Of a stretch of 45,356 nucleotides of DNA, positions 1 to 45,356 are shown piece by piece. The notes below the pieces were generated by a model. The model had not been told where the DNA came from. It did no database searches and was given only the letters and a program-made list of their open reading frames with translations. The stretch is from a virus, in IMG/VR virus record IMGVR_UViG_3300032224_001322, positions 1 to 45,356 of that record; one strand, given 5' to 3'. Every line of letters starts with the position of its first letter. Within the stretch, counting starts at the first letter, position 1. The position numbers and the translations under genes were made by a program.

Positions 1-405
1 CAGGCTTAATGTTGTAAGGTTTGCTTTGAGCGGCTTTGCTTTGCCGGAACTTCCAGCAACAGCCACGGGTTAGCGGCAAACCGGCTTCGGCGGCATCCAG
101 GACACGGGGACCGGGTAGGGGGCTATCCCCATCACATAGACTCGTAAGAGCTTTATTCCCCATCATGTAATCTCGTTCCGGCATTTCCTTGTGGGCGGCA
201 TTCCTTTCAACACCACGCCCTTTGGGGAAATTGCTTTTGAAAGGGATTACTTAGGGGGGGGGGCATTTTGAAGAATGTCCTGTTTTAGGGGGACATTGGG
301 ACGAGGGGCATTTGGAGTGAATACACCATTTTGGCAATTTTTTACCACATTCTGAAAAGGGGTGTATTTCTTTAAAAAAAGTATATAATAAGAATAGATA
401 GAGAG
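1..405. other. non-coding left-edge region
   Basis: No convincing gene is seen on either strand here. The stretch is patchy in composition: a GC-richer first 130 bases with TTTGCTTTG repeated at 20-28 and 35-43, a run of ten G at 254-263, and two GGGGCATTT words (about 258-267 and 305-313). The sequence then becomes AT-rich towards 400. It lies just upstream of the RepL-like gene, so it may be part of an origin or control region. It could also hold a contig joint. No further function can be supported. Confidence 0.5.
320..368. repeat. inverted repeat AATACACC / GGTGTATT
   Basis: An 8-bp perfect inverted repeat has arms at 320-327 and 361-368, separated by an AT-rich 33-base spacer. It sits about 200 bases before the first gene in a region without coding capacity. 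It could be an operator or a cruciform in an origin; nothing in the sequence decides between these. Confidence 0.4.
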
Positions 406-449
406 GTGCTTGTAAACAATTATTGTTCAATGACTTGTCAATTTAAAAG

Positions 450-486
450 TACTCTTGTACGAGTATTTAACGATAGTGTACGAGTA
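450..486. repeat. iteron-like direct repeats TGTACGAGTA
   Basis: The word TGTACGAGTA occurs at 456-465 and again at 477-486, start to start 21 bases, which is two helical turns. The first copy forms a partial palindrome with TACTC at 450-454 (TACTC, six bases, GAGTA). Related GTAC words continue towards 530. Two same-face sites just before a promoter and a RepL-like gene suggest binding sites for that protein or for a repressor. Only two full copies are present, so a plasmid-type iteron array is not proven. Confidence 0.45.
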
Positions 487-547
487 GTGGAATATGTGAA
501 AAGAGTAGTATGTACTTTTTTCGTTAGTACTTTTAAGAAAAAGGCGG

Positions 548-555
548 TATATTTG
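548..555 (+). promoter_or_regulatory. Bacteroidota-type promoter (-7 box TATATTTG)
   Basis: TATATTTG matches the TAnnTTTG -7 consensus of Bacteroidota sigma-ABfr. The expected start of transcription, about five bases after the final G, is near 560 and leaves a short A-rich leader before the ATG at 575. The direct repeats at 456-486 lie 60-90 bases upstream, in position to control it. Confidence 0.65.
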
Positions 556-574
556 TCGCAGATTTTTAGGACAA

Positions 575-1072
575 ATGGCAACGAAGAAGAATTTGAGGAT
601 AGTGTCTTTGGAGGATGAGAATGGTAATAAGACATTCCAGACAGAGACACAGTTTTACAGCATTCCTTTTAAGGGGGATGAGTTCTATATGACATATTAC
701 AAGTATATGGCTCCGTTGTTTCGCATAAAGAGTTTACATGATGTGAAGGTGCTTTGGCAACTTACACAATATGCGGAGTTTGGAACGGGGGTGGTTGTGC
801 TTTCTCCTGAGAGGCGCAAGCATATTGCTGCTATTACAGGAGTGGGGCTGAACAATTTGCCTAAGCATTTGAAAAGCCTGAGTGTTCTTGGGTTGATTTA
901 TGGGAGCCGGAATGATTATGTTCTTAGCCCGGTGGTATTTTGGAGGGGGAGCAACAAAGACAGGAATGATTTCATGGAGACAGATGAGGGGCGCAGGGTT
1001 GTGCTGGAGTTTAGAAAGGTGACAGAGGATGGAGAGTATTTCCCGGAAGACAAGAGAGTGGAAACAATTTAA
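575..1072 (+). CDS. RepL-like winged-helix replication/regulatory protein
   Basis: This 165-aa protein resembles the RepL family of plasmid replication/maintenance proteins. Residues about 45-75 form the first helices (KSLHDVKVLWQLTQYAEFG). They are followed by a winged-helix core in which an 'AAITGVGLNNLPKHLKSL' helix pair fits the recognition helix, then a wing ending in VLSPVVFWRG. That ending matches the 'NPxxFxxG' tail typical of RepL. The protein probably binds DNA, and the repeats at 456-486 are natural target candidates. It has its own promoter at 548-555 and heads the leftmost operon. It could be a replication initiator or only a wHTH regulator; the fold is more certain than the role. 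Confidence 0.6.
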   Translation: MATKKNLRIVSLEDENGNKTFQTETQFYSIPFKGDEFYMTYYKYMAPLFRIKSLHDVKVLWQLTQYAEFGTGVVVLSPERRKHIAAITGVGLNNLPKHLKSLSVLGLIYGSRNDYVLSPVVFWRGSNKDRNDFMETDEGRRVVLEFRKVTEDGEYFPEDKRVETI

Positions 1073-1082
1073 TTATAAACAT

Positions 1083-1313
1083 ATGATAGCAATTCTTAAA
1101 TTCAATCTTGACAAGCACGAGGACTGCGTTGCACATTTGCAATGTATTAAGGGAGCCGATATGGTTTTTGCTCTTTGGGAGTTCTCCCAGGCATTAAACA
1201 GGATATGCGATGAGAGTGAGGATGGAAAGCACATTGATGAGGAGGTGGTACGGAAGGCATTCTTTGACATTCTTGAGGAGAAAGACATTATTCTTGACAA
1301 ATTGATATACTAA
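1083..1313 (+). CDS. small conserved phage protein (early region)
   Basis: The product is 76 aa from the ATG at 1083. An in-frame ATG at 1029 would overlap the upstream gene by 44 bases and adds residues that look like its shadow, so the later start is preferred. The sequence runs 'ILKFNLDKHEDCVAHLQ...GADMVFALWEFSQALNR', a pattern I recognise from small phage proteins (an acidic turn followed by an ALW-x-F helix), whose function is not known to me. The last base of its stop is the first base of the next start (TAATG at 1311). Confidence 0.65.
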   Translation: MIAILKFNLDKHEDCVAHLQCIKGADMVFALWEFSQALNRICDESEDGKHIDEEVVRKAFFDILEEKDIILDKLIY

Positions 1314-1564
1314 TGGAAAAGCCAGCCGTAGAATGGGTTATAGATCAGATACGCTCTTTAGCCAACAATTCAGACACGCACCTCGGAATGGGGGATGTGA
1401 AAGTGACACAGAAGTTCCTTGATGGGCTTCTTGAGAAGGCCAGGGACATTAACAGGGAGCAGATAATACAGTCGTTCCTTGATGGAATAGAATGGCCGGA
1501 GATAGACAAAGGAACGGGTAAAGTTTCCGCTAACTTTTATTACAGGGACACATATGGAGGCTAA
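1313..1564 (+). CDS. small early protein, paralogue 1 of 3 (VEWxxxQ...YYRDTYGG)
   Basis: This 83-aa protein belongs to a type common in Bacteroidota phages and mobile elements. It has an N-terminal 'AVEWVIDQI' helix, a central 'EKARDINREQIIQSFLDG' helix and a C-terminal 'YYRDTYGG'. It is paralogous to the next two genes. Its final codons ACA TAT GGA GGC TAA contain the ATG of the next gene in another frame. Function unknown; the copies presumably arose by tandem duplication. Confidence 0.7.
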   Translation: MEKPAVEWVIDQIRSLANNSDTHLGMGDVKVTQKFLDGLLEKARDINREQIIQSFLDGIEWPEIDKGTGKVSANFYYRDTYGG

Positions 1565-1760
1565 GATAACAGCAGTGCAATGGCTGTTTGAGCAGACAAT
1601 CAGGCACAATGGAATTGTCCCGGTTGAGGTTATTGAGCAGGCAGTTGAATTTGAGAAGCAGCAGATTGTTGATGCTTATGACAAGGGGGAAAGTCCTTTT
1701 GCGGACAATGGTAAATACTTACACGGAATAGATTATTACAACGAAACCTATGGAAAATAA
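1554..1760 (+). CDS. small early protein, paralogue 2 of 3
   Basis: This 68-aa protein has the family layout: 'TAVQWLFEQ' at the start, 'AVEFEKQQIVDAYDKG' in the middle and 'YYNETYGK' at the end. It overlaps its neighbours at both ends by 11 bases, because the conserved Thr-Tyr-Gly tail of each copy encodes the start codon of the following copy. Translation of the three is probably coupled. Function unknown. Confidence 0.7.
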   Translation: MEAKITAVQWLFEQTIRHNGIVPVEVIEQAVEFEKQQIVDAYDKGESPFADNGKYLHGIDYYNETYGK

Positions 1761-1971
1761 ACAAACGGCAGTAGAGTGGCTTGTAGCTAACATTGACTGG
1801 CTTGTACTAAAAAACTGTCCTTGGCAATATGAGATGTTGATTGAAAAAGCCAAGGAAATGGAACGAGACCAAATCATTGAAGCCCACGATGCCGCTTACA
1901 TTGCCATGAATCTTGCGTTCAGAGGCTTTGATAGGAGTGTAGAGTATTATGAGGCCACTTATGGGAAGTAA
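1750..1971 (+). CDS. small early protein, paralogue 3 of 3
   Basis: This 73-aa protein carries 'TAVEWLVANI', 'AKEMERDQIIEAHDA' and 'EYYEATYGK'. Its tail ACT TAT GGG AAG TAA again supplies an ATG (1961), but that frame runs only 18 codons into the attC-like element that begins at 1978. The gene chain is therefore interrupted by the cassette insert. Function unknown. Confidence 0.7.
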   Translation: MENKQTAVEWLVANIDWLVLKNCPWQYEMLIEKAKEMERDQIIEAHDAAYIAMNLAFRGFDRSVEYYEATYGK

Positions 1972-1977
1972 TATTGC

Positions 1978-2109
1978 CTATAACGGTTTGCGGCTTGGCG
2001 AAGGGCGGGATAAATAGCACTACTGATGAGTTATGTAGGAATGCTGCCAAAAGTGCAAATGCTCATTCTAATTACCGTCAGCCCGCCTTTTGCCAATATA
2101 TTGTTAGAT
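1978..2109 (+). repeat. attC-like recombination site 1
   Basis: This is an imperfect long palindrome in the style of an integron attC site. The left core is TATAAC-G near 1979-1985 and the right core is GTTAGAT at 2103-2109, fitting GTTRRRY. The inner arms are 1995-2009 (TTGGCGAAGGGCGGG) and 2082-2096 (CCCGCCTTTTGCCAA), which pair at 13 of 15 positions. The two mismatched positions are spread out, and a 72-base central part separates the arms. It marks the left edge of the cassette-like insert. Confidence 0.65.
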
Positions 2110-2176
2110 GCCGTTTTTAGTCAGCCTACAACCTGACAAATTGATTAAAAAAGTAAACTTATAAACTGACAAAAAA

Positions 2177-2440
2177 ATGAATATTGAAAAACAACAACAG
2201 GATTTAGTAGCTTCAATTAAGCACGAATTAGCAAAAGAAAATGAATTTTATAAGCCTTCATCTTTATGGCACTCTGTATGGTTTCAACCATCATCAGGTA
2301 GATTTTTATTTGCCGACCAATACACAAGATATGAAGTAATTGAGCCTTTGATTGAAAACAAAATTTTAGTTTTTGTCGGAGCAGAAAAACATCAAGGTGA
2401 AATAATGCTGAGGTATGTACTGTCTGTAAATGGCAGCTAA
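2177..2440 (+). CDS. cassette-borne hypothetical protein A
   Basis: The product is an 87-aa soluble protein, AT-rich in codons compared with the phage genes on both sides. I do not recognise a family. It has a Gln/Lys-rich amphipathic N-terminus, then 'SSLWHSVWFQPSSGRFLFADQYTRYEVI' and a short C-terminal strand region. The start follows an A-run typical of Bacteroidota. Its stop codon lies inside the left core of attC-like site 2 (CTAAC), the arrangement normal for integron cassettes. No dedicated promoter is obvious. Confidence 0.55.
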   Translation: MNIEKQQQDLVASIKHELAKENEFYKPSSLWHSVWFQPSSGRFLFADQYTRYEVIEPLIENKILVFVGAEKHQGEIMLRYVLSVNGS

Positions 2441-2529
2441 CGGTTTGCGTATATACGAGGTACGCCTTAACGAAATTTAAAATTATAAACAAATGCTTGT
2501 AGGCGTATCTTGTATATACGCTGTTAGGC
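2435..2529 (+). repeat. attC-like recombination site 2
   Basis: Cores AGCTAAC (2435-2441) and GTTAGGC (2523-2529) flank two 20-base arms at 2447-2466 and 2502-2521. The arms pair at 18 of 20 positions (GCGTATATACGAGGTACGCC against GGCGTATCTTGTATATACGC). About 35 AT-rich bases separate the arms. GTTAGGC is a perfect GTTRRRY core. This is the cleanest of the three sites. Confidence 0.75.
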
Positions 2530-2541
2530 GCAGTTAAAATT

Positions 2542-2766
2542 ATGGAAACGAAAGAAATAGTAGAATTGATGTTGAAATCATCAGACCACAACCCATACAC
2601 AGGGATGTTATCAAAAAAAGACAATTTAATCGCAGCAATTGATTTGGCTAAATTGTGTAAAGATTTTGCAGATAAAGGACATATGGATGAGGCAATGAAC
2701 ATTGGAAGCGAACAATGGGTTGTGGTCATTTATGAACTCAAAGGTATGTCGCTTAATTGCGCCTAA
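2542..2766 (+). CDS. cassette-borne hypothetical protein B
   Basis: The product is a 74-aa protein ('METKEIVELMLK', a central 'DLAKLCKDFADKGHMDEAM' helix and a C-terminal 'EQWVVVIYELKGM' strand). It is not recognised. It starts 12 bases after the right core of attC-like site 2. It ends inside the left core of site 3, where the TAA at 2764-2766 is part of GCCTAAC, so gene plus site make one compact cassette of about 360 bases. AT-rich like cassette A. Confidence 0.55.
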   Translation: METKEIVELMLKSSDHNPYTGMLSKKDNLIAAIDLAKLCKDFADKGHMDEAMNIGSEQWVVVIYELKGMSLNCA

Positions 2767-2892
2767 CGTTGAAGCATTGGCGATGGTTGGGAATTTGAAA
2801 AACAAATATTGAATAAAGTAATGAAGTTAAATAGTAGCACATCAGTTGAAAATCTGCAAGTCCGCCCAACTATTGCCAATGCAATGTTAGCA
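2761..2892 (+). repeat. attC-like recombination site 3
   Basis: The left core GCCTAAC (2761-2767) fits RYYYAAC exactly, and the right core is GTTAGCA (2886-2892). The arms 2774-2791 (GCATTGGCGATGGTTGGG) and 2865-2882 (CCCAACTATTGCCAATGC) pair at 16 of 18 positions. The right core contains the preferred start codon of the methyltransferase (ATG at 2884-2886, then TTAGCA), so the recombination point falls at the third base of that start codon. Confidence 0.7.
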
Positions 2893-3636
2893 GAAGTGGC
2901 GGTTTTCAACGAGGATGCCCTTCTCACGATGTCGGAAAGGATGCAAAGCAATGAGTTGGATTTAATACTCACTTCACCACCTTATTTCAATGCAAGGGAT
3001 TATTCTCAATACAAATCGGTGCAGGATTACTTGGCACAAATGAAAGAGATATTTACAATGGCATACGATAGACTTAAAGAAAGTAGAATGTGTGTTGTAA
3101 ATATATCGCCTGTGCTTGTAGAAAGAGAAAAGCGAAGCAAACAAAGCTATCGAATACCATTACCTTTTTACTTTGTGCCAATGATGGAAGAAATAGGTTT
3201 TGAATTTTTGGAAGATATTATATGGATGAAACCTGATGGCTCTGCACCAAATAGAAACGGTGGATTTTATAGGCATAGAAAACCTATTGCTTACAAGCCA
3301 AACATTGTTACTGAATACATTTTGGTATTTAAGAAACCTGCACCATTTCTAATTGATAAGGTTATTAAAAATGAAAGTTTGGTTGCTGATGGGTATGAAA
3401 GAACAAATGTTTGGCAATTTAATCCCGATACAAGTAACTGGCATCCTGCACCATTTCCCGAAGCACTGGCTGAAAGAGTAATTAAATACTACACATACGA
3501 AAATGATTTGGTTTATGATTGCTTTGCTGGAAGTGGAACTGTTGGAAGGGTTTGTCAGAAACTAAAAAGAAGGGCAATCCTTTCCGAACTAAAAACTGAA
3601 TATTACGCAAAAATGGTCGAGTTGAACGGATGGTAG
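2884..3636 (+). CDS. site-specific DNA methyltransferase (N4-C/N6-A, beta class order)
   Basis: This protein of about 250 aa would transfer a methyl group from S-adenosylmethionine to DNA bases. The catalytic motif IV, TSPPY, comes first (about residue 35, 'DLILTSPPYFNARDY'). The SAM-binding motif 'YDCFAGSGTVGRV' comes near the C-terminus (about residues 214-226), which is the beta-class order. The SPPY form is typical of N4-cytosine enzymes, although N6-adenine is not excluded. An in-frame ATG at 2809 exists, but the residues it adds are encoded by attC-like site 3, so 2884 is preferred. No restriction enzyme is adjacent, so it is an orphan, perhaps protecting phage DNA. It appears to be the last cassette of the array. 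Confidence 0.8.
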   Translation: MLAEVAVFNEDALLTMSERMQSNELDLILTSPPYFNARDYSQYKSVQDYLAQMKEIFTMAYDRLKESRMCVVNISPVLVEREKRSKQSYRIPLPFYFVPMMEEIGFEFLEDIIWMKPDGSAPNRNGGFYRHRKPIAYKPNIVTEYILVFKKPAPFLIDKVIKNESLVADGYERTNVWQFNPDTSNWHPAPFPEALAERVIKYYTYENDLVYDCFAGSGTVGRVCQKLKRRAILSELKTEYYAKMVELNGW

Positions 3637-3801
3637 CCATTTCTGCTAACTACTCCATTGCCGCAATATTGCGTGATATATACTACACAGAACAACGGCA
3701 ACTCCGAACAATTGCCGTAGATTTGTGCTACAGAGGTAAGGATGACGAATGGCTTCCTCAATAGACAATAGCGCATTGACATCCGGGAAAGACAGGAATA
3801 A
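3637..3801. other. non-coding stretch after the methyltransferase
   Basis: No ORF is supported. It holds a perfect 7-bp hairpin (ACGGCAA 3695-3701 with TTGCCGT 3712-3718, loop of ten), a 12-bp palindrome CGCAATATTGCG near 3662-3673 and the promoter at 3718-3725. A GCTAAC word at 3651-3656 resembles a left attC core. No matching right half with paired arms could be found, so a fourth site is not called. Confidence 0.4.
3718..3725 (+). promoter_or_regulatory. Bacteroidota-type promoter (-7 box TAGATTTG)
   Basis: TAGATTTG fits TAnnTTTG. Transcription would begin about 3730 and run through the tRNA-like element (3802-3900) into the genes from 3905 to 4952, which have no other clear promoter before the terminator at 5002. 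Confidence 0.5.
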
Positions 3802-3900
3802 CGTGAGAGCGCAAAGGAAGCGCAATTACTTGTTAGGGTGCGTACGGCCTGACCATAAATAGAAGCAAGTAATACGGGGGTTCGACTCCCTCTCTCACGG
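3802..3900 (+). ncRNA. tRNA-like structured RNA lacking a normal anticodon arm
   Basis: The outer parts fold like a tRNA. A 7-bp acceptor-like stem pairs CGTGAGA (3802-3808) with TCTCACG (3893-3899). A D-like arm has stems GCGC 3809-3812 and GCGC 3820-3823 around AAAGGAA. A T-arm GGGGG-TTCGACT-CCCTC (3876-3892) carries the TTCRANY loop. Where the anticodon arm should be, an 8-bp helix (ATTACTTG 3825-3832 with CAAGTAAT 3866-3873) encloses 33 bases with an inner hairpin (TTAGG/CCTGA). No 7-base anticodon loop is seen, positions 8-9 are missing and the variable region is only two bases. It ends four bases before the ATG at 3905. It may be a tRNA mimic or a decayed or inserted tRNA. Confidence 0.5.
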
Positions 3901-3904
3901 CAAA

Positions 3905-4111
3905 ATGGAAGTGATAATCAAATTTACGCAACAGGACGGGGAGGAGGACTACCTCACAGCCCTGAACGGATGGAAATATAAACTCATCCTGTTTGAGCTT
4001 ATGTCCCTCCTCCGGAGCCACGACAAGGGCTGGGACGAAACAGAGTTCACGACAGACACTGTCCGGGATTTCATTGTGGGAAAATTAGAAGAACACGCAA
4101 TTGGTTTATAA
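3905..4111 (+). CDS. hypothetical small acidic protein
   Basis: This 68-aa protein ('MEVIIKFTQQDGEEDYLTALNG' start, then a helix 'KLILFELMSLLRSH' and an acidic C-terminal helix) resembles small conserved phage proteins of unknown role. It starts four bases after the tRNA-like element. It is followed at one-base spacing by the DUF3310 gene, suggesting one transcript. Confidence 0.6.
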   Translation: MEVIIKFTQQDGEEDYLTALNGWKYKLILFELMSLLRSHDKGWDETEFTTDTVRDFIVGKLEEHAIGL

Positions 4112-4112
4112 T

Positions 4113-4382
4113 ATGGGTAATCTTAGAGATAGCATGACAGAAGAGGAATGGAAGGAATTGGGCAAGAATGCCGACAATATTAGCCACCCACCTCATTACG
4201 GGGGAACAGACAATCCTTACGAAGCCATTAAGGTGATAGAAGCCTGGGAGCTTGATTTCTGCCTTGGGAATGTTGTGAAGTACATTTCAAGAGCCGGAAA
4301 GAAAGGCGAATGGAAGCATCTTGAAGACCTCAAGAAAGCTCAATGGTATTTGAACAGGGCTATAAACAACATTCAGGAATGA
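4113..4382 (+). CDS. DUF3310 family protein (T7 gp1.7-like)
   Basis: This 89-aa protein has the hallmark DUF3310 pattern: 'HPPHYGG', 'NPYEAIKVIEAWELDFCLGN', 'VVKYISRAGKK' and 'EDLKKAQWYLNRA'. The family includes T7 gp1.7, reported as an unusual nucleotide kinase, and is common in phage early regions. The ATG at 4113 is preferred over 4101 because it clears the upstream stop by one base and removes an odd four-residue extension. The stop TGA overlaps the next ATG (ATGA). Confidence 0.8.
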   Translation: MGNLRDSMTEEEWKELGKNADNISHPPHYGGTDNPYEAIKVIEAWELDFCLGNVVKYISRAGKKGEWKHLEDLKKAQWYLNRAINNIQE

Positions 4383-4726
4383 ACATTTACCAATTCGACA
4401 TCAATGCTCGGCTAATTGCCGTCTACCCCTCTCTGAAAGAAGCGGAGCGTGTCACAGGCATTGCTGATTCCACGCTTTCCTCAGCCATATTCAAGAAGGG
4501 GTTGTGCTATGGGAAATGGTATTTCTCCCGGAATAGAAACTTTCAGCCTCATCCACGCCTTAAAAACCCCATAGCAGGGCAGAAATTCACAGTGACAGTG
4601 ACAGATGATGTGTGGGATAGGTTTCTTATTGCGCTTGGCCAGCGGAAAAAACAAGATATTTTCCGAAATTTGCTTTTGGAATGGCTACAAAATGAGGAAC
4701 GGGAATATGACAGAGAGAGCAATTAA
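4379..4726 (+). CDS. NUMOD1-like DNA-binding protein
   Basis: The product is 115 aa from the ATG at 4379 (ATGA overlap with the preceding stop). The first 55 residues read 'IYQFDINARLIAVYPSLKEAERVTGI' then 'STLSSAIFKKG' and 'YGKWYFSRN'. This fits the NUMOD1/IENR1-type helix-turn-helix usually found as a DNA-binding module of homing endonucleases. No nuclease domain follows. Residues from about 70 to the end form strand-then-helix ('QKFTVTVTDDVWDRFLIAL') resembling a ribbon-helix-helix. It is probably a DNA-binding accessory protein. Confidence 0.55.
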   Translation: MNIYQFDINARLIAVYPSLKEAERVTGIADSTLSSAIFKKGLCYGKWYFSRNRNFQPHPRLKNPIAGQKFTVTVTDDVWDRFLIALGQRKKQDIFRNLLLEWLQNEEREYDRESN

Positions 4727-4952
4727 AAAACTTGAAAACGAAATTGTCCTTCTTCAGGATGAGCAAACGGCTCTTCTGAGGAAGAAATGGCAATTAGAGG
4801 ATGAAATAAGGAAGCAACGCAAACGCATTCAGGAATTGGAAATGGGAAATATGGAGGAAACAAAAAAGAAAGGCGTGTGGCAGAAGGCTACAGCCGTGCT
4901 GGCTGCAATATGGGCATTGGTTCTTTCTATGTTTCACATTGAACACAAATAG
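4707..4952 (+). CDS. coiled-coil protein with one C-terminal membrane segment
   Basis: The product is 81 aa from the ATG at 4707. A heptad-rich coiled coil ('IKKLENEIVLLQDEQTALLRK') covers about residues 5-45. It is followed by a basic stretch and one hydrophobic segment ('ATAVLAAIWALVLSMF', about 60-76). Single-TM coiled-coil proteins of this size occur among phage holins, spanin-like and membrane-anchored factors; the role cannot be fixed. It overlaps the preceding gene by 20 bases and is the last gene before the terminator at 5002. Confidence 0.6.
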   Translation: MTERAIKKLENEIVLLQDEQTALLRKKWQLEDEIRKQRKRIQELEMGNMEETKKKGVWQKATAVLAAIWALVLSMFHIEHK

Positions 4953-5001
4953 GACACTTTTTTAGCTGTATTCATTTTGCTTATATAAATTCGGGATAAA
5001 G

Positions 5002-5025
5002 AGGGGGCTATTGGCCTCCTTTTTT
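5002..5025 (+). terminator. intrinsic terminator
   Basis: AGGGGGC (5002-5008) pairs with GCCTCCT (5014-5020), with one G-U pair and a five-base loop, followed directly by six T. It ends the 3905-4952 transcript just before the promoter at 5056. Confidence 0.75.
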
Positions 5026-5055
5026 CTTTATTGCTTTGATTTTTAGTGGGTTTTG

Positions 5056-5063
5056 TATATTTG
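5056..5063 (+). promoter_or_regulatory. Bacteroidota-type promoter (-7 box TATATTTG)
   Basis: TATATTTG is followed by CATT and then ATG at 5068, the same four-base spacing seen at other start-proximal promoters here, so the expected first transcribed base is the A of that ATG. Confidence 0.65.
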
Positions 5064-5067
5064 CATT

Positions 5068-5088
5068 ATGAAGCCTCCCTTTTTTTAA
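5068..5088 (+). CDS. possible leaderless mini-ORF (MKPPFF)
   Basis: The ATG at 5068 opens six codons, Met-Lys-Pro-Pro-Phe-Phe, ending in TAA at 5086-5088. The stop overlaps the ATG of the phosphoesterase gene (TAATG). Its position exactly at the predicted transcription start suggests either a translated leader peptide that couples to the next gene, or chance. Paired prolines and the T-run make it a candidate for slow translation. Nothing shows it is expressed. Confidence 0.3.
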   Translation: MKPPFF

Positions 5089-6113
5089 TGAAAAAATCAG
5101 AAGTTGCTAAAGAGTTCCGGGATAAGTATGGCGCAGAGATGCCTACAAAAAAACTCGCTCGTATAATGTTTTCTGAACATCCCCTCCTTTTTAAGGATGC
5201 AGAAGATGCCCGAAGTTGCCTGCGCTACATTGAGGGGAAGATGGGCGAAGGGTTCAAGCAAAAGGCATCCAAAAACAATTCTGAATATTTTGTAGACACG
5301 CCTCGCCTTCTCAATCCCTATCTCCTCCCTAAGAGCGAAGAGAAGGAATATCTTCCGTATGTAATAGAAGGGCCGCAGCGAATTGCAGCCCTTTTTGATA
5401 TACATTGCCCCTATCACAGCATAGAAGCTCTCACAGCGGCCATAGAATGGCTACAGAAGCAAGAGCCGACAATACTTGTCATAGGAGGGGATTTCTTTGA
5501 TTTCTATGGCTTGTCACGATTCCTCAAAGACCCAGACAAAAGAAGCCCTGCCGAAGAAATAAGGACAGGGGTGGAATTGCTTTTTGCGCTCTTTGCTGCC
5601 TTGAAGCCTAAGAAGGTGGTGTATAAAATGGGCAACCACGATGAGAGGTTTGAGCATTTCCTCTGGCAGAAGATGGGGGAGATGAGTGGCCTGAATGATT
5701 TGGAGGAGCTGAAGGAGATAACGCTTGAGAACATTCTCAAAAAGAGGCTTAGTGCTTCCTTCCCCATTGATTTCGTGGGGGAAAAGAGGATTATTAAGGC
5801 TGGCAATTTGAACATAGCCCACGGCCACGAGTTTCCTTCCGGGATAGCTTCGCCCGTAAACATAGCAAGGGGGCTTTATATGAGGGCTAAGGCGAATGCT
5901 ATATGTGGCCATCACCACAGGTCTTCATCCCATGTCGAAACAACAATCAATGATGAGATGGTGACCACTTGGTCTGTGGGATGCTTATGTGAGCTGCATC
6001 CCCTTTATATGCCCATCAATAGCTGGAATCACGGCGTGGCTCTTATAACGCTTGACGAAGAGGGGAAAGTGGATGTGCAGAACAAGCGGATACGGAACGG
6101 CAGAATTATGTAA
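5088..6113 (+). CDS. calcineurin-like metallophosphoesterase
   Basis: This 341-aa protein has a two-metal phosphoesterase core at about residues 105-330: 'ALFDIHCPYHS' (DxH), 'VIGGDFFDFYG' (GDxxD), 'KMGNHDERF' (GNHD/E), 'IAHGHEF' and 'CGHHHRSS' (GHxH). These residues bind two metal ions in enzymes that cleave phosphomono- or diesters. The N-terminal 100 residues form a helical domain with 'PTKKLARIMFSEHP', perhaps for DNA or protein contact. Phage enzymes of this type may act on DNA ends or cyclic nucleotides; the substrate is unknown. The upstream ATG at 5046 lies before the promoter's start site, so 5088 is chosen. Confidence 0.8.
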   Translation: MKKSEVAKEFRDKYGAEMPTKKLARIMFSEHPLLFKDAEDARSCLRYIEGKMGEGFKQKASKNNSEYFVDTPRLLNPYLLPKSEEKEYLPYVIEGPQRIAALFDIHCPYHSIEALTAAIEWLQKQEPTILVIGGDFFDFYGLSRFLKDPDKRSPAEEIRTGVELLFALFAALKPKKVVYKMGNHDERFEHFLWQKMGEMSGLNDLEELKEITLENILKKRLSASFPIDFVGEKRIIKAGNLNIAHGHEFPSGIASPVNIARGLYMRAKANAICGHHHRSSSHVETTINDEMVTTWSVGCLCELHPLYMPINSWNHGVALITLDEEGKVDVQNKRIRNGRIM

Positions 6114-6118
6114 CTTTG
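6111..6118 (+). promoter_or_regulatory. leaderless promoter fused to stop codon (TAACTTTG)
   Basis: TAACTTTG begins with the TAA stop codon of the phosphoesterase gene (6111-6113). CGTT and then the ATG of the next gene (6123) follow. With the usual spacing, transcription would start at or next to the A of the ATG, giving a leaderless mRNA. The same TAACTTTGCGTTATGGCA unit recurs at 7997. Confidence 0.7.
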
Positions 6119-6122
6119 CGTT

Positions 6123-7169
6123 ATGGCAAACAACTTTCAAAACGGTCCGGGAGGAAGGCTCCAGAAGGAAGAAAAAAGCCTCATTAATTTTTCATTTCTT
6201 AACCCAAAGAATTGGGGCGTAAAAGACTATTCAGAGTCAGGAGATTTTTCAAATGCTTACAAAGAAGCAAAGAAATCCGGAGAAAATGAGTTTATGTGGC
6301 AGGGCAAAAGGTATAATACAAAATATGCAGGAACCCCAAGACAAGAGGTTGGAGCCTATGGAATCAAAGGCAAGCCATTGAGTAAGAAACAAATTGAGGA
6401 TGTTGCATCAATAAGCGTTTTTCCTCCTTTATCAAAAGACTATATTCCTGGCCACATAGCCGCATCTATTGGAAATAATATAACTTCTGTTGATTATAGT
6501 TCAAGTGGGAATAAGCCTTTTGGAATTTACACCGGGCAAAGATTTAGAAAAGGTGGGGATTTTTATAATATATATGGGGTAGATAAAGAAAGGTTTTCTG
6601 AAAAATCCGCCTCTTTGCCATCTAATCATCCTTTAATCAATTCGCAAGAAAAAAGCGATTGGAATTTATTTACAAACAATTGTGCAGATAATGTCTGCGA
6701 TGCTATAGGGATAGAACGCTCAAAAGGCATTACTACTCCTTGGGGGGCTATGGACAGAGCAAAAGAAAAATATCCATCAATAGAAACAAATGGTAGAACC
6801 CGTGATGACTACATGGAGATGGGGTTAAAATTAATGAATGAGCCGCCAAGTAAAGTTTTATCTCAAGCAAAAAATATATTAGGCATTGCAAGTAGTCCAG
6901 ATTTGCAAGATAGAGGGAATGATTACATCTCCCCAAGCACGGCTCTTGTTCGTTCTTTACAAGTGGCTCTTTCAAAAGTTGGGTATAAACTTCCTAATTC
7001 ATTAGCCGTAAATGAAGACAGGACAGGAATGACTTATGACGGCATATTTGGCCCTGAGACCAAATCCGCATTAGAGGACTATCAAAAAATAAGCAAAGAA
7101 AATCCTAAAATTGTCGCTCCTGTAAAACGCCCTTCAGAGGCTGTTATGAAGAAAATGACAAGTAAATAA
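6123..7169 (+). CDS. putative endolysin: permuted papain-like domain plus peptidoglycan-binding-like domain, N-terminal GPGGRLQKEEKS tag
   Basis: The protein has 348 aa. Residues 1-20 carry a tag shared with the next two tagged genes. The middle has 'IPGHIAASIGN' (about 116) and 'NNCADNVCDAIG' (about 188), a His then Asn-Cys order like the permuted NlpC/P60 (LRAT/YiiX-type) cysteine peptidases. Residues about 275-320 ('VRSLQVALSKVGY...YDGIFGPETKSALEDYQ') match the peptidoglycan-binding domain 1 repeat, which places its substrate in the cell wall. It is therefore a candidate endolysin or virion-borne wall hydrolase. It has its own leaderless promoter, no signal peptide, and is more AT-rich than its neighbours. 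The catalytic assignment is inferred. Confidence 0.6.
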   Translation: MANNFQNGPGGRLQKEEKSLINFSFLNPKNWGVKDYSESGDFSNAYKEAKKSGENEFMWQGKRYNTKYAGTPRQEVGAYGIKGKPLSKKQIEDVASISVFPPLSKDYIPGHIAASIGNNITSVDYSSSGNKPFGIYTGQRFRKGGDFYNIYGVDKERFSEKSASLPSNHPLINSQEKSDWNLFTNNCADNVCDAIGIERSKGITTPWGAMDRAKEKYPSIETNGRTRDDYMEMGLKLMNEPPSKVLSQAKNILGIASSPDLQDRGNDYISPSTALVRSLQVALSKVGYKLPNSLAVNEDRTGMTYDGIFGPETKSALEDYQKISKENPKIVAPVKRPSEAVMKKMTSK

Positions 7170-7177
7170 TTTGCGTT

Positions 7178-7449
7178 ATGGCAGACAATAATTTCAAAGG
7201 AGGCCCAGGAGGGCGTTTAAAGAGAGAAGAAGCTAAAAATGTCAGCTTTGACTTTATGAGGCCAAGCCTTTCACTAACGAGAAACTGCAAAAAGCATTGA
7301 AAAATAAGAAATTTTCAGACATGGGGTCTTATCAAGATTTAAAGAAAGAAGCTGGCCTTTCAGACGACCAAATCATATATCTTTTGAACAACCTTGCTCA
7401 AGCCCCGCAACGGCAGGCTCAATATCAGGCACTACAAAGAATGGCTTAA
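7178..7449 (+). pseudogene. frameshifted member of the GPGGRLKREE-tagged family
   Basis: The ATG at 7178 opens 'MADNNFKGGPGGRLKREEAK', the same tag as the genes at 6123 and 8009, but stops at TGA 7298-7300 after 40 codons. The -1 frame is open from 7252 to TAA 7447-7449 and reads like a real protein ('KPFTNEKLQKALKNKKFSD', 'GLSDDQIIYLLNNLAQ'). One extra T in the run at 7253-7255 would join them as ...SFDFYEAKPF..., giving about 90 aa. This is either a true one-base deletion or a homopolymer sequencing error. The promoter-like word before it (ATAATTTG) is one base off the consensus. Confidence 0.7.
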
Positions 7450-7452
7450 CCT

Positions 7453-7995
7453 ATGCCCAAACACACCCCTCTTCCGTTCCATTTCTATGTGAATGTGAAC
7501 AACGCCTTCCTTGGCCCGGATATGCCGGAGGGTGTTACGAAGGGGGTGTGGCATGGGGTGTATTGCCGGGAGTATCAGGTGCTTTCCTGCCATGTGTTCC
7601 TTGAAAGCGGGGCGCATTGGAGCGGATTGCCCTTACAGGCTCTCTCCATTACGGAAGACTTCAGCATTCCTTCCGAAGAGTTGATGCCCTGGGCAGGGAT
7701 GGGCGAGGACATAGAAGCCGTTTTTATGCCCTTCCTTGAGGGGCTTGAGGCCGTTGTAATAAAGCCTTTCGTGGAATGTGGAAGGCACACAGGCATAGTG
7801 GTGGACTGGAAGGACGGATATTCACGCTATCCCGCTGAACACAAGCCATTGAACCTGTTACAAATTGGAACAGGACAGTTTGCGCTCCTGCCAAACAACT
7901 ATGTGCTTTACAAGGAGAAACACTTTGTGAATGATGCGGCAAAGGAACACCTCAAGCATTACAAGAGGGGAGAGGATGTGTATTGGGAGAAATAA
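7453..7995 (+). CDS. hypothetical protein
   Basis: This 180-aa protein has no family that I recognise. It looks soluble and mostly beta ('FYVNVNNAFLG', 'EAVVIKPFVECGRHTGIVVDW', 'FALLPNNYVLY') with a charged helical end. It starts four bases after the broken tagged gene's last stop. It is GC-richer than the tagged genes around it, so they may have different histories. The TAACTTTG box for the next gene lies just after its end. Its place among the lysin-like and tagged genes is the only hint of function. Confidence 0.6.
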   Translation: MPKHTPLPFHFYVNVNNAFLGPDMPEGVTKGVWHGVYCREYQVLSCHVFLESGAHWSGLPLQALSITEDFSIPSEELMPWAGMGEDIEAVFMPFLEGLEAVVIKPFVECGRHTGIVVDWKDGYSRYPAEHKPLNLLQIGTGQFALLPNNYVLYKEKHFVNDAAKEHLKHYKRGEDVYWEK

Positions 7996-7996
7996 T

Positions 7997-8004
7997 TAAC
8001 TTTG
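7997..8004 (+). promoter_or_regulatory. leaderless promoter (TAACTTTG-CGTT-ATG)
   Basis: TAACTTTG at 7997-8004 is followed by CGTT and the ATG at 8009, identical in sequence and spacing to the unit at 6111-6125. The predicted first base is the A of the start codon. Confidence 0.7.
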
Positions 8005-8008
8005 CGTT

Positions 8009-8716
8009 ATGGCATACAACAATGATGGTCCCGGAAAACGCTTAAAGCGAGAAGAGGCAAAGAATACGCTCTATGTTAAAAATCCTAATGATCCTCGTTT
8101 GAGGGCATACCGGGATAGCTTGTCTTTGTATAAAGAAGGGCTGAACCCTTTTATTCATTTTTACGATTACGGCAGCGGAGAAGATTTGCAGCCAAAAGAA
8201 AACTATGTTCCTAAAGGGGGTGTTCTTTTTGGCAAGAACGACATTACAAAAGCCGACATTATAAAGGACATTCAGGGCATTAAGGATGAGTTAGTTTGGC
8301 AGGAGAACAAGAATGTCAGAAAGAATCTGGGCGATAGGCTTGGACTATTGAATAAGTCTTTGGCAACCGGAATCTACCCCACAAATATGGAATATCCTGA
8401 AACATACACCGCCAATCTGATTTACAAAAAACCTGAAAGGCCGGTGGTTTACAAGTCGGAAAAGGTAGAAAAACTTGTTCCAAGGCAAGCTCCTATGCCA
8501 TCATTCGCTCCCCAGGAGATAGTAGCTCCGGTGATGCGCCCAGTAGCCGCTTCCAGCACTCCAATGAAAGTGATTCCAATGGAGGACACGGTGGAAACAA
8601 TTGTGGAAAAGCCCGTTAACAAAAAGATGCCTAAATCCGTATTGCCTTCAAGAATAGGAGGTTCTGGCAATCAGCCTTTGCTGATGAAACTTTTTCCGAA
8701 ACTTTACGAGAGGTAG
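8009..8716 (+). CDS. GPGKRLKREE-tagged protein, likely virion-associated
   Basis: This 235-aa protein opens with 'NNDGPGKRLKREEAKNT', the tag of the 6123 and 7178 genes. A region 'NPNDPRLRAYRDSLSLYKEG' (about 25-45) follows, a pattern I associate with structural or virion-linked proteins of Bacteroidota phages. Residues 135-235 are rich in Pro, Val, Glu and Lys and look unstructured. No enzyme motif is seen. The shared tag could be a packaging, targeting or processing signal. Confidence 0.6.
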   Translation: MAYNNDGPGKRLKREEAKNTLYVKNPNDPRLRAYRDSLSLYKEGLNPFIHFYDYGSGEDLQPKENYVPKGGVLFGKNDITKADIIKDIQGIKDELVWQENKNVRKNLGDRLGLLNKSLATGIYPTNMEYPETYTANLIYKKPERPVVYKSEKVEKLVPRQAPMPSFAPQEIVAPVMRPVAASSTPMKVIPMEDTVETIVEKPVNKKMPKSVLPSRIGGSGNQPLLMKLFPKLYER

Positions 8717-8742
8717 TGTTGGAATTGTGAAATAACTTCGCC

Positions 8743-8750
8743 TATCTTTG
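8743..8750 (+). promoter_or_regulatory. promoter of pseudoknot leader 1 (TATCTTTG)
   Basis: TATCTTTG fits TAnnTTTG, with GTTG at 8718-8721, 21 bases upstream, as a -33 element. The expected start is 8755, exactly the first G of the leader's first hairpin. The promoter at 9082 has the same geometry. Confidence 0.7.
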
Positions 8751-8754
8751 CAGA

Positions 8755-8861
8755 GCCGAAAGGCCGCTGGGTAGGAGCAGCGTTTGTAAGATACTTAATG
8801 CCCTTTTGTCCGCTTAGTAGAGACTCCTACCTCGAACGGCGAACAAAGGGGTTTTCTTTTT
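8755..8861 (+). ncRNA. pseudoknotted leader/attenuator RNA, copy 1
   Basis: From the predicted start the RNA folds in three parts. P1 is GCC-GAAA-GGC (8755-8764), a GNRA tetraloop hairpin. P2 follows with no gap: CGCTG 8765-8769 pairs with CAGCG 8778-8782 around the 8-base loop GGTAGGAG (8770-8777). P3 is a terminator hairpin from CCCTTTTGT (8801-8809, extended by CGC 8811-8813) to ACAAAGGG, followed by TTTTCTTTTT. The apex of P3 contains CTCCTACC (8824-8831), fully complementary to the P2 loop. The ATG of the next gene lies 14 bases after the T-run. This fits a cis-acting attenuator or riboswitch, or a small RNA. The element at 9094 has the same plan with different sequence. Confidence 0.7.
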
Positions 8862-8874
8862 AACAAAAAAAATT

Positions 8875-9081
8875 ATGTCAATTACAACATTGTTTAGGGT
8901 TACCAGCCTTGCTCACGAAAATAGCGTAGAAATGGAATATTTTCATGACGACGGGATTTATCAAATCAGAATCCTGCAAATGAAGAAAAATCATAATTGG
9001 GAAGTAAAAGCTGCTATTGAATTGCAAGAAATCGAAGCATCTCAATTATTAGAATTTTTGCGATTAACGAGAGAAAAATAA
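8875..9081 (+). CDS. hypothetical 68-aa protein between the two structured RNAs
   Basis: This small protein ('MSITTLFRVTSLAHENSVEM', then alternating strands and a C-terminal helix 'IEASQLLEFLRLTREK') has no family I recognise. It is flanked on both sides by pseudoknotted leaders, the first just upstream in its own 5' region. It may be controlled by that leader. The -33/-7 promoter for the second RNA spans its last codons (TTTG at 9057, TAACTTTG at 9082). Confidence 0.55.
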   Translation: MSITTLFRVTSLAHENSVEMEYFHDDGIYQIRILQMKKNHNWEVKAAIELQEIEASQLLEFLRLTREK

Positions 9082-9089
9082 TAACTTTG
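9082..9089 (+). promoter_or_regulatory. promoter of pseudoknot leader 2 (TTTG-21-TAACTTTG)
   Basis: The -33 element TTTG at 9057-9060 and -7 box TAACTTTG at 9082-9089 are 21 bases apart. Transcription is expected to start at 9094, the first base of the leader's first hairpin, the same +5 spacing as at leader 1. Confidence 0.75.
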
Positions 9090-9093
9090 TTTT

Positions 9094-9222
9094 GGCGAAA
9101 GCCCCCGCTTGGAACCGGGAAAAAATTATTATGGAAAATCTTAAACAAGCCCCTCTCGGCGTACCTGTGCAGTTTGTAATTTCTGCGTTCCAAACAGGGA
9201 AACCGAGAGGGGTTTTTGTTTT
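9094..9222 (+). ncRNA. pseudoknotted leader/attenuator RNA, copy 2
   Basis: It has the same plan as the 8755 element but a different sequence. P1 is GGC-GAAA-GCC (9094-9103). P2 follows directly: CCCG 9104-9107 with CGGG 9116-9119 around the 8-base loop CTTGGAAC (9108-9115). P3 is a strong terminator, CCCCTCTCGG 9150-9159 with CCGAGAGGGG 9203-9212, then TTTTTGTTTT. Inside P3 are helices CCTGT/ACAGG (9164-9168/9194-9198) and GCAG/CTGC, and GTTCCAA (9187-9193), which pairs with TTGGAAC of the P2 loop. The T-run touches the ATG of the helicase loader gene at 9223, so the RNA sits as a transcriptional gate before the replication operon. Confidence 0.75.
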
Positions 9223-10011
9223 ATGAAAGAGCGTGATTCTATGATCTTGTACAGAAGTTTTTATGAGGCAATTATTGAATTGCCAGAAGCTAATCAGCTT
9301 GAAATTATGAAGGCCATATTTGAATATGGATTCGATGGTGTTGAGCCAAAATTGTCTGGAATATCAAAAACAATATGGATTTTGATAAAGCCAAATATGG
9401 AAGCAAATCGAAGAAAGTGGGAGAACGGATGCAAACCAAAACAGAAGCAAGTTGGAAGCAAAACAGAAGCAAAATTGGAGCAAGTTGAAAGCAAACCCGA
9501 AGGCAATGTATATGTAGATGTAAATGTAGAAGAAGATGTAGAAGAATACATTGATAAAAAACCAAGCAAAAAGAAAGAAAGTAAAACATTTGTTGCTCCA
9601 ACCTACGAAGAAGTGTTAGCCTACTTTGTTCAAAATGGTCAGCCGGAGGCTCAAGCCCGAAAGGCATTTGCTCATTACAACAATCACAATTGGATAGATA
9701 GCCAAGGTAAAAAGGTAAAGAATTGGAAACAGAAGGTTCAGACTAATTGGTTTAAGGATGCTGATACTCCAGAGTTCAATCGTTCCATCAAAATGTCCAA
9801 GGACCAGGGTGATGCTCAAATGAACCGCTTTATTCAAAAAGGTTTGGATACACTTTCTGGAGAAGAGATTGAGTGGATTTACAATTGGCAACACAGAGAC
9901 AGTTCGGCTTATATGCAATACCCAAACGATATTTTGCTAGCTGGAAGAACATCAAGGAAAACAAAAGCTCAGTGTGAAGCGGAAGATAAAAAAGCAGGAT
10001 ATGGATATTAA
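9223..10011 (+). CDS. helicase loader / primosome protein with DUF6291-like N-terminus
   Basis: The protein has 262 aa. Residues 1-70 ('ILYRSFYEAIIELPEANQLEIMKAIFEYGFDG...TIWILIKPNMEANRRKWENG') match the DUF6291-like domain seen in primosomal proteins of Bacteroidota phages. A Lys/Glu linker follows. Residues about 125-185 ('PTYEEVLAYFVQNGQPEAQARKAFAHYNNHNW...NWKQKVQTNWF') resemble the DnaT/DnaD-type C-terminal module that contacts single-stranded DNA and helicase. It overlaps the primase-helicase gene start by 11 bases, which supports a loader role. Expression is probably gated by the pseudoknotted leader that ends at its start codon. Confidence 0.65.
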   Translation: MKERDSMILYRSFYEAIIELPEANQLEIMKAIFEYGFDGVEPKLSGISKTIWILIKPNMEANRRKWENGCKPKQKQVGSKTEAKLEQVESKPEGNVYVDVNVEEDVEEYIDKKPSKKKESKTFVAPTYEEVLAYFVQNGQPEAQARKAFAHYNNHNWIDSQGKKVKNWKQKVQTNWFKDADTPEFNRSIKMSKDQGDAQMNRFIQKGLDTLSGEEIEWIYNWQHRDSSAYMQYPNDILLAGRTSRKTKAQCEAEDKKAGYGY

Positions 10012-11953
10012 GAAGTTTTCCGAAGTTCAGGCCATAGAGGGATTGCAGATAATTCCTGTCGATGGCAACAAAGTGCCAATTGCCAAAGATTGGCAGAAAG
10101 TAAAAACGCTATACGATTTTTCAAAGTTTCCAAGATTTGGCGGTATTGGTCTTGCTACCGGAAGCATCAGCGGAAATATTGAGGTAATAGACATTGATCA
10201 AAAGTATAGTCTTGATGGAAAACTATTTGAAGAGTACAAAACTCTAATTGCAAAATCAAACAAGTCGCTTCTGTCAAAACTTGTTGTTAGTCGCACTCGT
10301 AGTGGTGGCTATCATTTCATTTACAAATGTTCCGTGATTGAAGGGAATATTAAACTAGCAAGGCGTTTTACAACAGAAGAAGAAAGAGCCTCAAATTTTC
10401 ACGATAAAGTAAGAGTTTTGATTGAGACTCGTGGGGAAGGTGGTCAAATCGTGATTCCTCCAACGGAGGGTTATGAGATAATTTACGGATCTCTGTCTGA
10501 TATTAAAACAATTTCTGTCGAAGAAAGGGATTTGTTATTTTCTTGTGCAAGACAGTTAAACCAATATTTCCTTGTTGAACCCCCCTTACCTCGGAGTCCT
10601 AAACCTCTGCCTTCCGCAGGTAGTGGCTTGTCTCCTGGGGATGACTATAACAACCGGGGAGATGTCTTGCAGTTGCTAGAATCTCATGGGTGGACTATTG
10701 TTGGCCAAAGCGGAAGTAAAATAAATCTTAAAAGACCAGGCGATACCAATGCTGCAACTTCTGGAAACTATGATGAAGAGAAAGGTTGGTTTAGTGTATT
10801 TACTACATCAACAATATTTGAGCCTGAGAAGGCATACAGACCTTGGCATATTTTCACTTGGCTTGAATGCGATGGAGATTATGTTGAAGCTGCAAGAAAG
10901 CTAGGCGCAATGGGATACGGGGAGAAAAAGCTTGAGCCATCTGAGCAAGTAATTAAACCATCATTTACTCACTCCGAGGGGAGAAAGCCGATTGATACGG
11001 AAACACTTTCGTTTCTTTCCAAAGAGGAAGATATTGATAATTATTTTCGCTCTGTTGTGGATGGGAGTTTTAAGATGGGTCTCCCAACTGGTTTTCCTGA
11101 ATTGGATAAATACTTTCTTTTCAAGCAAGGAAATCTTGTGATTGTAAATGGCCATGCGAATGTTGGAAAAACCGTAGTTCTTTGGTATTTGTCTATGCTC
11201 ACTGCTATTCAGCACAAATGGAAGTGGGTAATGCTTTGTTCAGAAAACTCGGCTGGAGGTATGAGAACAAAAATGGTTGAATATTATTGGAGCAGACCAA
11301 TTCGTTTTCAATCTCCTGAACAACGAAAGGAAGCATACGAGTTTGTTAAAAACCATTTTTTCATCATTGACAATACCGAAAGCTATAATTACACTCAAGT
11401 TTTGGAAATGTTTTCTGCTGTTCATGCCAAGCACAATGTCCAAGGAGTTTTAATTGACACTTACAATAGTCTTGATGTTCCCGCTAAAGATGCTTATCAA
11501 TACCATTATAGCACACTTAATGCTTTGCGTTATTGGGCAAAAGCAAACAAGGTAAGTGTTTATGTGAATGCCCACCCAGGAACAGGGGCAATGCGAATGA
11601 AAGATGCAGATGGATTTCCACTAGCTCCATTGATGGCTGATACGGAGCAGGGGAGTATGTTTGCTGCAAAAGCTGATGACTTTATAACCATCCATCGCAG
11701 ACCTAATCATCCTGAAAAATGGAAAGAAACGGAAATACATATAAGAAAAATTAAAGAAACGGAGACCGGGGGAAGACCATCTCCATTTGAAGAGCCGTTT
11801 GTATTTCAGATGCATGATGGGTGTGGATTTGCAACACTTCAAGGATTTAATCCTATTGCGAAATTGCGTAATACATCTCCCATCCCACAAGAAGAACCAA
11901 AAAGTATAATAAATACAAAGTCGGGATTTAATTTTGATGAAGCTCCATTCTGA
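10001..11953 (+). CDS. fused primase-polymerase / DnaB-like helicase
   Basis: This 650-aa protein would prime and unwind DNA at the phage fork. The N-terminal domain (about 1-190) fits bifunctional prim-pol: 'GIGLATGS', 'EVIDID' with catalytic D64 and D66, and 'RSGGYHFIY' with His near 106. A middle domain (about 225-310, 'ESHGWTIVGQSGSKINLKRP') is typical of primase C-terminal regions. The C-terminal RecA/DnaB-type ATPase has Walker A 'GHANVGKT' near 383-390, Walker B 'GVLIDTYNSLD' near 480 and a later 'DDFITIHRRP' strand and arginine region. The start at 10001 is preferred over 9974 because it gives an 11-base overlap and fits the domain start. AT-richer than genes after 11937. Confidence 0.85.
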   Translation: MDIKKFSEVQAIEGLQIIPVDGNKVPIAKDWQKVKTLYDFSKFPRFGGIGLATGSISGNIEVIDIDQKYSLDGKLFEEYKTLIAKSNKSLLSKLVVSRTRSGGYHFIYKCSVIEGNIKLARRFTTEEERASNFHDKVRVLIETRGEGGQIVIPPTEGYEIIYGSLSDIKTISVEERDLLFSCARQLNQYFLVEPPLPRSPKPLPSAGSGLSPGDDYNNRGDVLQLLESHGWTIVGQSGSKINLKRPGDTNAATSGNYDEEKGWFSVFTTSTIFEPEKAYRPWHIFTWLECDGDYVEAARKLGAMGYGEKKLEPSEQVIKPSFTHSEGRKPIDTETLSFLSKEEDIDNYFRSVVDGSFKMGLPTGFPELDKYFLFKQGNLVIVNGHANVGKTVVLWYLSMLTAIQHKWKWVMLCSENSAGGMRTKMVEYYWSRPIRFQSPEQRKEAYEFVKNHFFIIDNTESYNYTQVLEMFSAVHAKHNVQGVLIDTYNSLDVPAKDAYQYHYSTLNALRYWAKANKVSVYVNAHPGTGAMRMKDADGFPLAPLMADTEQGSMFAAKADDFITIHRRPNHPEKWKETEIHIRKIKETETGGRPSPFEEPFVFQMHDGCGFATLQGFNPIAKLRNTSPIPQEEPKSIINTKSGFNFDEAPF

Positions 11954-12377
11954 CCCCACCCAGCGGAAGTGGGACATCCTTCACACTTTCTGCTATTCGT
12001 ACATATGCAATCCTCCGCAGGAATGCTGGGAGGATGCGGAGATGATGAAAGAACGAGAAGAATTGCTTGAATTGGTGGAAAGTTCCGTGCATTCTACAAA
12101 TTGGAAATCTATTCTGTCCTCCAAATCAAAAATGAGGCTGATAACATTGAGCATAAACCACGCAAAAGATTTTTACAACTCTGAAGTCATTGGACAAGAA
12201 ACAGAGCCGTACAGAGCGATTAAAAGCTATTTCCAAAGAGCAGATTGGGAGAGGGAAATGTTGAAGAGCGAAGACCCTCCTCCGATGGACTACTTACGGC
12301 TCTATATGAAGAAGGGGGACAAGTATTCCAATCCACAGGCAATATACACAAACAAGAAAACATCTAAAAAGAAATGA
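11937..12377 (+). CDS. hypothetical protein of replication region
   Basis: This 146-aa protein is mostly helical and charged, with no family I recognise ('DPTQRKWDILHTFCYSYICNPP', later 'SILSSKSKMRLITLSINHAKDFY'). It overlaps the helicase gene by 17 bases and the NinB-like gene by four (ATGA). An ATG one codon earlier (11934) is also possible. Its position suggests a replication or recombination accessory. Confidence 0.6.
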   Translation: MKLHSDPTQRKWDILHTFCYSYICNPPQECWEDAEMMKEREELLELVESSVHSTNWKSILSSKSKMRLITLSINHAKDFYNSEVIGQETEPYRAIKSYFQRADWEREMLKSEDPPPMDYLRLYMKKGDKYSNPQAIYTNKKTSKKK

Positions 12378-12772
12378 TAGACTTAGTGATTGATTTTGAT
12401 TCACAGGAAGACAAATCCAAGCTGTTCGGCATCCTTAAACATCTAAAGGGACGCCATGCCGTAGGAATAAAGAAAGACCGCAAAACTCGTTCTTTAGCCG
12501 AAAATCGCTACTACTGGGGAGTTGTGCTGACATATCTTGCTGACGAGACCGGGTATAGCAAAGAAGAGGCTCATCAAGTTTTTGGCAGAATGTTCCTCCG
12601 TTACGACAAGCAGATGTCCGATGGGACAACAGAAGCCTTTGTGCGTTCCACAACGTCCCTAAACACATTGGAATTTGAAGAGTATTTGGAAAAGATACGG
12701 ATATTTGCCCTTTCGGAACTGGGAACGTACATTCCACTCCCGAGCGAGATAGTCTATGAAACGAACCGCTAA
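12374..12772 (+). CDS. NinB-like recombination protein
   Basis: This 132-aa protein follows the NinB pattern: a short N-terminal strand, then 'RSLAENRYYWGVVLTYLADETGYSKEEAHQVF', 'TTSLNTLEFEEYLEKIRIFA' and 'ELGTYIPLPSE'. NinB of lambda (Orf) binds single-stranded DNA and helps RecA or Red recombinase loading in the recombination pathway. Gene order here (helicase, NinB, HNH) matches common phage recombination modules. It overlaps the next gene by 17 bases. Confidence 0.75.
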   Translation: MIDLVIDFDSQEDKSKLFGILKHLKGRHAVGIKKDRKTRSLAENRYYWGVVLTYLADETGYSKEEAHQVFGRMFLRYDKQMSDGTTEAFVRSTTSLNTLEFEEYLEKIRIFALSELGTYIPLPSEIVYETNR

Positions 12773-13151
12773 AAAAATATCAAAGCCCCGTGTAGAGCGT
12801 ACCCGGAATGGAGGAAGCGAGACTCACAGCCAACATATGGGCAAGATAAGGGCAGCTATGCGAAATCTCTCCCGTTGGTGGAAGCCTTTTGCCATTGCCC
12901 TGAAGGAAGCCTCTCACACCACTTATGTCGGCAAAGCCAAAAGAGTGATGTATTTATGCGCTTCCTGCAACAAGCTGCACGGAAGGAAGAATGTAGAAGT
13001 GAATCACATTGTTCCCGTTGGAAGCCTTAAAACCTATTCTGATTTGCCGGGTTTTTGTGAGCGGTTATTTGTAGAGGACATATCTCTTCTTGAGGTGGTT
13101 TGCAAGGAGTGCCATTCTGCCATTACCAGCGAACAGAGAAAGAAAGTTTGA
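12756..13151 (+). CDS. HNH-type endonuclease
   Basis: The protein has 131 aa. A basic N-terminus leads into a zinc-bound HNH fold: 'CASCNKLHGRKN' (CxxC), 'VEVNHIVPVGS' (the histidine of the beta strand) and 'VCKECHSAIT' (CxxCH). These fit nucleases placed beside NinB in phages, like NinG/Rap Holliday-junction enzymes, although NinG-specific features are not clear. It probably cuts branched or damaged DNA. It is the last gene before the promoter at 13170. Confidence 0.7.
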   Translation: MKRTAKKISKPRVERTRNGGSETHSQHMGKIRAAMRNLSRWWKPFAIALKEASHTTYVGKAKRVMYLCASCNKLHGRKNVEVNHIVPVGSLKTYSDLPGFCERLFVEDISLLEVVCKECHSAITSEQRKKV

Positions 13152-13169
13152 GTTGTGAAAATATTCCCA

Positions 13170-13177
13170 TAGTTTTG
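13170..13177 (+). promoter_or_regulatory. Bacteroidota-type promoter (-7 box TAGTTTTG)
   Basis: TAGTTTTG fits TAnnTTTG. The expected start is 13182, 12 bases before the ATG at 13194. It would drive the MazG-like, GroES and following small genes towards the terminase. Confidence 0.6.
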
Positions 13178-13193
13178 TGCGCTACACAGAATT

Positions 13194-13589
13194 ATGGAAA
13201 AGCAAATTTATCAAGTACTGGAATTCTATACGGCATTCAATCAGCCTATAGCCAACTCTCCCAAACACATCTCTTTAGAGCGGTCTTTTATGAGGCATCG
13301 CCTTCTTGATGAAGAGGTGGTGGAGCTGTTTGAAGCAGCCGTAAAAAAAGACATTGTGGAAGTGGCCGATGCCATAACGGATTGTCTTTACATCCTCATT
13401 GGCACGGCTATTGAATACGGTATTGCCGACAGGTTGTCCGAGTGTTTTGATGAGGTTCATCGGAGCAATATGAGCAAGTTGGACGACAATGGAAGCCCTA
13501 TTTATAGGGAAGACGGAAAAGTTATCAAATCAAATAATTATAAATCACCCAACCTAAACGATATAATATGGCCAACCATCCAAAAGTAA
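13194..13589 (+). CDS. MazG-like nucleotide pyrophosphohydrolase
   Basis: The protein has 131 aa. The all-alpha NTP pyrophosphatase pattern is clear: 'LLDEEVVELFEAAVKKD' supplies the EExxE metal ligands, 'EVADAITDCLYILIGTAIEYGI' the DxxD pair, and 'EVHRSNMSKLDDNGSPIYREDGKVIK' the substrate lid typical of the phosphoribosyl-ATP pyrophosphohydrolase/MazG-like phage branch. It would hydrolyse (d)NTPs, clean nucleotide pools or lower alarmone. It overlaps the GroES gene by 22 bases. Confidence 0.8.
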   Translation: MEKQIYQVLEFYTAFNQPIANSPKHISLERSFMRHRLLDEEVVELFEAAVKKDIVEVADAITDCLYILIGTAIEYGIADRLSECFDEVHRSNMSKLDDNGSPIYREDGKVIKSNNYKSPNLNDIIWPTIQK

Positions 13590-13843
13590 CGATGATTGAT
13601 ACCAGGGTTCTTGTCCTACCGGAGAAGGCCGCTGAGTTTTATGATGAGAAAGGCATCCTTGCCGTTCCGGACACCGCAAAAGAATCTCCTCCGCAGGGCG
13701 AGGTTGTTGCCATTGGAGGCAATGTGGAAGTGGTTAAAGTGGGGGACAAAGTTCTCTACACACGGAACTCAGGAGTAAGAGCCGAATTTAACAAAGCCGA
13801 ATACCTCATTATGAGGGAGATGGATATTCATTGCATTCTGTAA
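13568..13843 (+). CDS. groES: GroES-type co-chaperonin
   Basis: This 91-aa protein aligns along the whole GroES chain: 'DTRVLVLPEKAAE', mobile-loop 'EKGILAVPDTAKE', 'GEVVAIGGNVEVVKVGDKVLYTRNSG' and the C-terminal 'EYLIMREMDIHCIL'. The length is close to bacterial GroES (about 95). The loop's hydrophobic triplet, which docks on GroEL, reads Ile-Leu-Ala. Phage co-chaperonins such as T4 gp31 replace host GroES to fold the capsid protein. No GroEL gene is seen here, so it would work with host GroEL. Confidence 0.85.
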   Translation: MANHPKVTMIDTRVLVLPEKAAEFYDEKGILAVPDTAKESPPQGEVVAIGGNVEVVKVGDKVLYTRNSGVRAEFNKAEYLIMREMDIHCIL

Positions 13844-14484
13844 TGGCATTTATCGCACAATATACGGATAGCCTTCGCCCAGTCAGGGAATATCTTGTTG
13901 AAATCACCGGGATTTACAAGGACACAATTGAATATGGAACCCTCCTCCTACATAGTCCATCTAATATATTTAATGAGACTAATGGACTTTGCGAGGAGGG
14001 GACCATTGTAAAGGCTCCTCTGTCCGGAGATTCAAATGAGTCCTTCATAGGGAAGAAGGCTACCTTCTGGTTTTCGGAGGCGCATTCGGTCTACAAGGGA
14101 CATATGCCCAAGATTGATGGACACTTGCTTGTTCTGCCGAATAGCATCATTTCAATAGATGGTGATATGGTGGGGGAATACATTTACTGCAAGCCCATTG
14201 AAACGGCACGATCCGCAACAGGACTCATCATCCCGAACATTGAACTTGTTAGTTTCGACACTCTTCAGAAGCCTACGCAGAACATCCGTGAGTTTTACAC
14301 AGACAGAGGGATGGTAATGGGCAAGAATGAGCATTTCCCGGAAGGCACGGTGTTGTTCTGGGGCAATGAGGCAAATGTTCGGCTTGGATGGAACGGAGGC
14401 TTTCTTGTGAGAAAGAGAATGGTGCTATGTCACGGGGAGGATGCGATGAAGATGACATACATAAAAAACAAGATTGCAAGGTGA
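13843..14484 (+). CDS. second co-chaperonin-like protein with two GroES-like units
   Basis: The product is 213 aa, with a start that overlaps the GroES stop (TAATG). Two halves each show a GroES-like path. Residues about 9-95 have 'LRPVREYLVEITGIYKD', a loop with 'YGTLLLHSP' and 'GTIVKAPLSG'. Residues about 105-205 have 'YIYCKPIETARSATGLIIPN', 'DRGMVMGKNEHFPEGTVLFWGN' and a last strand 'FLVRKRMVLC'. Each half keeps a hydrophobic loop triplet (Leu-Leu-Leu, Leu-Ile-Ile). It may form mixed or large caps for host GroEL. The similarity is by pattern only, weaker than for the 13568 gene. Confidence 0.6.
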   Translation: MAFIAQYTDSLRPVREYLVEITGIYKDTIEYGTLLLHSPSNIFNETNGLCEEGTIVKAPLSGDSNESFIGKKATFWFSEAHSVYKGHMPKIDGHLLVLPNSIISIDGDMVGEYIYCKPIETARSATGLIIPNIELVSFDTLQKPTQNIREFYTDRGMVMGKNEHFPEGTVLFWGNEANVRLGWNGGFLVRKRMVLCHGEDAMKMTYIKNKIAR

Positions 14485-14741
14485 AGGTAGATGTGCCTTT
14501 GTTTAAGGAACGGAAAAGAATGGGCCGTCCCATCAAGTATGACTTTTCGGGGTTTAAAAAACCGAATGTCAAGTACATTATTTTCCCCCACCTTTCCATC
14601 AGGCACTATGATAGTATCAGAAGCACCTTTTGTCGCTGGAGAAGACTTGAAGGCGTGGAGGGCAGATTTGAATATGATTTTGTTGATGCCACAGAGAAAG
14701 ACCCGTGTGCAATAGTGATATGGAGATCGGGAATGTTTTAA
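14427..14741 (+). CDS. hypothetical small basic protein (MGRPIKYDF motif)
   Basis: The start is uncertain. The ATG at 14427 gives 104 aa but overlaps the preceding gene by 58 bases. The ATG at 14520 gives 73 aa beginning 'MGRPIKYDFSGFKKPNVKYI' and avoids the overlap. The core has 'HYDSIRSTFCRWRRLEG' and 'CAIVIWRSGMF', a helix followed by strands that resembles small DNA-binding or regulatory proteins. Not assigned to a family. Confidence 0.5.
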   Translation: MSRGGCDEDDIHKKQDCKVKVDVPLFKERKRMGRPIKYDFSGFKKPNVKYIIFPHLSIRHYDSIRSTFCRWRRLEGVEGRFEYDFVDATEKDPCAIVIWRSGMF

Positions 14742-15046
14742 ATGAGAACATATGGCTTTATTACAACGAGCATAGGGTTGGAAGATTTAGGTTCTACCAA
14801 TTTGATGAATTCTTTTCTCAAGGCATCCAATTCTACCCATATGCTCATTTGCATGAACTAAAAAGGTCATGGAGGATAACAAGAAAGCTGCTAAAAACAA
14901 GAGCAAAACCCAGGGCAAGGATGGGGCAGAGCGGAAATCAGAAGGGCATATTCATCTACCGCCTTCCAAGGATAGTTGGAGAAGAGTCTTTAATGAAACG
15001 CTTAGATGCTACGAAGTTTATGTCCGAAAAAGTAATGTTCTTGTAG
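14720..15046 (+). CDS. hypothetical protein, overlapping ORF
   Basis: The product is 108 aa from the ATG at 14720. The first half ('NVLNENIWLYYNEHRVGRFRFYQFDEF') looks like ordinary protein. From about residue 50 it turns strongly basic and overlaps the next ORF by 178 bases in another frame, so its C-terminal half may be non-native. It could be a real overlap or a frame break. No family recognised. Confidence 0.4.
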   Translation: MEIGNVLNENIWLYYNEHRVGRFRFYQFDEFFSQGIQFYPYAHLHELKRSWRITRKLLKTRAKPRARMGQSGNQKGIFIYRLPRIVGEESLMKRLDATKFMSEKVMFL

Positions 15047-15321
15047 CAACAGGAATAGGCAACACAGGCGACAGCTTCCTTATAGGGGCATTGCCCGTGA
15101 TAATGTCATTATATGAAAAACTGCTTAAAGAGATAGAGAATGGCGAAGTCAAGGAAGAAACATTCAGAGGAGCAAAATACATCCTCAGCAAGTTTAGGGA
15201 GAATATCAGAAAAAGCGAGTCCGTGGGTAAATCTAATCTACTCAGACTCGATTCCGCTGAGTTTGACCTGGGACGGCAGGGTGGCGGAAGTTACACGGAG
15301 GATGGGATATTCTCTGAGTGA
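14869..15321 (+). CDS. hypothetical protein, overlapping ORF
   Basis: The protein has 150 aa. A Lys-rich head ('MEDNKKAAKNKSKTQGKDG') is followed by 'SWRRVFNETLRCYEVYVRKSNV' and a helical 'ALPVIMSLYEKLLKEIENGEV'. It overlaps the previous ORF by 178 bases and the next by 182. It may be a small structural or packaging factor because it lies shortly before the large terminase gene, but nothing specific is recognised. Confidence 0.5.
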   Translation: MEDNKKAAKNKSKTQGKDGAERKSEGHIHLPPSKDSWRRVFNETLRCYEVYVRKSNVLVATGIGNTGDSFLIGALPVIMSLYEKLLKEIENGEVKEETFRGAKYILSKFRENIRKSESVGKSNLLRLDSAEFDLGRQGGGSYTEDGIFSE

Positions 15322-15700
15322 TGATGAATTAAGAAACGCAAGCCGGGAGTATTTCCTTCACAATATGAAGGCAGAGGCTTATTGGAGTATGGTGATGATG
15401 TACCACAATGTTTGTGAGTCCATCCGTACTCCTGAGTTCTCCGGGGAGGGGAAAGCCAGCAATGAGAATTCCTCTTACAAGGTGAAGATTGACAATAGCC
15501 TTAAATTGAAGCCGGTGATGGATGAGATTCGCAGGATAGCGGATGACTTGTTCAAGAAGAATGAGGTTGCAGAAACTGACTTTAATGCTGGCAAGATTGA
15601 AAGTGATTTTGGCGAAGGCGCATTGGAAGCCGCATTGAGAGAGGTGAACAATGAAAGTAGCAATAGTAAAGCAAAAAGAAAAGAAGCGGAGGAAGCCTAA
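15140..15700 (+). CDS. hypothetical protein; possible small terminase
   Basis: The protein has 186 aa. A Ser/Lys-rich start is followed by 'IPLSLTWDGRVAEVTRRMGYSLSDDELRNASREYFLHNM', a helix-turn-helix-like stretch, then a long helical region ('LKPVMDEIRRIADDLFKKNEV') and an acidic end. Small terminases bind packaging DNA with an N-terminal HTH and usually precede the large subunit, so this is the best local candidate. The assignment rests mainly on position. Confidence 0.45.
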   Translation: MAKSRKKHSEEQNTSSASLGRISEKASPWVNLIYSDSIPLSLTWDGRVAEVTRRMGYSLSDDELRNASREYFLHNMKAEAYWSMVMMYHNVCESIRTPEFSGEGKASNENSSYKVKIDNSLKLKPVMDEIRRIADDLFKKNEVAETDFNAGKIESDFGEGALEAALREVNNESSNSKAKRKEAEEA

Positions 15701-16028
15701 GCGAGAGCAGTTCATCCTTCTAAGCAGAGTATTATGGGACACTCCTGTCGGGCATTTGGCTTCTGTGAACAAGGCGGCTTTCGTGGCGAAAACCTACATA
15801 GAATTCCGCAAATACATCAAGCATATGTATCGGGGATGCTTTATGCTTGTCAACGAGAGCAAAACCCATTGGATATTAAAACGAGTTAAAAATGAAAAGG
15901 GCCATTCCGAAAAGGATAAAGCAGATAGAAGAAGGCGATTTTATTTACCTCAAAGGGCTGTACGCTACCGCCAAATGGGAAGTGGTGAAGGTGGAGAACG
16001 GGAAGGCTCACATGAAAATGGTGAATGA
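15651..16028 (+). CDS. hypothetical basic protein, overlapping ORF
   Basis: This 125-aa ORF is very basic. Residues 1-80 ('KKRRKPKREQFILLSRVLWD', 'MYRGCFMLVNESKTHWILKR') look plausible. The last 45 ('DRRRRFYLPQRAVRYRQMG') overlap the next gene by 137 bases and look like its shadow. The gene may end earlier in vivo through a sequence error, or the overlap may be real. Function unknown. Confidence 0.4.
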   Translation: MKVAIVKQKEKKRRKPKREQFILLSRVLWDTPVGHLASVNKAAFVAKTYIEFRKYIKHMYRGCFMLVNESKTHWILKRVKNEKGHSEKDKADRRRRFYLPQRAVRYRQMGSGEGGEREGSHENGE

Positions 16029-16329
16029 GAGCAAGGAATACATCCATCCGGAACTATCATATGAAATAGGGAAGCCATTGTTCAAAAAGGGGCTTAGAGC
16101 CTTTCCTTATAGCAGCTTGCTTGAAAGGGACTGGAAGGCATATCAGGCAAAGAAGGAAATGATGGCTTTGTTCAATTCAATGGACAGACTCAGCAGGAAA
16201 TTGCCTAATATGCAGAATAGTGCCAGAATCCTATATTGCAAGAGTATAATAGAGAAGTTCCTCACGGAGATGAGGGAGGCTTTGCGTAAAAAGAACGATG
16301 CTTGGAAAGAATACAGAATTAAGGAATAA
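15892..16329 (+). CDS. hypothetical protein upstream of terminase
   Basis: This 145-aa protein has an N-terminal beta part ('EGDFIYLKGLYATAKWEVVKVENGKAHMKMV') that resembles small SH3-like folds, and a long C-terminal helix pair ('AKKEMMALFNSMDRLSRKL', 'FLTEMREALRKKNDAWKEY'). It overlaps the terminase start by 32 bases and is probably translated with it. Not assigned. Confidence 0.55.
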   Translation: MKRAIPKRIKQIEEGDFIYLKGLYATAKWEVVKVENGKAHMKMVNESKEYIHPELSYEIGKPLFKKGLRAFPYSSLLERDWKAYQAKKEMMALFNSMDRLSRKLPNMQNSARILYCKSIIEKFLTEMREALRKKNDAWKEYRIKE

Positions 16330-18520
16330 GAAGCTTGAGGAGACAATCTGGAATCTCAAGTGTATTACACCTCCCATTCCGGAGGACTTAACTCTTGTTC
16401 CGGGGTATGGCGATCTAAAGGCAAAGTACAAGCGGACTCCCATCCCGGATTATATGGCAATTGAAAAGAGCCAAATCCAAGCGGATGGCTCTATTTACTA
16501 CACTCCTCTTCAGCAACAGTTCATCAAGGATGAGATTAAGAAGATATTCCATTCCGGAGAGTGGGCTTACATCAGGGGAGTTCTGACATGGATAAATCCG
16601 TGGATGTACTTTGGATTAAACTATTGGAGACCGGCCGTTGAAACCAATGATGGCTTTCTTGAATACAGAGAAAGGCAGAGAAAGATTCTTCATTTCTGTT
16701 GGAATGTATATCAGAACCACAAGGAACTTGGTGTAATCTATCTGAAGGGTCGTCAGGAAGGATTGTCCACTTGGGGACACCTGATAATGTTTTGGCTTGC
16801 CATTCGTGCTGAAAGGCAGAACATAGGACTTTCATCTTCTGACCAAAAGTTGGCTGATGAGAACTTTGATGAACTGATTGCAAAGCCTGTAAACGCATTG
16901 CCTATTTGGTTGATTCCTGTACACAGGATGAACAAAAACGAATTGCTTCTTGTTGAGCCACCGGAGAGGCAATCGAAAACTAAGAAAACTACCAGCGTTT
17001 CCAAAGCACTCGGAGGTTCCATCAGGCTTCGTGCCTTGACAAAGCGAGGATGGGATGGTAAACGATTGAACGGACTATTTGCCGATGAAGGCGGTAAATG
17101 GGTACTTGTCCAAATCACCAAATGGTGGTCTAAGCAGGTGAGGGCTTTGATGGTGAATGGCCGCAAAAGGGGATTTGCCTTCTTTCCAACTACAACGGAG
17201 GAAGGAGACCAGGGAGGAGCAGAGTTTCAAAAGTTTTATGATCAGGCAAACATTGAAACACGGCAGGATGGCAAATATCCCACCACCACAAACAAACTCA
17301 TAAGCCTTTTCCTCCCGGCTTATATGGGACTCCCTGGATGGACAGATGCCTATGGGAATGACATTGTTGACTATCCTGATGATGAGCAATGGGAGTGGAT
17401 GCAGAGGCACGGCCACGATGAAAGGATAGGAGCGAAGGATAAGTTGATGCGAGACCGCCAGCAATTGCTTGATGCCGGACTTGATGACTTGTATGCGGAG
17501 GAATGCAGACAGAATCCATTCACTCCGGCTGATGCCTTCAATAGTCTTAATGAGCATTGCCCATTTGATGTCACCATTCTTCAATCCCTAAAAAGAACTG
17601 CCGACACGAAAGAGGTTCAGGACAGAATCCGTACCGGGTATTTCTACTGGCTTGACCCAAGGGAAAGGACGGTTGTTGGATGGAGGGATGATTCCAAAGG
17701 GCCGATAGAAAGAACCTGGGAGCCAGCGGCACAACTCATCAACAGAACAACATCAAGGAGAGGCATTAAAGCACCTACCAATGGGAAGATAGGCGCATTA
17801 GGTGTTGACCCCTATCTGAAGGCAAGCACCAAGACCAAGGGGTCAAGGATGGCTATTACTGGCAAGTTGTATTACAACAAAGCCTATGAGGAGCAGAACC
17901 GCAAGGAGAGGCTTTCCTCCGGAAACAACATTCCGAACTACTTCCCCACACCATCCGTATTCCTGTCATTCCTGCATAGGTCGCCTGATATGAATGCCGA
18001 CCTTGACCAGCTTCTTATGGCTGCCGTTTATTATTCTATGCCTGTTGTCCTTGAGAACAACACTTCCATTTCTGTGGAAAACTTCTTCCACGCAAGAGGC
18101 TATGGAGGATTCCTTTTGAGGGAGGCAGAGATATTAAATGAATCAAGTCCTACGCAGTCGCAATGGGACACCATAGGAATCCACACGGGAGGAGAGGGGC
18201 AGGGATCGGATGCCGTGAGAAGAGGGGCAACCTATTTTAATGACTTCCTGCGTGGGGATGCCTTGTATCTGGGAGACCACACTTACAGCATTGCTGAGGA
18301 ACCCATCCGCTATCCGTTTCTCAATAACATCAATGACAATATGCAGTTTGACATAACGGACAGAACGAAGAGCGATGCCACTATGTCCACAATTATGGTG
18401 CATTTTTATGAGTTCAACATAAACGAATACAACAATCCGTTCCTCACAATTGACCGCCCGACAAGCAATGCAGGAAGGCTTTTCCCCAAAGGGACATTTC
18501 TCAGAAGAAGGGTGGGGTAA
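16298..18520 (+). CDS. terL: terminase large subunit
   Basis: This 740-aa ATP-driven DNA packaging motor has the usual two parts. The ATPase half has a degenerate Walker A 'YLKGRQEGLST' (about 148-158), 'LSSSDQKLADENFDEL' and Walker B 'GLFADEGGKW' (about 258-268). The C-terminal nuclease half begins near residue 497 ('IGALGVDPYLKAS') and includes 'PVVLENNTSISVENFF' (about 580). It is longer than many TerL (450-600 aa). It cuts and threads concatemeric DNA through the portal (39344). A promoter and small gene follow at once. Confidence 0.85.
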   Translation: MLGKNTELRNKKLEETIWNLKCITPPIPEDLTLVPGYGDLKAKYKRTPIPDYMAIEKSQIQADGSIYYTPLQQQFIKDEIKKIFHSGEWAYIRGVLTWINPWMYFGLNYWRPAVETNDGFLEYRERQRKILHFCWNVYQNHKELGVIYLKGRQEGLSTWGHLIMFWLAIRAERQNIGLSSSDQKLADENFDELIAKPVNALPIWLIPVHRMNKNELLLVEPPERQSKTKKTTSVSKALGGSIRLRALTKRGWDGKRLNGLFADEGGKWVLVQITKWWSKQVRALMVNGRKRGFAFFPTTTEEGDQGGAEFQKFYDQANIETRQDGKYPTTTNKLISLFLPAYMGLPGWTDAYGNDIVDYPDDEQWEWMQRHGHDERIGAKDKLMRDRQQLLDAGLDDLYAEECRQNPFTPADAFNSLNEHCPFDVTILQSLKRTADTKEVQDRIRTGYFYWLDPRERTVVGWRDDSKGPIERTWEPAAQLINRTTSRRGIKAPTNGKIGALGVDPYLKASTKTKGSRMAITGKLYYNKAYEEQNRKERLSSGNNIPNYFPTPSVFLSFLHRSPDMNADLDQLLMAAVYYSMPVVLENNTSISVENFFHARGYGGFLLREAEILNESSPTQSQWDTIGIHTGGEGQGSDAVRRGATYFNDFLRGDALYLGDHTYSIAEEPIRYPFLNNINDNMQFDITDRTKSDATMSTIMVHFYEFNINEYNNPFLTIDRPTSNAGRLFPKGTFLRRRVG

Positions 18521-18550
18521 AAAATTTTTTCAAAGCACCTTGAAATTTTG

Positions 18551-18558
18551 TAATTTTG
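18551..18558 (+). promoter_or_regulatory. Bacteroidota-type promoter (-7 box TAATTTTG)
   Basis: TAATTTTG is followed by a start site near 18563 and a 20-base A/T-rich leader before the ATG at 18584. With the terminator at 18863 it makes a one-gene transcription unit. Confidence 0.65.
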
Positions 18559-18583
18559 GGCTTCACTAAAAACATTTATCTCA

Positions 18584-18829
18584 ATGGCTCTTCTTAAAAT
18601 GTATGCTACCGTTAATACTCTTACCGGTGCTTCTATAGCTGGCGGTTCTACTTATGTTGTGTACAACACAGATAATATCATTTGGGGAACTCTTGCTTCC
18701 AAGACCGGCACTACGGCTTCCAGTTCTTTTGATTATGTCAATGCCAATGGAACTATAGGCCCGGCTCGTGTTAAAGCCTCTGTAGGTCTTATCCTTGCCT
18801 CTGCCGGAGCATTGACTCTGAACGGTTAA
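18584..18829 (+). CDS. 81-aa protein, probably abundant virion component
   Basis: This small Gly/Ala/Ser/Thr-rich protein ('ATVNTLTGASIAGGSTYVVYN', 'GTTASSSFDYVNANGTIG') looks all-beta and lacks charged helices. It has its own promoter (18551) and terminator (18863). It uses codons such as CGT, GCT and CTT that are also favoured in the capsid-like gene at 42604, unlike most of the phage. Together these point to high late expression, for example a head decoration or spike protein. No family is recognised. Confidence 0.55.
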   Translation: MALLKMYATVNTLTGASIAGGSTYVVYNTDNIIWGTLASKTGTTASSSFDYVNANGTIGPARVKASVGLILASAGALTLNG

Positions 18830-18862
18830 TAGCCGGAATTAAAAGAGAGGTCATTAAGAATG

Positions 18863-18900
18863 AGCCGCCATTCACAAGATGGCGGCTATATTTGTTTTAT
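18863..18900 (+). terminator. strong terminator between convergent genes
   Basis: A 9-bp perfect stem (AGCCGCCAT 18863-18871, ATGGCGGCT 18879-18887, loop of seven) is followed by ATATTTGTTTTATTT. It separates the + strand 81-aa gene from the reverse-strand sugar-gene cassette, which ends at 18897 inside the T-rich tract. Confidence 0.8.
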
Positions 18901-19934
18901 TTCACATCCTTAAAATATTCATCATAATTCTCAGACCCAATATATCCCGGCTTTGAGTATTCGCTTATGATGGACATATTGTACTTGTTATCTTCAAAGC
19001 CAGAAGGGGTTGTCCACTCAGCTCCGTGTGGGAAGTGGTAACAGATATTATAAGGCAATTTGTGTTTAATTCTGTCTGCCCAGAAGTTGTCCCAGGCAAC
19101 ACGGCCAAGCTTTAAAGGTACATTAATCAATTCGGCTATGCAGGAAGCATTAGGCCGGAAGGCAAACAAGTCTATGCCTTCATATTCCGGAAGGGAGCAA
19201 ATCTCGCTGAACTTCAATATGCCATCTGAAATGCAATCCACTCTCTTTGCATAACAAGCATCAATATTGTGGGTGTCCATATGGTTCCGCAGGATGGCAG
19301 TTGCTTCTGGAACAAGGCAGATGTCCCGGTTCATAATAATCAGAATGTCATCCGGATGAGAGAAGCAGCTAATGCCATCCTGTAGCATATCGCTTACTAA
19401 AGGCCATCCCTCTGAGGAGTGTAAGAGCAATTTTGAATGGACATCATTTGTCATCATTTTGCTCCAACTGAATGATGCCAAGCCATATCTCCCCATAGTG
19501 TGTGTCTCCTGTGTCTGATATTCATTCACAAGGATGTATGTAGCAGCGGCATTCAAATCGTGATGCTGCCTGACGGGGGTGTTTCTTCCTATGCAGGCAA
19601 TCAATTGAGAAGGCTCAAAGGCAATAACATCCTGAGTGAAAACTCCAATAGTTGTTGGCTTAGGAGTAGCCTGCACCCAAGGAACACTACGGGCAATCAG
19701 AATACTTGGCTTGTCGCATAGATGGAACTGGAGGCTGTCATTAAGAATGTAGAGGGTGTCCTCCTGATTCATATCATCACGGAACTTGATGAATCCATCC
19801 GTATGAGCTTTGTAGATTTCAAAAGGAATCTGAAGAGCATTTAGCGCATAGCGGATGTTTATGAGAACAGCTTTATTCTCAATCTTGCTTGAAGCCCCAT
19901 CAAGAGCTATGATGGCTTTTTTATAGTTGTGCAT
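18897..19934 (-). CDS. putative glycosyltransferase-like protein
   Basis: This 345-aa protein is the last gene of the reverse-strand cassette. It lacks clear TM segments. The central 'HPDDILIIMNRDICLVPEATAILRNHM' (about 195-220) resembles the DxD-type donor site of GT-A glycosyltransferases. 'IDLFAFRPNASCIAEL' and 'GRVAWDNFWADRIKHKL' later in the chain resemble acceptor regions. It overlaps the upstream methyltransferase-like gene by 14 bases. It probably modifies sugars on the virion, phage DNA or host surface; this is inferred from fold hints and neighbours. Confidence 0.5.
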   Translation of the reverse strand: MHNYKKAIIALDGASSKIENKAVLINIRYALNALQIPFEIYKAHTDGFIKFRDDMNQEDTLYILNDSLQFHLCDKPSILIARSVPWVQATPKPTTIGVFTQDVIAFEPSQLIACIGRNTPVRQHHDLNAAATYILVNEYQTQETHTMGRYGLASFSWSKMMTNDVHSKLLLHSSEGWPLVSDMLQDGISCFSHPDDILIIMNRDICLVPEATAILRNHMDTHNIDACYAKRVDCISDGILKFSEICSLPEYEGIDLFAFRPNASCIAELINVPLKLGRVAWDNFWADRIKHKLPYNICYHFPHGAEWTTPSGFEDNKYNMSIISEYSKPGYIGSENYDEYFKDVK

Positions 19935-20922
19935 GGTATTCCTGGAATGCTTGAAAGTTTCTGAATGGAACTACGAGTTTAGGGTCTTGACCGTCTTGCT
20001 GGCAAAGAATCACCTTGGCATTTGGCCATTTAGTTTTGCATACTGATTCTGCTTTTACGGGATCGCCTTCGCAATCTCTTGGAACTTCAAAGACTTCGTG
20101 TTCCGGGAATAGTTCGTAAGCAATCTTTGCGAATCGTGACATACAACAAATGAGGGATGGTTGCTTTAGTTTCTTGGCCACCATATAAATGTCCCCGAAA
20201 CGGCCCAAAATTACATAGATGGGCTTTGATTCGGGGGTAAAATAAATGACTTCTTCCTGAGAGTTATGAACTGCAATCAGTCTGCCATGTACATCATCAT
20301 TGTAGACAATGCTAAACATAGGGTCTTGCTGGATGGCAAGTTTAGACCTGTAATGCTTTACATGATGAGTATCATCCAAAACTAATTTATACGGCCTGCT
20401 TCCCATAATTTCCTTCACCTTGCGAAATTCCAAAAGACCGATTCCTCCGGCACTATCCAAAAGGATAAGCGGGTTTTCATCGGCAACTTTTGAAAGGATT
20501 TCCGAAAGCAGATTTTCTTTCATCTCTTCTTTGCGCTCTCCTCCATTAAGCATCCCCATAATTTCATTTGTGTAAAACTCTATGGGACTTGCATCATCAA
20601 TAAAAACATCATCATCAAAGATGTGCTTGTTGAGAGACATAAAGGATTTAGATTCTTCCACTCCTACGGAAAGACCGTGCAAACATTCTACAAAGGCGAA
20701 TGCCTTTAGATTTTCCTTCGCCTGAGTGTGATTGATATATGAGCATTCAATCGTGTAAAGTTTTTTAGGTCTTAGTGAGGCAAGCATTTTGGTGCTTCCT
20801 GTTCCCAGATGTGTGCCTGTTTCGACAATAACGGAAGGTGAGAACCTCCGGAGGGCTTCCAAAAACGGCCTGTCTTCAAGCATCGTTATGGAGGCAAATT
20901 GATAGTCTTTATATATTTTCAT
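19921..20922 (-). CDS. SAM methyltransferase fused to a GT-B-like segment
   Basis: The protein has 333 aa. The N-terminal 200 residues fit a class I methyltransferase: 'VIVETGTHLGTGSTKML' (SAM loop), 'KLYTIECSYINHTQAKENL' (acidic ribose contact) and 'PLILLDSAGGIG'. From about residue 232, 'KPIYVILGRFGDIYMVAKKL' matches the start of GT9/GT-B heptosyltransferase-type domains, but only about 100 residues follow, so that domain is short. It may methylate and transfer sugar precursors. It belongs to the three-gene reverse cassette. Confidence 0.55.
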   Translation of the reverse strand: MKIYKDYQFASITMLEDRPFLEALRRFSPSVIVETGTHLGTGSTKMLASLRPKKLYTIECSYINHTQAKENLKAFAFVECLHGLSVGVEESKSFMSLNKHIFDDDVFIDDASPIEFYTNEIMGMLNGGERKEEMKENLLSEILSKVADENPLILLDSAGGIGLLEFRKVKEIMGSRPYKLVLDDTHHVKHYRSKLAIQQDPMFSIVYNDDVHGRLIAVHNSQEEVIYFTPESKPIYVILGRFGDIYMVAKKLKQPSLICCMSRFAKIAYELFPEHEVFEVPRDCEGDPVKAESVCKTKWPNAKVILCQQDGQDPKLVVPFRNFQAFQEYHAQL

Positions 20923-20925
20923 AAT

Positions 20926-21648
20926 TTACTTATTAACCCAATAATTAATTGGACCATCTGGGTCTATAAGACCGGCAGATGTTACCCCCGGCCAATCTCT
21001 CCCCCGATGAGTGCCATTGAACTCTCCGCAATTATAAGCCCGTGATATTGCAGGAACTATTTCTTTCCTATTGCCTAAATGGCCATACATTATAACATCC
21101 CAGGAAGTGTCGTGAGAGTCAGTTCCGGTGGTCCAAGTTTCTGAGATTTCTTCCCAGCGGTTTGCCCAAGTACCCCATCCCCAGCAAGTGAACCATACTT
21201 GTTCATCTACCCGGAATAGAGTTTGTTTTGATAGTGGCTTATTGAAATCCCATCCGTTCTTACTTTTCCAAAGTCCTATTGTTCTGGCGGAGGCATCCTC
21301 TTTATATTTTTCTGCCGCCCACTCAATGTATATAAGGGCATCATCCGAAATGATGATGTCATCCTCAAGCATAAGCACAAAGTCGGGGTTGTCTTCCCAA
21401 GCCATATCCAAAGCCTTTTTAATAGTGTAATTGCACCCTTGCTTTTTTTTGGCTATGTCGGGAACAAGCCTAAACCAAAAGAATACATCAAGAACATCCT
21501 TGTTGAATAATCCATCTTCATAGCAATCCATAGCACAGAAGATGTTGTATTTATCCTTGTCAAACCCCTTTGCCCCATACAAAGCAGAGATACACCTTTG
21601 AAGATATTCTGGGCGATTGTAGGCCGAAATAGCAATGTTTATTTTCAT
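20926..21648 (-). CDS. GT-A family glycosyltransferase
   Basis: The product is 240 aa from the ATG at 21648, which begins 'MKINIAISAYNRPEYLQRCI', the normal start of GT2/GT13-like enzymes. The DxD-type motif lies in 'FVLMLEDDIIISDDAL' (about 95-110). 'WFTCWGWGTWANRWEEI' (about 155) is typical of sugar-nucleotide N-acetylglucosaminyl-type relatives. It transfers a sugar from a nucleotide donor. As the first gene of the reverse cassette it follows the promoter at 21661. An ATG five codons earlier is less likely. Confidence 0.75.
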   Translation of the reverse strand: MKINIAISAYNRPEYLQRCISALYGAKGFDKDKYNIFCAMDCYEDGLFNKDVLDVFFWFRLVPDIAKKKQGCNYTIKKALDMAWEDNPDFVLMLEDDIIISDDALIYIEWAAEKYKEDASARTIGLWKSKNGWDFNKPLSKQTLFRVDEQVWFTCWGWGTWANRWEEISETWTTGTDSHDTSWDVIMYGHLGNRKEIVPAISRAYNCGEFNGTHRGRDWPGVTSAGLIDPDGPINYWVNK

Positions 21649-21660
21649 AAATAATAAAAG

Positions 21661-21668
21661 CAAATGTA
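21661..21668 (-). promoter_or_regulatory. reverse-strand promoter (-7 box TACATTTG)
   Basis: Read on the reverse strand, TACATTTG (21668 down to 21661) fits TAnnTTTG and lies 13 bases before the ATG at 21648. It would drive the three-gene glycosylation cassette against the direction of the virion genes. Confidence 0.6.
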
Positions 21669-21749
21669 AAACAACTCTCCGACAAAACTGCGCTGCATAA
21701 AAAATTTGCCATCAATCTTTTGCCTAAAAAATTGTAAATTGCACCCACT

Positions 21750-22454
21750 ATGCTTGAGCAAGTAATCACTACGGTAATCACCTACCTAAACGCAGCAGGG
21801 TACTACAAGAGCGCAGAGGAAATACAGAATGCCATCAATGTGGCATCTCTTGATCTTTACAAGCGGCTAAGGGGAAACCTTGCTCAATATGCTCCGGGGA
21901 GGCCATCCTCTGCCATCACTCCCGAAGAAACCATCGCAACGGCTGATGCTATTTCAGAATTGTATTATAAGGTGGATATGCCCATTCAGGGGAACGACAA
22001 GTTTGCCGTTGTTCTGAACACGCAGGATGTGATTAACAAAACCATTGACCTTGTGCTTTCTTTGGAAGTATCCTATATGGATAATCCCGGCGAGTTCTAT
22101 CCCATAAACATTGTCCCTGACAATCAGTTTCTGATGATGAAGAACAATCCGGTGATTCCTCCGATTCAGAAAAGGCCATTGGGGAGATTGTTCTCAATGC
22201 TTGTTTATGAATGCTATCCATTCCAGGCGGTGGACTTCTACAGAGCAAGGGTGCTGACACTCCCTAACATTGTAGAATTCACATTCACCTCAAATGCCGG
22301 ACCGATTCCAACTATTAATGTTATTACACCTATGGACTGGACGATTGACAAACTTGACAATTTGGTGTACGGAACGGTGGCAAACCTTGGCTTTAACCTT
22401 TCAAACGGTGTTCTCGTTCAATCGGGTAATGCTATGAATGATAAAATCCTCTAA
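21750..22454 (+). CDS. putative head-tail ring/connector protein 1
   Basis: This 234-aa protein has an N-terminal helical part ('MLEQVITTVITYLNAAGYYKSAEEIQNAINVASLDLYKRLRG'-type start) and a beta-rich C-terminal half ('ADAISELYYKVDMPIQG', 'DNLVYGTVANLGF'). It is the first of three adjacent genes of similar size that precede the ejection proteins. That order is usual for ring or connector proteins of crAss-like and other Bacteroidota podoviruses. No motif is diagnostic. Confidence 0.5.
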   Translation: MLEQVITTVITYLNAAGYYKSAEEIQNAINVASLDLYKRLRGNLAQYAPGRPSSAITPEETIATADAISELYYKVDMPIQGNDKFAVVLNTQDVINKTIDLVLSLEVSYMDNPGEFYPINIVPDNQFLMMKNNPVIPPIQKRPLGRLFSMLVYECYPFQAVDFYRARVLTLPNIVEFTFTSNAGPIPTINVITPMDWTIDKLDNLVYGTVANLGFNLSNGVLVQSGNAMNDKIL

Positions 22455-22457
22455 GAC

Positions 22458-23081
22458 ATGGGAATAGACATAAACTATTTGGCAAACCAAATCGTGCTGA
22501 TGTTTATGGCCGGAAGGCCGACAACAGAAGGCATTGATGTCCGTGAGGTGGAGGCTCTTGTAAGGGAGGCCGCTGCTACTGTCGGAAGGCAGGAGTATTT
22601 TGAGAACTATAAAGCCGACAACCAAAGCACCGTCAATGGGCAATGGCTTGTGACATATCAACTGCCCATAGCAGATGATTCTATGACCGGCTACAAGTAT
22701 GCAGCTTTGAGCGAGAACTACCTTCCGCTTCCCAAGAACAGAGGTGTTGTAAGGGTGAGCATAGCAGACCAGGACTATAGGGGGAAAAAGCAAATAGCCT
22801 TTATTTCCTTTGAGAACTACGAGAACATTCGTGGAGGCTCTACAATAAAGTTTGCCGGAAAGTATTTCTATTCATTGGTTGCCAAGAAGGTGTACATCCT
22901 TCCGGCTTGCGAAGAACTGATTAAATTCCAATACATCAATGTCACTCAGGCGGTGGCTAACGATGCCACTCTGAACGAAGGTCAGGCACTCCTCATCATC
23001 AATCAGGTGATGCCATTAATGATTCAGCGTTTTGGAAGGAAGGCCGATATGGATACAGATGCAAACCCTAACTCCCTTTAA
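22458..23081 (+). CDS. putative ring/connector protein 2
   Basis: This 207-aa protein starts with a helix ('INYLANQIVLMFMAGRPTTEG') and 'DVREVEALVREAAATVGR', then beta segments ending 'LLIINQVMPLMIQRFGRKADM'. It sits three bases after the previous gene and twelve before the next. Function is inferred from position in the virion module. Confidence 0.5.
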   Translation: MGIDINYLANQIVLMFMAGRPTTEGIDVREVEALVREAAATVGRQEYFENYKADNQSTVNGQWLVTYQLPIADDSMTGYKYAALSENYLPLPKNRGVVRVSIADQDYRGKKQIAFISFENYENIRGGSTIKFAGKYFYSLVAKKVYILPACEELIKFQYINVTQAVANDATLNEGQALLIINQVMPLMIQRFGRKADMDTDANPNSL

Positions 23082-23092
23082 AATAATACACT

Positions 23093-23833
23093 ATGCTAAC
23101 ACAGACAGTAGATGAGGTGGTAGGGGTTGTGCTGGAAGAGATGGAACTTCCTGCAAACCAAAACTTTCGGATGCAATCCTTTGCCCTTGACTTCATCCGG
23201 GCAATGCAGAAGGATGTTCAGTCCTTGATTCCCGATCGTGATAAGGAGATGTTTTACAAACTCCCTGCAATAGGGTACAACATTGTAAGGCTTCCCAATG
23301 ATTACTATGACTACATAAGTGTTGGGGCGCAAGTGGGAAGGTATGTAAAAGGTCTTGCCGTAAACAATAGGCTTACGAGCCATAACAGGCAGCCCGACTT
23401 AGCACCCGTTATTCAGGCCACCTCAGACAACATCTGGTATTGGGGAGGCTATTATGGATATGGAATGGTTTGGGGTACTACCGGAGCGGTTGATGCCTTT
23501 GGAAACGGAGGTGACTATGGGGATTTCACCATAGATATGGACAAGCGGATTTTGATTACCTCTCCCTCCTATCGGTTTGCGAACATCACTTTGCGGTATT
23601 ACACAAACTGCCTGACACCTTCCGGAGAAACCTGTGTTCATCCCTGGTTTATTTCGGCTCTGAAATATTGGCTGAATTTCAAGTATTGGTTTTTGAAAGG
23701 AGACCCAAGATTCCAGGTTGCTAAAATGGAATACGAGAAGGAATATTTATTTGCTTTGCAGAGTAAGTACAGGACTAAGATACCTACTATTGTGAAGACA
23801 ATGGAGCGCATCAGAGGCTATAGACACGGATAA
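23093..23833 (+). CDS. putative tail tube/ring protein 3
   Basis: The protein has 246 aa. The N-terminal helix 'TVDEVVGVVLEEMELPANQNFR' and 'ALDFIRAMQKDVQSL' precede 'RLPNDYYDYISVGAQVG', a pattern I associate with tail-tubular/adaptor proteins of podoviruses. The central Gly/Tyr-rich stretch ('WYWGGYYGYGMVWG') is likely an exposed loop. The C-terminus has long helices. Confidence 0.55.
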   Translation: MLTQTVDEVVGVVLEEMELPANQNFRMQSFALDFIRAMQKDVQSLIPDRDKEMFYKLPAIGYNIVRLPNDYYDYISVGAQVGRYVKGLAVNNRLTSHNRQPDLAPVIQATSDNIWYWGGYYGYGMVWGTTGAVDAFGNGGDYGDFTIDMDKRILITSPSYRFANITLRYYTNCLTPSGETCVHPWFISALKYWLNFKYWFLKGDPRFQVAKMEYEKEYLFALQSKYRTKIPTIVKTMERIRGYRHG

Positions 23834-23839
23834 AATATA

Positions 23840-25423
23840 ATGGCACAAGAAACATCGGGAACTATATCCAAAACCATTCTCAAGAATGAGATGCTCCCAA
23901 TGCTCCTTAACGAGCAGAAGAGGGCTGATAGGGCATATGCTTTAGAGGAGCAGGCGAAGAGGAGGGCTGCTGAATTAGCTGCCAAGAAAGCGGCTGAGGA
24001 TGCGAAATTTAGGCCGGAGATTGGTTCGACTGAGGGTGGTTTGTTTATGCCTCAATTGCAAGAATTAAATAAATCCGATATTGACCAAACGGTGGCAGGG
24101 TTCTCAAACCCAAATGCTTCTCTTCAACAGAAATATCAATATAAAACGGATTTAGATAGAAAGATTAATGAGAGGAACTCGTGGCAGAAGTATACTGAAG
24201 GAAATATAAAGAACCAATTGCCTGAGTTGCAGAAATACTATAATGTAAGTGAGGCAGATATTCCTTCATATGCTAAAAATTATAAAGCAGACAGCTCTTT
24301 GTTTTCTGTCAATCATCCTGCCGAATTCAGTAAATATATAAAGCAAGACCCTAACAGGGTAAAGTGGCGAGATATTGGTTCTGGCTTGTTCAAAACAATA
24401 GGATCAGACAAATTCTCTTTTACAAATTCGGCTGGCCAGCAGGAGGTGATTGAATCAAACAAGTTGTTTGTCCCTCAAGAGGTTATTAATCCGGTAACGG
24501 GTAGGAGAGTGACTGCCAATAAGATAAATGGGCAGATAGCTTCTGAGGTTGCTATGAGCAATCCTGAAGTAGCAGGAATTATAACAAACTATGTTGACTT
24601 GAGAATTCCTCAATTGGCAAGCAATGAAGAAGTCAAAAAAGCAGCAACTGCTAAAGGAATTGAGTTAAAGGATTATGCTTCTGACATTGCTACATCAGAA
24701 GCTATGGACAAGTTATTTGCCAATATGGGTGGTGTCACTTATTCTCAAGACCTTCAGACTGCACAGGAAAAGGCAAGAGCAACGGCAAAAGGTCAAAAAC
24801 TTGCTGAGATTAGTATGACTAATGAGTCATCCGTATCTCAGGTATATTCTGGAAGAGGTCCAGCTAAACCGGGGCAGCCAAAGGGTCAAGTACTATATGA
24901 GGAGATTGCCTGGGGCAATGTGCCTACATTTACCATTCCTAAAACATCTGTTCCTGGGGGAGCAAACAAAAAAGTTTATCCAATATCTAATCCAGCGGAA
25001 TTTCAACAAATATTTACCGCTGCTCCAGGAGGGGGATATTTGCTCAAGCAAGGTTTTGATGTTGATAGCGGTCAACTCGTAAATGCATCAGAGGCAAAAG
25101 AAGACATTCCGTTGAAGGGTGGTGGGGTTAAAAAGAAGGGGACTCTTCTTTCTCCAAGATTCATAAGAACAATGTCTCCGGAGCAACAGAAAAAATATGT
25201 GAATACATTTGAAGCATATAAGGTAACGCCACAAATTTTGAGTTATAAGTATGATGAGGAAAACGAAACTTATGATATGAAAACGCCTCAAGTTAAAACT
25301 GTTGAAATGTTAATTCCAAAAGACTATGCTGGCGAATTAACCTCTGCATTAAAGTCAAAGAATGAAGGAGTGAATGTTGGTAAGCCCGGAAGAGCAAGGA
25401 TTTCAAACTATTCAGTAAAATAA
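23840..25423 (+). CDS. putative ejected virion (internal) protein
   Basis: This 527-aa protein has an Ala/Lys/Glu-rich coiled-coil head (about 25-60) and is otherwise helical and polar with Gly/Lys-rich loops. No TM segment or enzyme motif is seen. It heads the run of very large proteins that resemble phage ejection complexes. Its sequence becomes AT-rich after about 24050. The stop TAA overlaps the next ATG (TAATG). Confidence 0.5.
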   Translation: MAQETSGTISKTILKNEMLPMLLNEQKRADRAYALEEQAKRRAAELAAKKAAEDAKFRPEIGSTEGGLFMPQLQELNKSDIDQTVAGFSNPNASLQQKYQYKTDLDRKINERNSWQKYTEGNIKNQLPELQKYYNVSEADIPSYAKNYKADSSLFSVNHPAEFSKYIKQDPNRVKWRDIGSGLFKTIGSDKFSFTNSAGQQEVIESNKLFVPQEVINPVTGRRVTANKINGQIASEVAMSNPEVAGIITNYVDLRIPQLASNEEVKKAATAKGIELKDYASDIATSEAMDKLFANMGGVTYSQDLQTAQEKARATAKGQKLAEISMTNESSVSQVYSGRGPAKPGQPKGQVLYEEIAWGNVPTFTIPKTSVPGGANKKVYPISNPAEFQQIFTAAPGGGYLLKQGFDVDSGQLVNASEAKEDIPLKGGGVKKKGTLLSPRFIRTMSPEQQKKYVNTFEAYKVTPQILSYKYDEENETYDMKTPQVKTVEMLIPKDYAGELTSALKSKNEGVNVGKPGRARISNYSVK

Positions 25424-28400
25424 TGGCTGAAACATTAGCAAATGGGCTTGACCCAAGAAAGAAACTTTATTCGGCTTTGGTTTCAAGTTCCGACAAGGAA
25501 ATTGCTAATCAAGTAAAGAAGTTTTCATATAACAAGTTCAACAGCTTGCTGGATGACAATGATTTTGTCAATGACTTGTTCCTTGATATTTCGGAAAGGG
25601 GGATTGTCCTTGATCCTAAAAACCCAAGGGCATCCAAAGACCCCGTAGAGTTTGCTAACGCATTTGTTTATAAAGAGCCTCCTGCTCCGAAGCCACAAGC
25701 CGCTCCTAAGCAACAAGCCGTTGCGCCACCCGTAATGGAGGAAGAGGACGCATACATCCCCGAACCCCCTCCTGCTATAGGAAGCCGGGAATACGATGCC
25801 CAGCTACAAGCACAATACGGAGGAATGGCTCCCACATTAGGAGCGACATTTGGGGGTGTTCCTGCTTCGTTTGAAACGAAAGAACAGAAGAAGCAGGAGC
25901 AAATCAGCCCTGTGTTCAAGGCTCAACAATTAGCCTTTGAAGATGTTCCTATTGCCTCTGAGCAGAGGAAGGCTCAAAGGGAGTTCGCTAAAGCAGAGAA
26001 ACAACAACAGCAAGCTGCCATTCGGGGTGGTACAGGATTTGAAGTTGAGCAAGCAAAGAAGGCTAAAGAAAGAGGGCTTGGAGAATGGGGTGGCGATTTA
26101 ATAGGTTCTTGGGCTGAGGGCGGAAAACGAATAGCAAAGAATATTCTATCTACGGCCGGTTATTTTGCTCAAACGCAAGCTGCAACAGACCCGATGGCAT
26201 CATTGCCATATGAGAAAAGGCAGGAAATGATGGGAGAGGCATCTCAGACAATGTACAATAATGCCACCGCCGCCCAAAACTCTTTCCAAGATGAAATCGC
26301 AAAAAGAAACATTCAGACAAGTGTTCTTCAGGCGATAGACAAAGGGGACTACAGCAAAATCCCAGAAGCAGTATTATACACTGTGGGGGATGCTGCTATG
26401 CAAATCATTCCATCAATATTGACATTTGGGGGAAGCACATATATGCAAACACTTCCACAGGTTTATAAAGATGGAATTGATGCAATAGCAAAAGAAAAAG
26501 GGATGTCCCCCGAGCAAGTAATTGCGAATGGAGATGATGCATTTCTTGTTTCTCAATTAAATGCTGGGACTCAGTCCTTATTGGAATTTGCTGGGGCAGG
26601 ACTTGTTGCTAAAAGCATTGCAAGCCGGGGAGGCTATAAAGTAATGCGTGATTGGCTATTAAAACAAGGCACGAATAGAAACCTTGCTCGTGGCGCAGCT
26701 TTGCTTGGAGTTGGAACCGGAGAGGCAGTTACTGAGTACCTCCAGGAAGGAACTGGTCAAATAGGAACTACTGCTGCAAAATCTGAAACAACAAAAGCAT
26801 TCCTTGATAAACTTCCTAAAGAGTTATTTACTCCGGAAGCAAGAAAACAAAGAAAGGAAGCATTTGTTGGTGGGCTTGTTGGTGGCTTAGGGTTAACCGG
26901 AGGAGGACAAGCGATTCAATCCGCTATGGACAGAACTTTGTTTGAGGCTCCGAAAATAGGAAAGGCAACACAACGCCCTGATTACGAAGTTGCTCAAACC
27001 GATGACAAGATCCAGCAAAGGAGCAATATGCTCAAAGCTATGGAGAGTGCCATTCAGGCAAATCCCGAAGCGGAAGGTCAGATAAGGGAGCGTTACAGAA
27101 AGCTTACCGATGCGCTTGAACTCACCGACGAGGAGGTTCTGAGGGCATATGATGGCACGGCACAACTTCCACCTTCTCCTGAGAGGGATAGGATAATACA
27201 AGGTCTTGAGGAATATATGGCTGAGAAAGGTATTCAGCCTGAAGCCGCAGGAATGGAGGCAGGACTTGGAGAGGGGCTTAGAGTGACATCTCCCGAAGCC
27301 GAAGTAACTCCTGAGCCGCCCGTAATACAAACGGTCAATCCCAAATTCCCTGCTCCGCAATTTGCCCCAGTAGAGGAAGCCCCTGCCGAAGAGCTTCCTC
27401 CAACAGAAGAAACTCCTTCAACAGGAATGTTTGAAGGAATTACAGGGCCTCCACAGGAAGCTCCTGTCGCTGCCGAGGAGGTTCCCGTTGCTGCCGAGGA
27501 AGAATTGGTGGCGGCAGTTCCTTCTGCTCCTGCTCCGAAAGGAAAAGGAGTATCTGTTGAGTTTCCGACTGAACTTTCTGTTAGCGAAGTTAAGCCTTAT
27601 GCAGAAGTACCCGATAACTACTATCGTCCTGACCAACAGTTAAAGTTCAATCAAGGCAACTACTACGAACCTGTTAGGGTGATTGCTCATCCTGATGTGA
27701 TTAGAGCAATAACGATTGGAAGTAGATTAAGGGATGCTCAAAAAAGAAAAACGGTCCCCGATAGCGATATTGAGTTTGCGAATAAAATTGCTAAGCAACT
27801 TGGGTACACCAATGATGCGGGTAATGGCAACGCAATCATGCTCCATACAGCCGTAAAAGACCTTGCTAAAGAAAACAGAAGCAAGGATGAGGAAGTCTTT
27901 ATGGTGATTGGCAATGAGGCAAAAGCCCCCAAGCCAGCTCCCGTAACACCACCTGCCGCTCCGAAGGCAGAGCCTATATCAGGTAAGAGCGCAAAGGATA
28001 TGTCCCTTGATGAACTAAAGGCGGAGAGTTCTCTATTTGATGAAAAGATAAAGGCCGAAAAAGAAAGGCTTAATAAAATAGCTCCAAATAGGCAAGTATT
28101 GGGAGGGGCTGATATTGATAACCTCTCTCCAGAAGATGCCGCTCGTTATACTGAATTGAATGACGAGATAGGCAGAAGGGAAAGAGTAAGCCAAGAAGAA
28201 GCGAAGAAGCGTGTTGCCGAAAAAAGGGAGCAGCGCAGAAAAGAACAAGAAGCCCCAAAGAGAAAGCAAATAGACAGGAAGAGTGTCGAATCCGCTCTTG
28301 GAGATGCAAAGGAGGAATATAGAAAGTCCAAAGAAGCCTTTGATAAAAAACGAACCGAGCTTGATAAATCCACAAAAGAAGATGTAACGGATATTTTTGG

Positions 28401-30768
28401 AGCAAGGAAAGCACAGGAAAAATCCGGAGGTCTTTTTGAAATGCCACGCATAAGCCCTAAACAAAGAGAAAAGGCGATACAGCCGTTCAGGGACAGAATG
28501 AATAAAGCAAAGGAGGAAGTTAATAGGCTTACCAAAATGCTTGAAGTGGGAGAGGAATCTGGTAAAGAAATAGAATTTAAAAAAGAAAAAGATGAAACCA
28601 AACAATTACCAAGAGGCCGTGCAGAAGTACGGGAAGAAGAAGGTGGACGAGTTCCTGAAAAGGGCGTACCGCCTTCAAAGCCAAAAAAGGCAAAAGCAGT
28701 CCGGAAGCCTGGGTTAATAGCCCAAGCCAAAAGTGTTGAAACACAAAACCCGGAAATCCTTGCAATGCAAGGGCTCATATCTTTAGGTCGCCTTCACCCA
28801 AATGTGATAGAAAAAATATTTGGAGGGGGGAGAAACAAGAATATACAAGGCGAAAGAAAGGCGAGGATAGGATATTTGGATAAAAAAAGCCCTCACATTT
28901 CCACCGACGGTATTGCCGAAAAAGTGGCAGTGTTTATGGCGGAGGCATTAAATATGGATGTCGCCGATGTGAATGAAAGATATAACGTAAGGGACTATGT
29001 AGAAGAGGCAATTAAAAACCACAATAGCTATGCCTCAATGGCCAAAGAAGTTATTGAGCTTGATTCGCAAGATAGAAATGCGGGGATGGATGAAGATGCG
29101 GCTTATGGCGAGTATCTAAGACAGCAAGAAGAACAGGCGGCCATACTGGGAGCAGAGTATAATCAAGACGTTGCTGATGAGGTTTGGGATGCTGCATTCA
29201 ATCAAATGACAGAAGATGATTGGAACGCCTTAGACCAAATGAGGATAATGGACTATTTGGCTCAAGAAGAAGCCGAAAAGAATCCGTTAATAGACGAGAT
29301 AAACTCCCTCCCACTTACAAGAATAGAAGGACTTGGCATGGGTCAAAGTCAGGTGAGTGGCGTTTACATTAGCACAGAAGCCGAAAATAGGTATCAGGCG
29401 CAAAGGCCAGACCTTCCTGTGACTAAAGTGGAAGTGGGTATTAAAAACCCTTACGATGCGGGAGATGACTTTGGTCTTATGGAATATAGGAACAAGGTGC
29501 TTAATGATAATAAGGGCGAGTTCACCGAGTTTGAATATGCGGAATATGAAATCCCCGATGGGAAAGTAACAGTGGATGACCTTAATGACGAAGGTATTGA
29601 AAAGTTGGCCAAACTAACACAAGAGAGGCTGAAGTCAGAGGGGTATGACAGTGTTTACTTTAGAGAAACGAAGGACCAAGAGGGCGAACTTGTAGTATTT
29701 GACAAGAATAATGTCAAGGTGGTTTCAGAAACGAAGCCCACTCCCAAAGCCCCCGAAACGAAGGGTGCCGAGGAAGCCCCTAAAAAGACAACAGAATTTA
29801 GCAAGGCCATTTCCGCAAGCAGCAGATTCAGGCCAAGAGAAGTTGTTTTTTTTGATACGCCAATTGTAGGCCCCAATGGGAACGAATTGATTTCCTATCA
29901 ATGGGCCTATGAGTGGACAATGAAAGAAAACAAAGAGGGGGAGCTTGTTGATAAAAGGATTTCGGATTGGACTCAAGCCGAATCAAGTGCGGAAACAGGG
30001 AGAGATGTTGTTCATAAGTTTACAGTAAGAAAGCCTAATGGAGAAATTGTTACGGCAAGTTCTGAATCAATTCCAACACTATTAGGATATGTGAAAGGTG
30101 AGCCTATGAAAGGTTTGCCATCTGTTGTTTCTGCGGTAAAAACACTTGCGAAACAAAGAATGCAACTTGCAATATTAGAGGCACAAGAAAAGGAATACAA
30201 TACTCTAAAAGAGAAATATGAAAAAGCCGAGAAGCCTGAAATAGTTGAGGCGGAAAATAGGTTTGCAAGAGATGGTAGCTTTTCTACCTATGCAATGGGT
30301 GATGCAAGAGTTAATCAAGACAACAAGTACAACCCAGAAACAAAGTCTTACGAAAAAGCTCCGTTAGAAAAAAAGAATATTGAAAGCCTTGAAAGGAAGT
30401 GGGTTGAGAATAGGGTAGAGGAAGATGGTGGCAAGTACCCAAGAGATATTAACGAACTAAAGCAACGCATCAAAAGGCAGGAACGGAAGGTTGAGGAGGC
30501 TACTAAATCAAAAATAAGCATCAAGGAGGAAGTGCCTACGGCAAAACCTACCGCAACAACTACTGCTACCCAAGCCGAGTTCACCTCCAAGCAAGAATCT
30601 TCTGCCTCCGAGGAATTTGACGGCACAAAGAAGCCATCAAAAATTAAGATGAAGTCCTTTGATGGCAAGCACGGCAAGGGGGCCTTTGAGCGTATGCAGA
30701 ACATCACGCAGAACTTTGAAGACATAATGGACGGCCTGTCCGAGAAAATAAAACAAGATTGTCTATAA
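25423..30768 (+). CDS. large polyvalent ejection protein with ADP-ribosyltransferase-like domain
   Basis: The protein has 1781 aa. Residues about 160-215 are a Gln/Lys/Glu-rich coil. Residues about 218-505 are Gly/Ala-rich and amphipathic ('ILSTAGYFAQTQAA', 'GGLVGGLGLTGGGQAI'), likely able to enter membranes. Residues about 600-700 are Pro/Glu/Ala linkers and about 870-1090 are charged coils. A domain at about 1300-1430 ('VSGVYISTEAENRYQAQ', 'KVEVGIKNPYD', 'EGYDSVYFRE', 'ELVVFDKNNVKVV') matches the ADP-ribosyltransferase-like domain of phage polyvalent proteins, and its nearby 'LTQERLKSEGYD' is typical. Such proteins enter the host with DNA and may modify host targets. Catalytic residues are not proven. 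Confidence 0.65.
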   Translation: MAETLANGLDPRKKLYSALVSSSDKEIANQVKKFSYNKFNSLLDDNDFVNDLFLDISERGIVLDPKNPRASKDPVEFANAFVYKEPPAPKPQAAPKQQAVAPPVMEEEDAYIPEPPPAIGSREYDAQLQAQYGGMAPTLGATFGGVPASFETKEQKKQEQISPVFKAQQLAFEDVPIASEQRKAQREFAKAEKQQQQAAIRGGTGFEVEQAKKAKERGLGEWGGDLIGSWAEGGKRIAKNILSTAGYFAQTQAATDPMASLPYEKRQEMMGEASQTMYNNATAAQNSFQDEIAKRNIQTSVLQAIDKGDYSKIPEAVLYTVGDAAMQIIPSILTFGGSTYMQTLPQVYKDGIDAIAKEKGMSPEQVIANGDDAFLVSQLNAGTQSLLEFAGAGLVAKSIASRGGYKVMRDWLLKQGTNRNLARGAALLGVGTGEAVTEYLQEGTGQIGTTAAKSETTKAFLDKLPKELFTPEARKQRKEAFVGGLVGGLGLTGGGQAIQSAMDRTLFEAPKIGKATQRPDYEVAQTDDKIQQRSNMLKAMESAIQANPEAEGQIRERYRKLTDALELTDEEVLRAYDGTAQLPPSPERDRIIQGLEEYMAEKGIQPEAAGMEAGLGEGLRVTSPEAEVTPEPPVIQTVNPKFPAPQFAPVEEAPAEELPPTEETPSTGMFEGITGPPQEAPVAAEEVPVAAEEELVAAVPSAPAPKGKGVSVEFPTELSVSEVKPYAEVPDNYYRPDQQLKFNQGNYYEPVRVIAHPDVIRAITIGSRLRDAQKRKTVPDSDIEFANKIAKQLGYTNDAGNGNAIMLHTAVKDLAKENRSKDEEVFMVIGNEAKAPKPAPVTPPAAPKAEPISGKSAKDMSLDELKAESSLFDEKIKAEKERLNKIAPNRQVLGGADIDNLSPEDAARYTELNDEIGRRERVSQEEAKKRVAEKREQRRKEQEAPKRKQIDRKSVESALGDAKEEYRKSKEAFDKKRTELDKSTKEDVTDIFGARKAQEKSGGLFEMPRISPKQREKAIQPFRDRMNKAKEEVNRLTKMLEVGEESGKEIEFKKEKDETKQLPRGRAEVREEEGGRVPEKGVPPSKPKKAKAVRKPGLIAQAKSVETQNPEILAMQGLISLGRLHPNVIEKIFGGGRNKNIQGERKARIGYLDKKSPHISTDGIAEKVAVFMAEALNMDVADVNERYNVRDYVEEAIKNHNSYASMAKEVIELDSQDRNAGMDEDAAYGEYLRQQEEQAAILGAEYNQDVADEVWDAAFNQMTEDDWNALDQMRIMDYLAQEEAEKNPLIDEINSLPLTRIEGLGMGQSQVSGVYISTEAENRYQAQRPDLPVTKVEVGIKNPYDAGDDFGLMEYRNKVLNDNKGEFTEFEYAEYEIPDGKVTVDDLNDEGIEKLAKLTQERLKSEGYDSVYFRETKDQEGELVVFDKNNVKVVSETKPTPKAPETKGAEEAPKKTTEFSKAISASSRFRPREVVFFDTPIVGPNGNELISYQWAYEWTMKENKEGELVDKRISDWTQAESSAETGRDVVHKFTVRKPNGEIVTASSESIPTLLGYVKGEPMKGLPSVVSAVKTLAKQRMQLAILEAQEKEYNTLKEKYEKAEKPEIVEAENRFARDGSFSTYAMGDARVNQDNKYNPETKSYEKAPLEKKNIESLERKWVENRVEEDGGKYPRDINELKQRIKRQERKVEEATKSKISIKEEVPTAKPTATTTATQAEFTSKQESSASEEFDGTKKPSKIKMKSFDGKHGKGAFERMQNITQNFEDIMDGLSEKIKQDCL

Positions 30769-30769
30769 C

Positions 30770-31261
30770 ATGAAAGAATCACTATTAAAAGCCAGCGACA
30801 AGAAGCTGCTGAACGAAGCCGTAGGACACGAACTCTACGCTTCCAACTTTTACAAGTATGCCGCCTCCTGCTGTCAAAAGCAGGGCCTATTCGGAGCGCA
30901 AAAGTATTTTGAAGCGGAATCCGCTGACGAATTGAAACATTACTACAAGCTCCGTGACTTCTTCAACGACAGAGGAGACGAAGCCGATATGCCTCAAGTG
31001 GATGAGGTGGACTTCAAGGAAGGCATTGATCTTATGGGCATCCTTGACGCTGCTTACAATCTTGAGAAAGACCTGGGCGACTTCTATAACGACTTCTATT
31101 TCTCCACGAAGGACGCTACAGTGCAGGTGCGTATTCACAAGTTCGTAAAGATACAGACGAAGGCAATAGGGGAATACGGAGACCTCCTTGCTCGTCTCTC
31201 CCTCGTTTCGGAATGTCTCGGAGGGCTTCTTATCTTTGACCAAGAATTAGGTAATAAATAG
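30770..31261 (+). CDS. ferritin (phage-encoded, within the virion gene block)
   Basis: This 163-aa four-helix protein aligns to bacterial FtnA along its whole length. The di-iron ligands are present: E21 and Y28 in 'ELYASNFYKY', E54 and H57 in 'ESADELKHYYKL', E99 in 'NLEKDLGDF', Q129 in 'VKIQTKAIGEY'. The acidic third-site residues next to Q129 in E. coli FtnA are replaced (Ile128, Lys131, Ala132). It should oxidise and store iron in a 24-subunit cage. It sits one base after the 1781-aa gene and two before the 1384-aa gene, so it is co-expressed with ejection proteins, and may be carried in the virion or made late. Confidence 0.8.
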   Translation: MKESLLKASDKKLLNEAVGHELYASNFYKYAASCCQKQGLFGAQKYFEAESADELKHYYKLRDFFNDRGDEADMPQVDEVDFKEGIDLMGILDAAYNLEKDLGDFYNDFYFSTKDATVQVRIHKFVKIQTKAIGEYGDLLARLSLVSECLGGLLIFDQELGNK

Positions 31262-31263
31262 AA

Positions 31264-34200
31264 ATGGCTAAACTTCCTTGCGTTCCGCAGTCCCGGATGT
31301 TCACCTTGAAGGACACCGGGGAAACAATGTCCTATGACCAGGTGCGTCAGTACCTAATGGAGAACCCCAACATATGGCTTGGGGCAAAGGAGGGCAAGGA
31401 AGTGGCTATGCCGAAGGGAGAGAAACAAGATGCCGTTGTCACATTCCTCCGTGGCCTAAGAAGCAATCCAAATGTCATTGGTTTAAACGCTGGCCTTTGG
31501 AACGCATTCCTTAAGACTGTGGAAAAGGCATGGCTTGCCTCAAAATCCGCAGCAAAGGCTCTTCAGGCAGGGGTTAACTTCCTGAAAGAGAAAAAGGAAA
31601 ACCTCAAGGAATGGGAGCAATACATTAATCAAGTGAGAGAAAGGCTTCAGAACCTTGAAAAGGAAGAAGCCGCAAATAAGGAAGCCGAAGAGGCTCCTCC
31701 TGTGACACAGCCAACAACACCTCCTCCGACAAGAGCAGAAGGTGAAGGAGAAATTAGAGAGCGCAAAACTGTCACTTCCGTAAAGGAAGCAGCGGATATT
31801 TCCGATGCCGTTAAAGAGGCTCTTGGGGGAGAGAGGACATTGTATGAAGTGCTTCCTAACGAGGTGAGTGTAAAAGAGGCTAATGCTATTCTTAATGCCA
31901 TTGGGACGGAAGAAGCAAAGGCTTTGGTTCTAAACAACAATAAAAGCATTCCATCTGCCTTCCGGACCACACTCGCCCAAGTTCTCATAAAGCAATACAA
32001 CAAAGAGGGCAAGTTTAAAGATGCCGTTGATGTTGTTGAGGGGATAGCGGAGATAGCCACCGATTGGGGGCAAGGTATTCAGGCTTTGTCAATGTTTGAA
32101 TTCCTCACACCCGAAGGGCAATTATTGGCGGCTCAAAGAGAGGTTGATAGGCAACGAGCCAAAAGATTCAAGGCTGAAGAACCTCGGATGAAGAAGGTTA
32201 AAGAAGCTTTACAGAAAGCCGATGATGAAGCCGTTGAAGCCGCTGTTGAAACTGTTGTAACACAGACAGAACAAACTCCTGCTCCGGAAGCCACAAGGTC
32301 AAAGGGATGGGGCGCAAAGAATAAACTTGTTACAAAATCTTTATACGAAGCCGCAAAGAAGGCTCTCAAGAAATTTGCCTTTACTGGCGTTCCTCCTGAA
32401 CTCATCACCATTGCCGCCTACCACATTGAGGCTGGAGCAAGGAGTTTTGCTGATTTTAGCAAGGAAATGATTAAAGACTTCGGGAGGAAGGTAAAGCCAT
32501 ATCTCAAAGCCGCATACAAAAAGGCTCAGGAAAAGGTTGGTGGATCGGGGTATTCCACAGATACAGAGATAGCCAAGCACCTTGCTACGGATATAGAGAA
32601 AGACATTCGTGACATTATTAAGGAGTCCGGGCTGAAGATTCGTGAAGTAATCAAGCAGCACTATAAAGAAGGCGAGCGCACAAAGCAAACCCTCGCAGAT
32701 GCCTTAGTGGAAAAGCTTGGACTTGATGAGGCTGATGCTTCCATCATAGCGGAAAAAGTTAATGAGGCATTTAATAAAATTGCTACGGATAAAAAGAAAA
32801 GTGCTTTAAAAGCCATTGAGAAAAGGCTTGAAAGAAAGACCCCTGTCCGCAAGACTGCCGAACAAAAACTCATTGAACTTTCCAATCTTGGCGCACTTGA
32901 TGAAGGGAAGTTTAAGGAGGAATATGCTAAGGCAATGGGCTTCCCGGAACTAACAGAAAAGGATGCTGCCAAGATTAAAGAACTTGCCGAAAAGGTTCAG
33001 AATGCGAAGGAGGGTATGCCTAAGCAGAGGGCTATTATTGACCTCTTGAATTACCAGGCCAACATCAAGGGTATATCAAGAATAGATTTACTTACCGGCA
33101 TTTGGATGGCATCTATTCTATCTGGGCCGGTTACGCAAGCAAAAAACATATTTGGCAATACTTACAATATGGGATTGCTTGTGTTTAATGTCGGAGTTCG
33201 CAATCCTAAAGATTTGAGATTTCTTCTTAAAGGGTTAACTATAGGATTGGGGAATGGCATTTCTGAAGCAGGAACTACGCTGATTACTGGGCAGTCTCCG
33301 ATTAGACAAAGAGCCGATGCTCAAGGAATTTTAGAGCGAGAGAATTTTAGCAAGTATAATCCTTATAGGTACTACAAATATGTAATGCGTTTTATGATGG
33401 CTGCCGATGCTTTAACATATGGCGGACTTCGTGAAATGAGAGCCTACCAACTTGCTCTGTCCGAAGCAAAGGATAAGTATCCTAATGACAATGCCGTTCA
33501 GAAAGCAATTGAAATTCTTGCTCAAACCGATGAACAATTGATTGCTGCTAAAGCGGAAGCACAGGAAGAATATGATGCTGCTATTGCTCAGATAGATGCT
33601 GATAACTCTCTTTCAGTAAGGGAGAAGAAGGCAAGGAAAGTTGCTGCTTTGTGGGATAAGTTTAGAAGGACTTATGATATTATAGAACAAAACAGACCTG
33701 GGCAATTAGTAGCAGATGCTCACGACTTTGCTCTTAAAGGAACTTTTAATAATCCTCCAGAAGGTGCGCTTGGCGTAGCAGCAAGATATATGAATAGCCT
33801 TATTCATAATATTCCAATTCTTCGCTTTGCCGTTCCATTTACGAACCTCATCACTAATGTTGCCAATGAATCTGTCAACTATTCTCCTGTAGGTTTTTGG
33901 AGAGCAGCTAAGGGTGGCTCAATTACCGGGAATATGAAAAAGTTCACGGATGAAGATAGAGCCACTCTAATGACCAAGGCGGTTCTTGGATCAACGGCTA
34001 TGATAGCCGCATATGCTCTTAGCGCAATAGGAGGTGATGATGAAGAAGAACCTTTCTTCCAAATTACAGCCGAAGGATATGGCGATTTTAAAAGGAATAA
34101 AGACCTTGAGGCGACTGGATGGAGGCCATATAGCATTAAGATAGGAGATAGATGGTTTAATTATAAACTCACTCCTTTGAATGCAGTTCTTGCTGTAGTA

Positions 34201-35418
34201 GGGGCATTGCGTGATTATGAGAAGTATCATAAAGGTAAAATTGATGACACAGCTATCAATAAGATAGTAACCGCTGCTCAGTTAGGTATTTCTACGGTAG
34301 CTGAAACATCCTTCCTATCTTCTGTAGATTCGTTCCTGTCTGGCATTTTGGATGCTTCTCGTGGGGACAAAGGGCAGAAGTTGATAGATTGGTTTGCTAA
34401 AACAGGAACGGCTTATGTGCCTGTTCTTGGAACAAATCTATATCAGCAAGTTGCTCAAATGGTTCAGAGGTCTTTAGAGATTCCTGATAAAGAATATAGA
34501 GGGACCATCCTTGGAAAAATGCTACGCACAATCCCTATTGTCCGGAATAACTACGAGAATGCTATAAATGGACTTGGTGAAGAACTTCCTCCGCCAAGTC
34601 CAGGTGTTCCATATTCTTTTAAAGAGGAAGGTAAGTACCAAAAGTTGTGGCAACTTCTTGCCGACAAAAACCAAACCACCGGCAGACCCGAAAGAAGAGG
34701 AGCCTCATACATAGACATTGATGGCAATCAAAAAGCTATGAATGATGAGCAGTTCTATATGTTCTCTAAAACAAGGGCAGAATACATCCGGAATCTTATG
34801 ATGGTCAATTACGACAGGATTAAGGAAATGGATGTTAAGGAATTTGGTAAATGGATGCAGTCGACAAAGAGTAGTGCTAACAAGTTTGCCAATGATGAGC
34901 TTGCTCTGCAATACGAGAAAGGCATTTACGAAGAGAACATTCAGCCATACACAGCAGAAGCATCCCACGAAGAAGATCGTGTAATCTATGCCATTGAAAG
35001 GGGTGATGCAGAAGAGGCTAAGATGGCCTTTGAGAACTACGAAAAACTTTCTCCAAAGGGAATTTCAAAAGACAAGAAAGATTTCTTTAAGGAGATTGTT
35101 GATGACAAAATTGCCCCTTCAGGAATAAAGCCAGCGGATCGCCTTGACTTTTATAAAGGGGTTCTTCTTGGAAAGAATCCAAACATAAAGATTCAAGAGA
35201 AGCAAGAGAATGGCAAAGTGAAACTTGTTCAGAAGCCATTCAATGAAATCTTTACAGAGGAGGAAATAGCCAGTTACAAAGAGCAATATTTAGAGCAAGA
35301 GAAGATTGTTGCGGAGAAGTTGAAAGTGTTAGATGAGGCTTTGCAAAAGAACTACTCTGAAAGAATGGGAGGAGATGCTGTATGGAGAAGGTATGTAAAG
35401 CAGGCAAATAAGAAGTAA
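31264..35418 (+). CDS. large polyvalent protein, ejection/internal virion type
   Basis: The protein has 1384 aa. Residues about 125-330 are charged coils. 'IAAYHIEAGARSFADFSKEM' (about 378) is the motif I recognise from large polyvalent proteins. The second conserved region 'LLTGIWMASILSGPVTQAKN' begins about residue 606 with the 'TQxxN' motif. A hydrophobic segment 'AVLGSTAMIAAYALSAIGG' (about 905-925) and a helical tail follow. The core from about 33060 to 34620 is more AT-rich than the ends. It is likely an ejected protein forming part of the trans-envelope channel. Its stop codon is part of the next promoter. Confidence 0.6.
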   Translation: MAKLPCVPQSRMFTLKDTGETMSYDQVRQYLMENPNIWLGAKEGKEVAMPKGEKQDAVVTFLRGLRSNPNVIGLNAGLWNAFLKTVEKAWLASKSAAKALQAGVNFLKEKKENLKEWEQYINQVRERLQNLEKEEAANKEAEEAPPVTQPTTPPPTRAEGEGEIRERKTVTSVKEAADISDAVKEALGGERTLYEVLPNEVSVKEANAILNAIGTEEAKALVLNNNKSIPSAFRTTLAQVLIKQYNKEGKFKDAVDVVEGIAEIATDWGQGIQALSMFEFLTPEGQLLAAQREVDRQRAKRFKAEEPRMKKVKEALQKADDEAVEAAVETVVTQTEQTPAPEATRSKGWGAKNKLVTKSLYEAAKKALKKFAFTGVPPELITIAAYHIEAGARSFADFSKEMIKDFGRKVKPYLKAAYKKAQEKVGGSGYSTDTEIAKHLATDIEKDIRDIIKESGLKIREVIKQHYKEGERTKQTLADALVEKLGLDEADASIIAEKVNEAFNKIATDKKKSALKAIEKRLERKTPVRKTAEQKLIELSNLGALDEGKFKEEYAKAMGFPELTEKDAAKIKELAEKVQNAKEGMPKQRAIIDLLNYQANIKGISRIDLLTGIWMASILSGPVTQAKNIFGNTYNMGLLVFNVGVRNPKDLRFLLKGLTIGLGNGISEAGTTLITGQSPIRQRADAQGILERENFSKYNPYRYYKYVMRFMMAADALTYGGLREMRAYQLALSEAKDKYPNDNAVQKAIEILAQTDEQLIAAKAEAQEEYDAAIAQIDADNSLSVREKKARKVAALWDKFRRTYDIIEQNRPGQLVADAHDFALKGTFNNPPEGALGVAARYMNSLIHNIPILRFAVPFTNLITNVANESVNYSPVGFWRAAKGGSITGNMKKFTDEDRATLMTKAVLGSTAMIAAYALSAIGGDDEEEPFFQITAEGYGDFKRNKDLEATGWRPYSIKIGDRWFNYKLTPLNAVLAVVGALRDYEKYHKGKIDDTAINKIVTAAQLGISTVAETSFLSSVDSFLSGILDASRGDKGQKLIDWFAKTGTAYVPVLGTNLYQQVAQMVQRSLEIPDKEYRGTILGKMLRTIPIVRNNYENAINGLGEELPPPSPGVPYSFKEEGKYQKLWQLLADKNQTTGRPERRGASYIDIDGNQKAMNDEQFYMFSKTRAEYIRNLMMVNYDRIKEMDVKEFGKWMQSTKSSANKFANDELALQYEKGIYEENIQPYTAEASHEEDRVIYAIERGDAEEAKMAFENYEKLSPKGISKDKKDFFKEIVDDKIAPSGIKPADRLDFYKGVLLGKNPNIKIQEKQENGKVKLVQKPFNEIFTEEEIASYKEQYLEQEKIVAEKLKVLDEALQKNYSERMGGDAVWRRYVKQANKK

Positions 35419-35423
35419 CTTTG
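35416..35423 (+). promoter_or_regulatory. promoter fused to stop codon (TAACTTTG)
   Basis: The TAA stop of the 1384-aa gene (35416-35418) is the first half of TAACTTTG. The ATG of the next gene is six bases after the box, so the mRNA would be leaderless or have a one-base leader. Confidence 0.65.
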
Positions 35424-35428
35424 CAATT

Positions 35429-38400
35429 ATGATACATAGGATTGACAGGGTTAACCCGGACATTGATGACAGGGTGATAAAGCCAAACGAAGCGAGGGCT
35501 GCAAGCAACCTTCGCTTTGGCGCATCCGTAGAGAGTACAAACCTTTCCGGAGGTATTCTCCTCAATGGGAATGAGCAATTAACATATGCCATTCCTGCTG
35601 GCGACAATCTTATTGTAGGTGTGATGGATGACTTTGAGGCGCAAGTTGTTTACTTCGCCTTGTACAATAGCCTTGGCAATCACGCCATATACCTTGTTCG
35701 TGGCAGCGACAATTCCATAGAGAGGATTGTAAGAGGCTCGTGGCTTAATTTCAACACCACAATGAATGTCTCTATGGCTGCCATTGATGGGAAGCTGTAT
35801 TGGACAGACAATGTGAATCAGCCAAGGATGGTGAATGTCGCAAAGGGCATTCGCACGCAGAAACTTGAGGATGGAGACAATGCACAGGTAGACACCTATC
35901 CGGTTCCTGCTGAAGAATGGTATTACACGCAAATAAAGAGGCAACCGGGGTTAATTTTAGAAGTAGGAAACGCAGGGATTTATCCAGCCTATTTTTCTTT
36001 GCCGGATGCTTCAGTAGATTATACAAATCTATACAAGGGAAATGACCAAGGGTATCAATTTAGCTATTACTATATATATGACAATAATGAAGAAAGTAGG
36101 ATAGCTCCCTCAAGTCAAATGATATGGTTTACGCAATCAATATCATTGCAAATTCCTGCTGCTGAGTTTCAGAACTATATTCAAAATAAAAGCCTTATAA
36201 AGCAAGTAGGTTTTATTTACAGAGCAGGAAACACAGGCATTTGGTATATAGCTAAGAAAGTAAACAATGATTCTCTTTTCGATGGAACATATTCAATATC
36301 AAATATTGAAAGGCTTGGCAGAACTCCTCTTTCAACAAATATAACAAATGCAGATTTTGATGCTGTCCCAAGACTTTCCGTAACCAATGAGATAGCGCAA
36401 AACAAAATCAATCATGGGAACTATTTGACTGATTACCCCAATTGGAATGGCCTTAGTTTAAATATAGAGGTAGTTAAGAATAGTCTGAAAACAACTACAA
36501 TTACAACCGTTATCCCAGCAAACCCACAATTTCCAAGAAGTCAGCCAACAACAGTAACCACGACTACCACAGTTTTAGAACCCTTCAATAGAACATTCTT
36601 TAGAGGGTATTATAATGTCGGGATAGAGCTTCTTGATGAATATGGCAGAAGGATTGGAGTTGTTGCCAACCAAGTCATTGAGATTCCTGATTTATATTAT
36701 CAACCAATTGCTCTCCCAGGTCTCACACATACTTCGTTTCCCCCACAAACTTTTAACGAAGACTCTGAACAATGCTATAAGATAAACTATGAAGTTTTAG
36801 GGGATTTTCCATCTTGGTGCAAGTATTGGAGAATTGTTTATACCAAGGCTCAGGAGTACAATTATTTTTACAAGACAGTTGTAAAAGTCTATCAATGGTA
36901 CGAATCCAATGGGGTTGATTTTTTAGTGGTTAATGGAGGCTTGCCAAGTTATAAGAACTCAAGCGGAACTGAAGCATACAATTTTAAGGGTATGGCCGTT
37001 GAGTTATCTTCAAATGAACCATTTGTTTTTTCATCAGAAGAAAATCAATATATAGCTATTGCTGAAGAATATCAACAAGTTAGGTCTGGAAGTACGAATA
37101 TCCTGCCTCCAGCAAAATTGAACGATTGGAAGATTAAAAAAGGAGTTGGGTCTTTTCTGTATATAGAAAACCATTCATTACCCGGATGGTGGTTTGTTGG
37201 TGGCAACGCAAATAGCGTAGCACAATATTTTCCAACTTATTATCAGGTTTATTTGTATAGCAAAAAACAAAACCCAAGCCAATTTTACTATCAATCAACC
37301 GTTAGCAAAGAAATTGGGGCAGAGAGGATTGGTACTATATATGGGGACGCTTATTTGAATCAATGGAAAAAGACAAATAATGGAACAACCAGGCAAGTTC
37401 TTCAAATAAATACAACAATAGGTGCTGGAGGGTCTTCGGTTGCTGAAGGAATAAGAACCGTTTCAACACCAAATTATGAAATAACTGGTTATGGGATTTC
37501 AATGAATCCCACCAATATTTACTCTCAAATTTGGGATTCGGATTTTGGTCAAGTAAATGTTGTTAATGAAGACCAAAAAGAAGTTAGGTTATTGAATGGC
37601 ATCACCTTCTCAGACCCCCTCGTCCAAGGCACTCAAATAAACGGACTGAGCAAATTCAATTCTGTTGACTTTAGGCAAGCCCCTTTGGAGAATGGCCCTA
37701 TTACGGCACTTGTTACAACGAATGCCACACAGAGAGAGCCGGGTGTTATGCTTGCCATAGGAACATACGGAATCAGTTCATTCTATTACGATTCCATTCA
37801 ACTTACCAATGTGGATGGGGAAAGCAACATTACCACCACCGATAAGTACCTTGCTTCGCAAAGGCCACTCCTTGGTCAAATGGGATGCAGTCAGCCAGCA
37901 AGTATTACAAGAACACCTCTGTCTACTGTCTATTGGTGGAGCGACATCGTAAATGATTTCATTCGCTATACGAATGCAGGTCTTGAGAGGCTTGGTCTGA
38001 CACATTCATTTGGGAACTTGCTAAGAAAGAATCTTAGCGGCAAAACAAATGTCGTGTCCATTTATGATCAGGTTACCGATGAAGTGAGTGTTTGGGACAG
38101 AACAAAGCCACACTACTCCTTCAGCGAAAGGTTCAAGACATTCCAAGGGGAAAGAGATTATTTTGTGGGGACACTTGCTCCGGAAAGAGGAATAAGCTTG
38201 GCCACAAAGATGTTCCACTTTTTCAATGGGCAAGTCTGGGTGACAGATGTTAATAGCCTCACCTCTAAAGACAATCAATTCTTAGGCACTTATCAGAATC
38301 CTGTCATTTCAATAGTGAGCAATGAATCTGCTGCCGTTGTGAAACAATGGAATCAGATAAAGGTTTTTGGACCAAAACCTATAAGCACCACGCTTTCTAC

Positions 38401-38644
38401 GGGATTCCCCGACAATGCTGAAGGCTTTACGGCATTGCTTTCTGATATACAGGATGGATGGTGGATAGAGAGGAAGAGTGATTGGGAGGCTGCCATCCGC
38501 AGAGCCTACAACACACCGGGAGGAGTGCTTGGTGGAAAACTTATGGAAAGTAGGATATTATATTCTATTTTTGCATTTGACCCTCAAAAATTCACGAAAC
38601 TGAATTTTATTGAAATTAAGAGCAACGCAGCAATAGTACAATAG
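35429..38644 (+). CDS. tail muzzle/nozzle-like protein
   Basis: This 1071-aa beta-rich protein opens 'IHRIDRVNPDIDDRVIKPNEA'. It then has 'SMAAIDGKLYWTDNVNQPRM' (about 112-131), a repeat-like signature I know from large tail proteins of crAss-like and related podoviruses (muzzle or gp10/nozzle type), with WTD blades suggesting beta propellers. A Thr-rich stretch lies near residues 350-390. Residues about 170-720 are encoded by AT-rich DNA unlike the flanks, which may mark an exchanged receptor-contact part. The assignment is by length and pattern. Confidence 0.6.
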   Translation: MIHRIDRVNPDIDDRVIKPNEARAASNLRFGASVESTNLSGGILLNGNEQLTYAIPAGDNLIVGVMDDFEAQVVYFALYNSLGNHAIYLVRGSDNSIERIVRGSWLNFNTTMNVSMAAIDGKLYWTDNVNQPRMVNVAKGIRTQKLEDGDNAQVDTYPVPAEEWYYTQIKRQPGLILEVGNAGIYPAYFSLPDASVDYTNLYKGNDQGYQFSYYYIYDNNEESRIAPSSQMIWFTQSISLQIPAAEFQNYIQNKSLIKQVGFIYRAGNTGIWYIAKKVNNDSLFDGTYSISNIERLGRTPLSTNITNADFDAVPRLSVTNEIAQNKINHGNYLTDYPNWNGLSLNIEVVKNSLKTTTITTVIPANPQFPRSQPTTVTTTTTVLEPFNRTFFRGYYNVGIELLDEYGRRIGVVANQVIEIPDLYYQPIALPGLTHTSFPPQTFNEDSEQCYKINYEVLGDFPSWCKYWRIVYTKAQEYNYFYKTVVKVYQWYESNGVDFLVVNGGLPSYKNSSGTEAYNFKGMAVELSSNEPFVFSSEENQYIAIAEEYQQVRSGSTNILPPAKLNDWKIKKGVGSFLYIENHSLPGWWFVGGNANSVAQYFPTYYQVYLYSKKQNPSQFYYQSTVSKEIGAERIGTIYGDAYLNQWKKTNNGTTRQVLQINTTIGAGGSSVAEGIRTVSTPNYEITGYGISMNPTNIYSQIWDSDFGQVNVVNEDQKEVRLLNGITFSDPLVQGTQINGLSKFNSVDFRQAPLENGPITALVTTNATQREPGVMLAIGTYGISSFYYDSIQLTNVDGESNITTTDKYLASQRPLLGQMGCSQPASITRTPLSTVYWWSDIVNDFIRYTNAGLERLGLTHSFGNLLRKNLSGKTNVVSIYDQVTDEVSVWDRTKPHYSFSERFKTFQGERDYFVGTLAPERGISLATKMFHFFNGQVWVTDVNSLTSKDNQFLGTYQNPVISIVSNESAAVVKQWNQIKVFGPKPISTTLSTGFPDNAEGFTALLSDIQDGWWIERKSDWEAAIRRAYNTPGGVLGGKLMESRILYSIFAFDPQKFTKLNFIEIKSNAAIVQ

Positions 38645-38647
38645 CCT

Positions 38648-39343
38648 ATGGATCCGATTACAATGATGGCAATAGGGGCAGGATTGAATCTTGCAGGAGC
38701 AACTCCCGGCTTCATCAATGCCCTCCAACAAGGAAAAGAGCGCAGAAGGCTTTTGGCTGAAGGGCCGGAAGGTCTAAATCAATATGAGCAGGCTCGTTTA
38801 GGGGCAGCTCAGGCAAGGGCGGCAAGCAGCCAGGTTCCTGGATATGGGCAAGAACTTGAGAACATCAATCAGCAACAAGCCAACATTCTTGGGGAGGCAA
38901 AAAGAGCAGGCATTTCAAGCAGCAATATGCTGAATACGCTTTCTCGTTTAAATCAACAAGGCCAAGCCGCAAGGCGCAATCTTGCTATTCGTGGAGCGCA
39001 AACACAAAGGGCTGCTCAGTCTGAATTGGGAGGTATACAAGGTCTAACCGGAGAAACTCTTCAGAATAGAAAGCGTTATTGGGAAAACAATCTCGCAAAT
39101 CTTGACACGGCTCGAAGGCAACAGATTAGCCAATTTGCTATGGCTCCTTTCCAAGGGGCTATGGCAGGAATGAGGTATTCAAACCCATATGGCACTCCAA
39201 CCACTCCGGCAGCCACTCCTGATGCAACTGCGAGTTTTAGAGTGCCATCCTATGGAACTCCTGATTATATGGGGTATAGGAATATGTATGGCCGTAAGGG
39301 CATTCCATATGAAAATAGTTTATTAATCCCCGGATTTGAATAA
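38648..39343 (+). CDS. small internal virion / ejection-like protein
   Basis: The protein has 231 aa. A Gly/Ala-rich hydrophobic head ('MMAIGAGLNLAGATPGFINAL') is followed by a long Ala/Gln/Arg-rich helix ('AAQARAASSQVPGYGQELENI' to 'AARRNLAIRGAQTQRAAQS'), then a Pro/Tyr/Gly tail. Similar small proteins sit next to portals in podoviruses and are ejected. The stop TAA overlaps the portal start by none (39343, 39344). A weak -7 word TATTTTTG lies inside the previous gene at 38566. Confidence 0.5.
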   Translation: MDPITMMAIGAGLNLAGATPGFINALQQGKERRRLLAEGPEGLNQYEQARLGAAQARAASSQVPGYGQELENINQQQANILGEAKRAGISSSNMLNTLSRLNQQGQAARRNLAIRGAQTQRAAQSELGGIQGLTGETLQNRKRYWENNLANLDTARRQQISQFAMAPFQGAMAGMRYSNPYGTPTTPAATPDATASFRVPSYGTPDYMGYRNMYGRKGIPYENSLLIPGFE

Positions 39344-41635
39344 ATGTTCGCACCAGACCTCACCGCTCCGTTTGAGAAGAAGAAGTCCAAAGAGTTCGGG
39401 CAAAGTTTTGCCAGAGGCTTGGAGGCATGGCACTTGATGCAAATTGAGAGTCCAAACTTCCCAAGGCGGAAATGGGCAGAGAACTATCAATATGCTTTGG
39501 GCAATCAAAGCTATTTGCGAACCATCCAACCCATAGACAATCTGGGAGCGAATGACTCCCAAACACTCCTTGGTGCTGACCTCCGCAATATGAAACTCAC
39601 CTCTACAATATTGGAAAGTATTGTGGGTAAGTTGAACAAGCAGAAGTTCAAGCCTTCCGTTTCAATGATTGATGCTTTAGCAATGGATCAGCGAATGGAC
39701 ATTAAGGCAAGAATGGAACTTGCTATGATGCTCAAGCAGCAAGGAGCGGAGATGGGTCAATACCTTCAGCAATTAGGACTCACTCCTGATGAAGTTCCCT
39801 TAGACAACACCGAACTTCAGATAATGCTGGATTGTATGCCGCAATTCATTGAAGAGATGAATATTGAACTCGCTCTTCAGAAGATAGGCCACGAGAACAA
39901 TCTTGAAACACTTGCCCGGATGGCTGACTATGATGATGCCATCACGGCTGTAAGAGGACATTACATAAATAGAATAAATGGCAAAAGGCAACTTGAATGG
40001 CTTGACCCACTTAATAGTGGCCATAGTCTTTCCTTTTATCCTGACGGGCGTGACATTGTTTGGAGTTATAGAATACGCCCTGTACCTCTTGAGCAAGTTC
40101 GCATCGAAGCTCAGGAGTTTCTTACGGACGATGAATTAAACAACCTGAGAGGAGGGCAATTCAGCATCCTCTATAACTGGCTTTATTGGTGGACAAGCAA
40201 TAGCAATAACTATCTCACCACCTTTACCAATACCTATACAGACTATGTTCTCGTCATGGACTTTGAGTATGTCGCCACAGATGTACTCTACACCAACATT
40301 AAGAATGGCCGGGCTTACAATGGATATACCAAGAAGACTTCCGGAAAAGATGGCGATGTTTATTCAGCCAAGGTACAGAACCTTTTCGGGGGTAAGTACA
40401 TTTGCGGCTCCGGATATCTGTATGACTACGGGGTCAAGCCTGGAGTTCGTCAACCTATCGTAACCAAGAATGAAGATGCCTTCAAGGTAAATGCCTCAAA
40501 GGTATACGGTTCATTCGTGTGGCATCATTCCTCAATGATAAGAGGGGAATCTGTTTCTATTATTGACAGAGCCAAGCCACACATAGATGCCATTGAGGAC
40601 ACCTTCAAGAAGTTTAAAACCTATGTGAAGGAATTCCTCCCTTGGATGGTGAGAGTTGACCAGGATGCCTTGGCTGACCTTGCTATGAAGGAAGGGGATG
40701 ATGTAACGGCAGAAGACCTGATGACAACGCTTATGGAGCGTGGACTTGGTGTTGTGTCTTCCTCTGCTTACAAGGGATTCCACAATGCTTCTGTAAAGGA
40801 TGCCATTGCCATTATTGGTAATGATGGAGGCGCAAACCTCAACATCCTTTGGGGACTGCTTCTTCAGCAAATAAATCTCCTCCACGATGTTGTTGGTGTT
40901 CCAAAGGTGGATACCGGAGGCGGTGTCAGCCCTGAGCAAGGGAAAGCCGTTACGCAAATGCTTCTTCAGGGAAGCGACAATGTTCTCTCAGGATTGATGG
41001 ATGCTAAAATAAGGCTCTATTGCACATTATGGGAGAACCTTATGTATGACATTATGCAGACAGGGGAAGTGGGTGTTGCTAACAACAAGCCATTTGCTAT
41101 TCCTCCCGGCAATCCTGATGAGCGCATTCCTAACCTTGTTGTAGAGCCTCTTCCTACGGATGCTCAATGGCAGGATTTGTATGCTAAGTCCCAACAGGCT
41201 TTGGCTGCCGGAACGCTGACAATGGATCAATATGCCTATTTGCAAATCATTGACAATATGAAGCAGGCATGGGCCTATCTTTCCGTTCAACAGAAGAGGA
41301 ATGAAATCAAGAAGGCTCAGGGCCAGCAGATGGCTGACCAGGCGAATACCGAAAGGCAAATGTTGAGCAATCAGCAAGCGCAGGAAGGCAAAGAGAAACT
41401 TGAGCAACTCAAGATTATAGGCAATGTCATAGGAGAATATGCTAAGGCTGCTTTTGCAAATCCTATGAATACTGCCAATCCTGATGTAATTTTGCAAAAG
41501 ATACAATTAGAATTAGATAAAATGTATGGAAACACAAGCAATGCCGCAGGACAACAGCCAAACCTTGCCGCAGGAGAACCTCCAGTTCCAAGTGGAGGAG
41601 AACTTGCAATTGGCGGAGAACCCGTTCAAGGTTAG
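39344..41635 (+). CDS. portal protein
   Basis: This 763-aa protein would form the dodecameric portal through which the terminase packages DNA. The N-terminal 'RKWAENYQYALGNQSYL' and 'KLTSTILESIVGKLNKQKFKPSVS' are typical of P22/crAss-type portals. A central stem-wing region follows, and the helical 'IEDTFKKFKTYVKEFLPWMVRV' and 'VTQMLLQGSDNVLSGLMDAKI' fit the clip and crown. A C-terminal coiled coil and a Gly/Pro-rich end overlap the next gene by 110 bases in another frame. Confidence 0.7.
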   Translation: MFAPDLTAPFEKKKSKEFGQSFARGLEAWHLMQIESPNFPRRKWAENYQYALGNQSYLRTIQPIDNLGANDSQTLLGADLRNMKLTSTILESIVGKLNKQKFKPSVSMIDALAMDQRMDIKARMELAMMLKQQGAEMGQYLQQLGLTPDEVPLDNTELQIMLDCMPQFIEEMNIELALQKIGHENNLETLARMADYDDAITAVRGHYINRINGKRQLEWLDPLNSGHSLSFYPDGRDIVWSYRIRPVPLEQVRIEAQEFLTDDELNNLRGGQFSILYNWLYWWTSNSNNYLTTFTNTYTDYVLVMDFEYVATDVLYTNIKNGRAYNGYTKKTSGKDGDVYSAKVQNLFGGKYICGSGYLYDYGVKPGVRQPIVTKNEDAFKVNASKVYGSFVWHHSSMIRGESVSIIDRAKPHIDAIEDTFKKFKTYVKEFLPWMVRVDQDALADLAMKEGDDVTAEDLMTTLMERGLGVVSSSAYKGFHNASVKDAIAIIGNDGGANLNILWGLLLQQINLLHDVVGVPKVDTGGGVSPEQGKAVTQMLLQGSDNVLSGLMDAKIRLYCTLWENLMYDIMQTGEVGVANNKPFAIPPGNPDERIPNLVVEPLPTDAQWQDLYAKSQQALAAGTLTMDQYAYLQIIDNMKQAWAYLSVQQKRNEIKKAQGQQMADQANTERQMLSNQQAQEGKEKLEQLKIIGNVIGEYAKAAFANPMNTANPDVILQKIQLELDKMYGNTSNAAGQQPNLAAGEPPVPSGGELAIGGEPVQG
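41487..41494 (+). promoter_or_regulatory. internal promoter before scaffold gene (TAATTTTG)
   Basis: TAATTTTG lies in the portal coding sequence near its end. A start near 41499 would give a leader of about 27 bases to the ATG at 41526, allowing the scaffold and capsid genes to be made apart from the portal. Confidence 0.45.
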
Positions 41636-42581
41636 TAGCGTTAGCATTCCTGATTATGACAATCCTGTAGAGGACAATATCCCACAGGAGCAACAAGCGG
41701 AAAACATTCCTGCCAATGAAGCACCTGCTTCTTCCGGAGAAGATGATATAGAAACTCTTCGGGCGAAACTTGCTGAAATGGAGGAGCGGCTCAACAACCA
41801 GCAGCCGCAAGTTGAATACCGTATGCCGGATGAAGTGAAGGAGGTGTTGGAAAACCCTGCCGTCCTTCAGATGTTGAATGAGGACTTTGAGAACAAAACC
41901 GTTCTTGACCTCATCAAGGATGCCTTCAAGGAAGCAAACCCTTGGGCAAAGACCGACCGGCACATTGAAGCACACTTGAGAAGACAATATCCCGATATTG
42001 ACTTTGACATACCTGAGAATCTTGGACTCGCTGAAGAGGACTACGATGCAATTGCTTGGCAAGCCGAGGGCATTCGCCAGCAACGCATTGCTCAACAGCA
42101 GGAGGTTAAGGGGAAACTTGAAGCTGCAATGTCACCTCAGCACAGCCAAATGGACATTGAGGGCTATCAAAACCAGTTTAACAACATGGTGGAGAACGGC
42201 CTGAAGGAGGTGGTGAAGCCTTTGGATTTAGCCTTGGAAATTCCGGGGTATAATTTACCAAAGGTGGAAGCAGACAAGATACGGGATATTGTTTATAGTG
42301 ATGCGGTTCCTTTGAGCCTTGATGCAAATGGCAATGTGTGGCCTAATATTAAGGCTGCTACGGCTATGGCTGAATTGGAAATGCTGAAGAGTCAGATTCC
42401 AGCGATGTTGGAAGCGGCTCGGAGGGCAGCTCCTAAAGAAGCGATTGAGGCAATGAACAGAACGCTCAACAACCAAGTGCCGCAAAATAACTCCGGTCCA
42501 ATAGACCCTAAACAAGTGCTTGCCGCAAGGGGGCCAAGTGTTGGGGGATTGCGGATAGTGGGGGTTCAAAGTAATTTTTAA
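41526..42581 (+). CDS. scaffold protein (putative)
   Basis: This 351-aa acidic protein is placed between portal and capsid, as scaffolds usually are. It has a Gln/Glu-rich N-terminus ('QENLQFQVEENLQLAE'), a coiled coil 'DIETLRAKLAEMEERLNNQQP' (about 75-95), a helical middle and an end 'SVGGLRIVGVQSNF'. Its first 110 bases overlap the portal gene. Assignment is from position and composition. Confidence 0.6.
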   Translation: METQAMPQDNSQTLPQENLQFQVEENLQLAENPFKVSSVSIPDYDNPVEDNIPQEQQAENIPANEAPASSGEDDIETLRAKLAEMEERLNNQQPQVEYRMPDEVKEVLENPAVLQMLNEDFENKTVLDLIKDAFKEANPWAKTDRHIEAHLRRQYPDIDFDIPENLGLAEEDYDAIAWQAEGIRQQRIAQQQEVKGKLEAAMSPQHSQMDIEGYQNQFNNMVENGLKEVVKPLDLALEIPGYNLPKVEADKIRDIVYSDAVPLSLDANGNVWPNIKAATAMAELEMLKSQIPAMLEAARRAAPKEAIEAMNRTLNNQVPQNNSGPIDPKQVLAARGPSVGGLRIVGVQSNF

Positions 42582-42586
42582 CTTTT
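42579..42586 (+). promoter_or_regulatory. possible promoter of capsid gene (TAACTTTT)
   Basis: TAACTTTT includes the scaffold stop TAA and differs from TAnnTTTG only in the last base. The A-rich sequence to the ATG at 42604 suits strong Bacteroidota translation. Weaker than the other promoter calls. Confidence 0.35.
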
Positions 42587-42603
42587 AAATCAAACTCGTA
42601 AAA

Positions 42604-44085
42604 ATGGCAAATCCATTGTATGGTGTGCAAGGCTCTTCAGCCAATAGCCCACAAACCGTAGCGGATGCTGCGTTGCTTTCCGGTCTTGCGGATAGCACTT
42701 CCTTTGTCCGTGATTTCTGGCCTACACTCCTTGACCGCTATCCTGATCGCCAAATCATTGAGAACGGCCTTATGGCTCACCTCGTTGATAACAAGGCTTT
42801 CGTTGGCGTTCAAAGCAACACTACTCAGGTGTTCCACGCTGAACAGGATTCCGTTCTTGCCACTCTGACTGTTGTTAGCGTAAGTTCTCAGCAAGGTGAT
42901 GGCTCTTACAACATCACCGTTACTGCCACTCAGTACAACGGAACAACCGGTCCAACCGCCCCTGGTCAATCATATGGATATTACAACTACGCCACCGTAG
43001 GACAGAATTTTCAGCTTGCTACCAATCCCGGTGTGATTATGAATGTGGCCGCTGTAACACTTCCAAATGATAGTGCTACTCACATCATCAATGTGTTTGG
43101 AAATGGAACAGTAACTCTTAATACTGCCATCGCTGCCGGAGATACTCTTCTTCCACAGGATGCCGTAAACGATGTTAATGGCGCCTTCCCTAATGGTTCT
43201 GTTCGTGGCTGGGCAAGATATGGCGTGAACTTCCAGTATATGTCTACTGGTTCTGCCATCGTTGGTCAGGACGCTTACAACCAGTCATTCATGTTCCAAC
43301 TTGAAGGTGGTCAAACCGTTCTTGCTCCTCGTATTTTCGCTGATGCCTTGATGACTGCGATGCTTCGTAAGTCTGCTGCCATCACCGTTGGTAAAGGCGA
43401 AACTTACGGACCGACAAGCAACAAGAAGCAAACCACCGTTGGTTTCGTTTCTGCTGCTCAGGCTTTCGGTTTGACTGATGACTATGTACCAGGTGGCGTT
43501 CAGATGGCTACACTTGAGGACATCGGTATCCGTCTTCAGAATCGTGGTGCTGGTACTGAACTTGACCTGTGGGGTGGATATGCTTTCTTGCAGAGCATTC
43601 AGCGTAACGCTCTTCAGCCTCTTACAGGTGGTGCTGTTCAGTACATCTCTGGTGAAATGAATGATGGCTCTGCCTCTTCTCGTCCCGGCTTGAAAAAGTC
43701 TCTCGGCCACTTCATTCTTGGCAAGTTCAAGGTGAATCTGAACGAGGCTACCGAATGGTCTCACAAGGCTATGTACTCTCCGGATTTGGGTGGAAGCAGC
43801 CTTACAAACGGATATTGGGCTAATGCTTTCTGCATCATCCCTAAAGAGCAAGTTGCCGTTCCTCGTGAACTTACCAACACCTCTTACACCGTTACCGCTC
43901 CAATGTTCCGTGTTCTTCAACTGAAAGCTCCTGTAACAACTGGTGGCACTCCGGTGATGAACCAAATCGTGAAGCGTGATCCTGCACACTTCGGTGCTAT
44001 GAATTATCAAATCATCAACAACGAGTACTTCGCTGCTCAGACGATGTTGGCTTCTAAGCTGTACTTCGGAGGTACTATTCTCTAA
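42604..44085 (+). CDS. major capsid protein (putative)
   Basis: This 493-aa protein follows the scaffold gene. It is beta-rich with HK97-like features: a helical start ('SGLADSTSFVRDFWPTLLDRYPDRQIIENGL'-type), a long Gly/Thr-rich insertion about 105-200, and a C-terminal core. Codon choice (many CGT, GCT, CTT, ACC) marks very high expression and differs from neighbours. A strong terminator follows. No direct sequence motif proves the fold; evidence is place, size and codon use. Confidence 0.65.
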   Translation: MANPLYGVQGSSANSPQTVADAALLSGLADSTSFVRDFWPTLLDRYPDRQIIENGLMAHLVDNKAFVGVQSNTTQVFHAEQDSVLATLTVVSVSSQQGDGSYNITVTATQYNGTTGPTAPGQSYGYYNYATVGQNFQLATNPGVIMNVAAVTLPNDSATHIINVFGNGTVTLNTAIAAGDTLLPQDAVNDVNGAFPNGSVRGWARYGVNFQYMSTGSAIVGQDAYNQSFMFQLEGGQTVLAPRIFADALMTAMLRKSAAITVGKGETYGPTSNKKQTTVGFVSAAQAFGLTDDYVPGGVQMATLEDIGIRLQNRGAGTELDLWGGYAFLQSIQRNALQPLTGGAVQYISGEMNDGSASSRPGLKKSLGHFILGKFKVNLNEATEWSHKAMYSPDLGGSSLTNGYWANAFCIIPKEQVAVPRELTNTSYTVTAPMFRVLQLKAPVTTGGTPVMNQIVKRDPAHFGAMNYQIINNEYFAAQTMLASKLYFGGTIL

Positions 44086-44106
44086 TAGACATTCCGTCAT
44101 AAAAAG

Positions 44107-44135
44107 AGGGCCGCTGAAAAGTTGGCCCTTTTTTT
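44107..44135 (+). terminator. intrinsic terminator after the capsid gene
   Basis: AGGGCC (44107-44112) pairs with GGCCCT (44124-44129), with an 11-base loop, an A-run before it and seven T after it (44129-44135). It separates capsid from the next gene. Confidence 0.8.
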
Positions 44136-44174
44136 GTTTATTTGCCAAAGTATATAACATAAAACAAGAAAGTT

Positions 44175-45143
44175 ATGATAGTTTCAACAACAAGAGACGG
44201 CATCAATGAGATTAACACATGGCCGGAAGAAGTAGAGGCAAAGCTGATTAGCCTTGAACCCGGAGAGGTGGTTAAGGTGAGGCTTAACCCAAGCCTTTGG
44301 TTCAATGTATTTGAGCAGAGGGGAACAAGTCAGGACTACAACCGACCCACACAAACCGGAATGGTGAAGAAGATAGGACAACATGGCATCCCTTCCCCTT
44401 GGACTATCCGTTGGAATCGGTCTCCTTTTCAGGTGGGGTTCCTTGAGGGATATGATACGAACGGAACTGCCCGTTACATTCATCCTTTGTTCAATGAGCA
44501 GGGAGAAATGGTTTTCAGCGGAGACAGGATTGGGGATCGTGAAAGATTTTTTGTCATTCAGTTGCATCCTCAAATGAGGCAAGATCCTCTCACCGGACTT
44601 GAAAGGTCAAATTGGAAGTTTGAGATAGTTGATGCCGATAAAGATAGTGCTGGCATCACGCAGAACTTTGAGGCTAAACTTGCATTGCTCAACAAGATTA
44701 AGGATTTGGATGAGGCTTCTTTGAACACCCTCACTAAGTCAATGCTTCACGAAAGAGCATTCCTTGGCCGTCCCGACCTTGTAGGAAAGCCAAAAGCCAT
44801 TCGTGCTATTCTAATTAAGATGGTGGAAGATGGCCGTCTGAAGAATGTCCAGCAAATGATGAAAGACCTGGATGATGTAAACAAGATTGAACTTGTGTAC
44901 GATTCGCTTGTGTCCAAGAAGTTGCTGGTCACCGAAAAGGACTTGATGCGCTATGACGGTAAAAAAATCATTACCTTTGCAGAGCAGATTTCAATCCCGA
45001 ACTTTGAAGTAGCAGCGGTGAACATTTATAAGTATGCCGCTCATTCGCCTGAGTTCCAAACAGAGGCAATAGAGTTTCTTCGTGAGGGATATGAAGCGGC
45101 AAAGACTACCACTCACAAAGCTCGCAGAGGGACTAAGGACTAA
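44175..45143 (+). CDS. hypothetical virion-region protein
   Basis: This 322-aa protein has an N-terminal beta part ('VEAKLISLEPGEVVKVRLNP', 'VGFLEGYDTNGTARYIHPLF') and a C-terminal helical half ('KSMLHERAFLGRPDLVGKPKAIRAILIKMV', split here by a Lys-rich turn). I know similar proteins after capsid genes in Bacteroidota phages but not their function. Its stop overlaps the last gene's ATG (TAATG). Confidence 0.55.
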   Translation: MIVSTTRDGINEINTWPEEVEAKLISLEPGEVVKVRLNPSLWFNVFEQRGTSQDYNRPTQTGMVKKIGQHGIPSPWTIRWNRSPFQVGFLEGYDTNGTARYIHPLFNEQGEMVFSGDRIGDRERFFVIQLHPQMRQDPLTGLERSNWKFEIVDADKDSAGITQNFEAKLALLNKIKDLDEASLNTLTKSMLHERAFLGRPDLVGKPKAIRAILIKMVEDGRLKNVQQMMKDLDDVNKIELVYDSLVSKKLLVTEKDLMRYDGKKIITFAEQISIPNFEVAAVNIYKYAAHSPEFQTEAIEFLREGYEAAKTTTHKARRGTKD

Positions 45144-45349
45144 TGAACACGCTTGACACGCCACAAACTCTATACGATAAGTATTTGGCAAGCCTTCAGT
45201 TTGACATTGCAAGGGGGTGCGTTTCAGCATCCCTCACCACCCAGACACTTTTAGCGTTCTATCAGGAGGTGTTGTATAGACAGAGTGCTGCGGTGAATGA
45301 TGAGGTTACGGCAAACGAACTTCTGAGGTTCACCTTTCAAAACTACTGA
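45143..45349 (+). CDS. hypothetical 68-aa protein
   Basis: This small helical protein ('TPQTLYDKYLASLQFDIARGCVSASLT' region then 'LLAFYQEVLYRQSA') ends seven bases before the edge. It is translationally coupled to the previous gene. Not recognised. Confidence 0.5.
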   Translation: MNTLDTPQTLYDKYLASLQFDIARGCVSASLTTQTLLAFYQEVLYRQSAAVNDEVTANELLRFTFQNY

Positions 45350-45356
45350 TTATTAG

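Follow-up and report, generated by a model that had tools for sequence, protein, structure and literature searches.

A three-cassette array in a tailed-phage genome points to a probable integron-like system shared by Bacteroidota and their phages

Positions 1982-3650 of the window (the whole 45,356-nt stretch analysed, from IMG/VR record IMGVR_UViG_3300032224_001322) are best read, with a probability that we put at roughly 0.8, as three mobile units—each a hairpin plus an open reading frame (ORF), one of them encoding a DNA methyltransferase—inserted at a fixed docking site and forming part of an integron-like system that Bacteroidota share with their phages. The array works like an integron cassette array; it is neither a classical IntI integron nor a proven attC cluster. 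Carrying this reading are the unit boundaries, a pairing rule within cassettes, empty and alternative docking sites, the linkage of a recombinase to an attI-like site in relatives, and a split in gene orientation between phages and chromosomes, all of which were observed directly.

The record is that of a tailed phage, with a terminase (phrog_6681) and a primase/helicase, and the array is bounded by the end of a phage gene at 1971 and by a conserved flank from 3651 (Table 1). Three imperfect palindromes of the form AAC...GTT, with right cores GTTAGAT, GTTAGGC, and GTTAGCA, are present as an earlier note on this DNA had described them, and the ORFs of cassettes 1 and 2 do stop within the TAAC of the following site, as it had also claimed. 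Its description of the cassettes as AT-rich relative to the phage holds too, with a GC content of 36.3% in the array versus 43.2% in the window, a value as low being reached by 0.9% of equal-length stretches. The array that it placed at 1978-2892 is real, its right-hand end having been drawn too short: the third cassette extends to 3650. This cassette encodes a 250-aa N6_N4_Mtase enzyme (Pfam E 1e-41) whose ATG overlaps the GTT core, and phage contig L008 carries a signature cassette with a methyltransferase 65% identical to it; in another phage contig (L004), a hairpin related to hairpin 3 (76% over 134 bp) precedes a different cassette. An Rfam scan of the array returned no credible family, the only match being a weak tRNA nearby.

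Table 1. Features of the cassette array, in window coordinates
Feature	Position	Strand	Basis
Left edge, cassette-end type ATTGCCTATAAC	1973..1984	+	Sequence; before first hairpin
Recombination-site hairpin 1, AACGGTTTGCGGCTTGGCG...GCCAATATATTGTT	1982..2105	+	Palindrome, pairing, and folding analyses
Cassette 1, ORF 2177-2440 (87 aa)	2103..2441	+	Start/end pairing; Pfam: none
Recombination-site hairpin 2	2439..2525	+	Inverted repeat of 21 nt, 90%; z -5.1 as single-stranded DNA
Cassette 2, ORF 2542-2766 (74 aa, no family)	2523..2767	+	14/16 start/end pairing, G/A at position 11
Recombination-site hairpin 3	2765..2888	+	Pairing and folding analyses
Cassette 3, DNA methyltransferase ORF 2884-3636	2886..3650	+	14/16 start/end pairing, G/A at position 11
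Right docking flank, AAC/TACTCCATTGCCGCAATATTGCGTGATATAT	3648..3682	+	Almost unchanged in sister phage L318 behind another cassette

Other features of the surrounding phage DNA include three tandem small ORFs directly left of the array (1313-1971), which are seemingly paralogous and share a C-terminal YY.xTYG-type motif, and, right of the docking site, a tRNA-like element (3802-3900, plus strand; Rfam tRNA, 30.3 bits) that ARAGORN does not find. This element has about 34 extra nt in its anticodon arm and is conserved in three related phages (the window, L023 at 2209-2311, and L015 at 1589-1691). Farther along, an ORF at 7453-7995 matches the phage ferredoxin family phrog_3704.

The cassettes obey a pairing rule: within each, the opening ~16 nt (GTT-N7-G...) are reverse-complementary to the closing 16 nt (...T-N7-AAC). 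Complementarity within cassettes 1, 2, and 3 reaches 12, 14, and 14 of 16 positions, versus at most 10 of 16 between cassettes, and among the 15,874 GTT/AAC pairs in the window only five attain 13/16, the top two being cassettes 2 and 3. At position 11, all three cassettes—cassette 1, for example, with start GTTAGATGCCGTTTTT against reverse-complemented end GTTAGCTGCCATTTAC—have G at the start and A in the reverse complement of the end, that is, a G/T wobble. When every start/end pair in all fetched Bacteroidota and phage loci was scanned, this G/A combination occurred in 254 pairs (the same 254 recur from the other strand), versus no more than 26 for any other combination of letters. The resulting family consensus is GTTA-N3-GCAGT...ATTGC-N3-TAAC with the wobble at position 11; as for the R-box form RYYYAAC / GTTRRRY, the right cores GTTAGAT and GTTAGGC conform to it and GTTAGCA does not. 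The family's hairpin form (AACGGTTT-stem...stem-T-GTT) is found in the window, where hairpins 1 and 2 begin AACGGTTTGC and hairpin 3 begins AACGTTG. Among sites retrieved by the AACGGTTTGC core, the right-hand spacer is T in 109 of 110; it is this single nucleotide in hairpin 2 and longer in hairpins 1 and 3.

Folding as single-stranded DNA was far better than that of shuffled sequences for the site at 2439 (z -5.1 for the top strand, -4.4 for the bottom), better on the top strand for the site at 2765 (z -2.7), and no better than shuffles for the site at 1982 (z -1.1, top). Pairing alone is therefore not the proof of these sites; what proves them is that a cassette start is complementary to the end of that cassette rather than to the opposite half of its site. 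Same-cassette ends indeed match far better than same-site halves, which attain at most 11/15 outside the core hairpin and were dropped as the main signal. We also dropped extended start/end pairing as a unique mark, having found same-cassette complementarity of 8-12 nt in a classical integron, that of Shewanella phage M16-3, where the letters at position 11 are not fixed. This control indicates that the complementarity principle is common to classical cassettes, and that only the fixed wobble at position 11 is distinctive. Two further control phages, TJE1 and PH101 (the latter over its first 50 kb), contained no signature pairs.

The window contains no tyrosine recombinase, in agreement with the earlier note's picture of mobile cassettes captured by a phage whose record lacks one, and a search of 18 phage records that are related or contain sites found none either. 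Among 46 site-bearing genomes, in contrast to a true IntI in only 3, nearly all encode an Xer/IntI-like recombinase. In many of them it lies about 100 bp from the array and is followed by a promoter motif that, judged by the family consensus, is of Bacteroidota type, then by an inverted repeat and by TATA-N5-GTT at the junction with the first cassette, a conserved attI-like site. The array-linked enzyme is a Phage_integrase protein with a SAM-like N-terminal domain (for the example in L173, the top NCBIfam match, recomb_XerA_Arch, falls just below cut-off). In its strict form, this attI-like motif (also written AAC-N5-TATA) is present no more than 600 bp away from 13 of 25 array-linked recombinase genes, against an expectation of 0.017. 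Because the first genomes had been picked for their sites, we repeated the linkage test from the recombinase side: in the phylum to which Flavobacterium SM15 belongs, 69 of 198 genomes contain a match to the recombinase profile with an E value of 1e-80 or below. At 20 loci picked by recombinase score alone, the attI-like motif and/or signature cassettes lie downstream in 17, visual inspection of the remaining 3 reveals the motif in a relaxed form, and signature cassettes lie upstream in none. With arrays checked in part of the 69 genomes, we estimate that the system is present in about a third of species.

These recombinases are distinct from IntI, with 93-94 residues between Arg I and the LRH motif in the chromosomal array-linked enzymes versus 135 in IntI, and the IntI-specific insertion is absent. 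In a tree, the array-linked recombinases fall on one side of a branch with support 96/90, apart from IntI and Xer, including XerC/D of Bacteroidota. The chromosomal enzymes (that at L173 7998-9068 and others) often have an extra N-terminal domain of about 80 aa with the motif RWSxTxKxWxxxD and no confident Pfam family; the phage recombinases that we found are shorter and without it. Three genomes (G042, G004, and G037; loci L146, L147, and L148) contain a true IntI gene besides sites of the family, which shows that the two systems can occur side by side.

Some phage contigs carry the recombinase next to their arrays—L177, with about nine cassettes, has it about 60 bp from the array end, three others (L201, L203, and L206) have it within about 400 bp, and further such contigs exist. 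Phages and chromosomes agree in which end of the array lies next to the recombinase, whereas the cassette ORFs run towards the recombinase in phages and away from it in chromosomes. Counting, here as elsewhere, with identical sequences collapsed and relatedness otherwise ignored, we found viral ORFs in the same sense as the signature in 147 cases versus 3 in the opposite sense, with the hairpin 5' of the ORF (the window included), whereas chromosomal ORFs showed 4 versus 75 with the hairpin 3' of the ORF. Relative to a classical cassette, in which attC lies at the 3' end of the ORF, the phage cassettes are thus inverted. The simplest reading is that the sites fix the polarity of insertion, and that each setting would keep those cassettes whose genes face its own promoter. 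Many phage ORFs start within the hairpin (e.g., ...FCQTDVSGS...). As for cargo, the 134 viral cassette proteins scanned yielded 23 matches to N6_N4_Mtase, 14 to DNA_methylase, 1 to Dam, and 1 to Mom, such that DNA-modification enzymes make up about 30% (39 matches), versus a single N6_N4 methyltransferase among the families shown for 77 chromosomal cassette proteins.

These data bear on the possibility that the array is a classical CALIN, in which ordinary integron cassettes were put into the phage by a host IntI integrase. Classical cassettes, too, have start/end complementarity within the cassette and a boundary of the G^TT type, and phage-borne CALINs exist: Qi et al. 2023 (PMC9892861) found 17 CALINs in 10,705 phages with IntI-attC models, and one site of Polaribacter phage P12002L—which we find to contain cassettes of the same signature—was recombined by IntI1 in E. 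coli. On the contrary, true IntI is rare in the site-bearing genomes, the arrays adjoin another type of recombinase, one that lacks the IntI insertion, position 11, variable in the classical control, is fixed here, and the phage cassettes are inverted, which together make the classical explanation improbable. The earlier note's wording of an integron-type attC array is not borne out in that form, given that the sites form a distinct Bacteroidota family, that the recombinase of relatives is not IntI, and that GTTAGCA, alone of the three right cores, lies outside GTTRRRY.

The integron-like reading also accounts for what is seen at the docking site in related phages. A check for empty sites and cassette variation, prescribed by the earlier note, proved positive: in two related phages (L023 and L015), both flanks are joined without the array, and in a sister phage (L018/L318), a single, different methyltransferase cassette occupies the identical spot. 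The enzyme encoded there shares with that of the window a best aligned stretch of 55 residues at 40% identity, and its cassette is followed by the same right flank, AAC/TACxCxATTGCCGCAATATTGCGTGATATAT; at the left edge, L318 has ATTGCTGATAAC in the place of 1973..1984. The docking flank from 3651 has no TATA at the distance seen in chromosomal attI, yet it is conserved in the sister phage. Beyond these phages, cassettes that recur identically in several contexts have their breakpoints at TAACG.../...TAACG or precisely at G^TTAGTGG, which defines the mobile unit as a hairpin plus the cassette to its right in window orientation; the palindrome, regarded by the earlier note as a separator of ORFs, hence travels with the ORF to its right rather than the one to its left. 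Both core complementarity within cassettes and a unit boundary at G^TT were found. One phage C5-methyltransferase cassette is 90-94% identical in six phage contigs, several of them breaking directly after AAC, and near 2000 and 3650 of L064, a cassette end joins non-hairpin DNA at G^TT, possibly through insertion at a secondary site.

At least 119 stretches of bacterial genomes, almost all of them from Bacteroidota, Ignavibacteria, or Chlorobi, contain the 20-nt core of hairpin 1, TAACGGTTTGCGGCTTGGCG, which other viral contigs contain too; as loci were collected via conserved hairpin cores or the recombinase profile, divergent members are under-sampled. A BLAST of the consensus site against named phages gave chance matches only. 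IMG/VR contigs may be fragments or misassigned, and two site-bearing contigs, one labelled as a Staskawiczbacteria MAG (L080, with phage-type cassettes including a methyltransferase) and one as a Klebsiella MAG (L066), were apparently wrongly binned.

Alternatively, the array might be a passive passenger, a block acquired once from host DNA through homologous or illegitimate recombination, with no site-specific recombination taking place in phages. The lack of a recombinase in the window phage and its relatives would fit such an origin, as would the AT-richness of the array, but in the sister phage another cassette ends at that same right junction, the same phage cassette recurs in many contexts with sharp junctions, and the phage cassettes form a separate, inverted pool, which argues that they are not recent copies of host arrays; we accordingly give passive entry little credence. 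That the hairpins are ordinary intergenic elements (terminators or REP-like elements) with chance core similarity can be practically dismissed, for although hairpins between small ORFs are common in phages and hairpin 1 is no more stable than shuffled sequence, this reading is contradicted by the pairing of cassette starts with their ends, by the position-11 rule, by the empty sites, and by cassette boundaries that are exact in many loci.

Returning to the integron-like system, we propose the following model. In a circular cassette, the end (T-N7-AAC), the hairpin, and the start (GTT-N7-G) would become contiguous, and as a single strand could fold into one long hairpin with two recombinase arms of ~10 bp, resembling a recombinase core site. 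The outer arm would be the cassette-specific N7 and the inner arm the conserved GCGGCTTGGC-type stem, the arms flanking a short asymmetric spacer (usually GGTTT versus T), and G/T pairs in the arms might tell the top strand from the bottom. An Xer/IntI-like tyrosine recombinase would presumably cleave at G^TT and integrate the cassette into a docking site or an attI-like site, such that cassettes could be gained, lost, and swapped. Since the window phage has no recombinase, the enzyme is presumably supplied in trans, by a host platform or another phage, or has been lost. By analogy with attC, recombination probably acts on a single-stranded substrate, and the combination in P12002L of signature cassettes with a site recombined by IntI1 (PMC9892861) makes functional kinship with attC likely. 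Phage transcription would read through the array, some ORFs starting inside the hairpin, and the likeliest role of the payload, above all of the DNA methyltransferases, is to shield phage DNA against restriction by the host.

More broadly, the evidence tilts towards Bacteroidota having a second kind of integron, based on an Xer-like recombinase rather than IntI and present in about a third of species, together with a mirror-image phage version that has a separate, exchangeable pool of anti-restriction methyltransferases and sometimes its own recombinase. The proportion of genomes with strong recombinase matches suggests that an important channel of gene exchange in this phylum may have gone unnoticed. 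Phages appear to trade DNA-modification genes by cassette machinery, in which case restriction escape would amount to cassette swapping, and the opposite gene orientation in phages and chromosomes offers a clear, testable rule tying cassette polarity to the direction of expression.

In the searchable literature, which leaves subscription journals and preprints outside, we found no prior description of this system under Bacteroidota cassette systems of integron-like or tyrosine-recombinase type, under phage attC sites, or under attG sites, and a survey with IntI-based tools recorded integrons in Bacteroidetes only rarely (PMC9024848). One close parallel is with the phage CALINs of Qi et al. 2023, which are likewise integrase-less phage cassette clusters with methyltransferase cargo; in the accessible part of that article, neither the position-11 rule nor the inverted orientation is reported, and the same holds for the Bacteroidota recombinase and its attI. 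Like XerA, XerC, and XerD, the array-linked enzyme combines a Phage_integrase domain with a SAM-like N-terminal domain, but unlike Xer, it adjoins cassette arrays, often has the N-terminal extra of about 80 aa, and occupies a branch separate from XerC/D of Bacteroidota. With classical integrons the system shares tandem small cassettes, hairpin sites, cassette-specific core complementarity, a G^TT boundary, and, in chromosomal relatives, an attI-like site beside a tyrosine recombinase. It differs from them in its recombinase, which has no IntI-specific insertion and clusters away from IntI, in sites of the form GTTA-N3-GCAGT / ATTGC-N3-TAAC whose wobble at position 11 is fixed, and in the shared direction of recombinase and cassette genes in the Bacteroidota chromosomes examined.
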